From Qipengyuania vulgaris (GTDB lineage: Bacteria; Pseudomonadota; Alphaproteobacteria; Sphingomonadales; Sphingomonadaceae): a stretch of DNA of 64,000 bases. Below the pieces are notes generated by a model. The model was not told where the DNA came from. It saw only the letters and a list, made by a program, of their open reading frames with translations, and did no database searches. Position numbers and translations under genes: made by a program. Of the stretch, positions 1 through 64,000 are shown piece by piece (the first letter of the stretch is position 1; the number at the start of each line of letters is the position of its first letter). The stretch spans positions 124,001 through 188,000 of the forward strand of contig CCSI01000002.1 of NCBI GenBank assembly GCA_000756795.1, given 5' to 3'.

Positions 1-1005
1 GAACTTCGCGCCATATTCCGCGCAAGCCCGCCGGTCGGAATAGAGTGCGGCGTCGATAGCCCGGTCGAGGTCTTCCGACAATGCGCCCACGTCATCGGTC
101 ACGATATCGCGCGGCCCAGCGACGGGGAATGCCGCTACGGGAGTCCCGCAAGCGAGCGCCTCAATCATGACGAGGCCGAAAGTGTCGGTGCGGCTGGGGA
201 AGACGAAAACGTCCGCCCCGGCATAGCAGCCTGCAAGTTCCGCCCCCGACTTGCGCCCCATGAAAAGCGCTTCCGGGTATTTGCGCCGCAGCGCCTCCAG
301 CATCGGTCCGTCGCCGACGACAACCTTGCTGCCCGGGTGCTTCGCCTCGAGGAAAGCCTCGATGTTCTTCTCCACCGCGACGCGGCCGACATAGAGCTGG
401 ATGGGACGCGGGAGGTCGGCGAACTCTTCCGGCGGGGTGGCCAGCGGGTCGAAACAGTCGAGGTCGACACCGCGTGTCCAATGGTGGAGCTTGCCGAGCC
501 CGTGCTCGCGCAATTCGGCGCGGATGCTTTCGGTGGCGACCAGCACGCGGCGCGCCGGGCCATGGAACCACTCGATATACTTCCAGAACCAGCGCGCGGG
601 CAGGTGCGTGCGCCGCGCGACATATTCCGGAAATTGCGTGTGGTATGCGGTGGTGAACGGCGTGCCGCTCCGCTCGCAATAGCGCCGTGCCGCCACGCCC
701 AGCGGACCTTCGGTGGCAATGTGGATGGCGCCCGGCGCGAATTCACGCAGTTTGCGAGAAATGGCGCCCGGAGGACTGATTGCCAAGCGGATTTCGGGAT
801 AGGTCGGGCATGGCAGCGAAGCGAACTGGTCGGGCGATACGACCATGACGTCGTGCCCCTGCGCCTTGAGCAGGTCGCAGGTCGTCGTCAGCGTGCGGAC
901 GACGCCATTCATCTGCGGCAGCCAGGCATCGGTGACGATAGCGATGCGTTGCGGAGCCTCGGTGCGGATGCGCGGGGCGGGCATGCCGTCCTCGGGCAAT
1001 TTCAC
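1..1005 (-). CDS. GT4-family glycosyltransferase (3'-truncated by window edge)
   Basis: Reading leftward from about 1005, an open frame runs off the left edge without a stop, so the C-terminus is missing. The visible ~335 residues begin with the GT4-type N-terminal element (IAIVTDAWLPQMNGVVRT) and later show YVGRVAVEKNIEAFL and the sugar-nucleotide site element FPSRTDTFGLVMIEALACGTPV. This is typical of retaining, GT-B fold glycosyltransferases acting on lipid or polysaccharide acceptors at the cytoplasmic membrane. The GTG at 1005-1003 overlaps the upstream gene's TGA (GTGA), suggesting translational coupling. An in-frame ATG at 984 is an alternative start. Its partner is the LpxH-like phosphoesterase directly upstream, so a role in envelope glycolipid synthesis is plausible. 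Acceptor and donor cannot be read from the sequence. Confidence 0.85.
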   Translation of the reverse strand, partial: MKLPEDGMPAPRIRTEAPQRIAIVTDAWLPQMNGVVRTLTTTCDLLKAQGHDVMVVSPDQFASLPCPTYPEIRLAISPPGAISRKLREFAPGAIHIATEGPLGVAARRYCERSGTPFTTAYHTQFPEYVARRTHLPARWFWKYIEWFHGPARRVLVATESIRAELREHGLGKLHHWTRGVDLDCFDPLATPPEEFADLPRPIQLYVGRVAVEKNIEAFLEAKHPGSKVVVGDGPMLEALRRKYPEALFMGRKSGAELAGCYAGADVFVFPSRTDTFGLVMIEALACGTPVAAFPVAGPRDIVTDDVGALSEDLDRAIDAALYSDRRACAEYGAKF

Positions 1006-1889
1006 GCAGCTTCCAGTTCTTTGCCAGCAGCCGCGCTCTCGCGGCTCGCGATTTCGTCTGGCCAGTGGAGCAGTTCCATCGTGCCGTCGAAATGTTCGAC
1101 CAGAGCGTTGCATCCCTCGACCCAGTCTCCGTCGTTGTAATATTCGACCTTGCGGCCCTCATGGATGAAGTCGCGAATTTCGGCGGTGTGGATGTGCCCG
1201 CAGACCACGCCATCGACCCCGCGCTCGCCTGCTGCGCGCGCGACAACTTCTTCATATTTAGAGATAAACTCGACCGCATTCTTGACCTTGTGCTTGGCCG
1301 CCTTGCTGATGGACCAATAGGGCAGGCCCAGAAGCTTGCGCACGCTCGCAACCCAGCCGTTGAGCTTCATCATCGCGTGGTAAAGCGCGTCACCCACGAA
1401 GGCGAGCCAGCGGTGGGCGAGCATGATGGTGTCGAACTCGTCGCCATGCAGCACCATCAGGCGGCGTCCGTCGGCGGTCTCGTGGAAGGCCGCGCGCAGG
1501 ATTTCGACCCCGCCGAAATTCATGCCGCTGAAGGGCCGCACCATCTCGTCGTGATTGCCGGGGATATAGACGATACGCGTGCCGCGTTTCGCGCGCTTGA
1601 GGATGCGCCAGACGATGTCGTTGTGTTCGGGCGGCCAGTAGAACTTCTTCTTCAGCCGCCAGCCGTCGATGATGTCGCCGACGAGGTACATCGTCTCGCT
1701 GTCGGTATGGTCGAGGAAATCGATGAGCAGCTCGGCGTTGCAGCCCTTGGTGCCGAGGTGGACGTCGCTGATCCAGATGGTGCGATACTTGCGCCTTTCG
1801 CCGAGAGTTCGCTCCGGAACGCTGGGCTCGACGGGCGGGAAGCCTGCAACATTGGTGAAGGCGGAAAGGTCTTTGGGCAGCTCACTCAT
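1002..1889 (-). CDS. LpxH-like UDP-2,3-diacylglucosamine diphosphatase family metallophosphoesterase
   Basis: A 295-residue calcineurin-like phosphoesterase. The dinuclear metal motifs are present in order: ISDVHLG, VGDIIDGW, IPGNHDE, VLHGDEFD and VCGHIHTAE. This arrangement matches the COG2908 (LpxH-like) group, which hydrolyses UDP-2,3-diacylglucosamine to lipid X in lipid A synthesis. Many alphaproteobacteria use the unrelated LpxI for that step, so this copy could instead be a paralogue acting on another nucleotide-lipid. The ATG at 1889 is preferred over one ten codons upstream because a GGGGGA ribosome-binding site sits six bases before it. It overlaps the following glycosyltransferase by GTGA, so the two are probably one operon. 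Confidence 0.8.
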   Translation of the reverse strand: MSELPKDLSAFTNVAGFPPVEPSVPERTLGERRKYRTIWISDVHLGTKGCNAELLIDFLDHTDSETMYLVGDIIDGWRLKKKFYWPPEHNDIVWRILKRAKRGTRIVYIPGNHDEMVRPFSGMNFGGVEILRAAFHETADGRRLMVLHGDEFDTIMLAHRWLAFVGDALYHAMMKLNGWVASVRKLLGLPYWSISKAAKHKVKNAVEFISKYEEVVARAAGERGVDGVVCGHIHTAEIRDFIHEGRKVEYYNDGDWVEGCNALVEHFDGTMELLHWPDEIASRESAAAGKELEAA

Positions 1890-1990
1890 GGGATGTCCCC
1901 CGAAGCTTCTTCGGGCCAACCCATGGCAGCGAATTGTTACGGCAGAATCTCGTTTCCGTTACGTTTTCGCGGAATTGCTACAGTCTGGCG

Positions 1991-2980
1991 TCACTCCGCC
2001 GGGCGCACCTCGAGGACGATTTTCCCGATATGCTCGCCTGCCTCCATCCGCTGGTGCGCGGCGCTCACCTCGGCGAGCGGGAAAGTCTTGTCCGTGACCG
2101 GCGCAATCGTGCGGTCTTCGAACAGGGGCCAGGCGTGATTGTAGATTTCGTCCGCCAGCAGCGCCTTGAACTCGTCCGAACGCGGGCGCAGCGTCGAGCC
2201 GGTCATCATCTGCCGCTTGCTCATCAGCTTGGCCATGTTGATTTCGGCCTTGAGCCCGCCGAGCACCGCAATGGTGACATGGCGGCCATCTTCGGCGAGG
2301 CAGTCGAGATTGCGCTGGACATAATCGCCCGACACCATGTCGAGAACGACGTCAGCGCCCTTGCCGCCAGTGAACGACTTCACTTCCTCGACGAAATCCT
2401 GAGTCTTGTAATTGATGGCAAGGTCCGCACCCAACTCGCGGGCAGCGCTGCATTTTTCCTCGCTGCCGGCGGTCGTTATGACGGTCATCTCGAAAGCCTT
2501 GGCGAGCTGGATGGCCATGGTGCCGATACCGCTGGTGCCGCCATGGACGAGCAGTGTCTCGCCATCGGCGGCAAATCCGCGCTCGAAGACATTGTGCCAA
2601 ACGGTGAAGAGCGTTTCGGGAATGGCGGCGGCATCGGCCATGTCCATATGACGCGGCACCGAGAGGCAATGGGCCGAATGCGCGAGGCAATATTCGGCAT
2701 AACCCCCGCCGCTCACCAGCGCGCAGACTTTGCGGTTGAGCATCTCGGGCGCGACGCCCTTGCCCACGGCGACAATCTTGCCCGAAACCTCGAGCCCCGG
2801 AATGGGCGAGGCACCCGGCGGCGGCGGGTAGAAACCCTGCCGCTGGATGACGTCGGGACGGTTCACGCCCGCATGGCTGACCTCGATGAGCACCTGGTTC
2901 TCGCCCGGCTCGGGCACAGGAATTGTTTCAGGCCGGAAAACTTCCGGACCGCCCGGGCTATCGTAACCCATTGCAGTCAT
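1991..2980 (-). CDS. NAD(P)H:quinone oxidoreductase, PIG3-like MDR family
   Basis: A 329-residue medium-chain dehydrogenase/reductase of the zinc-free quinone oxidoreductase type. The N-terminal GroES-like half contains GVNRPDVIQRQGFYPPPPG, and the nucleotide-binding half has VHGGTSGIGTMAIQLAKAF. Members reduce quinones or enals with NADPH in the cytosol. The length from the ATG at 2980 fits the family. In-frame starts at 3037 and further upstream would add a non-conserved leader and lack a good ribosome-binding site, but the 3037 start cannot be excluded. It is divergent from the DUF1192 gene, so the promoters lie within about 3000-3100. Confidence 0.82.
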   Translation of the reverse strand: MTAMGYDSPGGPEVFRPETIPVPEPGENQVLIEVSHAGVNRPDVIQRQGFYPPPPGASPIPGLEVSGKIVAVGKGVAPEMLNRKVCALVSGGGYAEYCLAHSAHCLSVPRHMDMADAAAIPETLFTVWHNVFERGFAADGETLLVHGGTSGIGTMAIQLAKAFEMTVITTAGSEEKCSAARELGADLAINYKTQDFVEEVKSFTGGKGADVVLDMVSGDYVQRNLDCLAEDGRHVTIAVLGGLKAEINMAKLMSKRQMMTGSTLRPRSDEFKALLADEIYNHAWPLFEDRTIAPVTDKTFPLAEVSAAHQRMEAGEHIGKIVLEVRPAE

Positions 2981-3102
2981 TGTCGTTGGTAAGCCAGTCG
3001 CCAAAAGAGCCCCCTGATAGCCTGACGTCGTCGCCATTTCGAACGGTGCATTAACTTGTGGCCGTGTTGACAGCAACCGGGCTGCGGTGGATTGTGGAGG
3101 GC

Positions 3103-3303
3103 ATGGAAGACGACGACCGTCCACGCCCGAGGGGCGATGCCGCGAGCAAGCTCGCCGGCGAGGACCTCGGCCCCTATTCGCAGGACGAATTGCAGGAGCG
3201 CATAGCCCTGCTCGAAGCCGAAATTGCGCGCGTGGAATCGCACCGGTTGAAGGCCGCGGCGCACCGCGATGCCGCCGAAGCGCTCTTCGGGCGAAAGGAC
3301 TAG
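3103..3303 (+). CDS. DUF1192 family small protein
   Basis: A 66-residue protein matching the alphaproteobacterial DUF1192 family: an acidic N-terminus, a central AGEDLGPYSQDELQERI element and a C-terminal helix LLEAEIARVESHRLKAAAHR. It has no membrane segment and is probably a short coiled coil. The function is unknown. The ATG at 3103 follows GGAGGG closely; a longer GTG-initiated frame from 3058 is possible but less likely. It lies 130 bases upstream of clpA in the same direction, separated by a candidate heat-shock promoter. Confidence 0.75.
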   Translation: MEDDDRPRPRGDAASKLAGEDLGPYSQDELQERIALLEAEIARVESHRLKAAAHRDAAEALFGRKD

Positions 3304-3316
3304 GGCCGGTGGGGGG

Positions 3317-3345
3317 CCTTCAAACCTGCCGCCACGCCCCCATAT
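3317..3345 (+). promoter_or_regulatory. candidate RpoH (sigma-32-like) promoter of clpA
   Basis: CCTTCAA at 3317-3323 followed after 14 bases by CCCCATAT at 3338-3345 closely resembles the heat-shock consensus CTTGAA-N13-17-CCCCAT. It lies about 90 bases upstream of the clpA start, and clpA is heat-inducible in other bacteria. The match is read by eye. Confidence 0.5.
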
Positions 3346-3365
3346 CTTCGGAACATACAGCTTTG

Positions 3366-3386
3366 GCTAACCTTCATAAGGTAGCC
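3366..3386 (+). other. imperfect inverted repeat in the clpA leader
   Basis: GCTAACCTT-CA-TAAGGTAGC forms an inverted repeat whose arms pair with one bulged A (core ACCTT-CAT-AAGGT at 3370-3382). It sits downstream of the candidate heat-shock promoter and 47 bases before the clpA start. It could be an operator or a short RNA hairpin in the 5' leader. Confidence 0.35.
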
Positions 3387-3433
3387 TGTCTTTATCTCGC
3401 AATGCAGCGAGCCCTTCGGAAAGCAGAGACCTG

Positions 3434-5842
<2,409 letters not shown>

Positions 5843-5866
5843 GCTATAGTGCCAAGAAAAGAGCAA

Positions 5867-5896
5867 GGGGTCGGCGTCTGCCGGCCCCTTTTCGTT
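5867..5896 (+). terminator. intrinsic terminator after clpA
   Basis: The arms GGGGTCGGC (5867-5875) and GCCGGCCCC (5880-5888) pair with one G-T wobble around a 4-base loop and are followed by TTTTCGTTT. It sits 25 bases after the clpA stop. Confidence 0.8.
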
Positions 5897-5969
5897 TCCC
5901 ATAGCCAGCTTCTTGCCCTTCCGCCCCTTAAATCATAGGTTCGCGCCCATCTCGGGGGGCAAGGCGGCC

Positions 5970-6887
5970 ATGTCGGTTCTGGAAGTAAGCAATCTCGTCA
6001 AGCGCTTCGGCGATGTGGTGGCGGTCAACGATTTATCCTTTGCAGTCGCGCCCGGCGAAATCTTCGGATTCCTCGGCGGCAATGGCGCTGGCAAGACCAC
6101 TACGCTGCGCATGGTGCTCGATATCATCCGCCCGACCTCGGGCAATATCTCGGTCCTTGGCGCGGCTCCCGACCGAAGGCAGTCCAACGCGATCGGTTTC
6201 CTGCCTGAAGAGCGCGGCCTTTATTCCGCGATGAGCGCCATCGACACCATCGTTTATTTCGGCCGACTGAAGGGCATGGATACGTCCACGGCGAAGGCTC
6301 GCGGCATGGAATTGCTCGAGCGCTTCGACCTCGCCGAGCGCGCCAAGAGCGATATCGGCGATATGTCCAAGGGTATGGCGCAGAAAGTCCAGCTCGCGAC
6401 CAGCCTCGTCAACCAGCCCGAACTCCTGATGCTCGACGAACCCTTTTCAGGTCTCGACCCGGTCAACCAGGGGCTGCTCGAGAACGAAATCCTGCGCGCA
6501 TCCGAGCGCGGGGCGGCGGTGGTCTTCTCCACCCACGTCATGCAGCATGCCGAGCGGCTGTGCGACCGCCTGCTGCTGCTACGCAAGGGTCGCAAGCGGT
6601 TCGAAGGCACACTGGAGCAGGCACGGGCGCAATTGCCCGCCCATATCGCTGTCGTCTCTAACGCCGATATCTCGGCGCTGCCCGGCGTCCACTCGGCCGA
6701 AGCTGTCGGCAAGGGCGAGGACGGATGGCAGGAATGGCACGTCGAACTGGACCCGGGGGTACAACCTGAAAGCGTGCTCGAACATTGTTCGACCTCCGGT
6801 ATCGCCTTGCGGCAGTGGAACGAGCACCGCGCGAGCCTGCACGATATCTTCGTCGAGCTTGTCGGCGGTGAGGGGGTTGAAGAATGA
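5970..6887 (+). CDS. ABC-2 type exporter ATP-binding subunit (NatA-like)
   Basis: A 305-residue ABC ATPase with Walker A GGNGAGKTT at residues 36-44, signature DMSKGMAQKVQLA and Walker B LLMLDEPFSGLDP, plus a C-terminal extension of the DUF4162 type found in NatA-like exporters. It powers the permease encoded directly downstream. The ATG at 5970 is chosen because it begins the conserved MSVLEVSNLVKRFG; an upstream in-frame ATG at 5913 would add a non-conserved leader. It overlaps the permease start by ATGATGA. The substrate (sodium, antibiotic or lipid) cannot be inferred. Confidence 0.9.
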   Translation: MSVLEVSNLVKRFGDVVAVNDLSFAVAPGEIFGFLGGNGAGKTTTLRMVLDIIRPTSGNISVLGAAPDRRQSNAIGFLPEERGLYSAMSAIDTIVYFGRLKGMDTSTAKARGMELLERFDLAERAKSDIGDMSKGMAQKVQLATSLVNQPELLMLDEPFSGLDPVNQGLLENEILRASERGAAVVFSTHVMQHAERLCDRLLLLRKGRKRFEGTLEQARAQLPAHIAVVSNADISALPGVHSAEAVGKGEDGWQEWHVELDPGVQPESVLEHCSTSGIALRQWNEHRASLHDIFVELVGGEGVEE

Positions 6888-8371
6888 TGAGCAATATCCT
6901 TCTCGTCGCCCGGCGCGAGTTTCGCCAGATCCTTGCGCTCAAGAGCTTCTGGCTCACGCTCCTCATCCTCCCCGTCGCGCTGGCATTGGGGCCCATATTA
7001 ACCAGCACATTGGGCAGCGACGAGCCGACCCGCGTGATCGTGGTCGACCGCTCCTCCGCCGATGTCGCTGCCAAGCTGGAAAACCGCTTCACGCTTGAAG
7101 ATGACCGGAACACGCTGCGCCAGCTCTCGCGTTATGTGCAGCGGCACGATCTGCAGGAAGCCGACCCGCAGGCCGCATGGTCCCAGCACGACCGCTGGTA
7201 TACGGAAGCCGATGTGGCAAATTTCCGGGCCGAAAATGGTGTCGAGGGCGCCATCGCGGCCATCGACGCCGTCCGTAAAGAAGACACGCCCGAGTTCGAG
7301 CCTGATAATCCCAGCTTTGAATTCCTCCCCGTCCCATCCGCGCTCGAAGGCGTGGAAGGCGAAGCATTTGGCGAGGCCGCGCGCACGCTGTTCGACAGCG
7401 ATGCCGACGATGCTCCCGAAATGATTGTCCTCGTCGATAAGAATTATCCCGAAGTGCCGCGCATCGCACTCTATGCCGCGAACCAGCCGCGCTCCAGTTT
7501 TGTCCAGACGATGCAGGAGGTACTCACGCAGGACCTGCGCGATTATGAGGCGGCTGCGCAGGGCCTGACACCCGATCAGGCCACCAACATACAGAATGCC
7601 GCTCCGCAGATTGCCGTATCCACCCCGCCGCCGGGTGATGGCGCGCGCGAGGCGCTGCTGGTCCGCTCCATCGTCCCGCTGGCACTGTCCTATATCCTGA
7701 TGATGAGCCTCATGCTGTCGGGCAGCTGGATGCTGCAGGGCAGTGTCGAGGAGCGCTCCAACAAGCTGCTTGAATCGCTGCTCGCCTGCATCCGGCCCGA
7801 AGAGCTGATGTACGGTAAGCTCATTGGCAGCCTCGCCGTGGGCTTACTGATGATACTTGTGTGGGCGGGCTGCGCCGCAATTGCGGCCTATGCGACGCAG
7901 GGCGTTATTGCGGATATGATCCGACCGGCGCTTGAACCGGTCTCGTCGCCGGGGATCATCCTTGCCATACTCTATTTCTTCATCGCGGGATACATCGGCA
8001 TTTCGGCCATCTTCGTCGCCATCGGCGCGATGGTCGATTCGATGAGCGAGGCGCAGGGCTATCTCATGCCGGTTCTGCTCGCCATTCTCCTGCCGATCAC
8101 TTTCCTCCTGCAGGCAATCCTCGCCGGCCAGGGCGGCTTCGTGGTCGACCTTCTGACCTGGATACCACTCTGGACCCCCTTCGCAGTGCTCGCCCGGCTG
8201 GGAATGGGTATCGAGACCTGGGTACTTGTCGGTTCGGGCGTGCTGCTTGCCATCGCGATCGCGGTCGAGATGATCTTCATTGGCCGTCTCTTCCGCGCCA
8301 GCCTGCTGGCCACCGGACAGAAGCCGACCCTGAAGCGCGTGCTCGACCGTTTTCGGGCGCGCCCGCAATGA
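6884..8371 (+). CDS. ABC-2 type exporter permease (NatB-like)
   Basis: A 495-residue inner-membrane protein. One N-terminal membrane segment (FWLTLLILPVALALGPIL) is followed by a large periplasmic domain of about 230 residues. A cluster of C-terminal helices starts around IVPLALSYILMMSLMLSG and includes the family element EERSNKLLESLLACIRPEELMYGK. This is the ABC2_membrane_3 / NatB architecture. Its start overlaps the ATPase stop, so the two subunits are co-translated. The operon ends here without an evident terminator. Confidence 0.88.
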   Translation: MMSNILLVARREFRQILALKSFWLTLLILPVALALGPILTSTLGSDEPTRVIVVDRSSADVAAKLENRFTLEDDRNTLRQLSRYVQRHDLQEADPQAAWSQHDRWYTEADVANFRAENGVEGAIAAIDAVRKEDTPEFEPDNPSFEFLPVPSALEGVEGEAFGEAARTLFDSDADDAPEMIVLVDKNYPEVPRIALYAANQPRSSFVQTMQEVLTQDLRDYEAAAQGLTPDQATNIQNAAPQIAVSTPPPGDGAREALLVRSIVPLALSYILMMSLMLSGSWMLQGSVEERSNKLLESLLACIRPEELMYGKLIGSLAVGLLMILVWAGCAAIAAYATQGVIADMIRPALEPVSSPGIILAILYFFIAGYIGISAIFVAIGAMVDSMSEAQGYLMPVLLAILLPITFLLQAILAGQGGFVVDLLTWIPLWTPFAVLARLGMGIETWVLVGSGVLLAIAIAVEMIFIGRLFRASLLATGQKPTLKRVLDRFRARPQ

Positions 8372-8412
8372 GCTGACGGGAACGCATTGGACCGCGCCGG
8401 CTTGAATCGGCG

Positions 8413-9444
8413 ATGGCCGCGCCTTTTTCCTGGATAAAGCCCGAACCGCACGGGATATACATCCCGCCCGCCGATTGCTGGGTCGATCCCAGCCGCGCGG
8501 TGGACAATGCGCTCGTCACCCACGGCCATGCCGACCATGCACGCGGCGGCCACGGCCAGACCGTCGCCACGCCCGAAACGCTCGCGATAATGGAATTGCG
8601 CTATCGTACGGGTGCAGAAGACGATGCGGGCGAAATCCCGCACAAGGCGGTGCCGGTCGAATATAGCGAGACGATCCGCCTCAAGGGCGGTGTCGATGCG
8701 ACATACATCCCTGCGGGCCATGTGCTTGGCAGCGCGCAAATCCTGCTCGAGCATGCCGGCGAGCGGGTCATCGTGACCGGCGACTACAAGCGCCGCGCCG
8801 ACCCCACATGCCCGCCGTTCGAGGTGACGGCCTGCGACATCTTCATCACCGAGGCGACCTTCGGCCTTCCCGTATTCGAGCATCCGCCCATCGAGGAGGA
8901 AATGCGCAAGCTCTTGGGCCGGCTGGCAGCGCATCCCGACCGCTGCGTGCTCGTCGGGGCCTATGCGCTGGGAAAGGCGCAGCGCGTCATCGCCGAATTG
9001 CGCAGCGCGGGGCACGAGGAGCCCATCTACCTCCACGGTGCGATGGAAAAGATGTGCCGCCTCTACGAGGAGCACGGGGTCAATCTCGGCGAATTGCGCC
9101 TGGTTGCCGACGCGAAGAAGGACGATTTGCGCGGCCATATCGTCATCAGTCCGCCATCGGCCTTGAACGACCGCTGGAGCCGCCGCCTGCCCGAACCCAT
9201 CACTGCCATGGCGAGCGGCTGGATGCGCGTCCGCCAGCGCGCCCGCCAGCGCAATGTCGAACTGCCGCTGGTTATTTCCGACCATGCCGACTGGAGCGAA
9301 CTCACCCGCACCATCCTCGAAGTCGACGCGCAGGAGAATTGGATTACCCACGGCCGCGAGGATGCGCTGCTGAGGTGGTGCCAACTCCACCAGCGAAGGG
9401 CCAAGGCGCTCGCTTTGGTGGGTTACGAGGATGAAGATGATTGA
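8413..9444 (+). CDS. ligase-associated DNA exonuclease (metallo-beta-lactamase / beta-CASP fold)
   Basis: A 343-residue metallo-beta-lactamase-fold nuclease. The metal-binding HxHxDH motif is THGHADHA (His37, His39, Asp41, His42), with later metal-ligand regions IPAGHVLGSA, VTGDYKRR and a C-terminal SDHADW. This matches the exonuclease that bacteria often encode beside an ATP-dependent DNA ligase and an Lhr-like helicase in a DNA-repair cassette. The ligase is the next gene, but the helicase and the small PdeM-type phosphoesterase are not in the window. The ATG at 8413 gives a normal family length. Confidence 0.9.
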   Translation: MAAPFSWIKPEPHGIYIPPADCWVDPSRAVDNALVTHGHADHARGGHGQTVATPETLAIMELRYRTGAEDDAGEIPHKAVPVEYSETIRLKGGVDATYIPAGHVLGSAQILLEHAGERVIVTGDYKRRADPTCPPFEVTACDIFITEATFGLPVFEHPPIEEEMRKLLGRLAAHPDRCVLVGAYALGKAQRVIAELRSAGHEEPIYLHGAMEKMCRLYEEHGVNLGELRLVADAKKDDLRGHIVISPPSALNDRWSRRLPEPITAMASGWMRVRQRARQRNVELPLVISDHADWSELTRTILEVDAQENWITHGREDALLRWCQLHQRRAKALALVGYEDEDD

Positions 9445-9460
9445 GGCGGGTGTAGCGGCT

Positions 9461-9541
9461 GTCCTTCGACAAGCTCAGGACAAACGGGCCTGGGTCCAAG
9501 AGCCTATTCCGACATCCGTTCGCACTGAGCCTGTCGAAGTG
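9461..9541. repeat. REP-like inverted repeat pair, copy 1
   Basis: A forward unit at 9461-9487 (CCTTCGACAAGCTCAGGAC core) and an inverted unit at 9516-9541 (core CTGAGCCTGTCGAAG) face each other across 28 bases. Both units carry the same CTTCGACA(A/G)GCTCAG core and end in an AACGG-type tail. The same unit recurs near 45.8 kb. This pattern resembles the REP/BIME elements scattered between genes in alphaproteobacterial genomes. Here it fills the gap between the exonuclease and ligase genes. Confidence 0.8.
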
Positions 9542-9567
9542 CAGGCACCTCGGTGGACGCAAGCCTG

Positions 9568-11172
9568 ATGGAAGAGTTCGCCGCCCTCATCGACGCGCTG
9601 GTCTATACGCGCAGCCGCAACGAGAAATTGCGCCTCATTGCCGAGTATCTGCAGGCCACCCCCGACCCGGACCGAGGCTGGGCGCTCGCCGCTCTGTCCG
9701 ATGGGCTCGACTTTCCCGCAGTCAAAAGCTCCACCATCCGCAATCTCCTGAAAGACCGCATCGACCCGGTGCTGTGGACGCTGAGCCGCGATTTCGTGGG
9801 CGATACCGCCGAGACGGCAAGCCTGCTCTGGCCCGCACCAAAAGAGTCGCCCTCCCCGCCAACGGTGAGCGAGACGGTGGAACTGCTCTTGGCCATGAAC
9901 CGCAAATCGGTGGTAACAGAGCTGCCCAAGCTCTTGGACAGGCTCGATTCTCGCGGACGCTATGCGCTGCTCAAGCTGGCAACCGGCGGCATGCGGATTG
10001 GCGTCAGCTCGCGGCTCGCCAAGACGGCCTTCGCGCAAAGTTTCGACGTCTCGGTCGAGGATGTGGAGGAATATTGGCACGGCCTCAGCCCGCCCTACGC
10101 GGACCTCTTCGCTTGGGCCGCCGATGGCGCCGCGCCGCCCGATATCGAGAACCTGCCCACTTTCCGCCCCTTTATGCTCGCTCACCCGCTCGAAGAGACG
10201 GTGGTCGACCTCGAGGATTATGCTGCGGAGTGGAAATGGGACGGGATTCGCGTGCAATTGGTCCGCGCCGGAAAAGGGGATTCGGGCGAAACACGGCTGT
10301 TTTCGCGTTCTGGCGACGATATTTCGGCCACTTTTCCCGAATTGCTCGACGTTTTGCCGATGAATGCGGTGCTCGACGGCGAATTGCTCGTGCGCGGCAA
10401 TGTGCAGGGTGGCGAGGCTGGCGGGGCGGCGAGCTTCAACGCGCTCCAGCAAAGGCTCGGGCGCAAGACCGTCTCGAAAAAGATGCTGAAGGATTATCCC
10501 GCATTCGTAAGGCTTTACGACGTACTGCTGCTCGAAGGTGAGGACTTGCGCCCCCTTCCCTGGGAGCAGCGGCGCGGGCGGCTCGAAGCGCTGGCGTCAC
10601 GCCTTCCCGCATCTCATTTCGATATCAGCTCCGTCGTCGAAGCGACTGATTTCGAGCATCTTTCGCAGATTCGCGAAGGGAGCCGCGAAGACGCCATCGA
10701 AGGACTGATGCTCAAGCGCAAGGACAGCCCCTATATCGCCGGGCGCCGCGTCGGTTACTGGTACAAGTGGAAGCGCGACCCGCTGCTGGTCGACTGCGTG
10801 CTGATGTATGCCCAGCGCGGGAGCGGCAAACGCTCGAGCTTCTTTTCCGACTACACTTTCGGCTGCTGGGACGGCGATCCCGACAAGGGCGCGGACCTGC
10901 TGCCGGTGGGCAAGGCCTATTCAGGCTTCACCGACGAGGAATTGAAGAAACTCGACCGCCACGTGCGCGGCAACACGGTCAATCGCTTCGGTCCGGTGCG
11001 CGAAACCGACAAGAGCCTCGTTTTCGAAGTCGCCTTCGACAGCGTCCACGAGAGCAAGCGCCACAAGTCGGGCCTAGCGATGCGTTTCCCGCGCATCCAC
11101 CGCATCCGCTGGGACAAGCCGCCGCACGAGGCCGACCGTATCGAGGCCCTGCGCGCGCTCATCGCCGATTGA
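9568..11172 (+). CDS. ATP-dependent DNA ligase (LhrC-cassette type)
   Basis: A ~534-residue ligase. The nucleotidyl-transfer motif EWKWDG holds the catalytic Lys (K228 counted from a GTG at 9553). Further motifs are RSGDDIS, LDGELLVRG, EGLMLKRKDSPY and YWYKWKRD (motif V), preceded by an all-alpha N-terminal DNA-binding domain with VYTRSRNEKLRLIAEYL. It seals nicks using ATP and is thought to act in repair, since the replicative ligase of bacteria is NAD-dependent LigA. Start choice is between GTG 9553 and ATG 9568; the ATG fits the conserved beginning of the family better. It is paired with the upstream exonuclease but separated by a REP-like repeat pair. Confidence 0.93.
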   Translation: MEEFAALIDALVYTRSRNEKLRLIAEYLQATPDPDRGWALAALSDGLDFPAVKSSTIRNLLKDRIDPVLWTLSRDFVGDTAETASLLWPAPKESPSPPTVSETVELLLAMNRKSVVTELPKLLDRLDSRGRYALLKLATGGMRIGVSSRLAKTAFAQSFDVSVEDVEEYWHGLSPPYADLFAWAADGAAPPDIENLPTFRPFMLAHPLEETVVDLEDYAAEWKWDGIRVQLVRAGKGDSGETRLFSRSGDDISATFPELLDVLPMNAVLDGELLVRGNVQGGEAGGAASFNALQQRLGRKTVSKKMLKDYPAFVRLYDVLLLEGEDLRPLPWEQRRGRLEALASRLPASHFDISSVVEATDFEHLSQIREGSREDAIEGLMLKRKDSPYIAGRRVGYWYKWKRDPLLVDCVLMYAQRGSGKRSSFFSDYTFGCWDGDPDKGADLLPVGKAYSGFTDEELKKLDRHVRGNTVNRFGPVRETDKSLVFEVAFDSVHESKRHKSGLAMRFPRIHRIRWDKPPHEADRIEALRALIAD

Positions 11173-11217
11173 CGGCAATGCCTCATACGCTAGGTGCGGC
11201 GCGGAACACGGGAGAGA

Positions 11218-11733
11218 ATGATGACCCACAAGGACTTGCTCGTCGCCACGCACCTCCAGATGCTGGGGACGCTCGACGGACTGCTCAAGAAAGCTGGCGA
11301 GCATGGCAAGGGCGATGCACTCCTGGCCGAGAAGCTGGCCGATGACATGCTGCCGCTTTCGACGCAGGTTCGCTTCCTGGTGAACATGCCGGGCGAGGCG
11401 ATGGCGCGGCTGATCGGGCTCGACTTCAAATCCACCGAGCAAGACCCTGAAACCCTTGCCGAAGCACGCAAGATGGTGGCTGAGCGCAAGGCCGATGTCG
11501 AGAAATGGTCGGCCCACAACTTCCTCGCCGAAGACGAGAATATCGAACTCGTCATTCCCAATGGCATGACCTTCGACCTGACCGCGGGCGAGTATGTCCG
11601 CGACTGGGCCATGCCGCAGTATTATTTCCACGCAACAACGGCTTACGCGATATTGCGCAAGGAAGGTCTCGACATCGGCAAGGCCGATTTCGTCGGCTAC
11701 ATGTTCCGCTACATCCGTCAGCCGGCGAGCTAA
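11218..11733 (+). CDS. DUF1993 family protein
   Basis: A 171-residue soluble protein with the DUF1993 hallmarks: N-terminal HKDLLVATHLQMLGTLDGLL, ADDMLPLSTQVRF in the middle, and a C-terminal DWAMPQYYFHATTAYAILR. The family is predicted to adopt a DinB-like four-helix fold; its function is unknown. A GGGAGAGA ribosome-binding site precedes tandem ATGs at 11218 and 11221. It converges with the carbonic anhydrase gene, with only six bases between the stops. Confidence 0.8.
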   Translation: MMTHKDLLVATHLQMLGTLDGLLKKAGEHGKGDALLAEKLADDMLPLSTQVRFLVNMPGEAMARLIGLDFKSTEQDPETLAEARKMVAERKADVEKWSAHNFLAEDENIELVIPNGMTFDLTAGEYVRDWAMPQYYFHATTAYAILRKEGLDIGKADFVGYMFRYIRQPAS

Positions 11734-11739
11734 CGCCGG

Positions 11740-12306
11740 TCAGTCGAGCGCGTCTGCCACGGCGGCACTGTGCGCTTTGGCGTTGTCGGCATAATGCGCC
11801 ACGCCGATGCGCATGCCCGCAATGGCCATGTCGTCGAGGTCGCGCATCTTGCGCGCGGGGCGACCGCCCCAGAGTTCGCGCGCGCCCATGACCTTGCCCT
11901 CGGTCAGCATGGCACCGGCCGCCAGCATGGCGTCGCTGCCGATAACCGCCTTGTTCATCGCAATGGCGCCAAGGCCGACGAAGCCGCGGTTCTCGATGAT
12001 GCAGCCGTGGACCATCGCCATGTGGCCGATGAGTACATCGTCCCCGATGATGAGCGGGCTGCCGTCGGGATCGCCCGGGCGCTCGGGGTCGCAATGGAGC
12101 ACGCTGCCGTCCTGCACATTCGTCCGCTCGCCGATGACGATACGGCTGACATCGGCGCGCAGCACGCAATTGTACCAGATCGAGCTCTCCGCCCCGATGG
12201 TGACGTCGCCGATGATGGTGCAGCCGGGCGCGATGAAGGCGCTTTCGTGGATGTTCGGCGCCTTGCCGTGGATGGGGATGATGTTGACGCCGGGGCGAGA
12301 AGTCAT
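11740..12306 (-). CDS. gamma-carbonic anhydrase family protein
   Basis: A 188-residue left-handed beta-helix protein with hexapeptide repeats (for example PGCTIIGDVTIGAESSIWYN and ENRGFVGLGAIAMNKAVIGS). The metal-site histidines appear in GSVLHCD, LIGHMAMVHGC and surrounding turns, as in gamma-class carbonic anhydrases such as YrdA/PaaY. It probably binds a divalent metal in a trimer; many members have weak or other activities. The ATG at 12306 overlaps the stop of the upstream acetyltransferase by ATGA, making it the last gene of a hemB-led operon. Confidence 0.86.
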   Translation of the reverse strand: MTSRPGVNIIPIHGKAPNIHESAFIAPGCTIIGDVTIGAESSIWYNCVLRADVSRIVIGERTNVQDGSVLHCDPERPGDPDGSPLIIGDDVLIGHMAMVHGCIIENRGFVGLGAIAMNKAVIGSDAMLAAGAMLTEGKVMGARELWGGRPARKMRDLDDMAIAGMRIGVAHYADNAKAHSAAVADALD

Positions 12307-12860
12307 GTGCGGTTTTCCCATTCTTCCTTGGTCAGGCTGTAGAGGATGGTCGTGCGGTCCTCGGGCGGATAATCCGGGTCGTCGAAATCGAGGTCTTCGC
12401 GGCGCACCATGCCGAGTTTTTGCATCAGCTTCCAGCTTGGCACATTGGCCTCGCTCGTCAGCGCGACAACATGCGGAGCATCGACGCGGTTGAAAGCCCA
12501 TTCGAGCACCGCGCGCACCGCCTCTTCGGCATAGCCCCTGCGCCATCGGTCTTCGCAGATAAGCCAGCCGATTTCGTGGTCACCCTGGTTTTTGGCTAAG
12601 GGATTGTCGACCAGCTTGATGCCGGCATGGCCGACCAGTTCGCCGCCCTCCTTCTCGATGAGCATCAGGAAGCTGAAGCCGCGCTGTGCGTACCATTGCA
12701 TCGACTTCGCGTGCTTGGCTTCGATTTCGTGCAGCTCCTTGGGGCCGCCCAGCCTAGCCATGACCGCGAGAGTGTTGAGTACACGGTACTGCTCCGCCGC
12801 ATCAGTTTCGTCGATGGTACGAAGGATAAGCCTCTGTGTTTCGGCGATAATGTCAGCCAT
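12303..12860 (-). CDS. GNAT family N-acetyltransferase (RimJ/RimL type), copy 2
   Basis: A 185-residue GNAT protein of the RimJ/RimL subgroup. The beta-strand before the acetyl-CoA site is followed by DRWRRGYAEEAVRAVLEWAF, and the C-terminal half has ALTSEANVPSWKLMQKLGM. It acetylates an unknown amine. It is a tandem paralogue of the next gene upstream: both end in a near-identical block (PSW-LM--LGM-RREDLDF). It overlaps that gene by 8 bases and the carbonic anhydrase by 4. Confidence 0.84.
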   Translation of the reverse strand: MADIIAETQRLILRTIDETDAAEQYRVLNTLAVMARLGGPKELHEIEAKHAKSMQWYAQRGFSFLMLIEKEGGELVGHAGIKLVDNPLAKNQGDHEIGWLICEDRWRRGYAEEAVRAVLEWAFNRVDAPHVVALTSEANVPSWKLMQKLGMVRREDLDFDDPDYPPEDRTTILYSLTKEEWENRT

Positions 12861-13404
12861 TTAGGCCCGTCCAGTCGTCGCGGGAAATCGAGTAGACGAT
12901 AATGGTGTCGGCCCCGAAATCGCTGTTCTGGAAATCGAGGTCCTCTCGCCGCTTCATGCCGAGACGCTTCATCAGTCCCCAGCTTGGCTCGTTGGGTTCG
13001 ACGGTCAGCGCGACGACCTGTTGTGCGCCGAAGCGCTCGAACGCAATATCGAGCGAGGCGGCGGCGGCTTCCTTGGCATAGCCCTTGCCCCAGGCATCTT
13101 CGCGCAGCCGCCAGCCGACTTCCATTTCGCCAACCGGCCCGCCCGCCTGGTTGCAGCGCTTCAGCCCGCAGAAGCCGAGGATGACGCCATCCTCCTTGCG
13201 CTCGACAACCCAGAAGGTGTGACCATCTTGTGCCTGATAATCCAGCAGTCTTTGCTGAGCCGCTGCGCGCTTGGCGTCATCGCACATGCCGCCGAGCCAC
13301 TCCATGACGGCAGGCGTGTTGGTGGCTTGCCAGAACGGCTCCCAATCTTCCTCGCGCCAGTCGCGCAGGACGAGGCGATCGGTTTCGTGGCGGAACTCAG
13401 GCAC
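12853..13404 (-). CDS. GNAT family N-acetyltransferase (RimJ/RimL type), copy 1
   Basis: A 183-residue GNAT protein beginning EFRHETDRLVLRDWREEDW, with acetyl-CoA-binding region EDAWGKGYAKEAAAASLDIAF and C-terminal EPNEPSWGLMKRLGMKRRED. It starts with GTG at 13404, inside the end of hemB, so translation is probably coupled. The substrate is unknown. Copy 2 downstream arose by tandem duplication, judging from shared C-terminal sequence. Confidence 0.84.
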   Translation of the reverse strand: MPEFRHETDRLVLRDWREEDWEPFWQATNTPAVMEWLGGMCDDAKRAAAQQRLLDYQAQDGHTFWVVERKEDGVILGFCGLKRCNQAGGPVGEMEVGWRLREDAWGKGYAKEAAAASLDIAFERFGAQQVVALTVEPNEPSWGLMKRLGMKRREDLDFQNSDFGADTIIVYSISRDDWTGLNG

Positions 13405-14395
13405 CGAGCAGGCGTGCGGCGACGGGGGCGTGATAGGTGAGGATGCCCGAGCAGCCCGCGCGTTTGAAGGCGACGAGCTTTTCCATCAGCAGCGCCTCGC
13501 GGTCGGCGACACCAGCCGCCGCGCCTGCCTCGATGAGCGCATATTCGCCGCTCACCTGGTAGGCGAAGACGGGAACGCCGAAACGCTGTTTGGCGCGCCA
13601 GATGACGTCGAGATAGGCGAGGCCGGGCTTCACCATGACGCTGTCCGCGCCCTCGGCGATGTCCATGGCGATTTCCCGCAAGGCCTCGTCGCCATTGGCC
13701 GGGTCCATCTGGTAACCCTTCTTGTCGCCCTTCAGCAGTCCGCCCGAACCCACCGCATCGCGGAACGGGCCGTAGAAGGCGGAGGCGTATTTGGCGGCGT
13801 AAGCCATGATTTGGACATTGGCCTGCCCATCCATTTCCAGCGCCATGCGGATAGCCTTCACGCGGCCGTCCATCATGTCCGACGGAGCGATGATATCCGC
13901 GCCGGCTGCGGCCTGGTTGACCGCCTGGTCGACGAGGACTGCAACGGTCTCGTCATTGAGGACATAACCCTGCGCGTCGACCAGCCCGTCCTGGCCGTGG
14001 CTGGTATAGGGGTCGAGCGCGACGTCGGTGAGGATGCCGATGTCGTGCCCGCAGGCATCGCGCACCGCCTTGATGGCGCGGCACATGAGATTGTCGGGGT
14101 TGAGCGCCTCGTCCCCGCCCTCGCTGCGCTTGTCGGCGGGGGTGTTGGGGAAGAGCGCGATACAGGGAATTCCGAGTTCAACCGCTTCCTTCGCGCGCCT
14201 GGCGATATTGTCGACCGACCAGCGCGAGACGCCCGGAAGGCTCCCTACCGGTTCCTCGACACCCTCTCCGCTGGTGACGAAGAGCGGCCAGATGAGGTCG
14301 GAAGGGGTGAGCACGGTCTCGCGGTGCATCGCGCGGCTCCATGCATGGGCGCGCGTGCGGCGGAGGCGAGTGGCAGGATATGCAGCGTCGGTCAT
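13397..14395 (-). CDS. hemB: delta-aminolevulinic acid dehydratase (porphobilinogen synthase)
   Basis: A 332-residue HemB, which condenses two 5-aminolevulinate molecules to porphobilinogen in tetrapyrrole synthesis. The Schiff-base lysines sit in MAYAAKYASAFYGPFRDA and DSVMVKPGLAYLDV. The usual zinc-binding cysteine cluster is absent: the metal-site segment reads DVALDPYTSHGQDG, as in the Mg-dependent alphaproteobacterial enzymes. The ATG at 14395 is preferred; an upstream in-frame start would add about 11 non-conserved residues. It heads an overlapping operon with two GNATs and the carbonic anhydrase. hemE and hemJ lie about 23 kb away in this window. Confidence 0.95.
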   Translation of the reverse strand: MTDAAYPATRLRRTRAHAWSRAMHRETVLTPSDLIWPLFVTSGEGVEEPVGSLPGVSRWSVDNIARRAKEAVELGIPCIALFPNTPADKRSEGGDEALNPDNLMCRAIKAVRDACGHDIGILTDVALDPYTSHGQDGLVDAQGYVLNDETVAVLVDQAVNQAAAGADIIAPSDMMDGRVKAIRMALEMDGQANVQIMAYAAKYASAFYGPFRDAVGSGGLLKGDKKGYQMDPANGDEALREIAMDIAEGADSVMVKPGLAYLDVIWRAKQRFGVPVFAYQVSGEYALIEAGAAAGVADREALLMEKLVAFKRAGCSGILTYHAPVAARLLGA

Positions 14396-14455
14396 GGGGC
14401 GGAGCCTTGCCGTAAAGCGCAAGCTCACGCAATCCGCGAGCAGGTCAGCCGATGG

Positions 14456-16039
14456 TCAGCTAAGCGTCTTGGGCTTGTCGAGCTTGTCTATTTCGCGCGC
14501 GGGAGCTTCCTCTGCGGTTTCCTGCGCGGTCGGGGTCAAATCGGCGAGTGCCGCGCCTTCCTCGACATCGCGCAGCGTGCCCATGGCGGAGCGGAAACGC
14601 TCCAACTCGCTGCCCGAAAGCTGCTTGCGGGTGACGAAGCTGACCGAGTTCGGGTTCACATGGCGGCCGCCGCGATACATTTCGTAATGGAGGTGCGGGC
14701 CGGTCGAAAGTCCGGTCGAGCCGACATAGCCGATGACCTGTCCGCGCCGCACGCTGGCCCCGCGATTCACAGCGATGCGGCTCATGTGGCAGTAGCGCGT
14801 GTCGATGCCGTTATTGTGGCGGATACGGACCGCATTGCCGCAGCCACCCATTCGGCCGGCGCCGGTCACGCGGCCATCGGTCACGGCGACGATGGGGGTG
14901 CCGTGGCGGGCCTTGAAATCTACCCCTGCGTGCATGCGGCGATAGCCGAGCACCGGGTGGCGACGCATGCCATATCCCGACGACTGGCGACCTGGGACCG
15001 GAGCGACTAGGCCGCCCTTTTCCTCACCCGTGCCGTCGGCATCGTAGAAATCGCCTTCCTCGCCCCAGCGCATCAGGTTCACGCCGCCACGCGAACCGCG
15101 TTCGAGGCCGGCGAAGAGCAGCTTGCCTGCCTGACGCTCGCCCGTGGCGGCGCGGCGGTGCGAGACGATCATGTCGAAAGTGTCGCCTGCGCGCACATCG
15201 CGCTGGAGGTCCAGCTGCGTGCCCAGTGCCTTGATATAGGCCTGCACCGCGCTTGCGGGAGCACCGGCGGCACGCGCCGAGCGGTAGAGGCTGTCACCCA
15301 CCTGTCCGCGGATACGCAGCGGCGTCTCGTCGACACGGATGATGCGGCGGGTGAGGTTGAGCGGGCCGTCATCGCCCTGCCGGTCGACCTTCAGTTCAAG
15401 GTCAAAGCGGGCGCGGAAATTGAGCTTGTCGAGCGGACGCTTGGCACCTGCTTCGGGGCGGCGGCCGAGCGTGATGTCGATCTGCGTACCGGGCTCGAGG
15501 TCGTCGAGCGAGACGGCGCTGCCGATAAGATTTGTCACCTCATCCGCTTCGCCGCGTGCGAGGCCGGCGCGCATCAGCGTGCGCTCGAGGCTGTCTCCGC
15601 GACCGAGCGTAGCGAGCAGCTGCATCTGCGGGCGTTCGGGCGCTTCGGCGAGCGGGCGGACCAGCGCAGTCGGGCCCATGCGGCGGCCGGTATCGGCGCC
15701 AAGGCCCAGCGGCATGATCATCTGGCTGCGATATTCGCTGCGTACCTGCGCATCGTCCGGCAGCGGCGAGGCCGCTTCGAGCGGGGCGAAGTCCGGCCAG
15801 AAGGCCAGCGCCACGACCGAGAGGCCGACGAACGTGCCGAGACCACGGAACCAGCGCTTCGAGCCGATGTCGGCGCCAAGGTCGGGTGCGATGTCGAGAT
15901 TCTCGATGCGCGAATAGACGCGGTCGCGCATATCGCTGAAGGATGCAGAGCGCGCAGGTTCGGCAATCGCAGCATCGCCGCCGAGACCGGCTACGACCTG
16001 CTTTTCGCCTTTTGCTTTCCTGTCCGTGGAAAGACCCAC
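14456..16039 (-). CDS. M23 family metallopeptidase with N-terminal membrane anchor
   Basis: About 527 residues. A cytoplasmic N-terminal stretch is followed by one membrane segment (GLGTFVGLSVVALAFWP), a long periplasmic region with an OapA/LysM-like part, and a C-terminal LytM domain. The zinc ligands are in MHAGVDFKARHGTPIVAV and GLSTGPHLHYEMYR, and RQSSGYGMRRHPVLGYRRM is typical of M23 endopeptidases that cut peptidoglycan crosslinks or activate amidases. No ATG opens the frame at a sensible place. GTG 16039 is chosen because GAGGGG lies six bases upstream; a longer start up to 16231 would overlap the promoter of the divergent helicase. Confidence 0.85.
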   Translation of the reverse strand: MGLSTDRKAKGEKQVVAGLGGDAAIAEPARSASFSDMRDRVYSRIENLDIAPDLGADIGSKRWFRGLGTFVGLSVVALAFWPDFAPLEAASPLPDDAQVRSEYRSQMIMPLGLGADTGRRMGPTALVRPLAEAPERPQMQLLATLGRGDSLERTLMRAGLARGEADEVTNLIGSAVSLDDLEPGTQIDITLGRRPEAGAKRPLDKLNFRARFDLELKVDRQGDDGPLNLTRRIIRVDETPLRIRGQVGDSLYRSARAAGAPASAVQAYIKALGTQLDLQRDVRAGDTFDMIVSHRRAATGERQAGKLLFAGLERGSRGGVNLMRWGEEGDFYDADGTGEEKGGLVAPVPGRQSSGYGMRRHPVLGYRRMHAGVDFKARHGTPIVAVTDGRVTGAGRMGGCGNAVRIRHNNGIDTRYCHMSRIAVNRGASVRRGQVIGYVGSTGLSTGPHLHYEMYRGGRHVNPNSVSFVTRKQLSGSELERFRSAMGTLRDVEEGAALADLTPTAQETAEEAPAREIDKLDKPKTLS

Positions 16040-16233
16040 CTGTTGCCCCTCGTCTTTCGATTGCCCGACAAGACCCTGCCCGTCGGACGTTTCGTCCTGA
16101 TTGCCCGAATTGATAGACAAACAAAGTGAAATTCGTCTTAACCAGCGGCAAGCAGAGTCACAGCAGCGACGAACCGTTGGCTGAATCCGGCGGGTGGTTG
16201 CACCTTCGCATTCGCGCTGCCACCTAGGCAAAT

Positions 16234-18747
16234 GTGAACGACGCCTCCGTCAAGGCGGTCCTCGGACCCACCAATACCGGCAAGACCCATCTCGCCATCG
16301 AACGCCTCTGTGCGCATTCGAGCGGGGCGATGGGCTTTCCGCTGCGCCTGCTTGCGCGCGAGGTCTACGACCGCGTGGTCGCGATCAAGGGCGAGAAGCA
16401 GGTCGCGCTCATCACCGGCGAGCAGCGCATCGAGCCGCCCGATGCGCGCTACCTGTGCTGCACGGTCGAGGCGATGCCGAGGAGCGCGAACGAGCGCGCC
16501 TTCGTGGCGCTGGACGAAGCGCAACTGGCATCGGACCGCGAGCGCGGCCATGTCTTCACCGACCGGCTGCTCAATGCACGCGGCCGCGAAGAGACCATGC
16601 TGCTCGGCTCGGCGACGCTGGAGCCGATGGTGAAGGCGCTGATTCCTGGCGTCGAAGTGTCCGAGCGCCCGCGCTTCTCGACCCTCACCCACATCGGCCC
16701 GCGCAAATTGTCGCGCCTGCCGCCGAGGAGTGCCATTGTCGCCTTCAGCGCGGAGCAGGTCTATGCGGTCGCCGAAATGCTGCGGCGCTTCCGCGGGGGC
16801 GCGGCGGTGGTCATGGGCGCGCTATCACCGGAAACGCGCAACAAGCAGGTCGAATTGTTCCAGAATGGTGAGGTTGACTACATCGTCGCCACCGATGCCA
16901 TCGGCATGGGGCTCAATCTCGACATCAACCACGTCGCCTTTGCGGGCCTGTCCAAGTTCGACGGGGTACGGATGCGGCGGCTGTTTCCCGCCGAGATGGC
17001 GCAGATTGCCGGGCGCGCTGGCCGCCACCAGCGCGACGGGACCTTCGGCACGCTGGCGGGTGCTGGCGGCAAGGCCGGACCTCCGCCCGAATTCACCGAC
17101 GAGGAAGTCTACGCCATCGAGGAGCATCGTTTCGCTCCCATCACCAAGCTCTTCTGGCGCGAACCCGAGCCACGCTTCGATTCGCTCGGGGTTCTGATTG
17201 CGGACCTCGAAAGCCCACCCGAGCACGAAGCATTGCGCCTCGCGCCCGAGGCCATCGACTTAGCCACTCTCAAGCGCCTCGCTGACGAGCCTGTCGCTGC
17301 GAACGTCCGCGGCGCAGGCATGGTGCGGCGCTTCTGGGAAGCCTGCTCGCTGCCCGATTTCCGCGCGCGCGGCCCCGACGTCCACGCCCGCTTCGTCGCA
17401 CGGCTGTGGCAGGATTTGCGCCAGGGCTATATCGGCGCCGACTACGTTGCCGCGCGCATTTCCGAGCTGGATAATGTAAGCGGCGATATCGACACCCTGC
17501 AGGGGCGAATTGCCGCCATCCGCAGCTGGGCCTATATCTGCCAGCGGCCCGACTGGGTGCTCGCCCGCGACGAAATGGCGGCGCGCGCCCGCGGGGTCGA
17601 AGCCAAATTGTCGGATGCGCTCCATGCGCGGCTGACCGAAAGATTCGTGAACCGAAGGACTGCCATACTGATGAAATCGCTGGGACAGGACGCCTCCATG
17701 CTCCCCATCACGCTCGCCGAAGACGGCACCCTGCTGGTCGAGGACGAGGCGCTGGGCAAGGTCGAGGGCTTCCGCTTCGAAGTCGACCCGGCGGCAAACC
17801 ACGCCGACCGTAAGATGCTGCTCGCCGCGGCCGAAAAGGCCCTGCCGCGCATCCTCGGCGAAAAGGCAGAGAAGCTGGCGGCATCGGACCTTGCCGATAT
17901 CGAGCTTTCCCGCGGCGCGATCCGCTGGAACGACCAGATGCTGGCCAAGCTTCAGCCGCGCGACGGGCAGGTGAAGCCCGCGCTCGAACCCTCGCGCGAA
18001 GTTCTGCTCCTGCCCGACAATGCGAAGAAGGCGCTGATGGACGCGCTCGACGCATGGCTCGACAAGACGCTCGAGCCGCTCGAACCGCTGCGCCGCATGC
18101 ATATCGCCTCGGCCAATCCCGAGGCGGGCAGCCAGGCGCGCGCGCTGCTCTTGAACCTCATCGCCGGACACGGTTTCGTGACGCGCGAGAAAGCGGGCAT
18201 CGAGCACCTGCCCAAGGACATGCGCCCCTTCCTGCGCAAGATCGGCGTGACCTTCGGCGCGCTCGACATTTTCGCGCCCATGCTGCTGAAGCCCGCACCG
18301 CGCCAGCTACTGAGCCAACTCGGCATCGACCGCCGCCCGCTGCAGGAAGCGATGCTTCCGGTCATTCCCGACGCGAAGAAACTGCCCGCCGGCTATCGCC
18401 ATGCAGGGTCGCAGGCCATCCGGCTCGACCTGGCCGAGAAAATCTTCCGCGCCGCGCATGAGGCGCGCGCCAAGGCCGACAAGAGCCGCAAGTTCCGGCT
18501 CGACCTCGCGCTGCCAATTTCCATCGGGCTGGAGGAGAAGAACGCAGAGCGCCTGCTCGGCCAGGCCGGTTTCCGCGTGCAGCGTGCCAAGCCACTCGCC
18601 GAGGGCGCTTTCGGTCCACCCCGCCCCGACAGCTGGGAATGGCGCCCTTCGCGCCGCAAGCAGGAACGGCAAAAGCCCGCCCGCCAGCAGGCTCCGCGCG
18701 AAGGGAGCGCCTTCGCTGGTCTCGCCGATTTGATGAAGCAGGGGTAA
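16234..18747 (+). CDS. Suv3-like superfamily 2 RNA/DNA helicase
   Basis: An 837-residue helicase like the mitochondrial Suv3 family, whose bacterial relatives are mainly alphaproteobacterial. Walker A GPTNTGKT is at residues 11-18, motif II reads DEAQ (94-97), motif III is LLGSATLEP, and the second RecA domain has TDAIGMGLNLDI and QIAGRAGRHQRDGTFG (motif VI). A long C-terminal part ends in an Arg/Lys-rich tail (WRPSRRKQERQKP). By analogy it could unwind RNA together with a degradative nuclease, but the bacterial role is not settled. It starts with GTG and is followed one base later by the S4 gene. Confidence 0.88.
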   Translation: MNDASVKAVLGPTNTGKTHLAIERLCAHSSGAMGFPLRLLAREVYDRVVAIKGEKQVALITGEQRIEPPDARYLCCTVEAMPRSANERAFVALDEAQLASDRERGHVFTDRLLNARGREETMLLGSATLEPMVKALIPGVEVSERPRFSTLTHIGPRKLSRLPPRSAIVAFSAEQVYAVAEMLRRFRGGAAVVMGALSPETRNKQVELFQNGEVDYIVATDAIGMGLNLDINHVAFAGLSKFDGVRMRRLFPAEMAQIAGRAGRHQRDGTFGTLAGAGGKAGPPPEFTDEEVYAIEEHRFAPITKLFWREPEPRFDSLGVLIADLESPPEHEALRLAPEAIDLATLKRLADEPVAANVRGAGMVRRFWEACSLPDFRARGPDVHARFVARLWQDLRQGYIGADYVAARISELDNVSGDIDTLQGRIAAIRSWAYICQRPDWVLARDEMAARARGVEAKLSDALHARLTERFVNRRTAILMKSLGQDASMLPITLAEDGTLLVEDEALGKVEGFRFEVDPAANHADRKMLLAAAEKALPRILGEKAEKLAASDLADIELSRGAIRWNDQMLAKLQPRDGQVKPALEPSREVLLLPDNAKKALMDALDAWLDKTLEPLEPLRRMHIASANPEAGSQARALLLNLIAGHGFVTREKAGIEHLPKDMRPFLRKIGVTFGALDIFAPMLLKPAPRQLLSQLGIDRRPLQEAMLPVIPDAKKLPAGYRHAGSQAIRLDLAEKIFRAAHEARAKADKSRKFRLDLALPISIGLEEKNAERLLGQAGFRVQRAKPLAEGAFGPPRPDSWEWRPSRRKQERQKPARQQAPREGSAFAGLADLMKQG

Positions 18748-18748
18748 G

Positions 18749-19006
18749 TTGAGACTGGACCGCCTGCTCTGTTTCCTGCGCTTCGTGCGCACCCGCAGCG
18801 CGGCCCGCAAGCTCATCGAGGAAGGGCATATCCGCAAGAACGGCGAGCGCGTGCTGCGCGCCAGCCGCGATGTCGCGACAGGCGACGTCCTCACCTTGCC
18901 CATCGGGAACGGAGTAAAACTTGTCGAAGTCCTGGTCCTTCCTGAACGTCGCGGACCGCCGCGCGAGGCGCAAGAATGTTATCGGGAACTTGACCCCGGC
19001 GCATGA
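18749..19006 (+). CDS. S4-domain RNA-binding protein (Hsp15-like)
   Basis: An 85-residue S4 domain: MRLDRLLCFLRFVRTRSAAR, then EEGHIRKNGERVLRASRDVATGD. Hsp15-type proteins bind free 50S subunits carrying nascent chains. The gene starts with TTG one base after the helicase stop, with GGGGTAAG as a ribosome-binding site that overlaps that stop. Tight coupling to an RNA helicase supports an RNA-related role. Confidence 0.82.
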   Translation: MRLDRLLCFLRFVRTRSAARKLIEEGHIRKNGERVLRASRDVATGDVLTLPIGNGVKLVEVLVLPERRGPPREAQECYRELDPGA

Positions 19007-19055
19007 ATAGCCATAGCAGCGACCAAACACATTTTACTCAGGGGAAACACGCCCA

Positions 19056-19394
19056 ATGACCTATGTCGTCACCGACGCCTGCATCAAATGCAAATACACC
19101 GACTGCGTCGAGGTCTGCCCGGTCGACTGCTTCTACGAGGGCGAGAACATGCTCGTCATCAACCCGTCGGAATGCATCGATTGCGGCGTGTGCGAACCCG
19201 AGTGCCCGGCCGAGGCTATCCTCCCCGACACCGAGGACAATCTCGAGAAATGGCTCGAGCTGAACACCAAGTTCAGTGCCGAATGGCCGAACATCACGAG
19301 CCAGAAGGAACCGCCCGCCGATGCCGACGAGCATAAGGGCGAAGAGGGCAAGTTCGACAAGTACTTCAGTCCCGAACCTGGCGAAGGCGACTGA
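19056..19394 (+). CDS. fdxA: ferredoxin FdxA (7Fe / 3Fe-4S plus 4Fe-4S type)
   Basis: A 112-residue ferredoxin. Cysteines at 9, 12, 17, 21 and 25 in the first cluster region and at 40, 43, 46 and 50 in the second ([14 protein letters not shown]) give the mixed 3Fe-4S/4Fe-4S pattern of FdxA. The remaining ~60 residues are the acidic C-terminal extension normal for this family. It is a low-potential electron carrier in the cytosol. AGGGGAAA precedes the ATG. It sits in a run of helicase, S4, fdxA, YihY and carD genes on one strand. Confidence 0.93.
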
Positions 19395-19407
19395 TCGCGC
19401 CGGACGG

Positions 19408-20232
19408 GTGCTAGCCGACCTGAAAGCCGCCTGGGCCGCTGGCTCCGACGATAACATCTCGCTGATTGCCGCAGGCATCGCGCATTACGCGCTGCTCGCG
19501 CTCGTCCCTGCGCTTGGCGCGCTGGTGCTGGGCTATGGTGTGTTTGCCGACCCGGAGACGGTGGCAGGACATATCGAGGCGCTTTCTGCCAACCTGCCCG
19601 CCGCAGCCGCAGAGATCATCGGTGACCAGCTGCGCAATGTCAGCGAGGGAGCGGCCGGGGCGCAGGGGCTGGGCCTGCTCGTCGCCTTGGGCATCGCGCT
19701 CTGGGGCGCACGCAATGGGGCACGGGCTTTGATGACGGGTCTCAACATCGCTTTCCATGCAGGAGAGGCACGTGGCTTCGTGCGGGGGAATCTCGTGGCC
19801 CTGGCCATCACTCTCGCTGGCATCATCGGCCTCGTCACCCTCGGGGGAATCAGCACGGCGCTGGCGGTCATTGCCGGGCCGATTGGCGCGCTCGCAAGCT
19901 TCCTTGTCCTCCTTCTCGCAGCGACCGGCGGCGCGGCGCTGCTCTACCGCTTTGCGCCGAACAAGCCGGCACCCGCCTGGCGCGTCATCTTGCCCGGAGC
20001 ACTGCTGTTTGCTGCCGGATGGCTGGCGGCGACCGCTGCCTTCGCCTTTTATGCGGCAAATTTCGGGAGTTACAACGCGACCTATGGCTCGCTCGGCGCT
20101 GTCGTAGTGCTCATTACATGGTTCTACGCCAGCGCGCTGCTGCTCTTGCTCGGTGCGGAATATGCTGCCGTGAAAGCTTCCGGTAAGGACGAAGAGGGGC
20201 CGGAAACTGCGAAGACTCGCAATAATCGCTAG
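19408..20232 (+). CDS. YihY/BrkB family inner-membrane protein
   Basis: About 274 residues with six predicted membrane segments. The family features are AAGIAHYALLALVPALGALVL near the start, GLLVALGIALWGARNGARALMTGLN, and the C-terminal LGAVVVLITWFYASALLLLLGAEY. The function of YihY proteins is not established; the old ribonuclease BN assignment is wrong for this family. The likely start is GTG 19408, preceded by GGACGG, 13 bases after fdxA. An in-frame ORF extends upstream through fdxA but is out of register with it. The 179-base gap to carD downstream holds no gene and presumably the carD promoter. Confidence 0.8.
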   Translation: MLADLKAAWAAGSDDNISLIAAGIAHYALLALVPALGALVLGYGVFADPETVAGHIEALSANLPAAAAEIIGDQLRNVSEGAAGAQGLGLLVALGIALWGARNGARALMTGLNIAFHAGEARGFVRGNLVALAITLAGIIGLVTLGGISTALAVIAGPIGALASFLVLLLAATGGAALLYRFAPNKPAPAWRVILPGALLFAAGWLAATAAFAFYAANFGSYNATYGSLGAVVVLITWFYASALLLLLGAEYAAVKASGKDEEGPETAKTRNNR

Positions 20233-20411
20233 GTTGTGCTATGTAATGCAACAACTGCACTGGTCCCTGCCGGCGCAGATGTGAGAATTGAAAGGGCCGT
20301 CAAGCTAGCAGCACCACAAGAAGACATCTCCCGCGCACCGAATTCGGGGCGCGGACAGGGAGTTTTGTGACGCTGCATCCCCCCGCGCGGCCCCGACGAA
20401 AGGATTGATGC

Positions 20412-20945
20412 ATGGCGAGCAAGGCAAACGCCTTCGACGTTGGCGATTACGTTGTCTACCCCAAGCACGGCGTGGGCCGTGTCATCGAACTGCAGAGCGA
20501 GGAAATCGCCGGTATGCAGCTCGACCTCTATGTCCTCCGTTTCGAGAAAGAGCGCATGACGCTGCGCGTTCCGGTCAACAAGGTCGAATCCATCGGCATG
20601 CGCAAGCTGTCCTCGGACAAGACCCTGAAGGAAGCGATGGAAACCCTGAAGGGCAAGCCGAAGGTCAAGCGCACCATGTGGAGCCGCCGCGCGCAGGAAT
20701 ATGAAGCAAAGATCAATTCGGGCGAAATCGTCCTGATTGCCGAAGTGACGCGCGACCTCTTCCGTCCCGACGACCAGCCCGAGCAGAGCTATTCGGAGCG
20801 CCAGATTTTCGAAGCGGCCTCCAGCCGCCTCGCTCGCGAACTGGCAGCGATGGAAAAGACCGACGAGCCCACCGCTCTCGAAAAAATTCTCGACGTGCTG
20901 CGTGAACACGCACCGCAATATTACGAAAACACCGAAGAAGCCTGA
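20412..20945 (+). CDS. carD: CarD family transcriptional regulator (CdnL-like)
   Basis: A 177-residue protein. The N-terminal Tudor-like RNA-polymerase-interacting domain starts at FDVGDYVVYPKHGVGRVIEL, and the helical C-terminal part contains KVKRTMWSRRAQEYEAKINSG and SSRLARELAAMEKTD. CarD/CdnL binds the RNA polymerase beta subunit and stabilises open complexes at rRNA and housekeeping promoters; in Caulobacter the homologue links growth with nutrients. AAAGGA lies upstream; ATGs at 20408 and 20412 are both close, but only 20412 is in frame. A strong terminator follows. Confidence 0.93.
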   Translation: MASKANAFDVGDYVVYPKHGVGRVIELQSEEIAGMQLDLYVLRFEKERMTLRVPVNKVESIGMRKLSSDKTLKEAMETLKGKPKVKRTMWSRRAQEYEAKINSGEIVLIAEVTRDLFRPDDQPEQSYSERQIFEAASSRLARELAAMEKTDEPTALEKILDVLREHAPQYYENTEEA

Positions 20946-20972
20946 GCGACAAACCGCTTACAGCATTCGACG

Positions 20973-21004
20973 AAGGGCCGCCCCGCCAAGGGGTGGCCCT
21001 TTTG
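20973..21004 (+). terminator. intrinsic terminator after carD
   Basis: AAGGGCCGCCCC and GGGGTGGCCCTT pair around a short GCCAA loop with one G-T wobble, then TTTTG. It lies 28 bases past the carD stop. Confidence 0.85.
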
Positions 21005-21082
21005 CTTTGGGTTGAACTTGGGCCATTGCCGTATTATGTCACCAATACGCCAAGCCAATTCGGCGACAGGAAAGGACAAGGC

Positions 21083-21886
21083 ATGATCCACAAGGTATTG
21101 AAGGGCGTAGCCCCGCTCGCAACACTGGCTGCAGGCGCACTCCTCGCCGGTTGCAACGGCAACATCACCATCGGCGACAGCAAGGGTGTTCCCCTTGCCG
21201 AACTCGATCAAGGCGGCAAGTCGCCAAGCGAAATCGTCCTTGCAGGACCCGACAATGTCGTCGTCACCCGCGGCGATGCCCTCACGATAGACGTATCGGG
21301 CGATCAGGAGGCCGTCGATGCGCTCCGCTTCACGCTCGATGACGGCGCGCTGGGCATCATGCGCGACCGGGATGCCGACCGGAATATCGGGACGGCTACG
21401 GTGCGCGTCACCATGCCCAGCCTGACCGCCATCGTCCTTGCCGGATCGGGCACTGTCGAAGCAGACGCGATGGATGGACAGTCGGATGTCACCATTGCGG
21501 GCTCGGGCACCGCCAAGGTGGGCACGATCACTGCCAACCAGCTCGATCTCACTATCGCCGGTTCGGGTAATTTGGAAGCGGGCGGCCAAGTCGACCGTCT
21601 CGACCTCACCATTGCCGGTTCGGGCTCGGGCCGCATGGCTTCGCTGAAGACCGGCAGTGCGGACGTCACCGTCGCAGGTTCGGGCGATGCCGAATTCGCC
21701 TCCGACGGCCGGGTCGAGGCGTCGATCATGGGCTCCGGTACCGTCACTGTCATCGGCAACGCGGATTGTACCGTCCAGTCGATGGGTTCGGGCAAGCTGA
21801 GGTGTCGCGGTGGCTCGACTGCCAAGACCGACAAGACGAGCGCACCAGAGAAGCCCGAAGCACCGGACGCGCCTCCGGCCCCCTGA
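21083..21886 (+). CDS. GIN-domain (DUF2807) lipoprotein
   Basis: A 267-residue predicted lipoprotein: the signal peptide ends in lipobox LLAGC (Cys24). The body has a repeated beta-turn unit of the form (V/I)(A/M)GSG, seen about seven times (LAGSGTV, IAGSGTA, IAGSGNL, IAGSGSG, VAGSGDA, IMGSGTV, SMGSGKL). This is the GIN/DUF2807 fold, a right-handed beta-helix-like head domain of unknown function. The C-terminus is a Pro/Ala/Glu tail. AAAGGA precedes the ATG at 21083; an upstream in-frame start would place the signal peptide internally. It probably sits on the outer-membrane periplasmic face or the surface. Confidence 0.82.
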   Translation: MIHKVLKGVAPLATLAAGALLAGCNGNITIGDSKGVPLAELDQGGKSPSEIVLAGPDNVVVTRGDALTIDVSGDQEAVDALRFTLDDGALGIMRDRDADRNIGTATVRVTMPSLTAIVLAGSGTVEADAMDGQSDVTIAGSGTAKVGTITANQLDLTIAGSGNLEAGGQVDRLDLTIAGSGSGRMASLKTGSADVTVAGSGDAEFASDGRVEASIMGSGTVTVIGNADCTVQSMGSGKLRCRGGSTAKTDKTSAPEKPEAPDAPPAP

Positions 21887-21946
21887 GCCGGGTTAATCGA
21901 GTTTTCACCCCGACAGGGCTAGGTGGCCGCACGAAAGGAATTTCCC

Positions 21947-22276
21947 GTGCGCCGCCTGGCCCTCTTTTTTCTACCCGCTTCCGCTATTCTCGTCTCCGGC
22001 TGTATCAGCACTGTGGCCGACGTAGTGACCGCCCCGGTCAAGGTGGTCAGCAAGGGCGTGGACCTTGCCACCACCAGCCAGTCCGAAGCGGACGAGAAGC
22101 GCGGCCGGGAAATTCGCCGCCGCGAAGAGCAGCTCGCCAAGCTCGAGCGCGAATACGACAAGCAGCTCGACAAGTGCCACGAGGGCAATCGCCGCGGCTG
22201 TGACGAAGCGCGCGAAACCTATGCGCAGATGCAACAGATTATCCCAACGATTCCGGTAGAGCCGGAATACGACTAA
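21947..22276 (+). CDS. small lipoprotein with coiled-coil and C-terminal cysteines
   Basis: 109 residues starting at GTG 21947 after AAAGGA. The signal peptide ends in LVSGC (lipobox Cys19). A short hydrophobic part (STVADVVTAPVKVVSKGVDL) is followed by a charged helix KRGREIRRREEQLAKLEREY and two further cysteines (KCHEG-NRRGCDE), which could form a disulfide. I do not recognise a named family. It converges with the Sua5 gene, whose stop overlaps this one by four bases. Confidence 0.72.
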   Translation: MRRLALFFLPASAILVSGCISTVADVVTAPVKVVSKGVDLATTSQSEADEKRGREIRRREEQLAKLEREYDKQLDKCHEGNRRGCDEARETYAQMQQIIPTIPVEPEYD

Positions 22277-23211
22277 TCGGGCGGCGTCGCGGCGCGTCTA
22301 AGGCGATCGTTGATGGCCCTGCCGAGCCCTGTGTCGGGGACGGGCGCGATGGCGATGCGCGGCTTGTCAGACTTTGCTGCCAAGTGGAGGCAGGCATAGA
22401 GCCGTGACGCCGCCTCCTCCAGATCGCCTTCGAGCGAGAGCGAGCAATCGCCCGCAACTTCCCCGAAACCAATGTAGAATTCGTCCTCGACGCTCCGGAT
22501 GACGTCGAGGCGGACCGGCTTGCCCGGCGCATAATGGCTGGCAAGCTGGCCGGGCGCTTCGACACGTCCTTCAGGCTGGGCGGACTGGCTGAGGCTCTCG
22601 AAATCAAGCGGTCCCGGGCGCAATTGGTCGAGCGTGCCGTCCTCGCGCACGGCGATAATCGTCGATTCGAGGCCGCGTTCGCATTCCCCGCCATCGATGA
22701 CGGCATCGATGCGCCCGTCGAGCGACGCCAGCACATGCGCAGCGCTGGTAGGACTGATGAAGCCACTGCGGTTTGCCGAGGGCGCGGCGAGCGGAAAATC
22801 GAGACTGCGCAAGATGTCGCGCATAACGGCATGATTCGGCATACGAATTGCCACGGTATCGAGTCTTGCCGTCACGGCTTCGGCCAGCCTGGCGTCCTTG
22901 CGCCGCGGGAGAACCAGCGTCAGCGGACCGGGCCAGTATTCCTGCGCCAGCCGCTCTGCTTCTCGCGAAAAATCGGCAATTTGTCTTGCTGCCTCCAGCG
23001 AGGAAACATGTACAATCAGAGGGTTGTAGCTCGGCCTTCCCTTGGCCTCGTAGATACGCGCAACGGCAGAATCTTCGTCAGCACGGGCCGCAAGCCCGTA
23101 AACTGTCTCGGTCGGAACGGCCACCAGCCCGCCATCCCGCAGGATTTCGCCTGCACGGGCGAGGCCCCCTTCATCGCTCCCGAGCGTTTCCGTAGCGTAT
23201 TTGCCGCTCAT
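22273..23211 (-). CDS. L-threonylcarbamoyladenylate synthase (Sua5/TsaC family)
   Basis: A 312-residue enzyme that makes threonylcarbamoyl-AMP for the t6A modification of tRNAs reading ANN codons. The YrdC domain has GGLVAVPTETVYGLAARA, GRPSYNPLIVHV, YWPGPLTLVL, AIRMPNH and PLAAPSANRSGFISPT. The C-terminal Sua5 domain follows (PGQLASHYAPGKPVRLDV), so this is the longer Sua5 form. Starts with ATG 23211, divergent from the acyl-CoA dehydrogenase gene by 47 bases. Confidence 0.93.
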   Translation of the reverse strand: MSGKYATETLGSDEGGLARAGEILRDGGLVAVPTETVYGLAARADEDSAVARIYEAKGRPSYNPLIVHVSSLEAARQIADFSREAERLAQEYWPGPLTLVLPRRKDARLAEAVTARLDTVAIRMPNHAVMRDILRSLDFPLAAPSANRSGFISPTSAAHVLASLDGRIDAVIDGGECERGLESTIIAVREDGTLDQLRPGPLDFESLSQSAQPEGRVEAPGQLASHYAPGKPVRLDVIRSVEDEFYIGFGEVAGDCSLSLEGDLEEAASRLYACLHLAAKSDKPRIAIAPVPDTGLGRAINDRLRRAATPPD

Positions 23212-23258
23212 GCCCGCGCGCTATATCTGCGGGCAGGTAAAGCCAAGAGGATATCCGC

Positions 23259-24998
23259 GTGACCTACACTCCCGCCACCCAAGACCAGTTGCTTGCCATC
23301 CGCGTGAATGCCGGCATCGAAGAGCTGGCTGCGTCCGAGAAATTCGCCGCAGCCGAGCCCCATATGGTCGAAGCCATCGTCGAAGGCGTGGGCCAGTTCG
23401 CAGCCGGAGAATTCGCGCCGCTCAACCGCGTGGGCGATCTCGAGGGCGCAAAGCTGGAGAACGGCGTTGTCCGACTGCCCGACGGCTTTGCCGAGGCCTA
23501 TGCGCATTATGTCGAGCAGGGCTGGAACGCGATTGCCTCGCCAGGGGAGTTCGGCGGACAGGGCCTGCCCTTCACGCTCGCCTGCAACGTGCTCGAAAAC
23601 CTCGGCACGGCGAATATGGCGTTTAATCTGCTTCCGATGCTTAGCGTCGGCGCGATCGAGGCGCTGGAGCACCATGGGTCGGCAGAACTGCAGCAAAAGT
23701 ACCTTCCCGACCTCGTGAGTGGGAAATGGTCGGGCACGATGAACCTGACCGAGCCTCAGGCCGGTTCGGACGTCGGCGCCCTGCGCACCACCGCCAAACC
23801 CATCGAGGATGGCGAACACGCCGGCAAATACCTGATCAAGGGACAAAAGATCTACATCACTTGGGGTGAGCACGAGCTGGCGGAGAACATCATCCACCTC
23901 GTCCTCGCACGCCTGCCCTATGCGCCCGAGGGAAGCCGCGGGATCTCGCTCTTCACCGTGCCCAAGTATCATGTGAAGCCCGATGGTTCGCTCGGCGCGC
24001 GCAACGATGTTCGCTGCGTGAGCCTCGAGCATAAGCTCGGCATCAACGCGTCGCCCACCTGCGTGATGAGCTATGGCGACAATGACGAGTGCATCGGCGA
24101 GCTCGTCGGTGCGGAAAACCGCGGCCTCGCAGCCATGTTCACGATGATGAACAACGCGCGCATCAATGTCGGCAACCAGGGCGTGCAGATTGGCGAGCGC
24201 GCCACGCAGCAGGCAATTGATTATGCGCAGGAGCGTGTTCAGTCGGCCCGTGCCGGCTCGCCCGACAAGAACCCGGTGTCGATTATCGAGCATCCCGACG
24301 TGCGTCGCATGCTGCTGCGCATGAAAGCGCTGACCGAAGGCTCGCGCGCGCTTCTCTACTACACCGCCGGACAGGTCGACCGCGGCGTGCTTGGCGACGA
24401 GAACGCGAAGGCGCGTGGCGAGGTCCTAACCCCGCTCATCAAGGCCTGGGGCACCGATATCGGCATCGAAGTCGCCAGCCTCGGTGTGCAGGTCCATGGC
24501 GGCATGGGCTTCGTCGAGGAAACCGGCGCGGCGCAGCACTGGCGCGATTCGCGCATCGCCCCGATTTACGAAGGGACCAACGGCATCCAGGCCGCCGACC
24601 TTGTCACGCGGAAGCTCGGCCTCCACGATGGCGAAGCAATCGGTAGCCTGATTGCCGATATAGAGCGCGAATGCAGCGAGGAGGCGCATCTGGCGGCTCT
24701 CGCCCGCGATTGCGCTGATGTCGTCGCATGGATGCGCAATGAGGCGAGCCTCGACGATCGCCTCGCCGGAAGCGTACCCTTCTGCACCATGCTGGCGGTC
24801 GCGACAGCCGGGTGGCAGTTACTGCGCCAGTTGCGCGCGGTGGAAAGCGGCGAAGCGCCTGCGCTGGCGAAGTCCAAGCCTGCCAGCGTGCGCTTCTTCC
24901 TCGACCGCATCGTGCCCGAGGCCTCGGGTCTCAAGACATCGGCCATGGCAGGTGGAGATGCGCTCTACGCGATCCCCACCGAAGCCCTGCTGGGCTAA
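23259..24998 (+). CDS. acyl-CoA dehydrogenase, DmdC-like long form
   Basis: A 579-residue flavoprotein. The FAD/substrate elements are GTMNLTEPQAGSDVGALRTTA and KIYITWGEH, and the catalytic glutamate lies in IAPIYEGTNGIQAADL. The N-terminal extension and the C-terminal DUF5974-type region place it with the long ACADs that include 3-methylmercaptopropionyl-CoA dehydrogenase (DmdC). It oxidises an acyl-CoA and passes electrons to ETF; substrate specificity cannot be read here. It starts with GTG 23259 after AAGAGGA. No beta-oxidation partners are adjacent. Confidence 0.88.
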   Translation: MTYTPATQDQLLAIRVNAGIEELAASEKFAAAEPHMVEAIVEGVGQFAAGEFAPLNRVGDLEGAKLENGVVRLPDGFAEAYAHYVEQGWNAIASPGEFGGQGLPFTLACNVLENLGTANMAFNLLPMLSVGAIEALEHHGSAELQQKYLPDLVSGKWSGTMNLTEPQAGSDVGALRTTAKPIEDGEHAGKYLIKGQKIYITWGEHELAENIIHLVLARLPYAPEGSRGISLFTVPKYHVKPDGSLGARNDVRCVSLEHKLGINASPTCVMSYGDNDECIGELVGAENRGLAAMFTMMNNARINVGNQGVQIGERATQQAIDYAQERVQSARAGSPDKNPVSIIEHPDVRRMLLRMKALTEGSRALLYYTAGQVDRGVLGDENAKARGEVLTPLIKAWGTDIGIEVASLGVQVHGGMGFVEETGAAQHWRDSRIAPIYEGTNGIQAADLVTRKLGLHDGEAIGSLIADIERECSEEAHLAALARDCADVVAWMRNEASLDDRLAGSVPFCTMLAVATAGWQLLRQLRAVESGEAPALAKSKPASVRFFLDRIVPEASGLKTSAMAGGDALYAIPTEALLG

Positions 24999-25007
24999 CG
25001 CAGAACC

Positions 25008-26468
25008 CTATTCGGGCGTGACGTAGCGGGCGTAATCATCGTCCACGTCCTGCCCGAAGGTCGCCGACTGTCCCCGCAGCTCGCGCTGTGGCGGGAGGCG
25101 TTCGCCACGTACCCGCTCGATAGCGGTTTGCGGCGTCGCTCCGGGTGAGGTGACGCGCCAGATGATCCCCGCCGTGTCGTCGCTGACCAGCAGTGAGCCG
25201 TCACCCGCCCATTCGACCCAAGTCGGACGACCGCGGGTATCCCCATTGTCCTTGAGGAAGCCGGTGAGGACCGGAACAGGCTTTCCGGTCGGGTTGCCGC
25301 GCTCGTCAAAGGCGACATAGACCACGTCGTAGCCGGAAGGCGGCTTACGGTTCCAAGAGCCGTGGCGCGCGATAAAGGCGCCGCTCCCGAATGCCTCGCC
25401 CAGCGCCGCGCCTTCCTTGCTGAAGACGAAGCCCAATGCCGCGACATGCGGGCCCAGCGCATATTCGGGCTTGCGGATGTAGTTGATATACTGCGGCGTC
25501 GGGTGTTCGACGCGGCGATCGTAATTGTCGCCCCAATAGACCCACGGCCAGCCGTATTGCGCGCCGATTGGCACATTGGTGAGGTAGTCGGGGACGAGGT
25601 CGCTGCCGAGCATGTCGCGCTCGTTCACCGTGGTCCATAGCTCGCCCGACCAGGGGCTGAAGTCGAGACCGTTGGGATTGCGAAGACCACCTGCGAACTG
25701 GCGACGGCGGCCGCTAACAAGGTCGAATTCCCAGATGAGCGCGCGGCCCTCTTCGGCTTCCATGCCCTTGTCGGCGATATTGGTGTCCGAACCGACCGCA
25801 ACATAAAGGCGCTGCCCGTCGGGGTGGATTTCGAGGTTGCGCATCCAGTGTCCGCCCCCTGCGGCAAGGTCTGCCACCTTGCGCGGCTCTGCCGTCACGC
25901 GGTCACCGCCAAGTTCGTAAGGAAAAGCAAGCACTTCGTCGTGGTTGGCAATGTAAAGTGTATCGTCCGACCAGGCGATGCCGGAAGGGGAATCGAGCCC
26001 ATCAACCAGCACGCTGCGGGTCTCCGCCGTGCCGTCACCATCCTCGTCACGCAGCAGCACGACGTGGTTGGCCGAAGGACCGTTCGCGCCCGCTTTTGTC
26101 ATCAGCTTGTTGGCAATCCAGCCCATGATGCCGCCACCGCTCTGATTGGGCGAGCGAGTGAGCGAAACGAGGATATCGCCATTCGGCAGCGCATAGAGCG
26201 TGCGCGGGTGGTCGAGGCCTTCGGCGAAACGATTGACCGCAAGGCCTTCCGCAGCGACCGGCTTCTCGCCCTCGGCCCAACCCACCGGGTCGGCAATTGC
26301 GACCGTCGGGAAAGTCTCGGCATCGGCCTCTTCGAGCGTCGGGTCGGTCCCGCTGACCTCGGCTACCGATAGCCCTGCGGTATCGCCGCGCGTCACAAAA
26401 TAGGCGAATATCGCGAGGAGGAGGAGAATGACGAGAAGGGCGATGCCCAGCTTCTTGAGGATGCTCAT
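25008..26468 (-). CDS. membrane-anchored PQQ-type sugar (sorbosone-like) dehydrogenase
   Basis: 486 residues: an N-terminal membrane anchor (LGIALLVILLLLAIFAYFV) then a beta-propeller of the soluble glucose / L-sorbosone dehydrogenase family. Recognisable blades are LDHPRTLYALPNGDILVSLT, DSPSGIAWSDDTLYIAN, GGHWMRNLEIHPDG, FAGGLRNPNGLDFSP and ARHGSWNRKPPSGYDV. Such proteins face the periplasm and oxidise aldoses, usually with PQQ. No PQQ biosynthesis genes are in the window, so the cofactor is inferred. The ATG at 26468 begins the anchor; an upstream in-frame start adds 12 residues with no purpose. It converges with the acyl-CoA dehydrogenase, nine bases apart. Confidence 0.85.
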   Translation of the reverse strand: MSILKKLGIALLVILLLLAIFAYFVTRGDTAGLSVAEVSGTDPTLEEADAETFPTVAIADPVGWAEGEKPVAAEGLAVNRFAEGLDHPRTLYALPNGDILVSLTRSPNQSGGGIMGWIANKLMTKAGANGPSANHVVLLRDEDGDGTAETRSVLVDGLDSPSGIAWSDDTLYIANHDEVLAFPYELGGDRVTAEPRKVADLAAGGGHWMRNLEIHPDGQRLYVAVGSDTNIADKGMEAEEGRALIWEFDLVSGRRRQFAGGLRNPNGLDFSPWSGELWTTVNERDMLGSDLVPDYLTNVPIGAQYGWPWVYWGDNYDRRVEHPTPQYINYIRKPEYALGPHVAALGFVFSKEGAALGEAFGSGAFIARHGSWNRKPPSGYDVVYVAFDERGNPTGKPVPVLTGFLKDNGDTRGRPTWVEWAGDGSLLVSDDTAGIIWRVTSPGATPQTAIERVRGERLPPQRELRGQSATFGQDVDDDYARYVTPE

Positions 26469-26550
26469 GGGCCAAGGGATAGGCGAGGCCTGCCCTGCCC
26501 GCAATCATCCAGTTGCAGCTTCCCCTTGCGCGCGCCCGTCGCGGCCCTAG

Positions 26551-27042
26551 ATGGGCGCCATGTTCGATTTCCGACCTGCAGACGACTGGCCCAAGCCCGA
26601 AGCCTATCGCCAACTCCACGATGCTGCCGAGGCGCTCACCGCTGGCGAGCCCGATGGCGTGGCCAATATGGCCAACGTCGCCGCGCTCTTGTGGGATTTC
26701 CTGCCCGATATGAACTGGGCCGGCTTTTACCGCATGGTCGAGGGCGAACTGGTGCTCGGCCCCTTCATGGGCCGCCCTGCCTGCATCCGCATCCCGCTCG
26801 GCAAGGGCGTCTGCGGCACGGCAGCCGCCGATGCAGCAACGCAGCTAGTTGAGGACGTCCACGCCTTCCCCGGCCACATCGCCTGCGATGCGGAGACGAA
26901 TTCCGAACTCGTCGTGCCGGTAATGCGCGGCGGAGACGTCGTGGCGGTTATCGACCTGGACAGCCCGTCGAAAGCACGTTTCGACGAGGAAGATAAGGCC
27001 GGAATTGAAAGACTTGCCGAGATAATCTCGGACAGGATCTAA
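26551..27042 (+). CDS. free methionine-(R)-sulfoxide reductase (GAF domain)
   Basis: A 163-residue GAF-domain protein. Three cysteines at 78, 88 and 112 (RPACIRI, GVCGTA, HIACDAE) are spaced 10 and 24 residues apart, the same spacing as the catalytic cysteines of the Escherichia coli enzyme YebR/MsrC. It therefore should reduce free Met-R-sulfoxide in the cytosol using thioredoxin. Starts at 26551 or at an in-frame ATG three codons later. It converges with parB, three bases apart. Confidence 0.9.
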   Translation: MGAMFDFRPADDWPKPEAYRQLHDAAEALTAGEPDGVANMANVAALLWDFLPDMNWAGFYRMVEGELVLGPFMGRPACIRIPLGKGVCGTAAADAATQLVEDVHAFPGHIACDAETNSELVVPVMRGGDVVAVIDLDSPSKARFDEEDKAGIERLAEIISDRI

Positions 27043-27045
27043 TCC

Positions 27046-27984
27046 CTAAATATCGCCGCCAGTCAGCCGCTGGCAAATCAGGTCGAGCTGGTCGAGCGTG
27101 CGGTAGCCGATGGTCACCGTCCCAGTTCCGGGCGCGCCTTCGGTCTTGATCTTGACCGGCAGGCCGAGGAATTCCTCAAGGTGGCCCTGGACTGCCGCAA
27201 TGTCGGCGTCATCGGTTGCATCAACGATAGAAGTCGAACCGGCTGTACGCGGCGCTTTCGGCTTGTCGCCACGCGCCAGCTTTTCCACTTGGCGCACCGA
27301 AAGATTGTCATTCACCGCCTTGCGGGCGATGTCGCTCGCATCGTCATTACCGATGAGCGGGCGGGCATGGCCCATGGTGAGCCGCCCGTCGGCAAGCATG
27401 TCGAGCACATCGTTGGGAAGCGCGAGCAGGCGCTGGAAATTGGCGACGTGGCTGCGCGATTTATCGACCAACTGGGCGATTTCCGCCTGCGTCATGCCCT
27501 CTTCTTCCGAGAGCTTCTGGTAGGCGCGCGCTTCTTCGAGCGGGTTGAGATCTTCTCGCTGGAGGTTCTCGATCAGCGCCAGCGCCATGATTTCGCGCTT
27601 GTCGAGGTCGCGCACGATAGCGGGGATCGCATGGAGACGGGCGCGCTGGGCCGCACGCCAGCGGCGCTCACCGGCGACAAGCTGGTAACGTCCATCACCC
27701 TTTGCCGTGACGATGACAGGCTGGATAACGCCGCGCTGCGCAATCGAGGCGGCAAGCTGGTCGAGCGCATCGTCATCGAAATGTGTACGGGGCTGGCCCG
27801 GGAGCGGCGAAATGTCGGCGACCGGGATGTCACTCAGGCCTGAAGCCGACGGAACGGCTGCATCGCCCGACTGGTTACCCTCGTTACCACTTTCCCGTAC
27901 CAGGGGCTCTTCGCGCTGAATTTCACCCATCAGTGCGCCAAGGCCGCGGCCCAGTTTCTTTTTGCGGTCTACTGCAGCGCTCAT
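27046..27984 (-). CDS. parB: chromosome partitioning protein ParB
   Basis: A 312-residue parS-binding CTPase clamp. It starts KKKLGRGLGALMGE, the N-terminal ParA-interacting motif. The CTP-binding part has GQPRTHFDDDALDQLAASI and VAGERRWRAAQRARL. The helix-turn-helix segment is TQAEIAQLVDKSRSHVANF, with LTMGHARPLIG following, and a C-terminal dimer domain ends the protein. AGAGGAAA lies before the ATG at 27984, which overlaps the parA stop by ATGA. Four parS-type palindromes lie within 1-4 kb upstream of this gene. Confidence 0.96.
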   Translation of the reverse strand: MSAAVDRKKKLGRGLGALMGEIQREEPLVRESGNEGNQSGDAAVPSASGLSDIPVADISPLPGQPRTHFDDDALDQLAASIAQRGVIQPVIVTAKGDGRYQLVAGERRWRAAQRARLHAIPAIVRDLDKREIMALALIENLQREDLNPLEEARAYQKLSEEEGMTQAEIAQLVDKSRSHVANFQRLLALPNDVLDMLADGRLTMGHARPLIGNDDASDIARKAVNDNLSVRQVEKLARGDKPKAPRTAGSTSIVDATDDADIAAVQGHLEEFLGLPVKIKTEGAPGTGTVTIGYRTLDQLDLICQRLTGGDI

Positions 27985-28769
27985 GCGGCTTTCCTCTTTT
28001 CTGGCAGGCGCCCGATCAATTCGCGAGCCAAGCCGATATAGGCGCGGCTGCCGGGGCAATTATGGTCGTAAATCAGGGCAGGCATCCCGTGGCTGGGAGC
28101 CTCCGACAGGCGCACATTGCGCGGAATGACGTTTTCAAACACGAGGTTACCGAGGCAATCGCGCACATCGTCAGCGACTTGGTCGGTCAGCTTGTTACGG
28201 CGGTCGAACATGGTGAGCGCGATGCCCACAATGCCCAGATCGGGATTGAAACGCTGCTGCACGCGCTCGACCGTCTGCAGCAGCTGGCTGAGGCCTTCGA
28301 GCGCAAAGAATTCGCATTGGAGCGGCACCATCAGCGTGTCGGCAGCGCCCAGCGCATTGAGCGTCAGGAGGCCCAGCGAGGGCGGGCAATCGATGAAAGC
28401 AACATCGTAACCAGCGAAACCATTCTGCGGAGCACCCAGCGCCTTCTGCAGGCGATGGGTGCGGTCCTCGACGGAGACGAGCTCAACCTCGGCCCCAGAC
28501 AGGTCCTGCGTGGCAGGCACAATGTCCAGACCTGGGATTTCGGTGTTCTGCGCAGCCTGTGCGAGCGTGGCGTCGCCCACCAGCAGGTCATAGGTGGTGT
28601 ATTCGCGCGCAGCATTGTCGATGCCGAGGCCGGTCGAGGCATTGCCCTGCGGGTCGAGATCGATGAGCAAGGTGCGCCATCCCGAAGCTGCCATGGCCGT
28701 GGCGATGTTGATGGCCGTCGTGGTTTTCCCCACCCCGCCCTTCTGGTTTGCAATCGCGATGGTAATCAT
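27981..28769 (-). CDS. parA: chromosome partitioning ATPase ParA
   Basis: A 262-residue deviant Walker ATPase: IANQKGGVGKTTTAINIA, LIDLDPQGNASTGLG, VAFIDCPPSLGLLTLNAL and VPLQCEFFALEGLSQL. With ParB it segregates the newly replicated origin region by moving on nucleoid DNA. The ATG at 28769 is chosen because GAGG lies seven bases upstream; an in-frame TTG two codons earlier is possible. It follows rsmG by two bases and overlaps parB. Confidence 0.96.
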   Translation of the reverse strand: MITIAIANQKGGVGKTTTAINIATAMAASGWRTLLIDLDPQGNASTGLGIDNAAREYTTYDLLVGDATLAQAAQNTEIPGLDIVPATQDLSGAEVELVSVEDRTHRLQKALGAPQNGFAGYDVAFIDCPPSLGLLTLNALGAADTLMVPLQCEFFALEGLSQLLQTVERVQQRFNPDLGIVGIALTMFDRRNKLTDQVADDVRDCLGNLVFENVIPRNVRLSEAPSHGMPALIYDHNCPGSRAYIGLARELIGRLPEKRKAA

Positions 28770-28771
28770 TC

Positions 28772-29398
28772 TCAAGCCTCTACCTTGCCCTGACCGACGA
28801 CGATTCCGGCTTCGTCATCCGTAATGGAGTGTTCCACGTGGAACATTTTGCGCTGCTTGCGCGGTAGTTCTTCCACTTCCTGCGCTGCGGACCGCCCTTT
28901 GGGCAACACCCAGTGCGTACGTGCTGTGGAGAAGCGTGCGGATAAACTGAGGAGTTTGGGCAGCGGAGCAAAGGCGCGGGCCGAGATTACCGCCGCTTTT
29001 CGCGTGTCGACGAGCTCGAGACGTTTTCCCTCGATTTCGCAATTCGCGAGTTCGAGTTTGCGCGCCATCGCTTCCAACCACTCGATTCGGCGCTTGCGCG
29101 ATTCGACCAGGACCGTTGGCTCGTCGGGGCGGAGGATGGCGAGCACCAATCCCGGAAAGCCCGCGCCGCTGCCGAGGTCGAACCAGGCTCCTTGTGTTTC
29201 ACGTGGAACATGCGGGATGAGCTGGGCGGAATCGGCAAAGTGGCGAACCCACACCTCCTCCAGCGAACCTTTGGAGACGAGGTTCTGCCGAGCATTCTCG
29301 GCCCTCAACTCGTCGGCAAGCATTTCCAGTTTCGAGATAGCTTGGTCCCCGCCGAGCCCTGCGATGAAGCTCCGCGCTTCGGTTTCGTTGGTAGTCAC
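28772..29398 (-). CDS. rsmG: 16S rRNA (guanine527-N7)-methyltransferase RsmG (GidB)
   Basis: A 208-residue SAM-dependent methyltransferase: [19 protein letters not shown] is the SAM-binding loop, followed by [20 protein letters not shown]. It methylates G527 of 16S rRNA. It starts with GTG at 29398 inside the mnmG stop (GTGA), so the upstream 340 bases of open frame are not part of it. The C-terminal ~25 residues past the usual end include MFHVEH, encoded by a parS palindrome; a second parS lies earlier in the gene. Confidence 0.93.
28830..28845. promoter_or_regulatory. parS: parS centromere site 1
   Basis: TGTTCCACGTGGAACA is a perfect 16-base palindrome differing from the widespread parS consensus TGTTTCACGTGAAACA by one symmetrical base pair change. 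It lies in the 3' end of rsmG. Confidence 0.92.
29195..29210. promoter_or_regulatory. parS: parS centromere site 2
   Basis: TGTTTCACGTGGAACA matches the parS consensus in all but one base (G for A at position 12). It lies inside rsmG in a different frame from site 1, encoding HVPRET there. Confidence 0.9.
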
Positions 29399-31248
29399 GC
29401 TGCTCTTTCCTCCAACCGCCGGGCATGGACGAGAAGCGCAGCAAGGGCGGCAGGCGTAATTCCGGGCACGCGTCCAGCGGCAGATAGGGTCTCGGGCCTC
29501 GCTTGCCCCAGCCTCTCGACCATCTCGTTCGACAGTCCTGGCACCCGGTCGTAGGGAAAGTCGGCCGGGAGCTTCAGCTGCTCCCCTGCCTTCAGGTCCC
29601 GCAGCTCCGCCTCTTGGCGGGCAAGATAGGGCTCGTAGATCGTATCTTCCACCATCTCCACCGTGAGTGCGTCCTGTGGGTCTATGCCTCCGACAATACC
29701 CGCGAGCTCGTCGATGGAGATTTGCCCTCCCTTCAGCCACTCGCGCAGCTTCTGCGAGCCGCGGTCAGCCTTGGCCTTCAATCCGCCGTCAATGAGCGCA
29801 TGAGCATGCACCTCCTCGTCGAGCTGGTTATCGATAACCGAACGTCGGGCTTCACGTGAAGCGAACCAGTCGGCGCGATCCTTCCCGACCAGACCGGCCT
29901 CGATCCCCAACCCTGTGAGGCGTGTGTCCGCATTGGCGGCACGCAAACGAAGACGATACTCCGCCCGCGCCGTCAGCATGCGGTAAGGCTCGCTGACGCC
30001 CTGCAGGGTGAGGTCATCGACCATGACAGCGATGTAGGAATTGGCACGGTCCAGACCGACTGGTTCGCGGCCCAGCACACTCGCCGCGGCATTCATGCCA
30101 GCAACAAGGCCCTGCGCTGCAGCTTCCTCGTAACCGGTAGTCCCGTTGATTTGTCCGGCGCAATAGAGGCCCGGAATGGCCTTCAGCTCAAGCGTCGAGC
30201 GAAGGGCGCGTGGGTCGACATGGTCGTATTCGACAGCATAACCCGGGACCGCCATCTCCACCCGCTCCAGCCCCTCCATCGCGCGCAGCATATCATGCTG
30301 CACATCGACGGGAAGCGAAGTGCTGATGCCGTTGGGATAAACGAGATGCGTCGATAGCCCCTCCGGCTCGAGGAAAATCTGGTGCCCCTCGCGATCGCCG
30401 AACCGATGGATCTTATCCTCGATTGAGGGACAGTAGCGCGGGCCGGCAGCCCCGATCGCTCCGGAGAACAGCGGCGAGCGGTCGAGATTCGCACGAATGA
30501 TATCGTGCGCCTCTGTATTGGTCCTTGTGATGGCACAAAAGACCTGCGGGTTCGAACGCTGCGGGATGATCGAGGACATCGTCCAGCTTTCGCCATCGCT
30601 CGGCTGCTCTTCGAGACTGGCCCAATCGATTGTCCGCCCGTCGAGACGCGGAGGCGTTCCAGTCTTGAGCCGCGCCATCGGCAGGTCCGCATCGCGCAGC
30701 TGTGATGCGAGAACGCGCGCCGCATCCTCACCGATGCGTCCTCCCTCGAAACGCTCTTCGCCGCGATAAAGCGTCCCGCCGAGGAATGTACCCGTACACA
30801 GAATGACAGCCGAAGCACGCAGCGCGCTGTCGTCGGCGAGCTTGATGCCGCTGACAGCGACATTGTCCATAGTCAGCGACGCAGCCTCACCCTCCACCAG
30901 CCAGAGGTTCTCTTGCGAGGACACGATGCCCTGCACCGCTTGGTGGAAAAGCGCCCGGTCAGCCTGGACGCGAGGCCCCCAGACCGCACTCCCCTTAGAG
31001 CGATTGAGCATCCGGTAGTGTATTGCAGCCGCATCGGCAGCGCGCCCAATCACACCGTCGAGCGCATCGACCTCCCGAACCAGATGCCCCTTGCCCAATC
31101 CGCCGATCGCCGGATTGCAGCTCATGGCACCAATCTTGGAGAGGTCGAAACTTACCAGCGCCGTGCGCGCACCCATCCTTGCCGAGGCGCAAGCCGCCTC
31201 GACGCCGGCATGTCCGCCGCCGACCACGATGATGTCGAAATCCTGCAT
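29395..31248 (-). CDS. mnmG: tRNA uridine 5-carboxymethylaminomethyl modification enzyme MnmG (GidA)
   Basis: A 617-residue FAD protein that with MnmE modifies the wobble uridine U34 of certain tRNAs. FAD-binding is shown by [22 protein letters not shown], with the family elements [58 protein letters not shown] and, near the end, [19 protein letters not shown]. Full length. Its stop overlaps the rsmG start, and a parS site lies in the 73-base gap before it, downstream of mnmE. Confidence 0.97.
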
Positions 31249-31294
31249 GGCTGCGCCGATACCGCAAACGGCACTGACGGCAAAGCGCTAAGGT

Positions 31295-31310
31295 TGTTCC
31301 ACGTGGAACA
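31295..31310. promoter_or_regulatory. parS: parS centromere site 3
   Basis: TGTTCCACGTGGAACA, identical to site 1, in the intergenic gap between mnmE and mnmG. Confidence 0.92.
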
Positions 31311-31321
31311 TTCTCGCGAGA

Positions 31322-32596
31322 TTACTTGCCGATACAGAACCGACCGAAGAGAGCGTCGAGCATATCTTCGGTGGATTGGCGTCCGAGGAGCCGGTCAAGC
31401 GCCACTCTAGCGAGGCGCAGCCGCTCTGCCGTCAGGAGGAAATCTGCATCAGGCTCGATGCCACTTAGCGCCTCCCTTGCTTCACCCAGTGCATCTCCTT
31501 GCCGGGCGTTCAGTGCAGCGGTCCCCGGCTTGGGCATGAGGCTCTTTGCCCGCTCGAGCAACCCAGCGACCAGAATTTCCACCCCGTCACCGGTTACGGC
31601 GGAAACTACATAATCTGGCTCAGCTTTTCCGTGGTCGTCCAGATCAGAACGCGATGCGACTTCCAATGCGCCCTCTGGCCCACGGCCTTCTTCACCGAGC
31701 CAAAGAACGATATCCGCCCTGCCCAGCTCGCCGAGCGCCCGTTCGATACCGATGCGCTCGATGTCTCCCGCACCCTCTTCGCGCAGGCCAGCGGTATCCA
31801 CCAGGAGGAACGGCACGCCCCCGAGAGCGACCGGTCGCTCGATGACATCACGCGTTGTTCCGGCTTCCGCCGAAACAATGGCTGCCCCCTCATCGAGGAT
31901 GGTGTTGAAGAGCGAAGACTTCCCCGAATTGGGTGGACCAGCAAAGACGACGCGGATGCCGTCACGCAATCGCTCCGCCCTTGGCGCTTCGATCACTGCC
32001 CGCCATTCTTCTAGCAGCCGAGAAAGTTCCACGTGAAACATTTCCGGCAAACCTCCGACATCGTCTTCATCGCCGAAATCGAGCTGCGCTTCGACGAGTG
32101 CTGACAACGTCAGCACCCGTTCGCGCCATTCCTCGACCTTCCGGGAAAGACCGCCACCGGCAGCCTCTTGCGCGGCGCGACGCTGCAGTTCGGTTTCGGC
32201 TGAAAGTAAATCACCCAGCCCTTCTGCTTCGGCCAGATCGATGACGCCGTTAGCAAAGGCGCGGCGGGTGAACTCGCCCGGCTCCGCTCGCCGCACTCCG
32301 TCTATCCCTCCAAGCGCGCGTTCCAAAGCCACAATCACCGCCCTGCCCCCATGACAATGGAACTCGACCAAATCCTCGCCCGTCGCCGTCCGCGGGCCGG
32401 GAAACCAGAGCACCAAAGCCTTGTCGAGCGCCGCGCCGCCCTCATCGCGCAACGTCCGCAGGCTGGCATGTCGCGGCTCGGGCATCCCGCCGCACATCGC
32501 CTCGACCACTTCACCCGCCTTCGGTCCGCTAATCCGGACAACCCCGATGGCAGCCGGAGGCGCTCCGCTGGACAGGGCGAAGATGGTGTCGGTCAT
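31322..32596 (-). CDS. mnmE: tRNA modification GTPase MnmE (TrmE)
   Basis: A 424-residue GTPase, partner of MnmG. The N-terminal tetrahydrofolate-binding domain begins DTIFALSSGAPPAAIGVVRISG and has AEPGEFTRRAFANGVIDLAEAEG. The G domain has GPPNSGKSSLFN, GTTRDVIE and DTAGLRE, and the protein ends in the required CIGK motif (...FGRFCIGK). It is slightly shorter than the usual ~450 residues. The linker before the G domain contains MFHVEL, encoded by a parS-like sequence. Starts at ATG 32596. Confidence 0.96.
   Translation of the reverse strand: MTDTIFALSSGAPPAAIGVVRISGPKAGEVVEAMCGGMPEPRHASLRTLRDEGGAALDKALVLWFPGPRTATGEDLVEFHCHGGRAVIVALERALGGIDGVRRAEPGEFTRRAFANGVIDLAEAEGLGDLLSAETELQRRAAQEAAGGGLSRKVEEWRERVLTLSALVEAQLDFGDEDDVGGLPEMFHVELSRLLEEWRAVIEAPRAERLRDGIRVVFAGPPNSGKSSLFNTILDEGAAIVSAEAGTTRDVIERPVALGGVPFLLVDTAGLREEGAGDIERIGIERALGELGRADIVLWLGEEGRGPEGALEVASRSDLDDHGKAEPDYVVSAVTGDGVEILVAGLLERAKSLMPKPGTAALNARQGDALGEAREALSGIEPDADFLLTAERLRLARVALDRLLGRQSTEDMLDALFGRFCIGK
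32025..32040. promoter_or_regulatory. parS: parS-like site 4 (one-base degenerate)
   Basis: AGTTCCACGTGAAACA within mnmE matches the parS consensus except for the first base and one symmetry-breaking C. The CACGTG core and the right arm are intact. It is weaker than sites 1-3 by sequence. Confidence 0.7.
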
Positions 32597-32608
32597 GCGG
32601 GCGAGAAC

Positions 32609-32872
32609 TCAGTCTTCGGAGATATCAGGCTTCTTGGGCGGAGTGCGCGCGGCCTGCGCGCCTTCCATGAAGCTCTGGAACAGCTTGAAGCCCGCCTGCC
32701 CCATCGGCGCGAGCTGCTTGGCATATTCCTGCAGCTGGTCGGTGTTGGAAACGCCCTTCATCGCCTTCGACATCATGTCGACATAGATATCGTTCGCTTT
32801 GCCCACATCGGGCAGGCCCATGAAGGTCCGCGCCTCCTCCGGCGTACAATCTATCTCGATATGGACCTTCAT
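32609..32872 (-). CDS. DUF6489 family small protein
   Basis: An 87-residue cytosolic protein: MKVHIEIDCTPEEARTFMGL, then VGKANDIYVDMMSKAMKGVS and APMGQAGFKLFQSFMEGAQAA. This looks like DUF6489, found mostly in sphingomonads; the function is unknown. The short EID-TPEEAR start resembles a mini beta-strand plus helix domain. It is transcribed toward mnmE, 12 bases from its start, so they may be one operon. Confidence 0.72.
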   Translation of the reverse strand: MKVHIEIDCTPEEARTFMGLPDVGKANDIYVDMMSKAMKGVSNTDQLQEYAKQLAPMGQAGFKLFQSFMEGAQAARTPPKKPDISED

Positions 32873-32972
32873 CGCGTTTCCTCCGTTAGGACTTGTAAGC
32901 GCCTATCTGGGGCTGCATGCCGCGTCATGCAAGCATAAGACAGTCCGAACACCTGCGAGGGAGAATTCACCG

Positions 32973-33671
32973 ATGAGCGAGACCGTTACGATTGCCACCC
33001 TGTCCGGCGATGCGAAATTCGACGCCTATGTCGCAAGACCTGCCGAAACGCCCAAGGCGGCCATCCTCGTCATCCAGGAAATCTTCGGTGTTAATGCAGG
33101 CATCCGCCGCAAGTGCGACAAGCTCGCCGAGGAAGGCTATCTTGCGATTGCGCCTGACCTCTTCTGGCGGCTTGAGCCCGGTGTCGAACTCGACCCCGAT
33201 GTGGAACCCGAATTCCAGCGCGCGCTCGACCTGATGGGCAAGTTCGACCAGGACCAGGGCATCCGCGATATCGAAGCGACCATCCACCATATCCGCCGCG
33301 AAGAAGGCGTCGCGAAGGTCGGCTGCGTCGGTTACTGCCTCGGCGGCCGCCTCGCCTACATGACCGCAGCGCGCACCGATGTGAACGCCTCTGTCGGCTA
33401 TTACGGGGTCGGTATCGACGGCCTGCTGAACGAGAAGCACGCCATCGCGCATCCGCTGTTGCTCCACGTGCCCACCAAGGACGGCTTCGTCGACAAGGAC
33501 ACGCAGAAGGCAATGCACGAAGGCCTCGACGACCACCCCAAGGTCACGCTCTACGACTACGAGGGGCTGGACCACGGTTTCGCAACCGAGTTCGGCAAGC
33601 GCCGCAGCGAGGAAGCCGCGAACCTCGCAGATAGCCGTACCGCCGACTTCTTCGCCGAGCATCTCGCTTGA
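32973..33671 (+). CDS. dienelactone hydrolase family protein
   Basis: A 232-residue alpha/beta hydrolase of the dienelactone hydrolase family. The nucleophile is a cysteine in VGYCLGGRLAY, with the acid in PTKDGFVDKDTQ and the histidine in GLDHGFATEF; the substrate-binding Glu sits in VIQEIFGVN. Such enzymes open dienelactones in aromatic degradation, but most members have other, undefined ester substrates. The ATG at 32973 follows GAGGGAGA. Its stop overlaps the next gene's TTG start (TTGA). Confidence 0.88.
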   Translation: MSETVTIATLSGDAKFDAYVARPAETPKAAILVIQEIFGVNAGIRRKCDKLAEEGYLAIAPDLFWRLEPGVELDPDVEPEFQRALDLMGKFDQDQGIRDIEATIHHIRREEGVAKVGCVGYCLGGRLAYMTAARTDVNASVGYYGVGIDGLLNEKHAIAHPLLLHVPTKDGFVDKDTQKAMHEGLDDHPKVTLYDYEGLDHGFATEFGKRRSEEAANLADSRTADFFAEHLA

Positions 33672-35302
33672 TTCCCAACAAGGCGAAATGGCGCGATTCC
33701 GCCGAATTGGCGGTGCGCTATGGGATACCGGTGGCACTGCTGGTGCTGTCGGTCCTTTTCTGGATTGCGCCATGGGGCTGGTTGAAGTGGGGAGTCGTCC
33801 TCACCCTGCCCCTATTTGGCATCGCGGTGTGGGATTTCCTTCAGCGTAAACATACACTTAGGCGAAATTATCCGCTTGTTGCACGAATTCGCTGGATCAT
33901 GGAGGACCTGCGCCCCTTCGCCCGCGCCTATGTGGTCGAGGGAGACCTTGAAGGACGCCCCTTCAACCATGACGAGCGCAGCCTCGTATACGCCCGCGCC
34001 AAGGGCCAACTCGATTCACACCCCTTCGGGACCGAGCTCGACGTCTATTCTGACGAATATGAGTGGCTGGCGCATTCCATTGTCCCAAATGAAAAACTGC
34101 CGCTCGAATGGCGCGTCGATGTCGGCTCGAGCCAGTGCTCGCAGCCCTATTCAGCTTCCCTCTTCAACATATCGGCGATGAGCTTCGGGTCGCTATCGGC
34201 CAACGCCATCATGGCATTGAACAAGGGCGCGGCGGCCGGCGGTTTCTACCACGATACCGGCGAAGGCGGATTGTCGCGCTATCACCGCTCGCATGGGGGC
34301 GACCTCGTATGGGAAATCGGCAGCGGCTATTTTGGCTGCCGGAACGAGGACGGCAGTTTCAATCCCGACAAGTTCGCTGAGACCGCGACCGACCCGCAGG
34401 TCAAGATGGTCGAAATCAAGCTGAGCCAAGGTGCCAAGCCCGGCCATGGCGGGGTCCTGCCCGGACCCAAGGTGACCAAGGAAATCGCCGAAACGCGCGG
34501 CGTACCGGTCGGACGCGACGTGATTTCGCCCCCTGCCCACTCTACTTTCTCCACGCCCATCGAATTGCTCGAATGGGCAACGCAATTGCGCGATTTGTCT
34601 GGCGGCAAGCCGGTCGGCATCAAACTGTGTGTCGGCAAGCCGCACGAAGTCTTCGCCATCTGCAAGGCCATGCTCGAAACTGGGATCAGGCTCGATTACA
34701 TCGTCGTCGATGGGGCCGAAGGCGGAACGGGCGCGGCGCCGGTCGAATTTTCCAACCGCGTCGGTATGCCGCTACGCGAAGGGCTCATCCTCGTCCGCAA
34801 TGCCCTCGTGGGCACGGGCCTCAAGGACGAAATAAAGTTAGCCGCGGCGGGCAAGGTCCACTCGGGCGCGGGTTTGGCTATGAACCTCGGCCTCGGGGCC
34901 GACTGGTGCAACGCAGCGCGAGCCTTCATGTTCGCCTTGGGCTGTGTCCAGTCGATGAATTGCCACACCGACCGCTGTCCGACTGGAATCGCGACGCAGG
35001 ATGCCACCCGCCAGCGCGGTCTCGTCGTGCCCACAAAGGCCGAGCGCGTCACCCGCTTCCAGCGTCACACGCTCCACGCCCTGCGCGAAATGGTCGTGGC
35101 GATGGGGCTGGAGAACCCGTGGCAAATTGCACCTTGCCACATCTCCGAGCGCACGAATTCGGCCCGCAGCGACAGTATCGACAATATCTATGGCTTCCTG
35201 CAGCCCGACGAATTGCTGGAAAGGCCGGAGGAAACGCAATACGCCAAGGCATGGGCTGCGGCGCAGGCCCATTCCCTCGAAGAAGCGACATGTCGGCAGT
35301 AA
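33668..35302 (+). CDS. membrane-anchored FMN-binding glutamate synthase-like protein
   Basis: 544 residues. Two N-terminal membrane segments (YGIPVALLVLSVLFWIAPW and WGVVLTLPLFGIAVW) precede a domain like the FMN/3Fe-4S half of glutamate synthase large subunit. FMN-site elements are SAMSFGSLSANAIMALNKGA, QGAKPGHGGVLPGPK and DGAEGGTGAAP, and the 3Fe-4S cysteines are in LGCVQSMNCHTDRCPTGIA. There is no glutaminase domain, so it cannot use glutamine as amide donor in the classical way. It starts with TTG overlapping the hydrolase stop. The true reaction is unknown. Confidence 0.85.
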   Translation: MIPNKAKWRDSAELAVRYGIPVALLVLSVLFWIAPWGWLKWGVVLTLPLFGIAVWDFLQRKHTLRRNYPLVARIRWIMEDLRPFARAYVVEGDLEGRPFNHDERSLVYARAKGQLDSHPFGTELDVYSDEYEWLAHSIVPNEKLPLEWRVDVGSSQCSQPYSASLFNISAMSFGSLSANAIMALNKGAAAGGFYHDTGEGGLSRYHRSHGGDLVWEIGSGYFGCRNEDGSFNPDKFAETATDPQVKMVEIKLSQGAKPGHGGVLPGPKVTKEIAETRGVPVGRDVISPPAHSTFSTPIELLEWATQLRDLSGGKPVGIKLCVGKPHEVFAICKAMLETGIRLDYIVVDGAEGGTGAAPVEFSNRVGMPLREGLILVRNALVGTGLKDEIKLAAAGKVHSGAGLAMNLGLGADWCNAARAFMFALGCVQSMNCHTDRCPTGIATQDATRQRGLVVPTKAERVTRFQRHTLHALREMVVAMGLENPWQIAPCHISERTNSARSDSIDNIYGFLQPDELLERPEETQYAKAWAAAQAHSLEEATCRQ

Positions 35303-35688
35303 ACGGCCTCACCCGCTGGCACACGGTCATCGAGAACGGCAGCAAGCCCGAAGAACTCGCCGCCATCATCCACGAGGACGCGGTCTTCCACTCCCCTGTC
35401 GTCCATACGCCGCAAGAAGGTCGCGACCTCGTCGTCGCCTATCTTTCCGCTGCCGGGCAGACCCTCGGCAATGACAGCTTCACCTATGTCCGCGAACTGG
35501 TCGATGGCGACCATGCCATGCTCGAATTCGAGACCGAGATGGACGGCATCCACGTCAATGGCGTCGACATCATCCGCTTCGACAAGAATGGTACCATCGT
35601 GGACTTCAAGGTCATGGTGCGACCGCTGAAGGCCGTGAACAAGGTCTGGGAGCAGATGGCCGCGATGCTCGAGGCGATGAAGGGCTGA
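35290..35688 (+). CDS. SnoaL-like / NTF2-fold protein
   Basis: A 132-residue protein with NTF2-like features: HTVIENGSKPEELAAIIHED near the start, VVHTPQEGRDLVVAYLSAA, then strands HAMLEFETEMDGIHVNG and DIIRFDKNGTIVDFKVMVRP. This looks like the SnoaL-like polyketide cyclase superfamily, most members of which have no known substrate. The ATG at 35290 lies 13 bases inside the preceding gene, so it is the third gene of an operon. A bidirectional terminator follows. Confidence 0.78.
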   Translation: MSAVNGLTRWHTVIENGSKPEELAAIIHEDAVFHSPVVHTPQEGRDLVVAYLSAAGQTLGNDSFTYVRELVDGDHAMLEFETEMDGIHVNGVDIIRFDKNGTIVDFKVMVRPLKAVNKVWEQMAAMLEAMKG

Positions 35689-35692
35689 TACG

Positions 35693-35724
35693 AAAAGGCC
35701 GCCAGGACGAACCCGGCGGCCTTT
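35693..35724. terminator. bidirectional intrinsic terminator (SnoaL-like gene / rho)
   Basis: AAAAGGCCGCC (35693-35703) and GGCGGCCTTTT (35714-35724) are perfect complements around a 10-base loop. The A and T runs at each end make it usable from both strands, between the convergent SnoaL-like and rho genes. Confidence 0.9.
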
Positions 35725-35751
35725 TGCTGAAAATAATTCCAGAAGAACCGC

Positions 35752-37017
35752 TTACTGGTTCATGTTCGCGAAGAAGTCTTCGTTGGTCTTGGAATCCTTC
35801 ATCTTGTCGAGCAGGAATTCCATCGCGTCGACCGTGCCCATCTGCATGAGGATACGGCGCAGGACCCACATCTTCGACAGCTGGCCCTGGTCGACCAGCA
35901 GCTCTTCCTTGCGGGTGCCGGACTTGCCGACGTCGAGCGCCGGGAAGATCCGCTTGTCGGCGACCTTGCGGTCGAGGACGATTTCGCTGTTACCCGTACC
36001 CTTGAACTCTTCGAAGATGACCTCATCCATGCGGCTGCCGGTATCGATCAGCGCGGTGGCGATGATGGAGAGCGAGCCGCCTTCCTCAATGTTGCGGGCA
36101 GCACCGAAGAAGCGCTTCGGGCGCTGCAATGCGTTGGCATCCACACCGCCGGTCAACACCTTGCCCGAGCTGGGCACGACAGTGTTGTAGGCGCGGCCGA
36201 GACGCGTGATCGAGTCGAGCAGGATGACGACATCCTTCTTATGCTCAACGAGGCGCTTGGCCTTTTCGATGACCATTTCGGCGACCTGGACGTGGCGGTT
36301 CGCCGGCTCGTCGAAGGTCGAGGAGATCACCTCGCCGTTGACCGAACGCTGCATGTCGGTGACTTCTTCCGGACGCTCGTCCACGAGCAGGACCAGCAGG
36401 AAGACTTCCGGGTGATTGTCGGTAATCGCCTTGGCGATATTCTGCAGCAGCACGGTCTTACCGGTACGCGGCGGCGCGACGATGAGTGCGCGCTGGCCCT
36501 TGCCCTGCGGCGAGATGATATCGATCACGCGCGCCGACTTGTCCTTCACCGTCGGGTCGACATTGTCGAGCGTCAGCTTCTCTTCCGGATAGAGCGGCGT
36601 GAGATTGTCGAAATTGGTGCGCGTGCGGACATTCGCCGGGTCCTCGTAATTGACCGAGGTGAGGCCGGTCAGCGCGAAGTAGCGCTCGCCTTCCTGCGGG
36701 GCGCGGATCTGGCCTTCGACCGTATCGCCGGTCCTGAGGCCCCATTTGCGGATCTGGTTGGGCGAGACATAGATATCGTCCGGGCCGGCGAGATAGTTCG
36801 CCTCGGGGCTGCGCAGGAAGCCGAAACCGTCCTGCAGCACTTCGATGGTGCCGATGCCCATGATTTCTTCATTGTATTCTTCATCGTCCGCGAGTTCGCG
36901 AAGGATGCAGAACATGAGATCCTGGCGGCGCATGGTGCCGGCCGCCTCGACACCCAGTTCCTCGGCCATTGCCACGAGGTCTGCGGGTGCTTTTGCTTTC
37001 AAGTCTTTGAGATGCAT
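35752..37017 (-). CDS. rho: transcription termination factor Rho
   Basis: A 421-residue hexameric RNA helicase. The N-terminal RNA-binding domain begins [20 protein letters not shown] and includes [15 protein letters not shown]; the ATPase has P-loop [26 protein letters not shown] and [14 protein letters not shown]. Full length and without insertions. The 160-base leader between rho and hemJ contains a GC hairpin at 37083-37105, and rho is autoregulated by attenuation in several bacteria. hemJ and hemE lie upstream on the same strand. Confidence 0.97.
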
Positions 37018-37082
37018 TATGTTTCTCAGGTATAGAGTGGGAATGGCCGGCAGGTCGGTATGGGCTTGGAGAAAGCGGACCC

Positions 37083-37105
37083 GGCCCCGTCAGATGTGCG
37101 GGGCC
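37083..37105 (-). other. GC-rich hairpin in the rho leader
   Basis: GGCCCCG (37083-37089) and CGGGGCC (37099-37105) pair perfectly around a 9-base loop, 66 bases upstream of the rho start on its strand. There is no U run, so it is not an intrinsic terminator. It could serve autoregulation of rho or be chance. Confidence 0.4.
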
Positions 37106-37177
37106 TGTAGCCGGTAGGTGGGGTTCAATTAATTTCCCGCGGCCTCTGCGTCAATTCACAAAGCGACAAGCGGAGCG

Positions 37178-37603
37178 TCAGAACGGCCTGACGACCACCA
37201 TGATGACAATGAGCGCAAGCAATATGCCGGGAATCTCGCCGAACATGCGCAGCTGTTTCTCGCTCAGCGGACGTTCCCCGCGCGCCATCTTCTTCGATTG
37301 GGCGACCATGTAGCCGTGGAAGCCGCTTAGAAGCACGACAAGCAACAATTTGGCATGCAACCACCCCTCACCCCACACTTGCAGTGTTTGGGCCAGCAAC
37401 AGGCCTAAAATCCACACCACGATGATGCTCGGGGTGAGGATGATCTTGCGCAGCAGCCCCATGCGCTTGGCCCAAAGTTCTGATTCTTCCGATTCCGGCG
37501 CCGCGGGGTGAAGGTAGATCATCTGGCGCGGGAGCATGAAAAGCCCCGCAAGCCAGAAGACCATGAAGATAATATGGCCGGCCTTCAGCCAGAGGTAGGT
37601 CAT
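37178..37603 (-). CDS. hemJ: protoporphyrinogen oxidase HemJ (CopD-like membrane protein)
   Basis: A ~141-residue inner-membrane protein with four predicted helices: YLWLKAGHIIFMVFWLAGLF, IVVWILGLLLAQTLQVWGEG, LHAKLLLVVLLSGFHGYMVA and IPGILLALIVIMVVVRP. The conserved His in KAGHIIFMVFW and the Lys in HAKLLLV are family hallmarks. HemJ oxidises protoporphyrinogen IX to protoporphyrin IX in many alphaproteobacteria that lack HemG/HemY. The ATG at 37603 follows GGAAG; 37621 is an alternative. It lies between hemE and rho on the same strand, supporting a heme role. Confidence 0.88.
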   Translation of the reverse strand: MTYLWLKAGHIIFMVFWLAGLFMLPRQMIYLHPAAPESEESELWAKRMGLLRKIILTPSIIVVWILGLLLAQTLQVWGEGWLHAKLLLVVLLSGFHGYMVAQSKKMARGERPLSEKQLRMFGEIPGILLALIVIMVVVRPF

Positions 37604-37652
37604 GACGAGCACTTCCTGCATGCGCGCAATCTAGGGGCCCCTGCCCAGAATT

Positions 37653-38678
37653 TCACCCCTGCCAACCACGCACGGCGGCAATCAGCCGCTCGACATGCGC
37701 AATCGGCGTGCGCCGGTCGATGCCATGGCCGAGATTGAAGACATGCGGACGGTCCGCGAAGGCTTCGAGAATGGCGGCGACACGCTTTTCCAGCTCGTCC
37801 GACCCGGCAAGCAGCAGCAATGGGTCGAGATTGCCCTGCACCGGCATGCCATCGGGCAATTCTCGTGCCACCCAGCGCGGGTCCAGCGTTTCGTCTACCC
37901 CGACAGCCTTCACGCCGGTCTCGCGCGCATAGGCAGGAAGCTTCTCGCCCGAGCCCTTCGGGAAACCGATGACCGGGATATCGGGATGCATCTCGGCCAA
38001 CGCAGTGACAATCCGCGCATTGGGCGCGATGACCCATTTCTCGAACTCGTCAGGAGCAAGGCTGCCTGCCCAGCTGTCGAAGATCTGCACCGCTTCGGCG
38101 CCGGCCTGAATCTGGCCCGAAAGATAGGTAACGGTCTGCTCGACAATCGCATCGATGATCGCCTGCAATGCGGCCGGGTCTCGATAGGCAAGCGCCCTCG
38201 CCTCGTGCTGGTCGCGGCTCCCCTCGCCCGCCACCATGTAAGTCGCCACGGTCCATGGACTTCCCGCAAAGCCCAGCATGGTCACGCCTTCGGGCAGACG
38301 CTTACGGCACAGGCGCACCGTTTCGTAAATCGGCTCGTAGCGCTCGGGTGCGGGAGCCAGCGATTCAAGCGTCGCATCGACCAGCCGCGGCGAGAGCTTG
38401 GGCCCCTCGCCAGCAAGGAATTCGAGCTTCTGGCCCAGCGCGTGCGGGACAATCAGGATGTCCGAAAACAGGATCGCTCCGTCGAACCCGAAGCGGTCGA
38501 TCGGCTGCAAGGTCACTTCGCAAGCCGCCTCGCTGTCATAGGCGAGCTCGAGGAATCCGCCCTTGCTCGCGCGCAGCTCGCGATATTCGGGAAGGTACCG
38601 ACCTGCCTGGCGCATGAGCCAGAGAGGGACCTTGGCGCTAGGCGCGCCGTTCAGCGTGTCGAGAAGGAGACCGGGCAT
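37653..38678 (-). CDS. hemE: uroporphyrinogen decarboxylase HemE
   Basis: A 341-residue enzyme that decarboxylates uroporphyrinogen III to coproporphyrinogen III. The active-site elements are VPLWLMRQAGRYLPEYRELRA, with catalytic Arg residues, FDGAILFSDILIVPHALGQ and LGFAGSPWTVATYMVAG. Full length. In Caulobacter and Rickettsia hemE borders the chromosome origin; here the next gene upstream is ppsR across an AT-rich gap. hemJ follows on the same strand, 49 bases later. Confidence 0.96.
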   Translation of the reverse strand: MPGLLLDTLNGAPSAKVPLWLMRQAGRYLPEYRELRASKGGFLELAYDSEAACEVTLQPIDRFGFDGAILFSDILIVPHALGQKLEFLAGEGPKLSPRLVDATLESLAPAPERYEPIYETVRLCRKRLPEGVTMLGFAGSPWTVATYMVAGEGSRDQHEARALAYRDPAALQAIIDAIVEQTVTYLSGQIQAGAEAVQIFDSWAGSLAPDEFEKWVIAPNARIVTALAEMHPDIPVIGFPKGSGEKLPAYARETGVKAVGVDETLDPRWVARELPDGMPVQGNLDPLLLLAGSDELEKRVAAILEAFADRPHVFNLGHGIDRRTPIAHVERLIAAVRGWQG

Positions 38679-38686
38679 TCAGGAGT

Positions 38687-38976
38687 CCAATAATACCTAG
38701 TTATTTAAAGGATTGATGGAGTCTGTTGGCCCTGTGGATATCGGGCACAAGTGGCCCCTGCCCGAAAATGTGGCGCGATGGAAGCATTTCGGGCCATTTG
38801 CGACTCGTGGATTCAGGTGAGTCGAGTCAAACTTGTCCCCACTGTTCCCAGCCGCTGTAAAACTCGGACCTTGCTGTGCGGGAATCACCCCCGAAGCTGA
38901 CTCGTAACGGGGAGGGAATTCATCACCGAACTTGTCGCCAGACCTGTCCCGTGGTTTATCCCGAAGCTGTCCACAA
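38687..38976. other. oriC: candidate chromosomal replication origin (oriC) between hemE and ppsR
   Basis: This gap joins divergent hemE and ppsR, as at the Caulobacter origin. Next to hemE is an AT-rich run at 38688-38716 (about three quarters A+T in a GC-rich genome), a possible unwinding element. DnaA-box-like words, compared with TTATCCACA, are TGTGGATAT at 38733 (one mismatch on the minus strand), TTGTCCCCA at 38833 (contains the TCCCCA weak box seen in Caulobacter), TTGTCGCCA at 38932, TTATCCCGA at 38956 and CTGTCCACA at 38967 (two or more mismatches each). The last three lie in the start of ppsR as annotated. The boxes are weak individually; gene context carries most of the weight. Confidence 0.65.
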
Positions 38977-39843
38977 GCCCGAGACGAGGCCCTCATCCCC
39001 GATCGTATCCACCTCCATCTGCTCTCCGACAGCACCGGCGAAACGCTGGAAATGCTGGCGAAAGCAGCGCTCGCGCAGTTTGACGATGCCCATGTCGTGC
39101 GCCATTTCTGGCCAATGGTCAGGAGCAAGCAGCACCTTGACCGCATCGTCCCCGAACTCAAGGCCAATCCGGGACTTGTCCTCTTCACGCTGGTGAATGC
39201 CGAAGCGCGTGCGCGGCTGGAAGAAGTCTGCGCGACCAACGGCCTGCCCGCCGTTCCTATCCTCGACCGCGTGACCGAGGCGCTGGAAAAGGCGCTTGGG
39301 CAGGAAGCGCACGGCCGCCCTGGCCGCCAGCACCAGATGGACAAGGCCTATTTCGAGCGCGTCGAGGCCATCCAGTTCACCATCGCGCATGACGACGGGA
39401 TCGGATGGGAAAACTGGGAAGAGGCGGACATCCTGCTCGCGGGCGTCTCGCGCAGTTCGAAAACGCCGACCAGCATCTATCTCGCCAACCGCGGCTACAA
39501 GGTCGCCAATATCCCACTGGTGGTGGAAAGCCCGCCGCCGCCCAAACTTTACGAGCTGAAGAACCCCATGGTCGTCGGGCTCACGACAGCGCCCGAGCGG
39601 TTGGTACAAATCCGCCGCAACCGGTTGCTGACGCTGAACGAGAAGACCCAGACCGATTATGTCGACAACGAGCGCGTGAAAAGCGAAGTCGCCTTTGCGC
39701 GGCGAATGTTTGCCGACAATGGCTGGCCGGTCATCGACGTGACCCGCCGCTCGATCGAGGAAACGGCGGCGGCAATCATCCGCCTCTACCAGGAACGGCA
39801 GTCGAAAGAGGGCGGCGATTTCGAGGGAGTGAAAGCGATATGA
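38932..39843 (+). CDS. ppsR: pyruvate, water/phosphate dikinase regulatory protein (PPSR, DUF299)
   Basis: A 303-residue bifunctional kinase/pyrophosphorylase. The core begins [15 protein letters not shown]; the nucleotide-binding loop is [27 protein letters not shown], and [17 protein letters not shown] and [14 protein letters not shown] are typical. It phosphorylates and reactivates a PEP-forming dikinase. The start is uncertain: the only common start codon before the conserved core is TTG 38932, which gives a ~25-residue unconserved leader and has no good ribosome-binding site. It heads an overlapping run with maf, aroE and coaE, as at the Caulobacter origin. Confidence 0.9.
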
Positions 39844-40436
39844 GCGCATTGTCGGGAAGCGGCATCTTGCTCGCGTCCAATTCTGCCTCGCGCAAGGCGA
39901 TGCTGGAGGCTGCGGGCGTGGCATTCGAAGCGCGCGGCGCGGATGTCGACGAGCGTGCGCTCGAATCCGAGATGGAAGGGGCCGAGCCTGCTGAAGTCGC
40001 GCAGGCCTTGGCGGCGGCGAAGGCGGCGGCGGTTTCGGATAGCCGCCTGGTGCTCGGCAGCGATTCGCTGGTCGAGGTCGACGGGCGCCGTTTCGACAAG
40101 CCAGCGAGCCGCGAGCAGGCGGCGGAGCATTTGCGGTTCTTTTCGGGCAAGGTGATGACGCTGCATAGCGCGGCGGCGCTGGCGCGGGACGGGCAGATAG
40201 TTTGGGTCGGCTCGGATTTCGCCCGCCTTCGGGTGCGCGAATTGAGCGAGGAGTTCATCGAGGCCTATCTCGACGCCGAATGGCCCGAGGTATCCTATTG
40301 CGTCGGCGTCTTCCGTATCGAAGGGTCGGGCGTGCAATTGTTCGAAAGCATCATGGGCGACCAGTTCACTGTGCTCGGCATGCCGCTGCTGCAAGTGCTC
40401 GATGCCTTGCGCGAGGAAGGCGTGCTCGCCTCGTGA
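39840..40436 (+). CDS. maf: Maf-like nucleoside triphosphate pyrophosphatase
   Basis: A 198-residue Maf protein: the N-terminal [19 protein letters not shown] loop, then [19 protein letters not shown] and [23 protein letters not shown]. Maf proteins hydrolyse non-canonical or modified nucleotides. The start overlaps the ppsR stop by ATGA and the end overlaps aroE by GTGA, so the genes are translationally coupled. Confidence 0.92.
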
Positions 40437-41284
40437 CGATTTACGCGGAAGTCATCGGCGACCCGATTGCGCAGTCGAAATCGCCTGCAATTCACGGGTT
40501 CTGGCTCGAGAAGCTCGGGCTGGATGCGGAGTACCGCGCTCATCATGTGACGAGTAAAGGACTGCCCGAATACATTGCTGCGCGCCGCGAGGACGAGAAC
40601 TGGCGCGGGTGCAATGTCACCATGCCGCACAAGCAGGCGGCCCTTGCCCTCGTTGACCGGCTGGAACCGCTGGCGAAGCGCATCGGCGCCGTGAACACCA
40701 TCCACCGCGCCAGGGACGGCAAGCTCGTCGGGCGAAATACCGACGTCGCGGGTTTCCTCGAACCTCTGCAGGAGCGGCTTCGCCAGCAGCACTATTTCCG
40801 CATGGCGCGCGTGCTCGGCACGGGCGGCGCAGCGCGGGCAATTGTCGCGGGGCTGAGCGCGCAAGGCTTCACTCTCGTGCTCGCTGGACGCAATCCCGAA
40901 AAGGCGCGAGCGCTGCTCGATGAACTCGCCGAGGGCGATCACCACACGGCCCTCCTCGCCCACTTCGCAGAGGCGACCGATTTCGCCTTCGACGACCGCG
41001 AGGGCTGCTGCGACCTTGTCGTCAACGCCAGCCCGCTCGGCATGCGCGGCCAGCCGTCGCTCGCTTTCGACTGGAGCCATGCCCCGCCCGGCTCCATCGC
41101 CTATGACATCGTCACCGACCCGGTGGAGACCGATTTCCTCAAAGCCGCGCGCGAGGCGGGGTTCGAGACAATCGATGGCCTCTCCATGCTCATCGGCCAG
41201 GCCGCCGCGGCCCTCACCCATTTCTTCGGCGAAAAGCCGCCGCGCGAGCACGATGCAGAATTGCGCGAAAGGCTCACGGAATGA
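40433..41284 (+). CDS. aroE: shikimate dehydrogenase AroE
   Basis: A 283-residue enzyme reducing 3-dehydroshikimate with NADPH in aromatic amino-acid synthesis. The substrate-binding start is [22 protein letters not shown], the catalytic Lys is in [11 protein letters not shown], and [15 protein letters not shown] binds NADP. It starts with GTG inside the maf stop and its stop overlaps coaE by ATGA. Confidence 0.94.
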
Positions 41285-41895
41285 CCAAGCCGCTCATCAT
41301 CGGGCTCACCGGCTCCATCGGCATGGGCAAATCGACCGTCGCGGCCATGTTCGAGGCGGCGAGCGTGCCGGTTTTCGATGCCGATGCCGAGGTTCGCGCA
41401 ATGCAGGGGCCGGACGGCGAACTGGTCGCAGCCATCGAAGCAGAGTTTCCGGGTAGCACCGACCAAACCGGAGTCTTGCGGGACAAGCTCGGCAAGCAGG
41501 TTTTCGGAGACAAGCAGGCACTCGCGCGGCTGGAGGCTATCGTACATCCCGCCGTGGCGGCGAAGCGAGAGGCTTTCCTGCTCGAACATTTCGGCGCGCC
41601 CTTCGTCGTTTTCGACATACCGCTCTTGTTCGAGAAAGGCGGTCATGCGGCAGTCGACCGCGTGGTGGTCGTCTCTGCTCCTGCCGACGTCCAGCGCCAG
41701 CGCGTGCTCGCCCGGCCCGACATGACGCCCGAGAAATTCGCCCACATCCTGTCGCTGCAGGCACCCGATGCCGAGAAGCGCGAACGGGCCGACCACATCA
41801 TCGATACCGGCCAGTCGCTTGCCGAAACCGAGGCCGAGGTCCTCGACCTGATTGCATCGCTGCGCGAGGAAATAGGGAATCCAACCCCCTTGTAA
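41281..41895 (+). CDS. coaE: dephospho-CoA kinase CoaE
   Basis: A 204-residue P-loop kinase for the last step of coenzyme A synthesis. Walker A is GLTGSIGMGKSTVA, followed by the CoA-lid elements VFDADAEVRAMQG and AIVHPAVAAKREAFL, then FDIPLLFEKGGHAAVDRVVVV. It overlaps aroE and precedes dnaQ by 30 bases. Confidence 0.95.
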   Translation: MTKPLIIGLTGSIGMGKSTVAAMFEAASVPVFDADAEVRAMQGPDGELVAAIEAEFPGSTDQTGVLRDKLGKQVFGDKQALARLEAIVHPAVAAKREAFLLEHFGAPFVVFDIPLLFEKGGHAAVDRVVVVSAPADVQRQRVLARPDMTPEKFAHILSLQAPDAEKRERADHIIDTGQSLAETEAEVLDLIASLREEIGNPTPL

Positions 41896-41925
41896 TCTGC
41901 CGCATTGAGTCCGATAGATTACGCA

Positions 41926-42615
41926 ATGCGCGAGATTGTTTTCGACACCGAAACCACCGGCCTCGACCCCAAGACGGGGGACCGGATGGTCGAAATCGGC
42001 TGTGTCGAGATGGTCAACCTCGTGCCCACCGGCGCGACCTTCCACGCCTATTATAATCCCGAACGCGACATGCCCGCAGGCGCGGAAGCCGTGCACGGTC
42101 TTTCCGCCGCTTTCCTCTCGGACAAGCCGCTGTTCCGCGATACCTTCCAAGAATTGCTCGACTTTATCGGCGATGCGCCGCTCATCGCGCATAATGCCGG
42201 CTTCGACTTCGGCTTCCTCAATGCCGAACTTAACCTGTGCGGAAACGAGCCGGTCTGCATGAGCCGGATGGTCGACACGGTGCAGATCGCCAAGAAACGC
42301 CATCCGGGCGCGAAACTCTCGCTCGATGCGTTGTGCACGCGCTATGGAATCGACCGCAGCCACCGCGTGAAGCACGGCGCACTGCTCGATGCCGAATTGC
42401 TCGCACAGGTCTATGTCGAGCTGAAGGGCGGCCGCCAGATCGGGCTCGAACTGGCTGCCGAGACGGCCGAGGTCGAAGCGCCGAAAGAAGCTGTCGCCGT
42501 GCGCAAGACGCCCGAGGGTCCGCGCCGCGAGGCACGCCCGCATGCGCCGACTTCGGAAGAGCTGGCGCGGCACCGGGAATTCATGGCCGGGATAGAAAAC
42601 CCTCTCTGGGGGTAG
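41926..42615 (+). CDS. dnaQ: DNA polymerase III epsilon subunit (3'-5' exonuclease)
   Basis: A 229-residue DEDD exonuclease: Exo I IVFDTETTGLDP, Exo II LIAHNAGFDFGFLNAEL, Exo III with HRVKHGALLDAELLA. It proofreads DNA polymerase III. The C-terminus ends in a short Pro/Arg-rich linker and HREFMAGIENPLWG. The ATG at 41926 is preferred over a TTG seven codons upstream because the conserved MREIVFDTETTG begins there. The gene order coaE-dnaQ is shared with the Caulobacter origin region. Confidence 0.94.
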   Translation: MREIVFDTETTGLDPKTGDRMVEIGCVEMVNLVPTGATFHAYYNPERDMPAGAEAVHGLSAAFLSDKPLFRDTFQELLDFIGDAPLIAHNAGFDFGFLNAELNLCGNEPVCMSRMVDTVQIAKKRHPGAKLSLDALCTRYGIDRSHRVKHGALLDAELLAQVYVELKGGRQIGLELAAETAEVEAPKEAVAVRKTPEGPRREARPHAPTSEELARHREFMAGIENPLWG

Positions 42616-42687
42616 TTATCCCGCGCATATCATCCGGCCGACGGGGCCGGTCACAATTCGGGGCGCGTTTGTAAGGAGAGATACTTC

Positions 42688-43260
42688 ATGGATATCCGTG
42701 TTTCGGGCCACCAGATCGACACCGGCGCAGCCTTGCAAACCCATGTCGAAGACCGAATGCAGGGCATCGTCGAAAAGTATTTCAATCGCGCCATTTCCAG
42801 CCACGTTACCTTTGGCAAAGCGGCGGGCGGGGCCTATTCCTCCGACATCGTCGCCCATGTGATGCAGGGCCTCATCCTCAAGGGCCATGCCGAGGCGCAT
42901 GACGTGCACCAGGCATTCGATGCGGCTGCGGCAAAGATCGAAAAGCAGCTTCGCCGTTACAAGCGCCGCATCAAGGACCGCCACGAACAGGCCGACCACG
43001 CGATGCGCGAGCAGGAAGCGGCCTACACCATCTTCGCCGCGCCCGAGCCCGATACTGAGGAGGAGGTCGACCATGACAGCCCCCCGGTGATTGCGGAAAC
43101 CAGCGCGCTTATTCCCGAATGCTCGGTCGCCGATGCCGTGATGCTACTCGATTTGCAGAACGCCAATGCGCTGTTTTTCAAGAACGGGGCTACCGAAGCG
43201 CATAATATGGTCTATCGCCGCGCCGATGGTTCGATCGGCTGGGTCGAACCGCGCAGCTAA
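42688..43260 (+). CDS. hpf: ribosome hibernation-promoting factor, long form
   Basis: A 190-residue protein. The N-terminal S30AE domain (MDIRVSGHQIDTGAALQTHV to KQLRRYKRRIKDRH) binds the ribosome, an acidic linker follows, and the C-terminal domain (ALFFKNGATEAHNMVYRRADGSIGWVEP) dimerises 70S ribosomes into 100S. This is the long HPF that alphaproteobacteria use in stationary phase. AAGGAGAG precedes the ATG. Confidence 0.94.
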   Translation: MDIRVSGHQIDTGAALQTHVEDRMQGIVEKYFNRAISSHVTFGKAAGGAYSSDIVAHVMQGLILKGHAEAHDVHQAFDAAAAKIEKQLRRYKRRIKDRHEQADHAMREQEAAYTIFAAPEPDTEEEVDHDSPPVIAETSALIPECSVADAVMLLDLQNANALFFKNGATEAHNMVYRRADGSIGWVEPRS

Positions 43261-43284
43261 GCGAAGGACAGGCGGATTTCAGCG

Positions 43285-43743
43285 ATGAACGGGGCGGCAA
43301 GCAGCGGAGCCGAGACGCACTGGCGCGCATTGGAAAGCCTTTATGCCTCCGCCCCGGTCAATGCGATGTTCGATTCCGCTCTGGAAGTGACCGGTGAGGG
43401 CCGCTCGCGCATAACCTTCGAAGTGACCGAAAGCACCTATCATGCCGCGGGCGCCGCGCATGGCACCATCTATTTCAAGATGCTCGACGATGCCGCCTTC
43501 TATGCGGCGAACACGCTGGTGACAGACCGTTTCCTGCTCACCACCAGCTTCAACCTCCACTTCACCAAGCCGGTGCGCGAGGGTAAAGTCGTGGCCGAGG
43601 GACGCTGGGTAAGCGGTCGCCGCCGGGTCTTCGTGGCCGAATCGCGGCTGGTCGATGCCGAGGGTGATGAAATCGGCCGTGGGACCGGCACTTTCATGAA
43701 GTCGCGCATACCCCTGTCCAGCCTCGCCGGATATTCCGCGTGA
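43285..43743 (+). CDS. PaaI-type hotdog thioesterase
   Basis: A 152-residue hotdog-fold protein: TYHAAGAAHGTIYFKMLDDAAFYAANTL is the PaaI/DUF4442-like helix region, and LLTTSFNLHFTKPVREGKVVAEGRWVSG the strands. It probably hydrolyses an acyl-CoA. Its stop overlaps the DUF1491 start (GTGA). Confidence 0.84.
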   Translation: MNGAASSGAETHWRALESLYASAPVNAMFDSALEVTGEGRSRITFEVTESTYHAAGAAHGTIYFKMLDDAAFYAANTLVTDRFLLTTSFNLHFTKPVREGKVVAEGRWVSGRRRVFVAESRLVDAEGDEIGRGTGTFMKSRIPLSSLAGYSA

Positions 43744-44081
43744 GCGTGGACGGCAGGCTTCCCGCCCACCTCGAAGTCTCCGGCCTGCTCAGGCTCGTGC
43801 AGGGCATGGGCGGGTTTGGAACGGTGCTGCAAAAGGGAGAAAGGGACGCCGGAACTCTCGTCATATTAACCAATCATAGTGGCAATAATGCACGCATCTG
43901 GGAGCGCATGCCGCAGATGGACGGGACCCGGCGCTTCACTTGCACACGCGAACAGGACGTTGAAAAACCTAGGGAATTCGACGAATATGTAGCGCGTCGG
44001 CAACGTCAAGACCCCGACTGCTGGTTCGTCGAACTCGACGGTCCCGATGTGGAACGGCTGATAGATTCATCCCCGCGTTAA
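43740..44081 (+). CDS. DUF1491 family protein
   Basis: A 113-residue alphaproteobacterial protein. It matches DUF1491: RLPAHLEVSGLLRLVQGMGGFGTVLQKG, then GTLVILTNH and the C-terminal QDPDCWFVELDGPDVERLI. Function unknown. It starts with GTG inside the thioesterase stop. The following 201 bases to 44282 hold no gene; a TTGACG at 44093 could be a promoter -35 for the next gene. Confidence 0.85.
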   Translation: MSVDGRLPAHLEVSGLLRLVQGMGGFGTVLQKGERDAGTLVILTNHSGNNARIWERMPQMDGTRRFTCTREQDVEKPREFDEYVARRQRQDPDCWFVELDGPDVERLIDSSPR

Positions 44082-44282
44082 CTTGACGCGGTTTCAAATG
44101 AGACTATTTGGCGGGGCAGCTTCGATGCGCAGGCGGTCCGATTGGCAATGGGGTCGATGGACTAGCACGCAGACGGGGAGCAAGCGGCAGGCCCGCTAAA
44201 GGAACCAAGTTCTAGCAGACGCAAGTAACGCGCACCGGTTCCCAGCCTGCGACAGCTACTCACCGCCCAATAAGCGGAAAAC

Positions 44283-44930
44283 ATGCGAAAGTCTCTGATT
44301 GGTATCGCGGCAGGCGCCGCGACTATGATTGCAACGTTTGCCGGTGCGGAAGAAACCGGTCTCCAGGTGGCCCAGGCCGCCGCCCAGACACAAGAACTGA
44401 CTACCACTGAAGATGCGCCGCTCACCACCGAGGTGATGCCAGTCTTCGTCAGCGAAGAAGTGGTCCAGGAGCTTCCCGAGGAAGCCAACCCAGAAATTCC
44501 AGCCCCCGAGGCCAATAGCCTGCGCGAACTCGTCGCGGCCATGCCTGCTGCGGGAGAGCTTTCCGACGAGATGCGCTGCCTTGCAGGCGCCGTCTATTTC
44601 GAATCGCGCGGCGAGCCGCTGTCGGGCCAGCTGGCCGTGGCGCAGGTCGTGATCAACCGCTCGGAATCGAGCCGTTTCCCCGAAAGCTATTGCGGCGTGG
44701 TTTACCAGCGCGCGCAGTTCAGCTTCGTGCGCGGCGGCACGATGCCGCGCATCAAGACCGGATCGCAGGCGTGGAAGCGCGCAACTGCGATCGCCCGCAT
44801 CGCCCACCAGGGCATGTGGGACAGCGAGGCGCAGGATTCGCTCTATTTCCACGCGACTTACGTGAACCCGCGTTGGGCGCGGCAGAAAACCCGCCGCGCC
44901 GCGATCAAAACGCACATCTTCTACCGCTGA
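44283..44930 (+). CDS. cell wall hydrolase (SleB/Hydrolase_2 type)
   Basis: A 215-residue exported protein. The signal peptide is KSLIGIAAGAATMIATFAGA, followed by an acidic, low-complexity linker and a catalytic domain starting EMRCLAGAVYFESRGEPLSGQLAVAQVVINR, the usual SleB/CwlJ signature with its catalytic Glu. It ends with FHATYVNPRWARQKTRRAA. It should cut peptidoglycan in the periplasm. A terminator follows at 44954. Confidence 0.87.
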   Translation: MRKSLIGIAAGAATMIATFAGAEETGLQVAQAAAQTQELTTTEDAPLTTEVMPVFVSEEVVQELPEEANPEIPAPEANSLRELVAAMPAAGELSDEMRCLAGAVYFESRGEPLSGQLAVAQVVINRSESSRFPESYCGVVYQRAQFSFVRGGTMPRIKTGSQAWKRATAIARIAHQGMWDSEAQDSLYFHATYVNPRWARQKTRRAAIKTHIFYR

Positions 44931-44953
44931 TACCAGCCGGATAGCATTCAGGA

Positions 44954-44982
44954 GGGCGTCGTTTCGTGCGGCGCCCTTTTGC
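44954..44982 (+). terminator. intrinsic terminator after the cell wall hydrolase
   Basis: GGGCGTCG (44954-44961) and CGGCGCCC (44969-44976) pair with one G-T wobble around a 7-base loop, followed by TTTT. Confidence 0.8.
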
Positions 44983-44990
44983 GTTTATGG

Positions 44991-45776
44991 TCAGTTGCGG
45001 ATTTCGACCCAGACGGGCGTGTGGTCGGAAGATTTCTCTCGCCCGCGATATTCCTTGTCGACGCCCGCAGCAGTCATCCGGTCGGCGAGCTCGGGCGAGA
45101 GCAGCAAGTGGTCGATGCGGAAGCCATGGTCGCGCTGCCACGCGCCGGCCTGGTAATCCCAATAGGTCCACACGCCGCCGCGCGGATTGAGCGTGTCGAT
45201 GGCATCGGTCCACCCCTCCGCCAGCATGCGCGAGTAGGCATCGCGGCTCTCGGGCTGCATCAGCGCATCGCTCGCCATGGCCTTGGGCGACCAGACGTCC
45301 TTGTCTTCGGGAATGACGTTGAAATCGCCGAGCACCACGGCAGGGACCTCCTCGGCCCAGATCTCGTGCATGCGCGCGCGCAACTTTTTCATCCATGCCA
45401 GCTTGTAATCGAACTTGGGCCCGGGATGCGGATTGCCGTTGGGCAGGTAAAGGTTGCAGATGCGCACACCCTTCACCTCGGCCTCGAGATAGCGCGCCTG
45501 CTCGCCCTCGCCTTCCTTGGGCCCGTCGATACCCAGTCCGCGCTGGATTTCCTGCGGCTTCTCGCCGTCGGCAAGGATGGCGACCCCGTTGAAGCTCTTC
45601 TGGCCATGCCAAATGGCGTGATAGCCGATTTTCTCGAATTCCTCGGCGGGAAAGCCTTCGTCCATCGTCTTGATTTCCTGCAGGCAGGCGACGCTGGGCC
45701 GGGTTTCCTCGAGCCATTCCAGGAGACGCGGCAAGCGCGCCTTGATGCCGTTGATGTTGAAGGTTGCTATCCTCAC
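44991..45776 (-). CDS. xth: exodeoxyribonuclease III (Xth family)
   Basis: A 261-residue AP endonuclease/exonuclease: MRIATFNINGIKARLPRLLEW, LQEIKTMDEGFP (metal-binding Glu), YLPNGNPHPGPKFDYKLAWM, VLGDFNVIPEDKDV and a C-terminal SSDHTPVWVEI catalytic His. It repairs abasic sites and 3' blocks. It starts with GTG at 45776 after GAGG. Its upstream gap holds the second REP-like repeat pair. Confidence 0.93.
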   Translation of the reverse strand: MRIATFNINGIKARLPRLLEWLEETRPSVACLQEIKTMDEGFPAEEFEKIGYHAIWHGQKSFNGVAILADGEKPQEIQRGLGIDGPKEGEGEQARYLEAEVKGVRICNLYLPNGNPHPGPKFDYKLAWMKKLRARMHEIWAEEVPAVVLGDFNVIPEDKDVWSPKAMASDALMQPESRDAYSRMLAEGWTDAIDTLNPRGGVWTYWDYQAGAWQRDHGFRIDHLLLSPELADRMTAAGVDKEYRGREKSSDHTPVWVEIRN

Positions 45777-45791
45777 GCTCGGGCCTCTTTT

Positions 45792-45883
45792 TCGTTCGCC
45801 CTGAGCTTGTCGAAGGGCCGTACTTCACTTCCTGAACAGCGCTAGAAGAAAAAGCGGTGCTTCGACAAGCTCAGCACGAACGG
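45792..45883. repeat. REP-like inverted repeat pair, copy 2
   Basis: An inverted unit at 45792-45816 (CCCTGAGCTTGTCGAAGG core) and a forward unit at 45857-45883 (CTTCGACAAGCTCAGCACG core) share the sequence of the 9.46 kb pair, but in the opposite relative arrangement (tail-out rather than tail-in). They lie between xth and erpA. Confidence 0.8.
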
Positions 45884-45898
45884 AATTGGGGTTGGCGC

Positions 45899-46228
45899 TT
45901 AAATTCCGAAACTCGAACCGCAGCCGCATCCCGCGGCCGCATTGGGGTTCTCGACGCGAAATGCCGCGCCGCCCAGCGATTCGACGAAATCGACCACGCT
46001 GCCTGCGACCAAGTCGAGGCTCACCGGATCGACCACCAGCTTCACGCCATCGGTGTCGCTCACCGAATCGTCACCCTCGGCGCTTTCGGCGAGGTCGAAC
46101 TTGTACTGGAAGCCCGAACAGCCCCCGCCTTCCACCGACAGGCGCAGGATGGCGGGTTTCGCCTGTTTCTCGGCGATGGCGGCAACGCGCTTTGCTGCTG
46201 CCTCGGTCAGGGTGAGCATTTCGGCCAT
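45899..46228 (-). CDS. erpA: iron-sulfur cluster insertion protein ErpA (A-type carrier)
   Basis: A 109-residue A-type Fe-S carrier. The three conserved cysteines are Cys37 (EGGGCSGFQYKF) and Cys101 and Cys103 (AAGCGCGSSF). It hands [4Fe-4S] or [2Fe-2S] clusters to target proteins. The ATG at 46228 gives the family length; the upstream open frame is not part of it. ErpA and IscA cannot be separated with certainty by sequence alone. Confidence 0.88.
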   Translation of the reverse strand: MAEMLTLTEAAAKRVAAIAEKQAKPAILRLSVEGGGCSGFQYKFDLAESAEGDDSVSDTDGVKLVVDPVSLDLVAGSVVDFVESLGGAAFRVENPNAAAGCGCGSSFGI

Positions 46229-46259
46229 GGAGGCGATGTAGGGAGCGTGGGCGCTGCGC

Positions 46260-46691
46260 TCAAGCGTGGGCGATATAATCGCGCATCGCATCGGCCTCGT
46301 GCTGCACTTCGTCCATGCGCGATTTGACGAGGTCGCCGATCGAGATGAAGCCGCACATCGCCCCGCCTTCGACAACCGGCAAGTGACGGATACGACGCTT
46401 GGTCATGAGCGCCAGCGCCTGATCGGCAAGCGTCGCGCGGTCGACGGTAATCGCGGGAGAAGTCATTACCTCGCCCACCGGACGGTCGAGGCAGGTCTGG
46501 CCTTCATTCGCGAGGCGGTAAATTACATCGCGTTCGGAGAAGATGCCGGCAACCTGTCCGCCCGTCATCACGGGGAGTGCACCAATGCGTTTCGAGGCAA
46601 GCAATCCGACCGCCTCGCGCACCGGCTGGTCGACATTGACCGAGATAATATCCGAACTGGCCCGACCTTCGATGAGCTTCCCGATCTGCAT
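46260..46691 (-). CDS. CBS-domain protein
   Basis: A 143-residue protein of two CBS domains (VREAVGLLASKRIGALPVM and LADQALALMTKRRIRHLPVVEGG), which bind adenine nucleotides and regulate partners. No catalytic domain is attached. AGGAGG lies seven bases before the ATG at 46691; an upstream in-frame start at 46754 is rejected. The partner is unknown. It reads toward erpA, 31 bases away. Confidence 0.88.
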   Translation of the reverse strand: MQIGKLIEGRASSDIISVNVDQPVREAVGLLASKRIGALPVMTGGQVAGIFSERDVIYRLANEGQTCLDRPVGEVMTSPAITVDRATLADQALALMTKRRIRHLPVVEGGAMCGFISIGDLVKSRMDEVQHEADAMRDYIAHA

Positions 46692-46801
46692 GCTGCCTCC
46701 TGCTAGTGAGATTGCGAGAATGCCATTTTTACCATGAATTGGCGAGTCGTGCATGGGTTGCGGTGTTGAAAGGCGCCGCGCACAGGCCCATGAGGGCAGC
46801 G

Positions 46802-47098
46802 ATGGTCAGCAAATCCCCACTCGACGATCCCGAAGCGGCCGCCTTTGCCTGGGGCCGCTTTCGCCGGATCATGCGCTTCATGTTCCTGCTTACCGTGGGC
46901 ATCGTGACGATTGCCATGGCGCTTTTGTGTAAGTTCGAGGATGTCTCGGTCCACTTCTACATCGCCACCGCGCTCGGCATCGGCTTCACCATGCTGCTGG
47001 CGAGCGCGCTGATGGGGCTGATGTTCCTCTCGTCCGGCACGGGGCACGACGACGCAGTCGACAACAACCTGCCCGACAATTCGGTGGACGAAGACTAG
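46802..47098 (+). CDS. small inner-membrane protein, unknown
   Basis: A 98-residue protein with two membrane segments (IMRFMFLLTVGIVTIAMALL and FYIATALGIGFTMLLASALMGLMFL) and an acidic, hydrophilic C-terminus. GAGG lies six bases before the ATG at 46802; earlier in-frame starts exist but have weaker sites. I do not recognise a family. It converges with the ferredoxin gene, ten bases apart. Confidence 0.7.
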   Translation: MVSKSPLDDPEAAAFAWGRFRRIMRFMFLLTVGIVTIAMALLCKFEDVSVHFYIATALGIGFTMLLASALMGLMFLSSGTGHDDAVDNNLPDNSVDED

Positions 47099-47108
47099 GG
47101 TCTCAACC

Positions 47109-47483
47109 CTAAGCGTCCTCCATCCCGCGCAGGCGATATTCCTCGACCGGGACGCCGCCGATGAGGTGGCGCTGGATGATGGCTTCGAGCACTTCCTCGT
47201 CGCAGGAATGGTACCAGACGTTCTCCGGCCACACGACGGCGATGGGGCCGTGCGCGCAGATCTGCAGGCAGTCTGCCTTGGTCCGCTGCACCGTGCCGCC
47301 GCGGCCGACGAGCTTCAGTTCCTTGAGGCGCTTCTTTAGGTAATTCCAGGCGGCTTTCCCATCCTCGCGTGAGCAGCATTTCTGCTTTTCGCTCACTGAA
47401 CACAGGAATATCTGCCGCTCCACCTCTTCGCCGTCAATTTTGGCGAGGGCTTTTTGCGCTTTTTCGAGGCCCTTCTTACTCAT
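47109..47483 (-). CDS. thioredoxin-like 2Fe-2S ferredoxin
   Basis: A 124-residue protein with cysteines in [12 protein letters not shown] and [11 protein letters not shown], the pattern of the thioredoxin-fold [2Fe-2S] ferredoxin domain. C-terminal [20 protein letters not shown] is typical. It carries electrons in an unknown pathway. It overlaps the S9 peptidase stop by 8 bases and follows it on the same strand. Confidence 0.86.
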
Positions 47484-49584
47484 CCGGCTTCAGCCAGCGG
47501 TCGAGCCACGCGAAGACCGTGTTGTGCCACTGCAGCGAGTTCTTCGCGCCGAGCACCCAGTGGTTTTCTTCCGGGAAGACCAGCAATTGTGCAGGCACGC
47601 CCTGTTCCTGGAGTGCGGTGAAGCTGGCGAGGCCCTGCGTATAGGGCACGCGGTAGTCTTTCTCGCCTGCAATCACGAGCATCGGCGTCTTCCAGCTTTC
47701 GACATGGTTCACCGGGTTCCAGCGCTCGTAGCTTTCCGGGTTCTCGGCATAGCTGCCGCCGAAGTCCCATTTGGGAAACCACAGCTCCTCGGTGGTGTAG
47801 TAGAAGCTGCGCATGTCGAAGAGGCCGTCGTGCTGGACGAGGCAATCGAAGCGGTCGGGCCAGTTACCGGCAATCCAGTTCATCATGTAGCCGCCGTAGC
47901 TCGCCCCCATGGCGCAGGCGCGGCTGCCGTCGATTTGCTCGTCAAGCTCGAGTGCGGCGGCGAGGCCGAGTTTCAGGTCTTCCAGTGGCTTGCCGCCCCA
48001 GTCGCCATTGATGCTGTCGGTGAAGGCCTGTCCGTACCCGGTGGAGCCGTGGAAATCGACCGAGATGACCGCGTAGCCCTGGCTGGCGACAACCCGCGGG
48101 TTCCAGCGGCTCGACCAACCGTCGTTGAAGGAACCCTGCGGCCCGCCGTGGACGTAGAGGATGGCGGGCATCGTGCCCTCATACCCTTCTAGCTTGGTAA
48201 TCTGGCCCCAGACCGTGTCGCCATTGGCGCCGGCAAAGCTGAACCGCTCGACCACGACAGGGGCGAACTGGCCGATGGTGGGGGTCGCGACCTGCGTCAG
48301 CGGCTCGGCCATTTCCCAATTCTTCGAAAGGAAGAGTTCCGATGGAGCGCCGATGGAATCGCGGGTGAACAGCAAATCACCGCTAGCCAGCGGGGTGATA
48401 TTGCCGAGATGCGCCTCGTTGCCTGCCATGAGGTCGAGCCGCTCGACCTCGCCGCTGCGCGGGTCGATGCGGAAAGCAGGCGTATCCAGCACGTCCTGCG
48501 CCGCGGCGACCAGCCAGCGCGAATCGGGGGTCCAGGCAAGCGAGTGGAAGCTGCGGTCGAAATCCTGCGTCAGCGCCGTGGTGACGCCGCTTTTCAGGTC
48601 GCGCAGCATGACCACCTGGCGGTCCGCCTCGTAACCGGGCCGCGCCATCGCGACATAGGCGAGGTATTGGCCGTCGGGCGAAGGCGTCGGCAGCATGTCG
48701 AGCGCTTCGTTGGCATCGGTCAGATTGGTCGGCGCATTGCCCGACAAATCGCTCCACCAGATGTCGAAGTTTACATTGTGCGGCTCGTTGCCGTCCGCCT
48801 CGCGCGCGGCGAAGTAGATGCCCGAACCGTCGGGCGCCCAGGCAATGTCCTCGCCCCCGCCGAAGGGTGCGCTCGGCGTATCGCCGCTCGGTCCGCCTGC
48901 GCCCATCGGGCCGTCGACGGCAATGCCCTTGCCGGTCGCGCGGCCGTTTTCGAGCGGGAAAGCAAAGACGCGGCTATAGGTGCCGGGGGTCTCCCAGCTG
49001 TCCCAGTGGCGGAAGAACCCGTCTTCGGAATTGTAGAGGCGGCCATCGCCCGGACCCGGCGCATAGGGTTTCGCGCTATCGTCGCAGTCTATTTCGAGGC
49101 AGCTGCGCGCAATGTCGGTCCAGATGGCGATTTTCTTGCCGTCGCGCGGCACGTGATAGCCGTTCACGCCGCGCGCAATGTCGGTGACCTGGGTTTTCCC
49201 GCTGATCGAACCATTCGTGCCGACTTTTGCGCGCCAGACCTGCGAGGCGTCGCTGCCCTCGCCCGGCGCGATGAAATAGAGCCAGCCGTCGCCGCCGAAG
49301 CTGGTCGAACTGCCCTTGAGGTCGAGCGCGACGGGCTCTGCGTCCATGTCGGCGAGCGAGCGGACATAGAGCTGGCCCGAGCGTGCATAGGTCTCGCTGT
49401 CGGTACTCGTCACCGTATAAACCGCCATCGTCCCGTCGGGCGAGACCGTCGGGCTGCCCAAGCGCGGCATGGTGATGAGGTCTTCCGCCTGCATCGGCTC
49501 GCGCGCCTCCTGGGCGGCAAGCGGTGTGGCGAGAAGCGCAAAGGCGCTGGCGAGCGGGGCGGCGACCCTGATGCGTGCTGTCAT
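47476..49584 (-). CDS. S9 family prolyl oligopeptidase-type peptidase (secreted)
   Basis: A 702-residue secreted serine peptidase: signal peptide ending around TPLAAQEA, a TolB-like beta-propeller with repeated WxxDG/SPDG turns, and a C-terminal alpha/beta hydrolase domain. The catalytic Ser is in [15 protein letters not shown], the Asp in [13 protein letters not shown] and the His in [11 protein letters not shown]. It should cut dipeptides or short peptides in the periplasm. Confidence 0.92.
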
Positions 49585-49626
49585 GGCTGCGCGGTGTAGC
49601 GCGCAATCAGCAGGTAGGTAAGGGGT

Positions 49627-50127
49627 TTAGCGTTTCTTGCCCGCAATGCGCGCGATTTCGGCCTTCACCAGTTCCTCGACCATGCCGGGAAGGTTCTCGT
49701 CGAGCCATTTGGCGAGCATCGGTCGCAGCATTTCGCGGACCATGCCTTCCAAGGAAGTTTCGCCCTGCCGCACGATTTGCGGTTGCTTGCCAGGCTTGGC
49801 GAGCATGGTCAGAGCGGCGAAGTTCTGCTGCATCGCGCTGCGCGTGGCATCGGCGATGAGGCCCTCTTCCTCGAATTCTTCTTCACCCGGCTCTTCGCCG
49901 AAAGCGGCATCGAGGCTGGCATCGTCTTCGAGGATGAGTTCTTCGCCCAGCCCTGCGCCCAGTTCGAGCACGTCTTCGGCCTCGTCGGCATCGGCAGGTT
50001 CGGCCCCGCCCGCAATCAGCCCGCGGCGGCGCTGCGTGTTCTCGGCGCGCACTTCGCTGTCGCGCGCAATGACCTTCTTGATGGAGTCGAGGATTTCTTC
50101 GACCGAAGGTTCGCCGTGATTCTGCAT
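49627..50127 (-). CDS. popZ: PopZ-like polar organizing protein (DUF2497)
   Basis: A 166-residue protein of DUF2497, the family of Caulobacter PopZ. The N-terminal element EPSVEEILDSIKKVIARD is followed by an acidic, disordered middle (long Glu/Asp run) and the C-terminal oligomerisation region LRPMLAKWLDENLPGMVEEL with EIARIAGKKR. PopZ gathers ParB-parS at a cell pole in Caulobacter. The ATG at 50127 begins the conserved part. It sits downstream of tolC on the same strand. The short family name is an assignment by motif, not by proven function. Confidence 0.8.
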   Translation of the reverse strand: MQNHGEPSVEEILDSIKKVIARDSEVRAENTQRRRGLIAGGAEPADADEAEDVLELGAGLGEELILEDDASLDAAFGEEPGEEEFEEEGLIADATRSAMQQNFAALTMLAKPGKQPQIVRQGETSLEGMVREMLRPMLAKWLDENLPGMVEELVKAEIARIAGKKR

Positions 50128-50179
50128 ACCGTATGCGCCCTGCCTGTTGCCCAATCCCGAATCGGGACTAGCGCTTGTG

Positions 50180-51688
50180 CTAAGGCGTAACGCCCTGTTC
50201 TTCAATCGCCGGAATGGTCGCGTCCTGTGCCGGGACGTCCACCGTGCGCGAAGTGCTGGCCTCGGGCGCAGGGTCGCGGTCCCAGTCCCAGATACTGCCG
50301 CTAACACGCTCGTAATTGTCGATGGGGTCGTAGAGCACACCCTCGTCGCCAAGGCCCAAGTCGCGCGCTTCGGCGCGGCCCATCGCGGAAAGTAGCGAGA
50401 AACCGGCTACATAGGCATTACGGCGCGCTGTCACGAGCTGGACGCGCGACTGCAGCAATTCCTGCTCGGCATTGAGCACGTCGAGGATAGTGCGGTTGCC
50501 GATGGAATTCTCCGCCCGCACGCCTTCGAGACTGAGCTCCGCAGCCGAAACGGCGGTTTGCGAACTCTCGATGATGGCAAGGCTCGCCTGCCAGCTCGAA
50601 TAGGCCGAGCGGACCTGTGCGATGACATCACGCTCTGCCGCGATTACCTGTTCGAGAGCCGCAGTGGCGCGGGCGGTCGCCTGCCGCTGGAGCGCAGCGG
50701 GGCGTCCGCCCTGAAACAGAGGTACGCGCAGCGAGACACCGGCCGAAGCAGCGGTGGCGGTCTGCGCGCTCGGAACGACCGGGCTGTAGGGATCGGTCGG
50801 ATCCAGCCTGCCGTCGGGAATAGAGCCGAGATAATTGTCGTAGTCATACCCTGCGAAAACGGAGAGCCGAGGCAGGCGGCTCGAGCCTGCGACTTCGATA
50901 TCGTAACCTGCAGCGGCAGCGCGTTCGCGGGCAGCGATAAGATCGGGGTTGTCTTCTAGCGCGACGTCGACTGCTTGCTCGGCGCTTTCTGGCAAGCCCG
51001 GTAATGGCGGAGGCGGCTGGAGGTTTGTCGGCGCTTCGCCGACGAGCGCGATGTAATCCTCGCGCGCGGCGATGAGATTGGCCTGAGCGCTACGCAAGTC
51101 GCCCTGCGCCAGCGCGAGTCGCGCCTGCGACTGGGCGACATCGGTTCGGGTGAGGTCGCCAATCTCGAACCGGTCGCTGGTCGCCTGTACATTCACGCCG
51201 AGCACATCGACCTGGTTGGTCGATAGCGACACCAGCGCCTGTCCGCGCAGCACGTCCATGTATGCGGCAACGACCCGGGTAAAAATCGCGCTCTCGGTGC
51301 CGCGCAAATCCGCGCGGCCTGCCTCGACCCGTTCCTTGGCGGCGGCAACCGAGTTCTTGACCGCGCCGCCAGAATAAATCGGCACGCCGAGGTCCACTCC
51401 GGCAGTCAGCGCGCGTTGGGGTTGGAAGAAGCTGGTCGAGCGCTGCTTGATGAATTCGGTGACAGCGGCGTTGCCCTCCACCGAAGGCAGGCCGGAAGCG
51501 CGTTCGATCTGGACATTCTCGTCGGTCGCACGCTGCCCAGCGCGAGCGGCTTCGAGGACCGGGTTGTTGAGATAGGCATCGGTCAGCGCTTCCTGCAGCG
51601 TGTCCGCATGCGCCGGAGCGGCAGCCAAGCCTAGGCCGAGCGCGCTGCCCGACAATGCCAGTATTCGAACGACCCCGCCCTTATCCAT
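50180..51688 (-). CDS. TolC family outer-membrane efflux protein
   Basis: A ~502-residue outer-membrane channel: the signal peptide ends APAHA before DTLQEALTDAYLNNPVLEAARA, a typical TolC start. The two structural repeats begin near the N-terminus and near QAVDVALEDNPDLIAARERA, and NRTILDVLNAEQELLQSR marks the second coiled-coil hairpin. It exports protein or small molecules with partner transporters not present here. Starts at ATG 51688; three bases after the PCMT-like gene's stop. Confidence 0.9.
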   Translation of the reverse strand: MDKGGVVRILALSGSALGLGLAAAPAHADTLQEALTDAYLNNPVLEAARAGQRATDENVQIERASGLPSVEGNAAVTEFIKQRSTSFFQPQRALTAGVDLGVPIYSGGAVKNSVAAAKERVEAGRADLRGTESAIFTRVVAAYMDVLRGQALVSLSTNQVDVLGVNVQATSDRFEIGDLTRTDVAQSQARLALAQGDLRSAQANLIAAREDYIALVGEAPTNLQPPPPLPGLPESAEQAVDVALEDNPDLIAARERAAAAGYDIEVAGSSRLPRLSVFAGYDYDNYLGSIPDGRLDPTDPYSPVVPSAQTATAASAGVSLRVPLFQGGRPAALQRQATARATAALEQVIAAERDVIAQVRSAYSSWQASLAIIESSQTAVSAAELSLEGVRAENSIGNRTILDVLNAEQELLQSRVQLVTARRNAYVAGFSLLSAMGRAEARDLGLGDEGVLYDPIDNYERVSGSIWDWDRDPAPEASTSRTVDVPAQDATIPAIEEQGVTP

Positions 51689-51691
51689 CAA

Positions 51692-52288
51692 TCAGAAGCT
51701 CCAGCTCTCCGGCTTGTCGAATGCGCCCATCCGCGGCACGCCCATTTCAGCGAGCGGCAGCAGGGCAAGCGCCTTGCCCGACTTGCGGCCCGTGGCGAGG
51801 CGCGTGACGCCGCGCTCGACCAGGCCGGTGACGATGCGGCCGCCCTCGGCGACCAGCTTGGCCATATTGGCCGGGACATGTTCAATCGCGCCGTCTACCA
51901 GCACGAGCGAATAGTCGCCCTTCTTGGCACTAAGCGCATCGCCCGGCGAAATCGTCTTCACCGAGGCCACCAGCGGCTCGACCAGTGCGGTCAAATATCC
52001 GCTGCCCCCATCGACCACGAGGACCTTGTCCTCAGCCGTCGGCCGCGCTTCGGCGAGCATCGCGCCGTGAAACAGCGGTGCGGGCAGCGAGCCGCCATCG
52101 GCGAGGCGGATGGCGCGGTCCATATAGGCAGTGCCCTTAGACGCTTCCGGCACGAAATCCTCGCGCGAGACTGCGCCCATGCGTTCGAGCACGAAAGGCT
52201 CGTTCACGCCGCTGGTGCGCAGCTGGCTGTCGATCATCGCCTTGCGGGCGGCAGCATAGTCGGGGCGGGTCTGGGTCGTGGTGGTCAT
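51692..52288 (-). CDS. protein-L-isoaspartate O-methyltransferase-like protein
   Basis: A 198-residue PCMT-family methyltransferase. ARKAMIDSQLRTSGVNEPFVLERM and VSREDFVPEASKGTAYMDRAI are standard PCMT elements; the SAM loop reads LVVDGGSGYLTALVEPL. Downstream parts are shorter than in E. coli Pcm, so activity is uncertain. This type commonly sits next to tolC in sphingomonads. It is divergent from the fumarase gene; a candidate promoter lies at 52303-52330. Confidence 0.8.
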   Translation of the reverse strand: MTTTTQTRPDYAAARKAMIDSQLRTSGVNEPFVLERMGAVSREDFVPEASKGTAYMDRAIRLADGGSLPAPLFHGAMLAEARPTAEDKVLVVDGGSGYLTALVEPLVASVKTISPGDALSAKKGDYSLVLVDGAIEHVPANMAKLVAEGGRIVTGLVERGVTRLATGRKSGKALALLPLAEMGVPRMGAFDKPESWSF

Positions 52289-52302
52289 AACTATCCGGTG
52301 CT

Positions 52303-52330
52303 GTATTACATTGATAACACGGTTTTGCAA
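52303..52330 (-). promoter_or_regulatory. candidate promoter for the PCMT-like/tolC operon
   Basis: On the minus strand TTGCAA (52325-52330) and TAATAC (52303-52308) are separated by 16 bases. The predicted 5' leader to the ATG at 52288 would be only a few bases long, so confidence is low. Confidence 0.3.
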
Positions 52331-52438
52331 GCTGTGACTTCCCTTAGGCGCAAGACCTCTTGCGTCCAAGCGCTTTGACCGATGGCGGCAAACGCGCCTA
52401 TCGGGGAGCGCAAATCTGCAACATGGGAATAAGCAGCG

Positions 52439-53965
52439 ATGAGCGACATGGTGGTCATCAAGGAAGAAGACCTTATCGAGAGCGTGAAAGACGCGCTCCA
52501 GTACATCTCCTATTACCATCCGATGGATTACATCCGCGCGCTGGGCGAGGCGTATGAGGCCGAGCAAGGGCCGGCGGCGAAGGATGCCATCGCGCAAATC
52601 CTTACCAACAGCCGCATGTGCGCCGAGGGGCATCGCCCGATTTGCCAGGACACCGGCATCGTCAACGTGTTCGTGAAGTGGGGCATGAACTGCCGCCTCG
52701 ATACCACGCGCTCGCTTCAGGAAGTGGTCGATGAGGGTGTGCGGCAGGCCTATAACCATCCCGACAACAAGCTGCGCGCCTCGATTCTCGCCGACCCCGC
52801 CTTCACCCGCCGGAACACGCGCGACAACACGCCCTGCGTCCTCTCAGTCGAGATGGTGCCGGGCGATACCATCGATGTCGATGTCGCAGCCAAGGGTGGC
52901 GGCAGCGAGAACAAGTCGAAGTTCAAGATGATGAACCCCAGCGATAACATCGTCGACTGGGTGGTCGAACAGCTTCCCAGCATGGGGGCAGGCTGGTGCC
53001 CTCCCGGCATGCTCGGCATCGGCATCGGCGGCACCGCCGAACATTGCATGAAGCTCGCCAAGCTGAGCCTCATGGACCCCATCGACATGGGCCAGCTTAA
53101 GCAGCGCGGCGCGCAAAGCGATATCGAGCAGCTGCGCATCGACATCTTCGACGCGGTGAATGCGCAGGGTATCGGCGCACAGGGGCTGGGCGGCCTTTCG
53201 ACCGTGCTCGATGTGAAAATCCTCGATGCGCCCTGCCATGCGGCGGGCAAGCCGGTGGCGATGATTCCCAACTGCGCGGCAACGCGCCACGCGCATTTCA
53301 CGCTCGACGGCTCGGGTCCTTCCTATCTCGAAGCGCCCAATATCGACGATTATCCGGCGGTCACCTGGAAGCCTGATGCGGCAGCGAAGAAGGTCGACCT
53401 CGACAATCTCACGCCCGAAGAAGTGGCGAGCTGGGAGCACGGCGACCGCCTGCTGCTTTCGGGTAAGATGCTCACCGGGCGCGACGCGGCGCACAAGCGC
53501 ATCCACGAGATGCTCGAAAAGGGCGAGGAACTGCCGGTCGAGTTCAAGGGCCGTGCGATTTATTATGTCGGCCCGGTTGACCCGGTGATGGGCGAAGTCG
53601 TCGGCCCGGCAGGCCCAACCACCGCCACGCGCATGGACAAGTTCACCGAGATGATGCTCGACCTCGGCCTCCTTGCAATGATTGGCAAGGCCGAGCGCGG
53701 GCATGACGCCGTGGAAGTCATCAGCCGCTTCAAGGTCGCTTACCTGATGGCGACGGGAGGCGCGGCCTATCTCGTCAGCCGCGCCATCAAGGGCGCCGAA
53801 GTCGTCGCCTTCGAAGACCTCGGCATGGAAGCCATCTACGAGTTCGAGGTGCAGGACATGCCGGTCACGGTCGCAGTCGATGCGGCGGGCAACAATGTCC
53901 ACACGCTGGCGCCTGCCAAATGGCGCGAGAAAATCGCCAGGGGCGAAGTCGAACCCGCCGAATAA
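52439..53965 (+). CDS. fumA: class I fumarate hydratase (iron-sulfur)
   Basis: A 508-residue [4Fe-4S] hydro-lyase converting fumarate to malate in the citric acid cycle. The N-terminal alpha domain has RPICQDTGIVNVFVKWG with one cluster Cys (Cys69) and MGAGWCPPGMLGIGIGGTAE; a further Cys is in AMIPNCAATRHAHF. The beta domain has LLLSGKMLTGRDAAHKRIHEML and GPAGPTTATRMD. The single-chain class I form, unlike the class II FumC. Starts at ATG 52439. A terminator follows. Confidence 0.93.
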   Translation: MSDMVVIKEEDLIESVKDALQYISYYHPMDYIRALGEAYEAEQGPAAKDAIAQILTNSRMCAEGHRPICQDTGIVNVFVKWGMNCRLDTTRSLQEVVDEGVRQAYNHPDNKLRASILADPAFTRRNTRDNTPCVLSVEMVPGDTIDVDVAAKGGGSENKSKFKMMNPSDNIVDWVVEQLPSMGAGWCPPGMLGIGIGGTAEHCMKLAKLSLMDPIDMGQLKQRGAQSDIEQLRIDIFDAVNAQGIGAQGLGGLSTVLDVKILDAPCHAAGKPVAMIPNCAATRHAHFTLDGSGPSYLEAPNIDDYPAVTWKPDAAAKKVDLDNLTPEEVASWEHGDRLLLSGKMLTGRDAAHKRIHEMLEKGEELPVEFKGRAIYYVGPVDPVMGEVVGPAGPTTATRMDKFTEMMLDLGLLAMIGKAERGHDAVEVISRFKVAYLMATGGAAYLVSRAIKGAEVVAFEDLGMEAIYEFEVQDMPVTVAVDAAGNNVHTLAPAKWREKIARGEVEPAE

Positions 53966-53984
53966 CATTCCTGCTCGACCAACA

Positions 53985-54016
53985 GCCCAGCGCCGTCGAT
54001 GGCGGCGCTGGCTTTT
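53985..54016 (+). terminator. intrinsic terminator after fumarase
   Basis: CCAGCGCCG (53987-53995) and CGGCGCTGG (54003-54011) pair perfectly around a 7-base loop, followed by CTTTTG. It lies about 20 bases after the fumarase stop. Confidence 0.85.
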
Positions 54017-54064
54017 GCGTTTGTGACACGCCACATAGAACCTGTTTTGTACAGTGAACCCCAG

Positions 54065-55282
54065 ATGAATGCGAGCGTGCCGCGTGTGCCGGCCAAGGTG
54101 GTGCTTTTCTCCATCTTCGGCCTGTGGGTGGCCTATTTCTTGCTGATCACCGCACGTGGAGCGGTGGTCGGCCTCGAAATGCAGGACGAACTGCTCTGGC
54201 GCCGCCTGCTCGTCTGCGTTGCAGGCGCAGGTGTGACCGTCCTCCTGTGGCTTTTCCTGCGCCTGTTCGATCATCGAAGTCTCGCGCTGAAGGTTGGCGT
54301 GGCGATTGTCGCGGCTGTCCCCGCCTCGCTCGCCATTGCGCAAATCAACACCATGGTCTTCGCGCCGATCGAGGACCAGGTGCGCAAGAAGATCGGCGAG
54401 CAGCGCGGTCTCAACATCCGCCGCGACGAGTCGGGTAATCTCCTGCTCGATATCCCGGGCCAGATGACTTCCGATGGGGTTCAGGAAGGTGGCGCTACTA
54501 ACCGAGCTCCGCCCGCATCTATCGTCATCGAACCCGCCCCCACGCTGGCCGATTATTGGCGACGGCTGACCGATTTGGCGCTGAGCCGCTACTTCCTGTT
54601 GCTCGCATGGGCAGCGCTATACCTTGCCATCGTGGCCGGTGCCCGTGCGCGAGCGGCAGAGCGTAGGGGCGAGCGCTTCCGAAGCGCAGCCAAGGCCGCC
54701 GAACTGCGCAGCTTGCGTTACCAGGTCAATCCGCATTTCCTCTTCAACACGCTCAATTCACTCTCGGCGCTGGTGATGACCGGCAAGGAAGATCGTGCGG
54801 AGCAGATGATTCAGTCCATTTCGCGCTTCTACCGCCATTCGCTCGCCGAAGATTCGACCGGCGATGTCAGCCTCGAAGACGAAATCGACCTGCAGGAGCA
54901 TTACCTCGAAATCGAAGCGGTGCGTTTTCCCGAGCGGCTTAAGGTTCGCGTCGACATGCCGCAGGAACTTGCCCAGCTAAAAGTGCCGGGAATGATTCTC
55001 CAGCCGCTGGTCGAGAACTCGGTCAAATACGGCGTGTCGGCGAGCAATCGCCCGGTGACGATCTCGATTGTCGCACGCGAGGAATACGGTCGGCTGGTGC
55101 TGCGCGTGAGCGATGACGGCCCCGGCCTCCCGAGCGGCCATTCGGGCGGCTTCGGCATCGGCCTTGCCAATGTCCGCGACCGCATAGAGGCACGCTTCGG
55201 CAACGAAGCCACGATTACCTCGGGCCAGTCGCTCGAGGGATATGAAACCGAACTCAGGCTACCGATGGTGAAGCATGGCTGA
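54065..55282 (+). CDS. LytS/YehU-type sensor histidine kinase
   Basis: A ~405-residue sensor kinase. N-terminal membrane helices (VVLFSIFGLWVAYFLLITA, LLVCVAGAGVTVLLWLFLRLF, VGVAIVAAVPASLAIAQI and SRYFLLLAWAALYLAIVAGA) precede a His_kinase domain: the phospho-acceptor His is in YQVNPHFLFNTLNSLSALV, and the ATP-binding part has LVENSVKYGV and SDDGPGLPSGHSGGFGIGLANVRDRI. It signals to the LytTR regulator encoded next, which overlaps it by 8 bases. The signal is unknown. The ATG at 54065 is chosen over an upstream in-frame start inside the terminator. Confidence 0.88.
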   Translation: MNASVPRVPAKVVLFSIFGLWVAYFLLITARGAVVGLEMQDELLWRRLLVCVAGAGVTVLLWLFLRLFDHRSLALKVGVAIVAAVPASLAIAQINTMVFAPIEDQVRKKIGEQRGLNIRRDESGNLLLDIPGQMTSDGVQEGGATNRAPPASIVIEPAPTLADYWRRLTDLALSRYFLLLAWAALYLAIVAGARARAAERRGERFRSAAKAAELRSLRYQVNPHFLFNTLNSLSALVMTGKEDRAEQMIQSISRFYRHSLAEDSTGDVSLEDEIDLQEHYLEIEAVRFPERLKVRVDMPQELAQLKVPGMILQPLVENSVKYGVSASNRPVTISIVAREEYGRLVLRVSDDGPGLPSGHSGGFGIGLANVRDRIEARFGNEATITSGQSLEGYETELRLPMVKHG

Positions 55283-56012
55283 GGATATTGGCGACAAGCT
55301 ACGTACACTGATTGTCGATGACGAACCGCTCGCGGTCGAACGCATGCAGGTCATCTGCTGCAAGATGGACGCGCTCCACGTTGTCGGCACCGCGAGCGAC
55401 GGGGCGCAGGCCTTGAGGCTTATCGAGGCGCTCGAACCCGATCTCATCCTGCTCGACATGACCATGCCCGAAGTGGACGGCCTCTCGGTCGCCAAGACGC
55501 TGGCCAAGCAGGAAACCAGCCCTGCAGTCGTCTTCGTCACCGCGCATGACAATTACGCGGTTGAGGCTTTCGACCTCGACGCAGTCGATTATGTCCTCAA
55601 ACCCGTGAAGCCCGAACGGCTCGAACGCGCCATCCAGCGCGCGCTCGCCCGCCGCGGCGAGGGCGGCGGCGAGACGAGCAAATGGCTTGAGGAACTCTGG
55701 ATACCTCACCGCAGCGAGCTCATCCGCATCGACACCGAAGAAGTCTCGCGCATTGATGCCGAGCGCGATTACGTGCGGCTCCATGTCGAAGACCGCAGCT
55801 ATTTGCTACTGCAGACCATCGCCGGTCTCGAAAAGCGGCTGGACCCGGCCAAGTTCATCCGCATCCACCGCTCCACCATCCTGCGCAAGGACCGCATCAA
55901 GGGCTTGCGTCACGACGGGCTGGGTGTGTGGTCGGCGGAAATGGAAGATGGCGAAGCGCTGCGCATCGGCCGAACTTACCTGCCCAAGGTCAAGGCCATG
56001 GCCGGGCGCTGA
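55275..56012 (+). CDS. LytTR family response regulator
   Basis: A 245-residue regulator: receiver domain with acidic pair D15-D16 (LIVDDEPLA), phospho-acceptor D61 (LILLDMTMPEVDG) and Lys in DYVLKPVKPERL, then a LytTR DNA-binding domain (RIDAERDYVRLHVEDRSYLL and FIRIHRSTILRKDRIKGL). It acts with the LytS-type kinase. LytTR proteins bind direct repeats; no target site was identified here. A perfect terminator follows. Confidence 0.92.
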   Translation: MAEDIGDKLRTLIVDDEPLAVERMQVICCKMDALHVVGTASDGAQALRLIEALEPDLILLDMTMPEVDGLSVAKTLAKQETSPAVVFVTAHDNYAVEAFDLDAVDYVLKPVKPERLERAIQRALARRGEGGGETSKWLEELWIPHRSELIRIDTEEVSRIDAERDYVRLHVEDRSYLLLQTIAGLEKRLDPAKFIRIHRSTILRKDRIKGLRHDGLGVWSAEMEDGEALRIGRTYLPKVKAMAGR

Positions 56013-56040
56013 GCCCGCTTGCCTTCGCGTTCATTTGAAC

Positions 56041-56086
56041 AAAAAAATAACCCTGGTCGCGATCTTCGTGACCAGGGTTATTTTGA
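56041..56086. terminator. bidirectional terminator (LytTR regulator / UrcA)
   Basis: AAAATAACCCTGGTC (56044-56058) and GACCAGGGTTATTTT (56070-56084) are exact complements around an 11-base loop, with A and T runs at both ends. It can end transcription from both convergent genes. Confidence 0.93.
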
Positions 56087-56101
56087 TCGTAGGCGTGAAG
56101 G

Positions 56102-56407
56102 TCAGCCGCCCTTGGCGGGCTTCCCCGTAAGACCAGCGAACTGGCTGTGCGCCTTTGCGGTCAGTTCTTCCACGCATTTGCGCGCCTTGCTCGACTGGAT
56201 GCGGCTACCGGTTTCGGTCTTGCCATACCCGCAGGCCTTGCGGGCCGCCTGTTCAATTCGCCGATCAAGGATTTCGAGGCCCTGGGCCGTATCGAGGTTG
56301 AGGTCGGCATATTCGACTTCGAAGCGCACCTCCTTCGCGGTTGCGGGAACGGCCACGACGGTCAGGAGGCCGAGGGCAGTGGCGGATGCAGCAGCAAGAA
56401 TCTTCAT
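56102..56407 (-). CDS. UrcA family protein, copy 1
   Basis: A 101-residue exported protein. The signal peptide (KILAAASATALGLLTVVAVPATA) is followed by the UrcA motif: VEYADLNLDTAQGLEILDRRIEQAARKACGYG and a second Cys in SSKARKCVEEL. The family is small, secreted and of unknown function, expanded in sphingomonads. Between this gene and the next UrcA (56408-56706) I see only a possible promoter region and a terminator. Confidence 0.82.
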   Translation of the reverse strand: MKILAAASATALGLLTVVAVPATAKEVRFEVEYADLNLDTAQGLEILDRRIEQAARKACGYGKTETGSRIQSSKARKCVEELTAKAHSQFAGLTGKPAKGG

Positions 56408-56644
56408 ATGTAATCTCCTCAGTTTTACCGGGCCCTTGGGTGGGGATGGGGGAATATTCGGCCCCGGCTCGATAACTGTATTGACCAGCTACAACTGTAA
56501 TTGCACGCGAGTTTCGACGAAGGTTCGGCGCAATTGACGGATGGGAGAAAAGCCACGACGAAATGCGATGGCCACTCTGCAAACGACAGTGGTGGGTCAA
56601 AGGATTTGTCCTTGAGCAGGGCGGCCGTCGCATCTCGGTTGGAC

Positions 56645-56687
56645 AAAAAAATACCCCGGCCGGGGGACTGCAGTCCGGCCGGGGTAT
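56645..56687 (-). terminator. intrinsic terminator after UrcA copy 2
   Basis: On the minus strand, ATACCCCGGCCGG (arm at 56675-56687) pairs with CCGGCCGGGGTAT (56651-56663) around an 11-base loop, followed by a T7 run. It lies 19 bases after the UrcA stop. Confidence 0.93.
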
Positions 56688-56706
56688 CAGGGCAGGCTAA
56701 GGGTCG

Positions 56707-57033
56707 TCAGCCGCCTTTTCCGTGGCTTTCCATGACTGCATCGAAGGTGGCCAGAGCACTGGCGCGCGCTTCGCGGTAGCAGGAGCGGGCTTCGCTATCC
56801 TTGGCCCGCGTTCCGGTGCGGATTTCCTGGTAGCCGCAAGCGGCCTTGGCCGCCTTGTCGAGGCGGTTCTTAAGCTTGCGCTGGTCGCTGCGCTTGTCGA
56901 GGTCGAGGTCGTCATAAGTGACGACGAGGTCGCGCGAATAGTTTGCATCGGCGGCGTCGACGGATTTGTCCTGCGCAACGGCCGGGGTGGCGGCGGCAAG
57001 GGCGAGAGCGGCTGTAAGGACGAGGTTTTTCAT
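56707..57033 (-). CDS. UrcA family protein, copy 2
   Basis: A 108-residue exported protein with signal peptide KNLVLTAALALAAATPAVAQ. The UrcA motif is VVTYDDLDLDKRSDQRKLKNRLDKAAKAACGYQE with the second Cys in SEARSCYREA. It is a paralogue of copy 1. The ATG at 57033 follows a GGGAG ribosome-binding site; an upstream open frame is not part of it. Function unknown. A strong terminator follows it. Confidence 0.8.
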   Translation of the reverse strand: MKNLVLTAALALAAATPAVAQDKSVDAADANYSRDLVVTYDDLDLDKRSDQRKLKNRLDKAAKAACGYQEIRTGTRAKDSEARSCYREARASALATFDAVMESHGKGG

Positions 57034-57182
57034 GTCGAAACTCCCTGTGCTTGGGCGGGCGTCTGGGCGGGGCCTTAACGAGTCTGGGGAACTGGGGTCA
57101 GCCCCGCCACGGCCAAGGGAATGCGCCTCGCGCGGGGGTTTTGCACCCGGGCATCGACGAGCGATTCGGCGATTTTGACCGA

Positions 57183-57512
57183 ATGCTGAGAACCGCCGAC
57201 GAAAGGCGATTGGCAATCTGCGAACGGCTTTCCTATCTTGAAGGGATGCTGGTCATCGTCCTGTTCCTGCTCGGAATCGGCAATTTCGCCGTCCACAAGG
57301 CAGTGCTCGAAAGCGGTCACCCCATGCTTGACGCGCTGCCGGCCTTCTACAGGTCGGGCGGCGGCCGAGTATCGCTTGGTTTCGAGTTTCTCCTCCTGCT
57401 GGTAGCCATGCTGCTCGCGGCGAATGGCTTTCACGGCATGGGCATCGCCTATGGTATCTACAGCCTCTTCAATTTCGGTACGGCCTGGCTCGTCCTTACC
57501 GGGCGGATCTGA
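57183..57512 (+). CDS. small membrane protein, unknown
   Basis: A 109-residue protein with three predicted membrane segments (GMLVIVLFLLGIGNFAVHKAV, LGFEFLLLLVAMLLAANGF and MGIAYGIYSLFNFGTAWLVL). The start is uncertain: ATG 57183 gives a short charged N-terminus, while a longer frame begins at 57051. I do not recognise a family. Confidence 0.65.
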   Translation: MLRTADERRLAICERLSYLEGMLVIVLFLLGIGNFAVHKAVLESGHPMLDALPAFYRSGGGRVSLGFEFLLLLVAMLLAANGFHGMGIAYGIYSLFNFGTAWLVLTGRI

Positions 57513-57551
57513 GACGCTCGATAGGGGCCCGCGGGAACCGGCGAGGCTAAT

Positions 57552-58424
57552 GTGCGCTCTTGGCTTATGGTCGAGGATAAACCCATCTGGCTGCTCACGA
57601 ATTCGCGATCGGGGAGCAATAGCGAGCGGGCTATCGAAGCGCTCGAAATGCATTGCCGCGACAGGGGTTTTTCCATTGCGCGCAAGCTTGCCTTTCCTGA
57701 CGACGACTTGCCCACGGCAGGGGAACTCGACGCGCAAGGGATTGGCCGCCTCGCCATCTTCACCGGCGATGGTACGCTTAACGCAGCCATCACCCAGCTA
57801 CGCGGTTGGGGCGGAGAAATTGCCGTCCTCCCGGGCGGGACGATGAACTTGCTCAGCAAGCGGTTGCACGGACCCAATGCCGAGCTGGAGACCATCATCG
57901 AGCGAATTGCCAGCGGTGCGGCGCGTCCGGTTCGTCCACTGATGGCGCGCTGCGAGAAGGGCGATGCCCTGGCAGGCCTTCTTGCCGGGCCGGGCACGAG
58001 CTGGGCCAGCGTACGCGAGGCGATGCGCGATTTCGATATACCCGCCATGGCTGAAGGGACGAGCGACGCGCTGGCCGAGACGACCTCCGGCTCGATGGTG
58101 CGGGCCTGCGGGCCGCAACTTGGCAAGGAAGAGGGCTATCCGCTTATCGAGTTCACCCCCAGCCACCGCGGAATGCAACTCGACGCTTTTCATGCCGAGG
58201 GCGCGGGAGAGCTGCTGCAACAAAGCTGGGCTCTCTTGCGCCGTAACTTTCGGGAAGGCCCGCATACCCGCCTCGGGTTGGTCGATGAAGTCACCCTCGA
58301 GACGTGCGATGGGAAGCCGCTCGAGGTCCTCATTGACGGAGAACCTGCTACCTTGCCGGCGAAAGCCACATTCACGGTGGCCCCTTGCGAAGTCGATCTG
58401 CTAGCGACGCATCATGGCTTCTGA
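57552..58424 (+). CDS. diacylglycerol kinase-family lipid kinase
   Basis: A 290-residue lipid kinase-like protein. The substrate-binding start is PIWLLTNSRSGSN, with the nucleotide motif FTGDGTLNAAITQL and LPGGTMNLLSKRL. Such enzymes phosphorylate diacylglycerol or sphingoid lipids at the membrane. A GTG start at 57552 has GAGG five bases upstream; an ATG five codons later is an alternative. It overlaps the next gene, a phosphoesterase, by 11 bases. Confidence 0.85.
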   Translation: MRSWLMVEDKPIWLLTNSRSGSNSERAIEALEMHCRDRGFSIARKLAFPDDDLPTAGELDAQGIGRLAIFTGDGTLNAAITQLRGWGGEIAVLPGGTMNLLSKRLHGPNAELETIIERIASGAARPVRPLMARCEKGDALAGLLAGPGTSWASVREAMRDFDIPAMAEGTSDALAETTSGSMVRACGPQLGKEEGYPLIEFTPSHRGMQLDAFHAEGAGELLQQSWALLRRNFREGPHTRLGLVDEVTLETCDGKPLEVLIDGEPATLPAKATFTVAPCEVDLLATHHGF

Positions 58425-59274
58425 ATTCCGACGCATTTTCCATCTTTCCGACATCCACTTCGGCCTCGAGAACAATCGCGCTCTCAACTGGGTGAAGCAG
58501 GAAATAGAAGAGCGCAAACCCGATGCTGTGGCGATTACAGGCGATCTCACCATGCGCGCGCGCCATCGCGAATTCGATGCGGCGACGCACTGGATTAACT
58601 CGCTTACCGCGCCGGTGACGGTCGAAGTGGGCAATCACGATATGCCGTATTTCAACCCGATCGAGCGCTTCTTCAATCCCTATAAGCGGTTTCGCGGAAT
58701 GGAAGAGAAGGTCGAGAAGGAAATCGACCTCGGCAACCTCGCCATCGTCCCGCTGAAGACTGCCGTTCGCGCGCAGCCGCGCCTCAACTGGTCGAAGGGC
58801 TGGGTAACCGATGCGGCGCTGGAGAAATGCCTCGCGGCCATCGATGCCCTGCCCGAAGGAACTCGCGCGCTGGTGGCAGTCCACCACCCTTTGCGCGAAG
58901 TGGGCACGCAAGGCACGGCGCTCACCAAGAATGGCGACAAGGCCCTGCGAGAACTCGCCCGTCGCCCGGTGCAGGCGGTGCTATCGGGCCATGTCCACGA
59001 TGCTTTCGACATCATGGAAGAGACGGTCGACGGCGCGGTGCGGATGATTGGTGCCGGGACCTTGTCCAAGCGCACGCGCTCGACCCCGCCCAGCTTCAAC
59101 GAAATCGAATGGGACGGCGAAAGCCTGACCGTCTGCGTGCGCAATCTCGAACATGTCGAGACCAGCGACATGCAAATCGACGATGTTCCCGAAAACGCAC
59201 TGCCGCCGCGAGAGCCGGGCGAACCGGTCGCTCCGGTCAGGCAGGTCCCGCGCGTCGACCCTCCGGTGCATTAA
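58414..59274 (+). CDS. metallophosphoesterase (class III phosphodiesterase type)
   Basis: A 286-residue calcineurin-like phosphoesterase. Metal ligands follow FHLSDIHFGLENNRA, AITGDLTMRARHREF, VEVGNHDMPYFN, VAVHHPLREVG and VLSGHVHDAF. The C-terminus is a Pro-rich tail. It may hydrolyse cyclic nucleotides or phospholipids. It is translationally coupled to the lipid kinase gene before it, which hints at lipid signalling or turnover. Confidence 0.84.
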   Translation: MASEFRRIFHLSDIHFGLENNRALNWVKQEIEERKPDAVAITGDLTMRARHREFDAATHWINSLTAPVTVEVGNHDMPYFNPIERFFNPYKRFRGMEEKVEKEIDLGNLAIVPLKTAVRAQPRLNWSKGWVTDAALEKCLAAIDALPEGTRALVAVHHPLREVGTQGTALTKNGDKALRELARRPVQAVLSGHVHDAFDIMEETVDGAVRMIGAGTLSKRTRSTPPSFNEIEWDGESLTVCVRNLEHVETSDMQIDDVPENALPPREPGEPVAPVRQVPRVDPPVH

Positions 59275-59340
59275 TTCGAGGCATTTGCCGAATCTTAACC
59301 AGTACCGCTGAAATTCGCCCGCGGACGCGAGGGAACGGTA

Positions 59341-59538
59341 ATGGAACTGGTAAAAGCCATCCCGCTGGGCGGGATATTATCCTATGTATTCTCGGTGCTG
59401 ATCGGCAGCCAGGGGCGCCAGGGCGGCCACCTCAACATCTTCCACGTCGATATCTACCAGTACGAGCTCTGGTGGAGCTGGCCGCTGTTCTTCGCGGGCA
59501 CATTCCTCGCATGGGGCATCATGGCACTCCAGCGCTGA
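59341..59538 (+). CDS. small membrane protein, unknown
   Basis: A 65-residue protein with two predicted membrane segments (IPLGGILSYVFSVLIG and WWSWPLFFAGTFLAWGIMAL) joined by a short polar loop QGRQGGHLNIFHVDIYQY. GAGGGAA precedes the ATG. It ends in ALQR. It is followed by a clear bidirectional terminator. No family is recognised. Confidence 0.7.
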   Translation: MELVKAIPLGGILSYVFSVLIGSQGRQGGHLNIFHVDIYQYELWWSWPLFFAGTFLAWGIMALQR

Positions 59539-59558
59539 AATAACCACTTCAGGCATAG

Positions 59559-59590
59559 AAAAAGGGCGGCCCGCGAAGGCCGCCCTTTTC
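59559..59590. terminator. bidirectional terminator (small membrane protein / rpsI)
   Basis: AAAAGGGCGGCC and GGCCGCCCTTTT are complementary arms around a 6-base loop, with A and T runs, between convergent genes. Confidence 0.93.
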
Positions 59591-59618
59591 GTTTGTCCGG
59601 TAGTCCCGAAGTAGCGGA

Positions 59619-60143
59619 TTAACGCTTCGAGAACTGGAAGCTACGACGTGCCTTGGCGCGGCCGTACTTCTTACGCTCGACCACACGGCTGTCGCGGGTG
59701 AGGAAGCCGGCAGCCTTGACCGTGCTGCGCAGGGCCGGCTCGTACTTGGCGAGAGCCTGGGCGATACCGTGCTTCACTGCGCCGGCCTGGCCCGAAAGAC
59801 CGCCGCCCTTGACGGTAGCGACGACGTCGTACTGTTCCTGGCGCTCGGTGATGGCGAAGGGCTGGTCGATCACGAGACGCAGGGTCGGACGCGCGAAGTA
59901 AACTTCCTGGTCCTTGCCGTTGACGGTGATCTTGCCGCTGCCGGGGACGAGCCAGACGCGTGCGGTGGCGTCCTTGCGGCGGCCAGTGGCGTAAGCGCGG
60001 CCCTGTGCGTCGAGTTCCTGCTCGCGCAGGGGAACGTCGGCCTTGGCGGCGATGTCTGCCGAATCACCCTGCGGCGCGTCGGAAGCGATGTCCTTCAGAT
60101 CGGCGAGATCCGAGACGGTGTCGTTCTTGGTTTCGTCAGCCAT
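59619..60143 (-). CDS. rpsI: 30S ribosomal protein S9
   Basis: A 174-residue S9. The conserved part begins near residue 51 ([18 protein letters not shown]) and ends with [13 protein letters not shown], whose basic C-terminal tail reaches the P site. The first ~50 residues form an acidic extension rich in Asp, Ala and Glu. It overlaps the rplM stop by one base (TAATG), as usual for this pair. Confidence 0.96.
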
Positions 60144-60622
60144 TATGCAACAGCCTTGTTCTTGCGGTTCATCGAAGCGACGTCGAGCGTCTTGGGCTTC
60201 TGGCCCTCATGCGGATGCTCGGTGCCGTTGTAGAGGTGGAGTGCACGCATCTGCGCACGGCCCAGCGGACCACGCGGGATCATGCGCTGCACGGCCTTTT
60301 CGAGGACGCGCTCGGGGAAGCGACCGCCGAGAACCTTGCTCGGGGTGGTTTCCTTGATGCCGCCCGGGTGGCCGGTGTGCTTGTAATAGATCTTGTCGTC
60401 CATCTTCTTGCCGGTGAACTTCACCTTGTCGGCATTGATGACGATGACGTGGTCGCCGCAATCGACATGCGGGGTGTAGCTCGGCTTGTGCTTGCCGCGC
60501 AGGTGATTGGCGATGATGACGGCAAGGCGACCGACGACGAGGTTTTCGGCGTCGATGATGTGCCAGTCCTTTTCGACCTCTGCCGGCTTGGCCGACTGGG
60601 TCACTTTCGTGAGAGCCTTCAT
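60143..60622 (-). CDS. rplM: 50S ribosomal protein L13
   Basis: A 159-residue L13: [20 protein letters not shown], then [20 protein letters not shown] and [23 protein letters not shown], ending with a sphingomonad-type basic tail. It initiates early 50S assembly. Its leader contains a GC-rich hairpin at 60652. rpsI follows it in the same operon. Confidence 0.96.
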
Positions 60623-60651
60623 GGCTTGCGTATCCGTTTGCTCGAGTTATC

Positions 60652-60671
60652 GCGGCCAGCTTCTCGGCCGC
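60652..60671 (-). other. hairpin in the rplM leader
   Basis: GCGGCC (60652-60657) and GGCCGC (60666-60671) pair perfectly around an 8-base loop, 30 bases upstream of the rplM start on its strand. It could serve regulation of the L13-S9 operon, which is autoregulated in some bacteria. Confidence 0.4.
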
Positions 60672-60774
60672 TAAACGATTGCGCGGCCCCACGCATGGAG
60701 CCGCTAAGCGCGCGCCAAATGGCGGCAGGCACGCGATTCGTCAAGCAATTCCGCGCGTCTCCGATGGGGTAAAA

Positions 60775-60812
60775 TAATACTCCCCACCTTCGGTCTGGTC
60801 AGGTGAGGAGTG
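60775..60812 (-). terminator. intrinsic terminator after the 60.8 kb gene
   Basis: On the minus strand CTCCTCACC (60802-60810, the last codons of the preceding gene) pairs with GGTGGGGAG (60780-60788) with one wobble, followed by TATTATTTTA. It sits before the L13-S9 operon. Confidence 0.65.
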
Positions 60813-61518
60813 TCCAGCGCTCGCGGGCAATACGCGAGCTGTCGCCGATGCGGGTCACGATACGGCGCTCGCTCGAGACCAGCAAACCGTCGCTTTTGCG
60901 CGTCTCGGCCTCGATAGTAATGTCGTAAGAGCCGGTCTGGCCATCGGGTAGAGCCATCTTACGGTTTTCGCTGCGCTTGCCCGCTTCGGGGAAGAACAGG
61001 TCGCGCGGGACCTGGCTGACCACTTCCGCCGCCGTGCTTCCGACCTGCGCCAGCCATGTCTTTGCATCGCGCTTGTCGTTTTCCGCCAGGGCGAGACTAT
61101 CGATACGCTCGCCAGCCGCGCGTAGTGCCGGTTCGATACCGGTGGTGCCGGGGGCGCCCCAGTCGGAGATATGCCCTTCGTTATCGAGCTTCATGGGAAA
61201 GAGGCCGGTAATCCGCCGCGAGCGCTCCATTTCGGCCAATGCCGCAAGTGCTGCTGGAGCTTTGACATCGCAACGACCCTGGATGCCGCTGACCGATGCG
61301 CCTTCGCCCAACTGCGCGAAGCTGCATTGCCATCTACGGGTGACGACGATGGCTGCGCCGCCGCCCAGCCCGCGCTCGAGTTCCCGCTGGAGGGTAAAAC
61401 TGCCCTCGGGAAAGGCGACAGGGCGCTGCCTCGCAGCCAGCCGCACGGGCAATGACAGGAAAGACAGGCTCGCTCCGGCTGCGATACCAGCCAGTATGGC
61501 GCGTCTATTGCTGGACAT
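60799..61518 (-). CDS. exported protein, unknown (Tat-like signal)
   Basis: A 239-residue protein starting SSNRRAILAGIAAGASLSFLSL, a signal peptide with a twin-Arg-like NRR near its start. The rest is soluble: TLQRELERGLGGGAAIVVTRRW, SGIQGRCDV, FFPEAGKRSENRKMALPDGQTG. The last part has VTRIGDSSRIARERWTLL. I do not recognise a family. The ATG at 61518 overlaps cutA's 3' end by 14 bases, so it is probably co-transcribed with cutA and ctaA. Confidence 0.72.
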   Translation of the reverse strand: MSSNRRAILAGIAAGASLSFLSLPVRLAARQRPVAFPEGSFTLQRELERGLGGGAAIVVTRRWQCSFAQLGEGASVSGIQGRCDVKAPAALAALAEMERSRRITGLFPMKLDNEGHISDWGAPGTTGIEPALRAAGERIDSLALAENDKRDAKTWLAQVGSTAAEVVSQVPRDLFFPEAGKRSENRKMALPDGQTGSYDITIEAETRKSDGLLVSSERRIVTRIGDSSRIARERWTLLT

Positions 61519-61837
61519 TGCTCCCATTCCCCCCGTCGAGCCCCGCCAGCCACCCGGCAGTGGCTTTCCCGGCAATGCAGGGCCAGCCCAATATTGCCGG
61601 AGCTTCGTAAGGGTGCAAGTCCTCCAGTCGTTCAATCGCCCGTTCGAGAAGCGATGCGTCGGTTTTCATGAGGACAGCGCATTCCTCGCCCTCCCCGCGC
61701 TCGCCCGCCCATTCGAACAGCGACGCGATGGGTCCGCCGATATTGATACAGCCGATAAGGCCCTCGTCGAGCAACTTTTGCCCGACTTCACGTGCCGATG
61801 CGATGTCGGGAAAGGGGCAGTAGACGAGTGCGCTCAT
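61505..61837 (-). CDS. cutA: divalent cation tolerance protein CutA
   Basis: A 110-residue CutA1: MSALVYCPFPDIASAREVGQ, then LIGCINIGGPIASLFEWAGE, KTDASLLERAIERLEDLHPYEAPAI. It forms a very stable trimer; the exact role in metal tolerance is unclear. The ATG at 61837 overlaps the ctaA stop by ATGA. Confidence 0.9.
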   Translation of the reverse strand: MSALVYCPFPDIASAREVGQKLLDEGLIGCINIGGPIASLFEWAGERGEGEECAVLMKTDASLLERAIERLEDLHPYEAPAILGWPCIAGKATAGWLAGLDGGNGSNVQQ

Positions 61838-62856
61838 TCCTGCCGTCCGAGCACATGCGCTCCAATGGTGAAGGCGATAACGAGGAGCGCACCGACCAGC
61901 TGGTGCAGCACGGCGAGGTAGAAATCGACCCCCGTCATCACCGTGGCGATGCCGAGCAGGACCTGTGTGCCGAAGGCGGCATGAATGGCGATCGAGGCTT
62001 TGCGGCTCGCTGGTTTCACCTTGCGCGCCATGACCACCAGTGCGCCTACGACCACCCAGACCCACCAGCGATGCATCCAGTGGATGAGGAAGGGGTCATG
62101 TGTCATCGCCCAAAACATGCCTTGCGAGGAATCGAATTCGGGGATGAAACGCCCCTGCATCAAGGGCCAGCTATCCGAGGCAAGTCCTGCCTCCAGTCCA
62201 GCGACCCACGCGCCGAGCAACAACTGCACGAACAGGATGATTCCCGCCCACGCGGCGAGCGCGGTCATTCCCGCCGGCTTCGGCTTGCCTGCGGCGAGGC
62301 GCTTGAGGTCCAGCGCCGTCCAGACGAGGCCGCCCAGCAGGACAAGCGCGGTGCACAGGTGGATGGCGAGGCGGAAATGGCTGACATCGGTCCGCGTCTC
62401 GAGGCCAGAGGCAACCATCCACCAGCCGAAGCTGCCCTGCAGGCCGACCAGCGCTACCAATGCAAACAGACGCCAGAAATAGCCCTGCGGCACCATCTTG
62501 CGCAGCGCAAAGATGGCGAGTGGCACGGCAAGCGCCAGACCGATAAGTCGGCCGAGCTGGCGGTGGATCCATTCCCACCAGTAGATCGACTTGAATGCCT
62601 CGAGGTCCATTCCCGCAGGTCCGTTGATCTGCTGGTATTCGGGTATCTGCTTGTAGAGCTCGAACTCGGCCTGCCAGTCGGCATCGGTCAGCGGGGGCAG
62701 CGCGCCGAGGAAGGGCTTCCATTCGGTAATCGAAAGCCCGCTTTCTGTGAGGCGCGTGATACCGCCCACGGTCACGATTAGGACGACAAGCCCGGCAACG
62801 ATAAACAGCCAGTTGGCAAGCAGCCCCGGGCGGGCGCTGGATGTTGTCTCGGTCAT
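61834..62856 (-). CDS. ctaA: heme A synthase CtaA (COX15)
   Basis: A 340-residue inner-membrane protein with eight hydrophobic segments, such as WLFIVAGLVVLIVTVGGITRL and AWAGIILFVQLLLGAWVAGL. Conserved elements are GGITRLTESGLSITEWKP, EWIHRQLGRLIGL, FRLAIHLCTAL, IHWMHRWWVWVVVGA and AVLHQLVGALLVI, whose His pairs bind heme. It converts heme O to heme A for cytochrome c oxidase. The ATG at 62856 is preferred over an upstream in-frame start. Confidence 0.93.
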   Translation of the reverse strand: MTETTSSARPGLLANWLFIVAGLVVLIVTVGGITRLTESGLSITEWKPFLGALPPLTDADWQAEFELYKQIPEYQQINGPAGMDLEAFKSIYWWEWIHRQLGRLIGLALAVPLAIFALRKMVPQGYFWRLFALVALVGLQGSFGWWMVASGLETRTDVSHFRLAIHLCTALVLLGGLVWTALDLKRLAAGKPKPAGMTALAAWAGIILFVQLLLGAWVAGLEAGLASDSWPLMQGRFIPEFDSSQGMFWAMTHDPFLIHWMHRWWVWVVVGALVVMARKVKPASRKASIAIHAAFGTQVLLGIATVMTGVDFYLAVLHQLVGALLVIAFTIGAHVLGRQE

Positions 62857-62970
62857 GTCGCGCGTGAATGCCACAAGCGCCCCCAATCGCAAGTGCAATT
62901 GATTCAATCGGCGTAGCGGCCACCGCAAGCGACGAACTGCGTCCTTTTTCGCAAGCCGCCCTTGTAACAG

Positions 62971-62998
62971 GTGATACTATCACATATCTGTCATGACA
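62971..62998. promoter_or_regulatory. palindromes upstream of the MerC-like gene
   Basis: GTGATACTATCAC at 62971-62983 is a perfect inverted repeat around one central C, and TGTCATGACA at 62989-62998 is a second, touching the MerC-like start codon. They lie in the ctaA/merC divergent gap and could bind a metal or redox regulator. Confidence 0.45.
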
Positions 62999-63402
62999 TG
63001 TTGCAACGCGCCATCAATCCGATTCGGCAGCGGCTCGACCGTATAGGTATCGGGCTCTCGGGCCTGTGCGCGCTGCACTGCCTGCTCAGCATCGTGCTGG
63101 TGTCGGGCCTCGGAATCGGGGGCGAGCTGTTCTTCGCGCCCGAACTTCACCGTTGGGGACTTGCGATTGCGACTCTGATTGCCGCAGTCGCCATCGGCTG
63201 GGGCGCGCTGCGTCACCGCATGGCCGCGCCCTTCGTGATTGCGATGACTGGCCTCACCTTCATGGGCGGCGCGCTGGCGGTCGAGCATGGCTACAAGGAG
63301 GCAATCCTGACGATCATCGGCGTGGCGCTTGTCTCGCTCGGGCACATCCTCAACCTGCGCCATTGTCACTCCGCTGCTTGCAAGGAGCGCTGCGGGGACT
63401 AA
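62998..63402 (+). CDS. MerC-like membrane protein
   Basis: A 134-residue inner-membrane protein of the MerC family. The first membrane segment holds the Cys-x-x-x-x-Cys motif GLCALHCLLSIVLVSGLG used for Hg(II) binding in MerC; the C-terminal tail carries further Cys/His (RHCHSAACKERCGD). Not all family members transport mercury, and no mer operon is nearby, so zinc or another metal is possible. The start is ATG 62998; an in-frame GTG at 62971 is an alternative. Confidence 0.8.
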   Translation: MLQRAINPIRQRLDRIGIGLSGLCALHCLLSIVLVSGLGIGGELFFAPELHRWGLAIATLIAAVAIGWGALRHRMAAPFVIAMTGLTFMGGALAVEHGYKEAILTIIGVALVSLGHILNLRHCHSAACKERCGD

Positions 63403-63414
63403 GTGGGCCGGGCA

Positions 63415-64000
63415 ATGATTAGCCTGACCATCAATGGCGAGACCCGCCGCACCGCCGCATCCACCATCGCCGACCTCGTGCGCGAGCTCGAACTCGACCC
63501 TGCCAAGGTGGCAGTCGAGCATAATGGAGTGATTGCCCCGCGCAGCGAGCTGAGCGAGCATAAATTGGTCGAGGGCGACAGCCTCGAAATCGTGCATTTC
63601 GTCGGCGGCGGGCAGGACGACGACACCTGGACCGTGGCGGGGCGCACCTTCAAGTCGCGCCTCATCGTCGGCACGGGCAAGTACAAGGATTTCGAACAGA
63701 ACGCCGCCGCGCTCGAAGCGAGCGGGGCCGAAATCGTCACCGTGGCGGTACGCCGGGTCAATGTCAGCGACCCCAAGGCGCCGATGCTGACCGACTATAT
63801 CGACCCGAAGAAGACCACCTATCTCCCGAACACCGCAGGTTGCTTCACCGCCGACGACGCCATCCGCACGCTGCGCCTTGCGCGCGAGGCGGGAGGCTGG
63901 GATCTCGTGAAGCTCGAGGTGCTCGGCGAGGCCAAGACGCTCTATCCCGACATGCGCGAGACGCTGAAGGCGACTGAAGTGCTCGCGAAGGAAGGCTTTC
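63415..64000 (+). CDS. ThiS-ThiG fusion (sulfur carrier protein / thiazole synthase), 3'-truncated
   Basis: An open frame runs from ATG 63415 to the window's end without a stop. Residues 1-66 are ThiS-like ([20 protein letters not shown] to IVHFVGGG). The ThiG barrel follows with no gap ([50 protein letters not shown] and [17 protein letters not shown]). ThiG makes the thiazole ring of thiamine using sulfur carried as a thiocarboxylate on the ThiS C-terminal GG. Fused forms exist in this lineage; here the GG is internal, so processing or a different mechanism is needed. The rest lies beyond the window. Confidence 0.88.

Follow-up and report, generated by a model that had tools for sequence, protein, structure and literature searches.

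The gap between hemE and ppsR

We analyzed a window of 64,000 nucleotides (C2:124001-188000) from an 11-contig, 2.86-Mb draft genome, whose closest named relative, as judged by PpsR, is Qipengyuania polymorpha (98%). Within this window, 2 divergent genes border a gap that we propose to be the chromosomal replication origin (oriC):

37653..38678, minus strand: hemE, uroporphyrinogen decarboxylase, left border (PF01208, E 1.2e-111; start codon complement 38676-38678)
38679..38994: hemE/ppsR gap, proposed oriC
38995..39843, plus strand: ppsR, right border (PF03618; probable start codon ATC 38995-38997)

To the right of ppsR lie maf, aroE, coaE and a gene for a DnaQ-type exonuclease, and to the left of hemE lie rho, a hemJ-type gene (UPF0093), mnmE, mnmG, gidB, parA and parB. 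The longer order ppsR-like, maf, aroE, coaE, dnaQ is presumably also that found beyond the origin in Caulobacter. The PF01208 and PF03618 matches bear out the divergent order of the 2 genes, as given in an initial annotation of this sequence. For comparisons among close relatives, the gap was aligned with those of 79 other named loci; considering that the 80 named loci were picked by similarity, they are not independent of one another. The genes hemE and ppsR are divergent at 79 of them, the exception (L044) being a stretch of 310 bases before ppsR without hemE in the locus. The initial annotation had also stated that hemE borders the origin in Caulobacter and Rickettsia, which agrees with a published description in which hemE and COG1806 (ppsR) flank both origins (excerpt of PMC1914354).

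The length of the gap depends on the start of ppsR. The 253 bases originally given for it follow from a TTG start at 38932, which is in frame and open in the window. We rejected this start because the TTG is part of a conserved DnaA-box-like word that occurs in all 3 reading phases (11, 10 and 9 times) among 30 loci of the Qipengyuania clade (the window, L002-L021, L023-L030 and L034). More probably, ppsR starts at ATC 38995, giving a gap of 316 bases. At the start position, the 30 loci carry ATC (16), ATT (11) or ATA (3), never ATG, and no ATG, GTG or TTG for ppsR is shared among them. The word GAGG or GGAG occurs a few bases upstream of the start in 15 of the 30, and no such word is found in 4 (L004, L006, L008 and L034). 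A GTG 4 codons before the core offers a possible alternative start in L004, L006 and L008, and in L009 a stop 4 codons upstream restricts the choice to ATT or ATC. Among the other 50 gaps of the set, 47 have ATG, GTG or TTG at the next codon (all except L057, L071 and L076), and a canonical start is found at most 3 codons from the core in 55 of 56 gaps of the wider family. The simplest reading of these codon patterns is that ppsR of the Qipengyuania clade uses a conserved near-cognate start codon, of which infC of E. coli is a known example.

An AT-rich run and DnaA-box-like words

Read from hemE, the alignment of the 80 gaps shows the same order throughout: an AT-rich run, a highly conserved block, GANTC-rich sequence, and weak boxes on the plus strand. 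In the window, these elements (the GANTC sites are given further below) are as follows:

38688..38716: AT-rich run, candidate DNA unwinding element (75.9% AT)
38718..38739: most conserved block, GGAGTCTGTTGGCCCTGTGGAT, including most of the R1-like box
38733..38741, minus strand: R1-like DnaA box, ATATCCACA (1 mismatch)
38833..38841, plus strand: weak DnaA-like box, TTGTCCCCA (2 mismatches)
38928..38941, plus strand: conserved block, GAACTTGTCGCCAG, with a weak box-like word at 38932 (3 mismatches); GAACTTGTCG in 48 of 80 gaps
38949..38964, plus strand: conserved block, CCGTGGTTTAT, with box-like word TTATCCCGA at 38956 (2 mismatches); CCGTGGTTTAT in 74 of 80 gaps
38967..38975, plus strand: distal box, CTGTCCACA (2 mismatches); T[CG]TCCACA in 57 of 80 gaps

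The AT-rich run and the 5 words (38733, 38833, 38932, 38956 and 38967) had been noted in the initial annotation, and all of them were found at their places, the best word (38733) having 1 mismatch to the consensus TTATCCACA against which DnaA words were scored. No other 29-base stretch in the 64-kb window is equally AT-rich. The stretch aligned with the run is 71-93% AT in all 80 gaps, and its letters, by eye, are not conserved. The block next to it is nearly invariant, with GGCCCTGTGGA present in 73 of the 80 gaps.

The gap contains 4 words with at most 2 mismatches to TTATCCACA, a count attained by 3 of 1000 dinucleotide shuffles (0.72 words expected), and 0.5% of the 317-base stretches of the window hold at least 4 such words. 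The densest 317-base stretch (5 words) begins at 38701-38721, and the count of the gap alone (4) is equalled near 7.4 kb. When up to 3 mismatches are allowed, the 9 words in the gap are not clearly beyond chance (5.4 expected; reached in 75 of 1000 shuffles), and words with 1 mismatch occur across the whole window at chance level (4 versus 4.04 expected), which makes strict box counting uninformative. No clear DnaA-trio motif was seen in the gap by eye. We regard the box words by themselves as modest evidence; it is their conservation and position that carry weight.

For a wider comparison, 56 gaps of the family were collected, from 55 of the 59 sampled family genomes plus one from a class sample; the gap of the window is not among them, and of 55 family loci one (genome G169, L224) was kept out of this count and is treated separately. 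In the class sample, a PpsR match was found in 99 of 144 genomes (G044 and the second match of G130 are not included); its 97 loci contain 2 of the same family (L100 and L101), and 14 loci were dropped because the short sequence retrieved for them had no match to the N-terminus of HemE or of PpsR. The gaps of other alphaproteobacterial families compared here number 81. An exact TTATCCACA box is present in 18 of the 56 family gaps versus 2 of the 80 near gaps, so box weakness is not a constant trait across the family. Two further words, CCCTGTGGA and CCGTGGTTTAT, occur in 25 and 24 of the family gaps, and in 6 and 0 of the 81 gaps of other families, respectively.

parS sites, replichore polarity and the case for an origin

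Partitioning genes and sites lie to the left of the gap, and 2 opposed copies of a polarised octamer lie within it:

27046..28775, minus strand: parB and parA, close to parS (frames 27046-28059 and 27981-28775; PF02195/PF17762 and PF13614/PF01656)
28830..28845: parS, exact (C2:152830)
29195..29210: parS, exact (C2:153195)
31295..31310: parS, exact (C2:155295)
32025..32040: parS, 1 mismatch (C2:156025)
38756..38763, minus strand: KOPS-like octamer pointing left, kept in 38 of 80 gaps
38909..38916, plus strand: KOPS-like octamer pointing right, kept in 13 of 80 gaps

A search of the whole source genome with a pattern allowing at most 1 mismatch returned only these 4 parS sites, which lie 6.6-9.9 kb from the gap. 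Two relatives, Q. aquimaris and Erythrobacter NAP1, yielded 3 exact parS sites each, every one of them within approximately 6-11 kb of the gap.

Replichore polarity was followed with the octamer GGGNAGGG, which we take to be the KOPS word of E. coli and which was used purely as a polarised word. In the 367 kb sampled of contig C2, 1 plus-strand and 17 minus-strand copies lie left of the gap, and 28 and 13 lie right of it (Fisher p 8e-6). The nominal best break on this contig is at 185.7-192.2 kb, 23-29 kb from the gap, and is tied (0.004 log units) with one at 162756-162909; since the gap holds 2 opposed octamers, this second of the 2 best breaks falls inside the proposed origin. GC skew on contig C2 is weak (-0.0105/+0.0055). 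Cumulative GC skew, which the initial annotation had suggested as a check, was followed in Q. aquimaris, a near-closed congener of which we sampled 800 kb out of a 2.66-Mb contig: its minimum is at the 2190-2210 kb stretch, and the gap is at 2212.4 kb. The best two-break octamer fit in this genome places the breaks at 946.6-949.3 kb and 2204.7-2245.1 kb, with counts of 9/77 between them versus 89/10 outside. The origin break is thus a 40-kb interval that holds the gap, opposite the terminus.

Two rearranged genomes of the family provide a further view of the gap. In G169, hemE and ppsR are on separate contigs; upstream of ppsR there remain 5 GANTC sites together with the box words and, by eye, an AT-rich run, and a single GANTC is found in the 1.5 kb upstream of hemE (L293:627). 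In G165, no ppsR match was found, and the sequence upstream of hemE contains 8 GANTC sites and 5 exact TTATCCACA boxes in approximately 410 bases (L294:900-1500). In a third genome, G166, neither hemE nor ppsR was matched.

These data bear on the possibility that the conserved gap does no more than supply hemE and ppsR with a common promoter region and that the origin lies elsewhere, for example near dnaA. Divergent genes do require promoters, the DnaA words in the gap are weak, and DnaA also regulates promoters. However, octamer polarity and skew in Q. aquimaris break in a 40-kb interval that holds the gap, parS sites are found solely near it, and the box array persists beside one of the 2 genes even in the absence of its partner. 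We rejected this explanation on the polarity, the parS sites and the 2 rearranged genomes, and consider it highly improbable. An origin near dnaA is further at odds with the location of dnaA, which in the source genome is on a different contig from the gap, and with a report that dnaA is not conserved close to the origin in Sphingomonadales (excerpt of PMC8116508).

The gap is very probably oriC, as the initial annotation had proposed; this reading is supported by the gene borders, the conserved box blocks, the nearby parS sites, the octamer polarity and the two-break fit in Q. aquimaris. Like hemE-type origins, it lies between hemE and ppsR, has a cluster of weak, predicted DnaA boxes and an AT-rich element defined by composition, and coincides, within 40 kb and in a congener, with a switch of replichore polarity. 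In the mechanism that we envisage, DnaA would bind the R1-like box beside the AT-rich run and would then load rightward along the weak plus-strand boxes, ending at box 38967; the loaded DnaA would melt the AT-rich run. The best explanation as a whole, to which we assign a probability of roughly 0.88, is that the gap is the chromosomal origin, that it works by such loading and melting, and that it contains a GANTC cluster as a new element.

A dense cluster of GANTC sites

The gap contains 8 copies of GANTC, the CcrM methylation site, out of 97 in the whole window, and 0 of 1000 shuffles reach this number. The cluster had gone unremarked in the initial annotation. Conservation is given below for the 34 near gaps, window included, and for all 80:

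38683..38687: GANTC, poorly conserved (11/34 near gaps, 12/80)
38719..38723: GANTC between the AT-rich run and the R1-like box (32/34 near gaps, 58/80)
38802..38806: GANTC of which only the middle base varies (80/80; N: 52 C, 28 A)
38810..38814: GANTC, not conserved (4/34 near gaps, 4/80)
38819..38828: two adjoining GANTC, GAGTCGAGTC, just before box 38833 (34/34 and 33/34 near gaps, 54/80 and 41/80)
38882..38886: GANTC (30/34 near gaps, 31/80)
38899..38903: GANTC (29/34 near gaps, 41/80)

Only the site at 38802 is kept in all 80 gaps; conservation of the other 7 ranges from 4 to 58 gaps. In 78 of 79 named loci, no other stretch reaches the GANTC count of the gap (16.6 per kb versus 1.37), the exception being L079, with 4 GANTC in the gap versus 5 elsewhere. 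The gap of Q. aquimaris likewise has 8 GANTC. Across the wider family, the 56 gaps contain 354 GANTC versus 75.3 expected from composition (rather than from other intergenic regions), a 4.70-fold excess, and the stretches flanking them contain 201 versus 436.5 expected (0.46-fold). The median is 6 sites per family gap and the minimum 2 (L100, L242 and L243), and the densest gap (L230, genome G183) packs 20 into 382 bases between hemE and ppsR. None of 15 other gapped palindromes exceeded 1.82-fold in the same 56 gaps. The cluster is much denser in the family than in the 81 gaps of other alphaproteobacterial families, where 247 GANTC were found versus 142 expected (1.74-fold; Mann-Whitney p 1.4e-16 for the difference per gap, with relatedness ignored).

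What is kept appears to be the site itself. The middle base of GANTC in the family gaps is distributed almost freely (C95, T90, A90, G79) and the flanking bases are near background, so GANTC rather than a longer motif seems to be kept. An extended GcrA-like motif around the sites was considered and rejected, as the flanking bases are near background.

One could argue that the cluster is a by-product, in that genomes with CcrM purge their genes of GANTC and a conserved intergenic stretch retains more of them. The 0.46-fold depletion of the flanking stretches fits this idea, as does the milder excess in other families, which extends to genomes without CcrM. The family excess of 4.7-fold over composition, however, goes beyond mere non-depletion, and other 322-base stretches, intergenic ones included, never hold more than 5 GANTC in 367 kb of contig C2 or 800 kb of Q. 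aquimaris. The middle base, moreover, is free inside the otherwise invariant site at 38802. We therefore find a by-product improbable, and the data suggest selection for methylatable sites at the origin.

CcrM and possible methylation gating

The source genome encodes, on contig C4, a full-length CcrM relative with a DNA methylase domain (PF01555) and a RAMA domain. Its score with the CcrM model is 597.7 bits, below the model cut-off of 830, and its closest solved structure is CcrMI (E 4e-149). A RAMA domain is present in all 59 sampled family genomes and in 104 of the 144 class genomes, one of these below the family cut-off. Among gaps of other families, the GANTC excess showed no dependence on CcrM: it is 2.09-fold in the 10 gaps from genomes without a RAMA match versus 1.69-fold in the 71 with one (G016, with a match below the cut-off, is counted as having the domain). 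A mild excess thus exists even where the CcrM-type RAMA domain is lacking.

The family origins combine sites predicted to be methylatable, densely packed among DnaA boxes, with a likely cognate methylase in the genome. One function can be sketched from this combination. CcrM would methylate the GANTC sites of the gap; right after firing, their change from full to half methylation would alter the binding of DnaA or another protein on the weak boxes; and half methylation would mark fired origins until CcrM acts again, as Dam sites do in E. coli. Sphingomonadaceae may accordingly gate their DnaA origin by CcrM methylation, with approximately 6 and up to 20 GANTC among the DnaA boxes, a half-methylated origin that would be refractory, and an independently evolved counterpart of Dam/SeqA. 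We put this forward tentatively, as a possibility somewhat short of even odds.

The CcrM-independent excess in other families and, in part, published observations count against gating. Initiation control is normal in Caulobacter without CcrM, although cells with excess CcrM are said to gather extra chromosomes (excerpt of PMC3973325). In Agrobacterium, CcrM affects the firing of the RepC-driven ori2, and the differences at ori1 are described as not significant or not obvious in the available part of PMC11514494. A report that intergenic DNA of most alphaproteobacterial chromosomes is richer in GANTC than their genes (excerpt of PMC8116508) counts against our reading of the cluster; the expectation used here comes from composition.

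The cluster could alternatively serve GcrA/CcrM control of hemE or ppsR transcription rather than initiation. Promoters with methylated GANTC are targets of GcrA in Caulobacter (excerpt of PMC8116508), and 2 promoters are expected in the gap. The rearranged genomes speak against this: hemE of G169, parted from ppsR, has the one GANTC upstream and the box array keeps 5, and G165 retains its 8 sites without a ppsR match. The GANTC cluster therefore goes with the DnaA boxes and not with hemE or ppsR, as judged from these 2 genomes only. In addition, the near-background flanks reveal no longer binding motif, and the number of sites per family gap (median 6, maximum 20) seems beyond the need of 2 promoters. 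Transcriptional control is, in our view, an unlikely explanation of the cluster.

Whatever its function, the cluster would allow a concrete test of an old question, namely whether CcrM of alphaproteobacteria ever takes the role in replication that Dam has in enterobacteria; Caulobacter gave a negative answer (excerpt of PMC3973325). Growth of Sphingomonas melonis was not impaired by a loss that seems to be that of CtrA (excerpt of PMC8116508). Considering that Caulobacter has CtrA at its origin and that S. melonis seemingly loses CtrA without harm, another control may exist in the order, and the GANTC-dense origins show where in Sphingomonadales to seek an alternative control of initiation.

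Comparison with known origins

An origin beside hemE is already known in this group, and what is new here is the dense GANTC packing of the family origins. Origins adjacent to hemE have been published for Sphingopyxis granuli TFA (excerpt of PMC4741004) and Novosphingobium PP1Y (excerpt of PMC4059872), and DoriC predicts most Sphingomonadaceae origins near hemE (excerpt of PMC4741004). Like the gap, both have predicted DnaA boxes, and that of Sphingopyxis also has a putative unwinding element; they are predictions made by Ori-Finder and by comparison, and the available excerpts of these reports mention no GANTC cluster. We found no description of a GANTC cluster at sphingomonad origins in the open-access literature, including the available parts of PMC2877005, PMC3885167 and PMC7987155. 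The mere presence of GANTC in origins has been described before, for Caulobacter and for repABC replicons (excerpts of PMC3973325 and PMC6090056). The repABC origins of alphaproteobacterial chromids are, like the gap, said to be GANTC-rich (excerpts of PMC6090056 and PMC11514494), but they belong to RepC-driven secondary replicons, unlike the DnaA origin of the gap.

The Caulobacter crescentus origin (Cori) shares with the gap its hemE/COG1806 borders, weak DnaA boxes and several GANTC (excerpts of PMC1914354, PMC4468827 and PMC3973325). It differs in its 5 CtrA sites and an IHF site (excerpt of PMC1914354). The strict CtrA site (TTAA-N7-TTAA) occurs in 0 of the 80 near gaps (1 of 80 with a spacing of 6-8), and the exact IHF consensus in 0 of 80, with one 1-mismatch word in the gap of the window. 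Strict CtrA sites are also infrequent in the wider comparison (1 of 56 family gaps and 9 of 81 gaps of other families), so their absence from the near gaps says little; as they were not found, we do not file the gap as CtrA-controlled. The initial annotation had likened the boxes to the low-affinity boxes of Caulobacter more than to the E. coli type. The boxes are indeed weak here, but the likeness is incomplete: strict CtrA sites and exact IHF words are absent, the R1-like box and its flank match E. coli, and exact boxes occur in 18 of the 56 family gaps.

The R1-like box lies in GCCCTGTGGATA, the sole 12-mer common to the window and the annotated E. coli oriC (either strand). In E. coli these 12 bases span the R1 box plus flanking sequence, oriented as in the gap. 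The E. coli origin further resembles the gap in its unwinding element next to R1, its weak boxes and its distal box of opposite orientation, R4. Its neighbouring genes differ from those of the gap, and it has 11 methylatable GATC in 232 bases, the gap having GANTC/CcrM instead of GATC/Dam. To our knowledge, no SeqA is known in Alphaproteobacteria.

Finally, the word CTGTTGGC occurs in 32 of the 56 family gaps versus 2 of the 81 gaps of other families, at varying positions beside GANTC or the R1-like box (by eye), and is possibly a site for some origin-binding protein.
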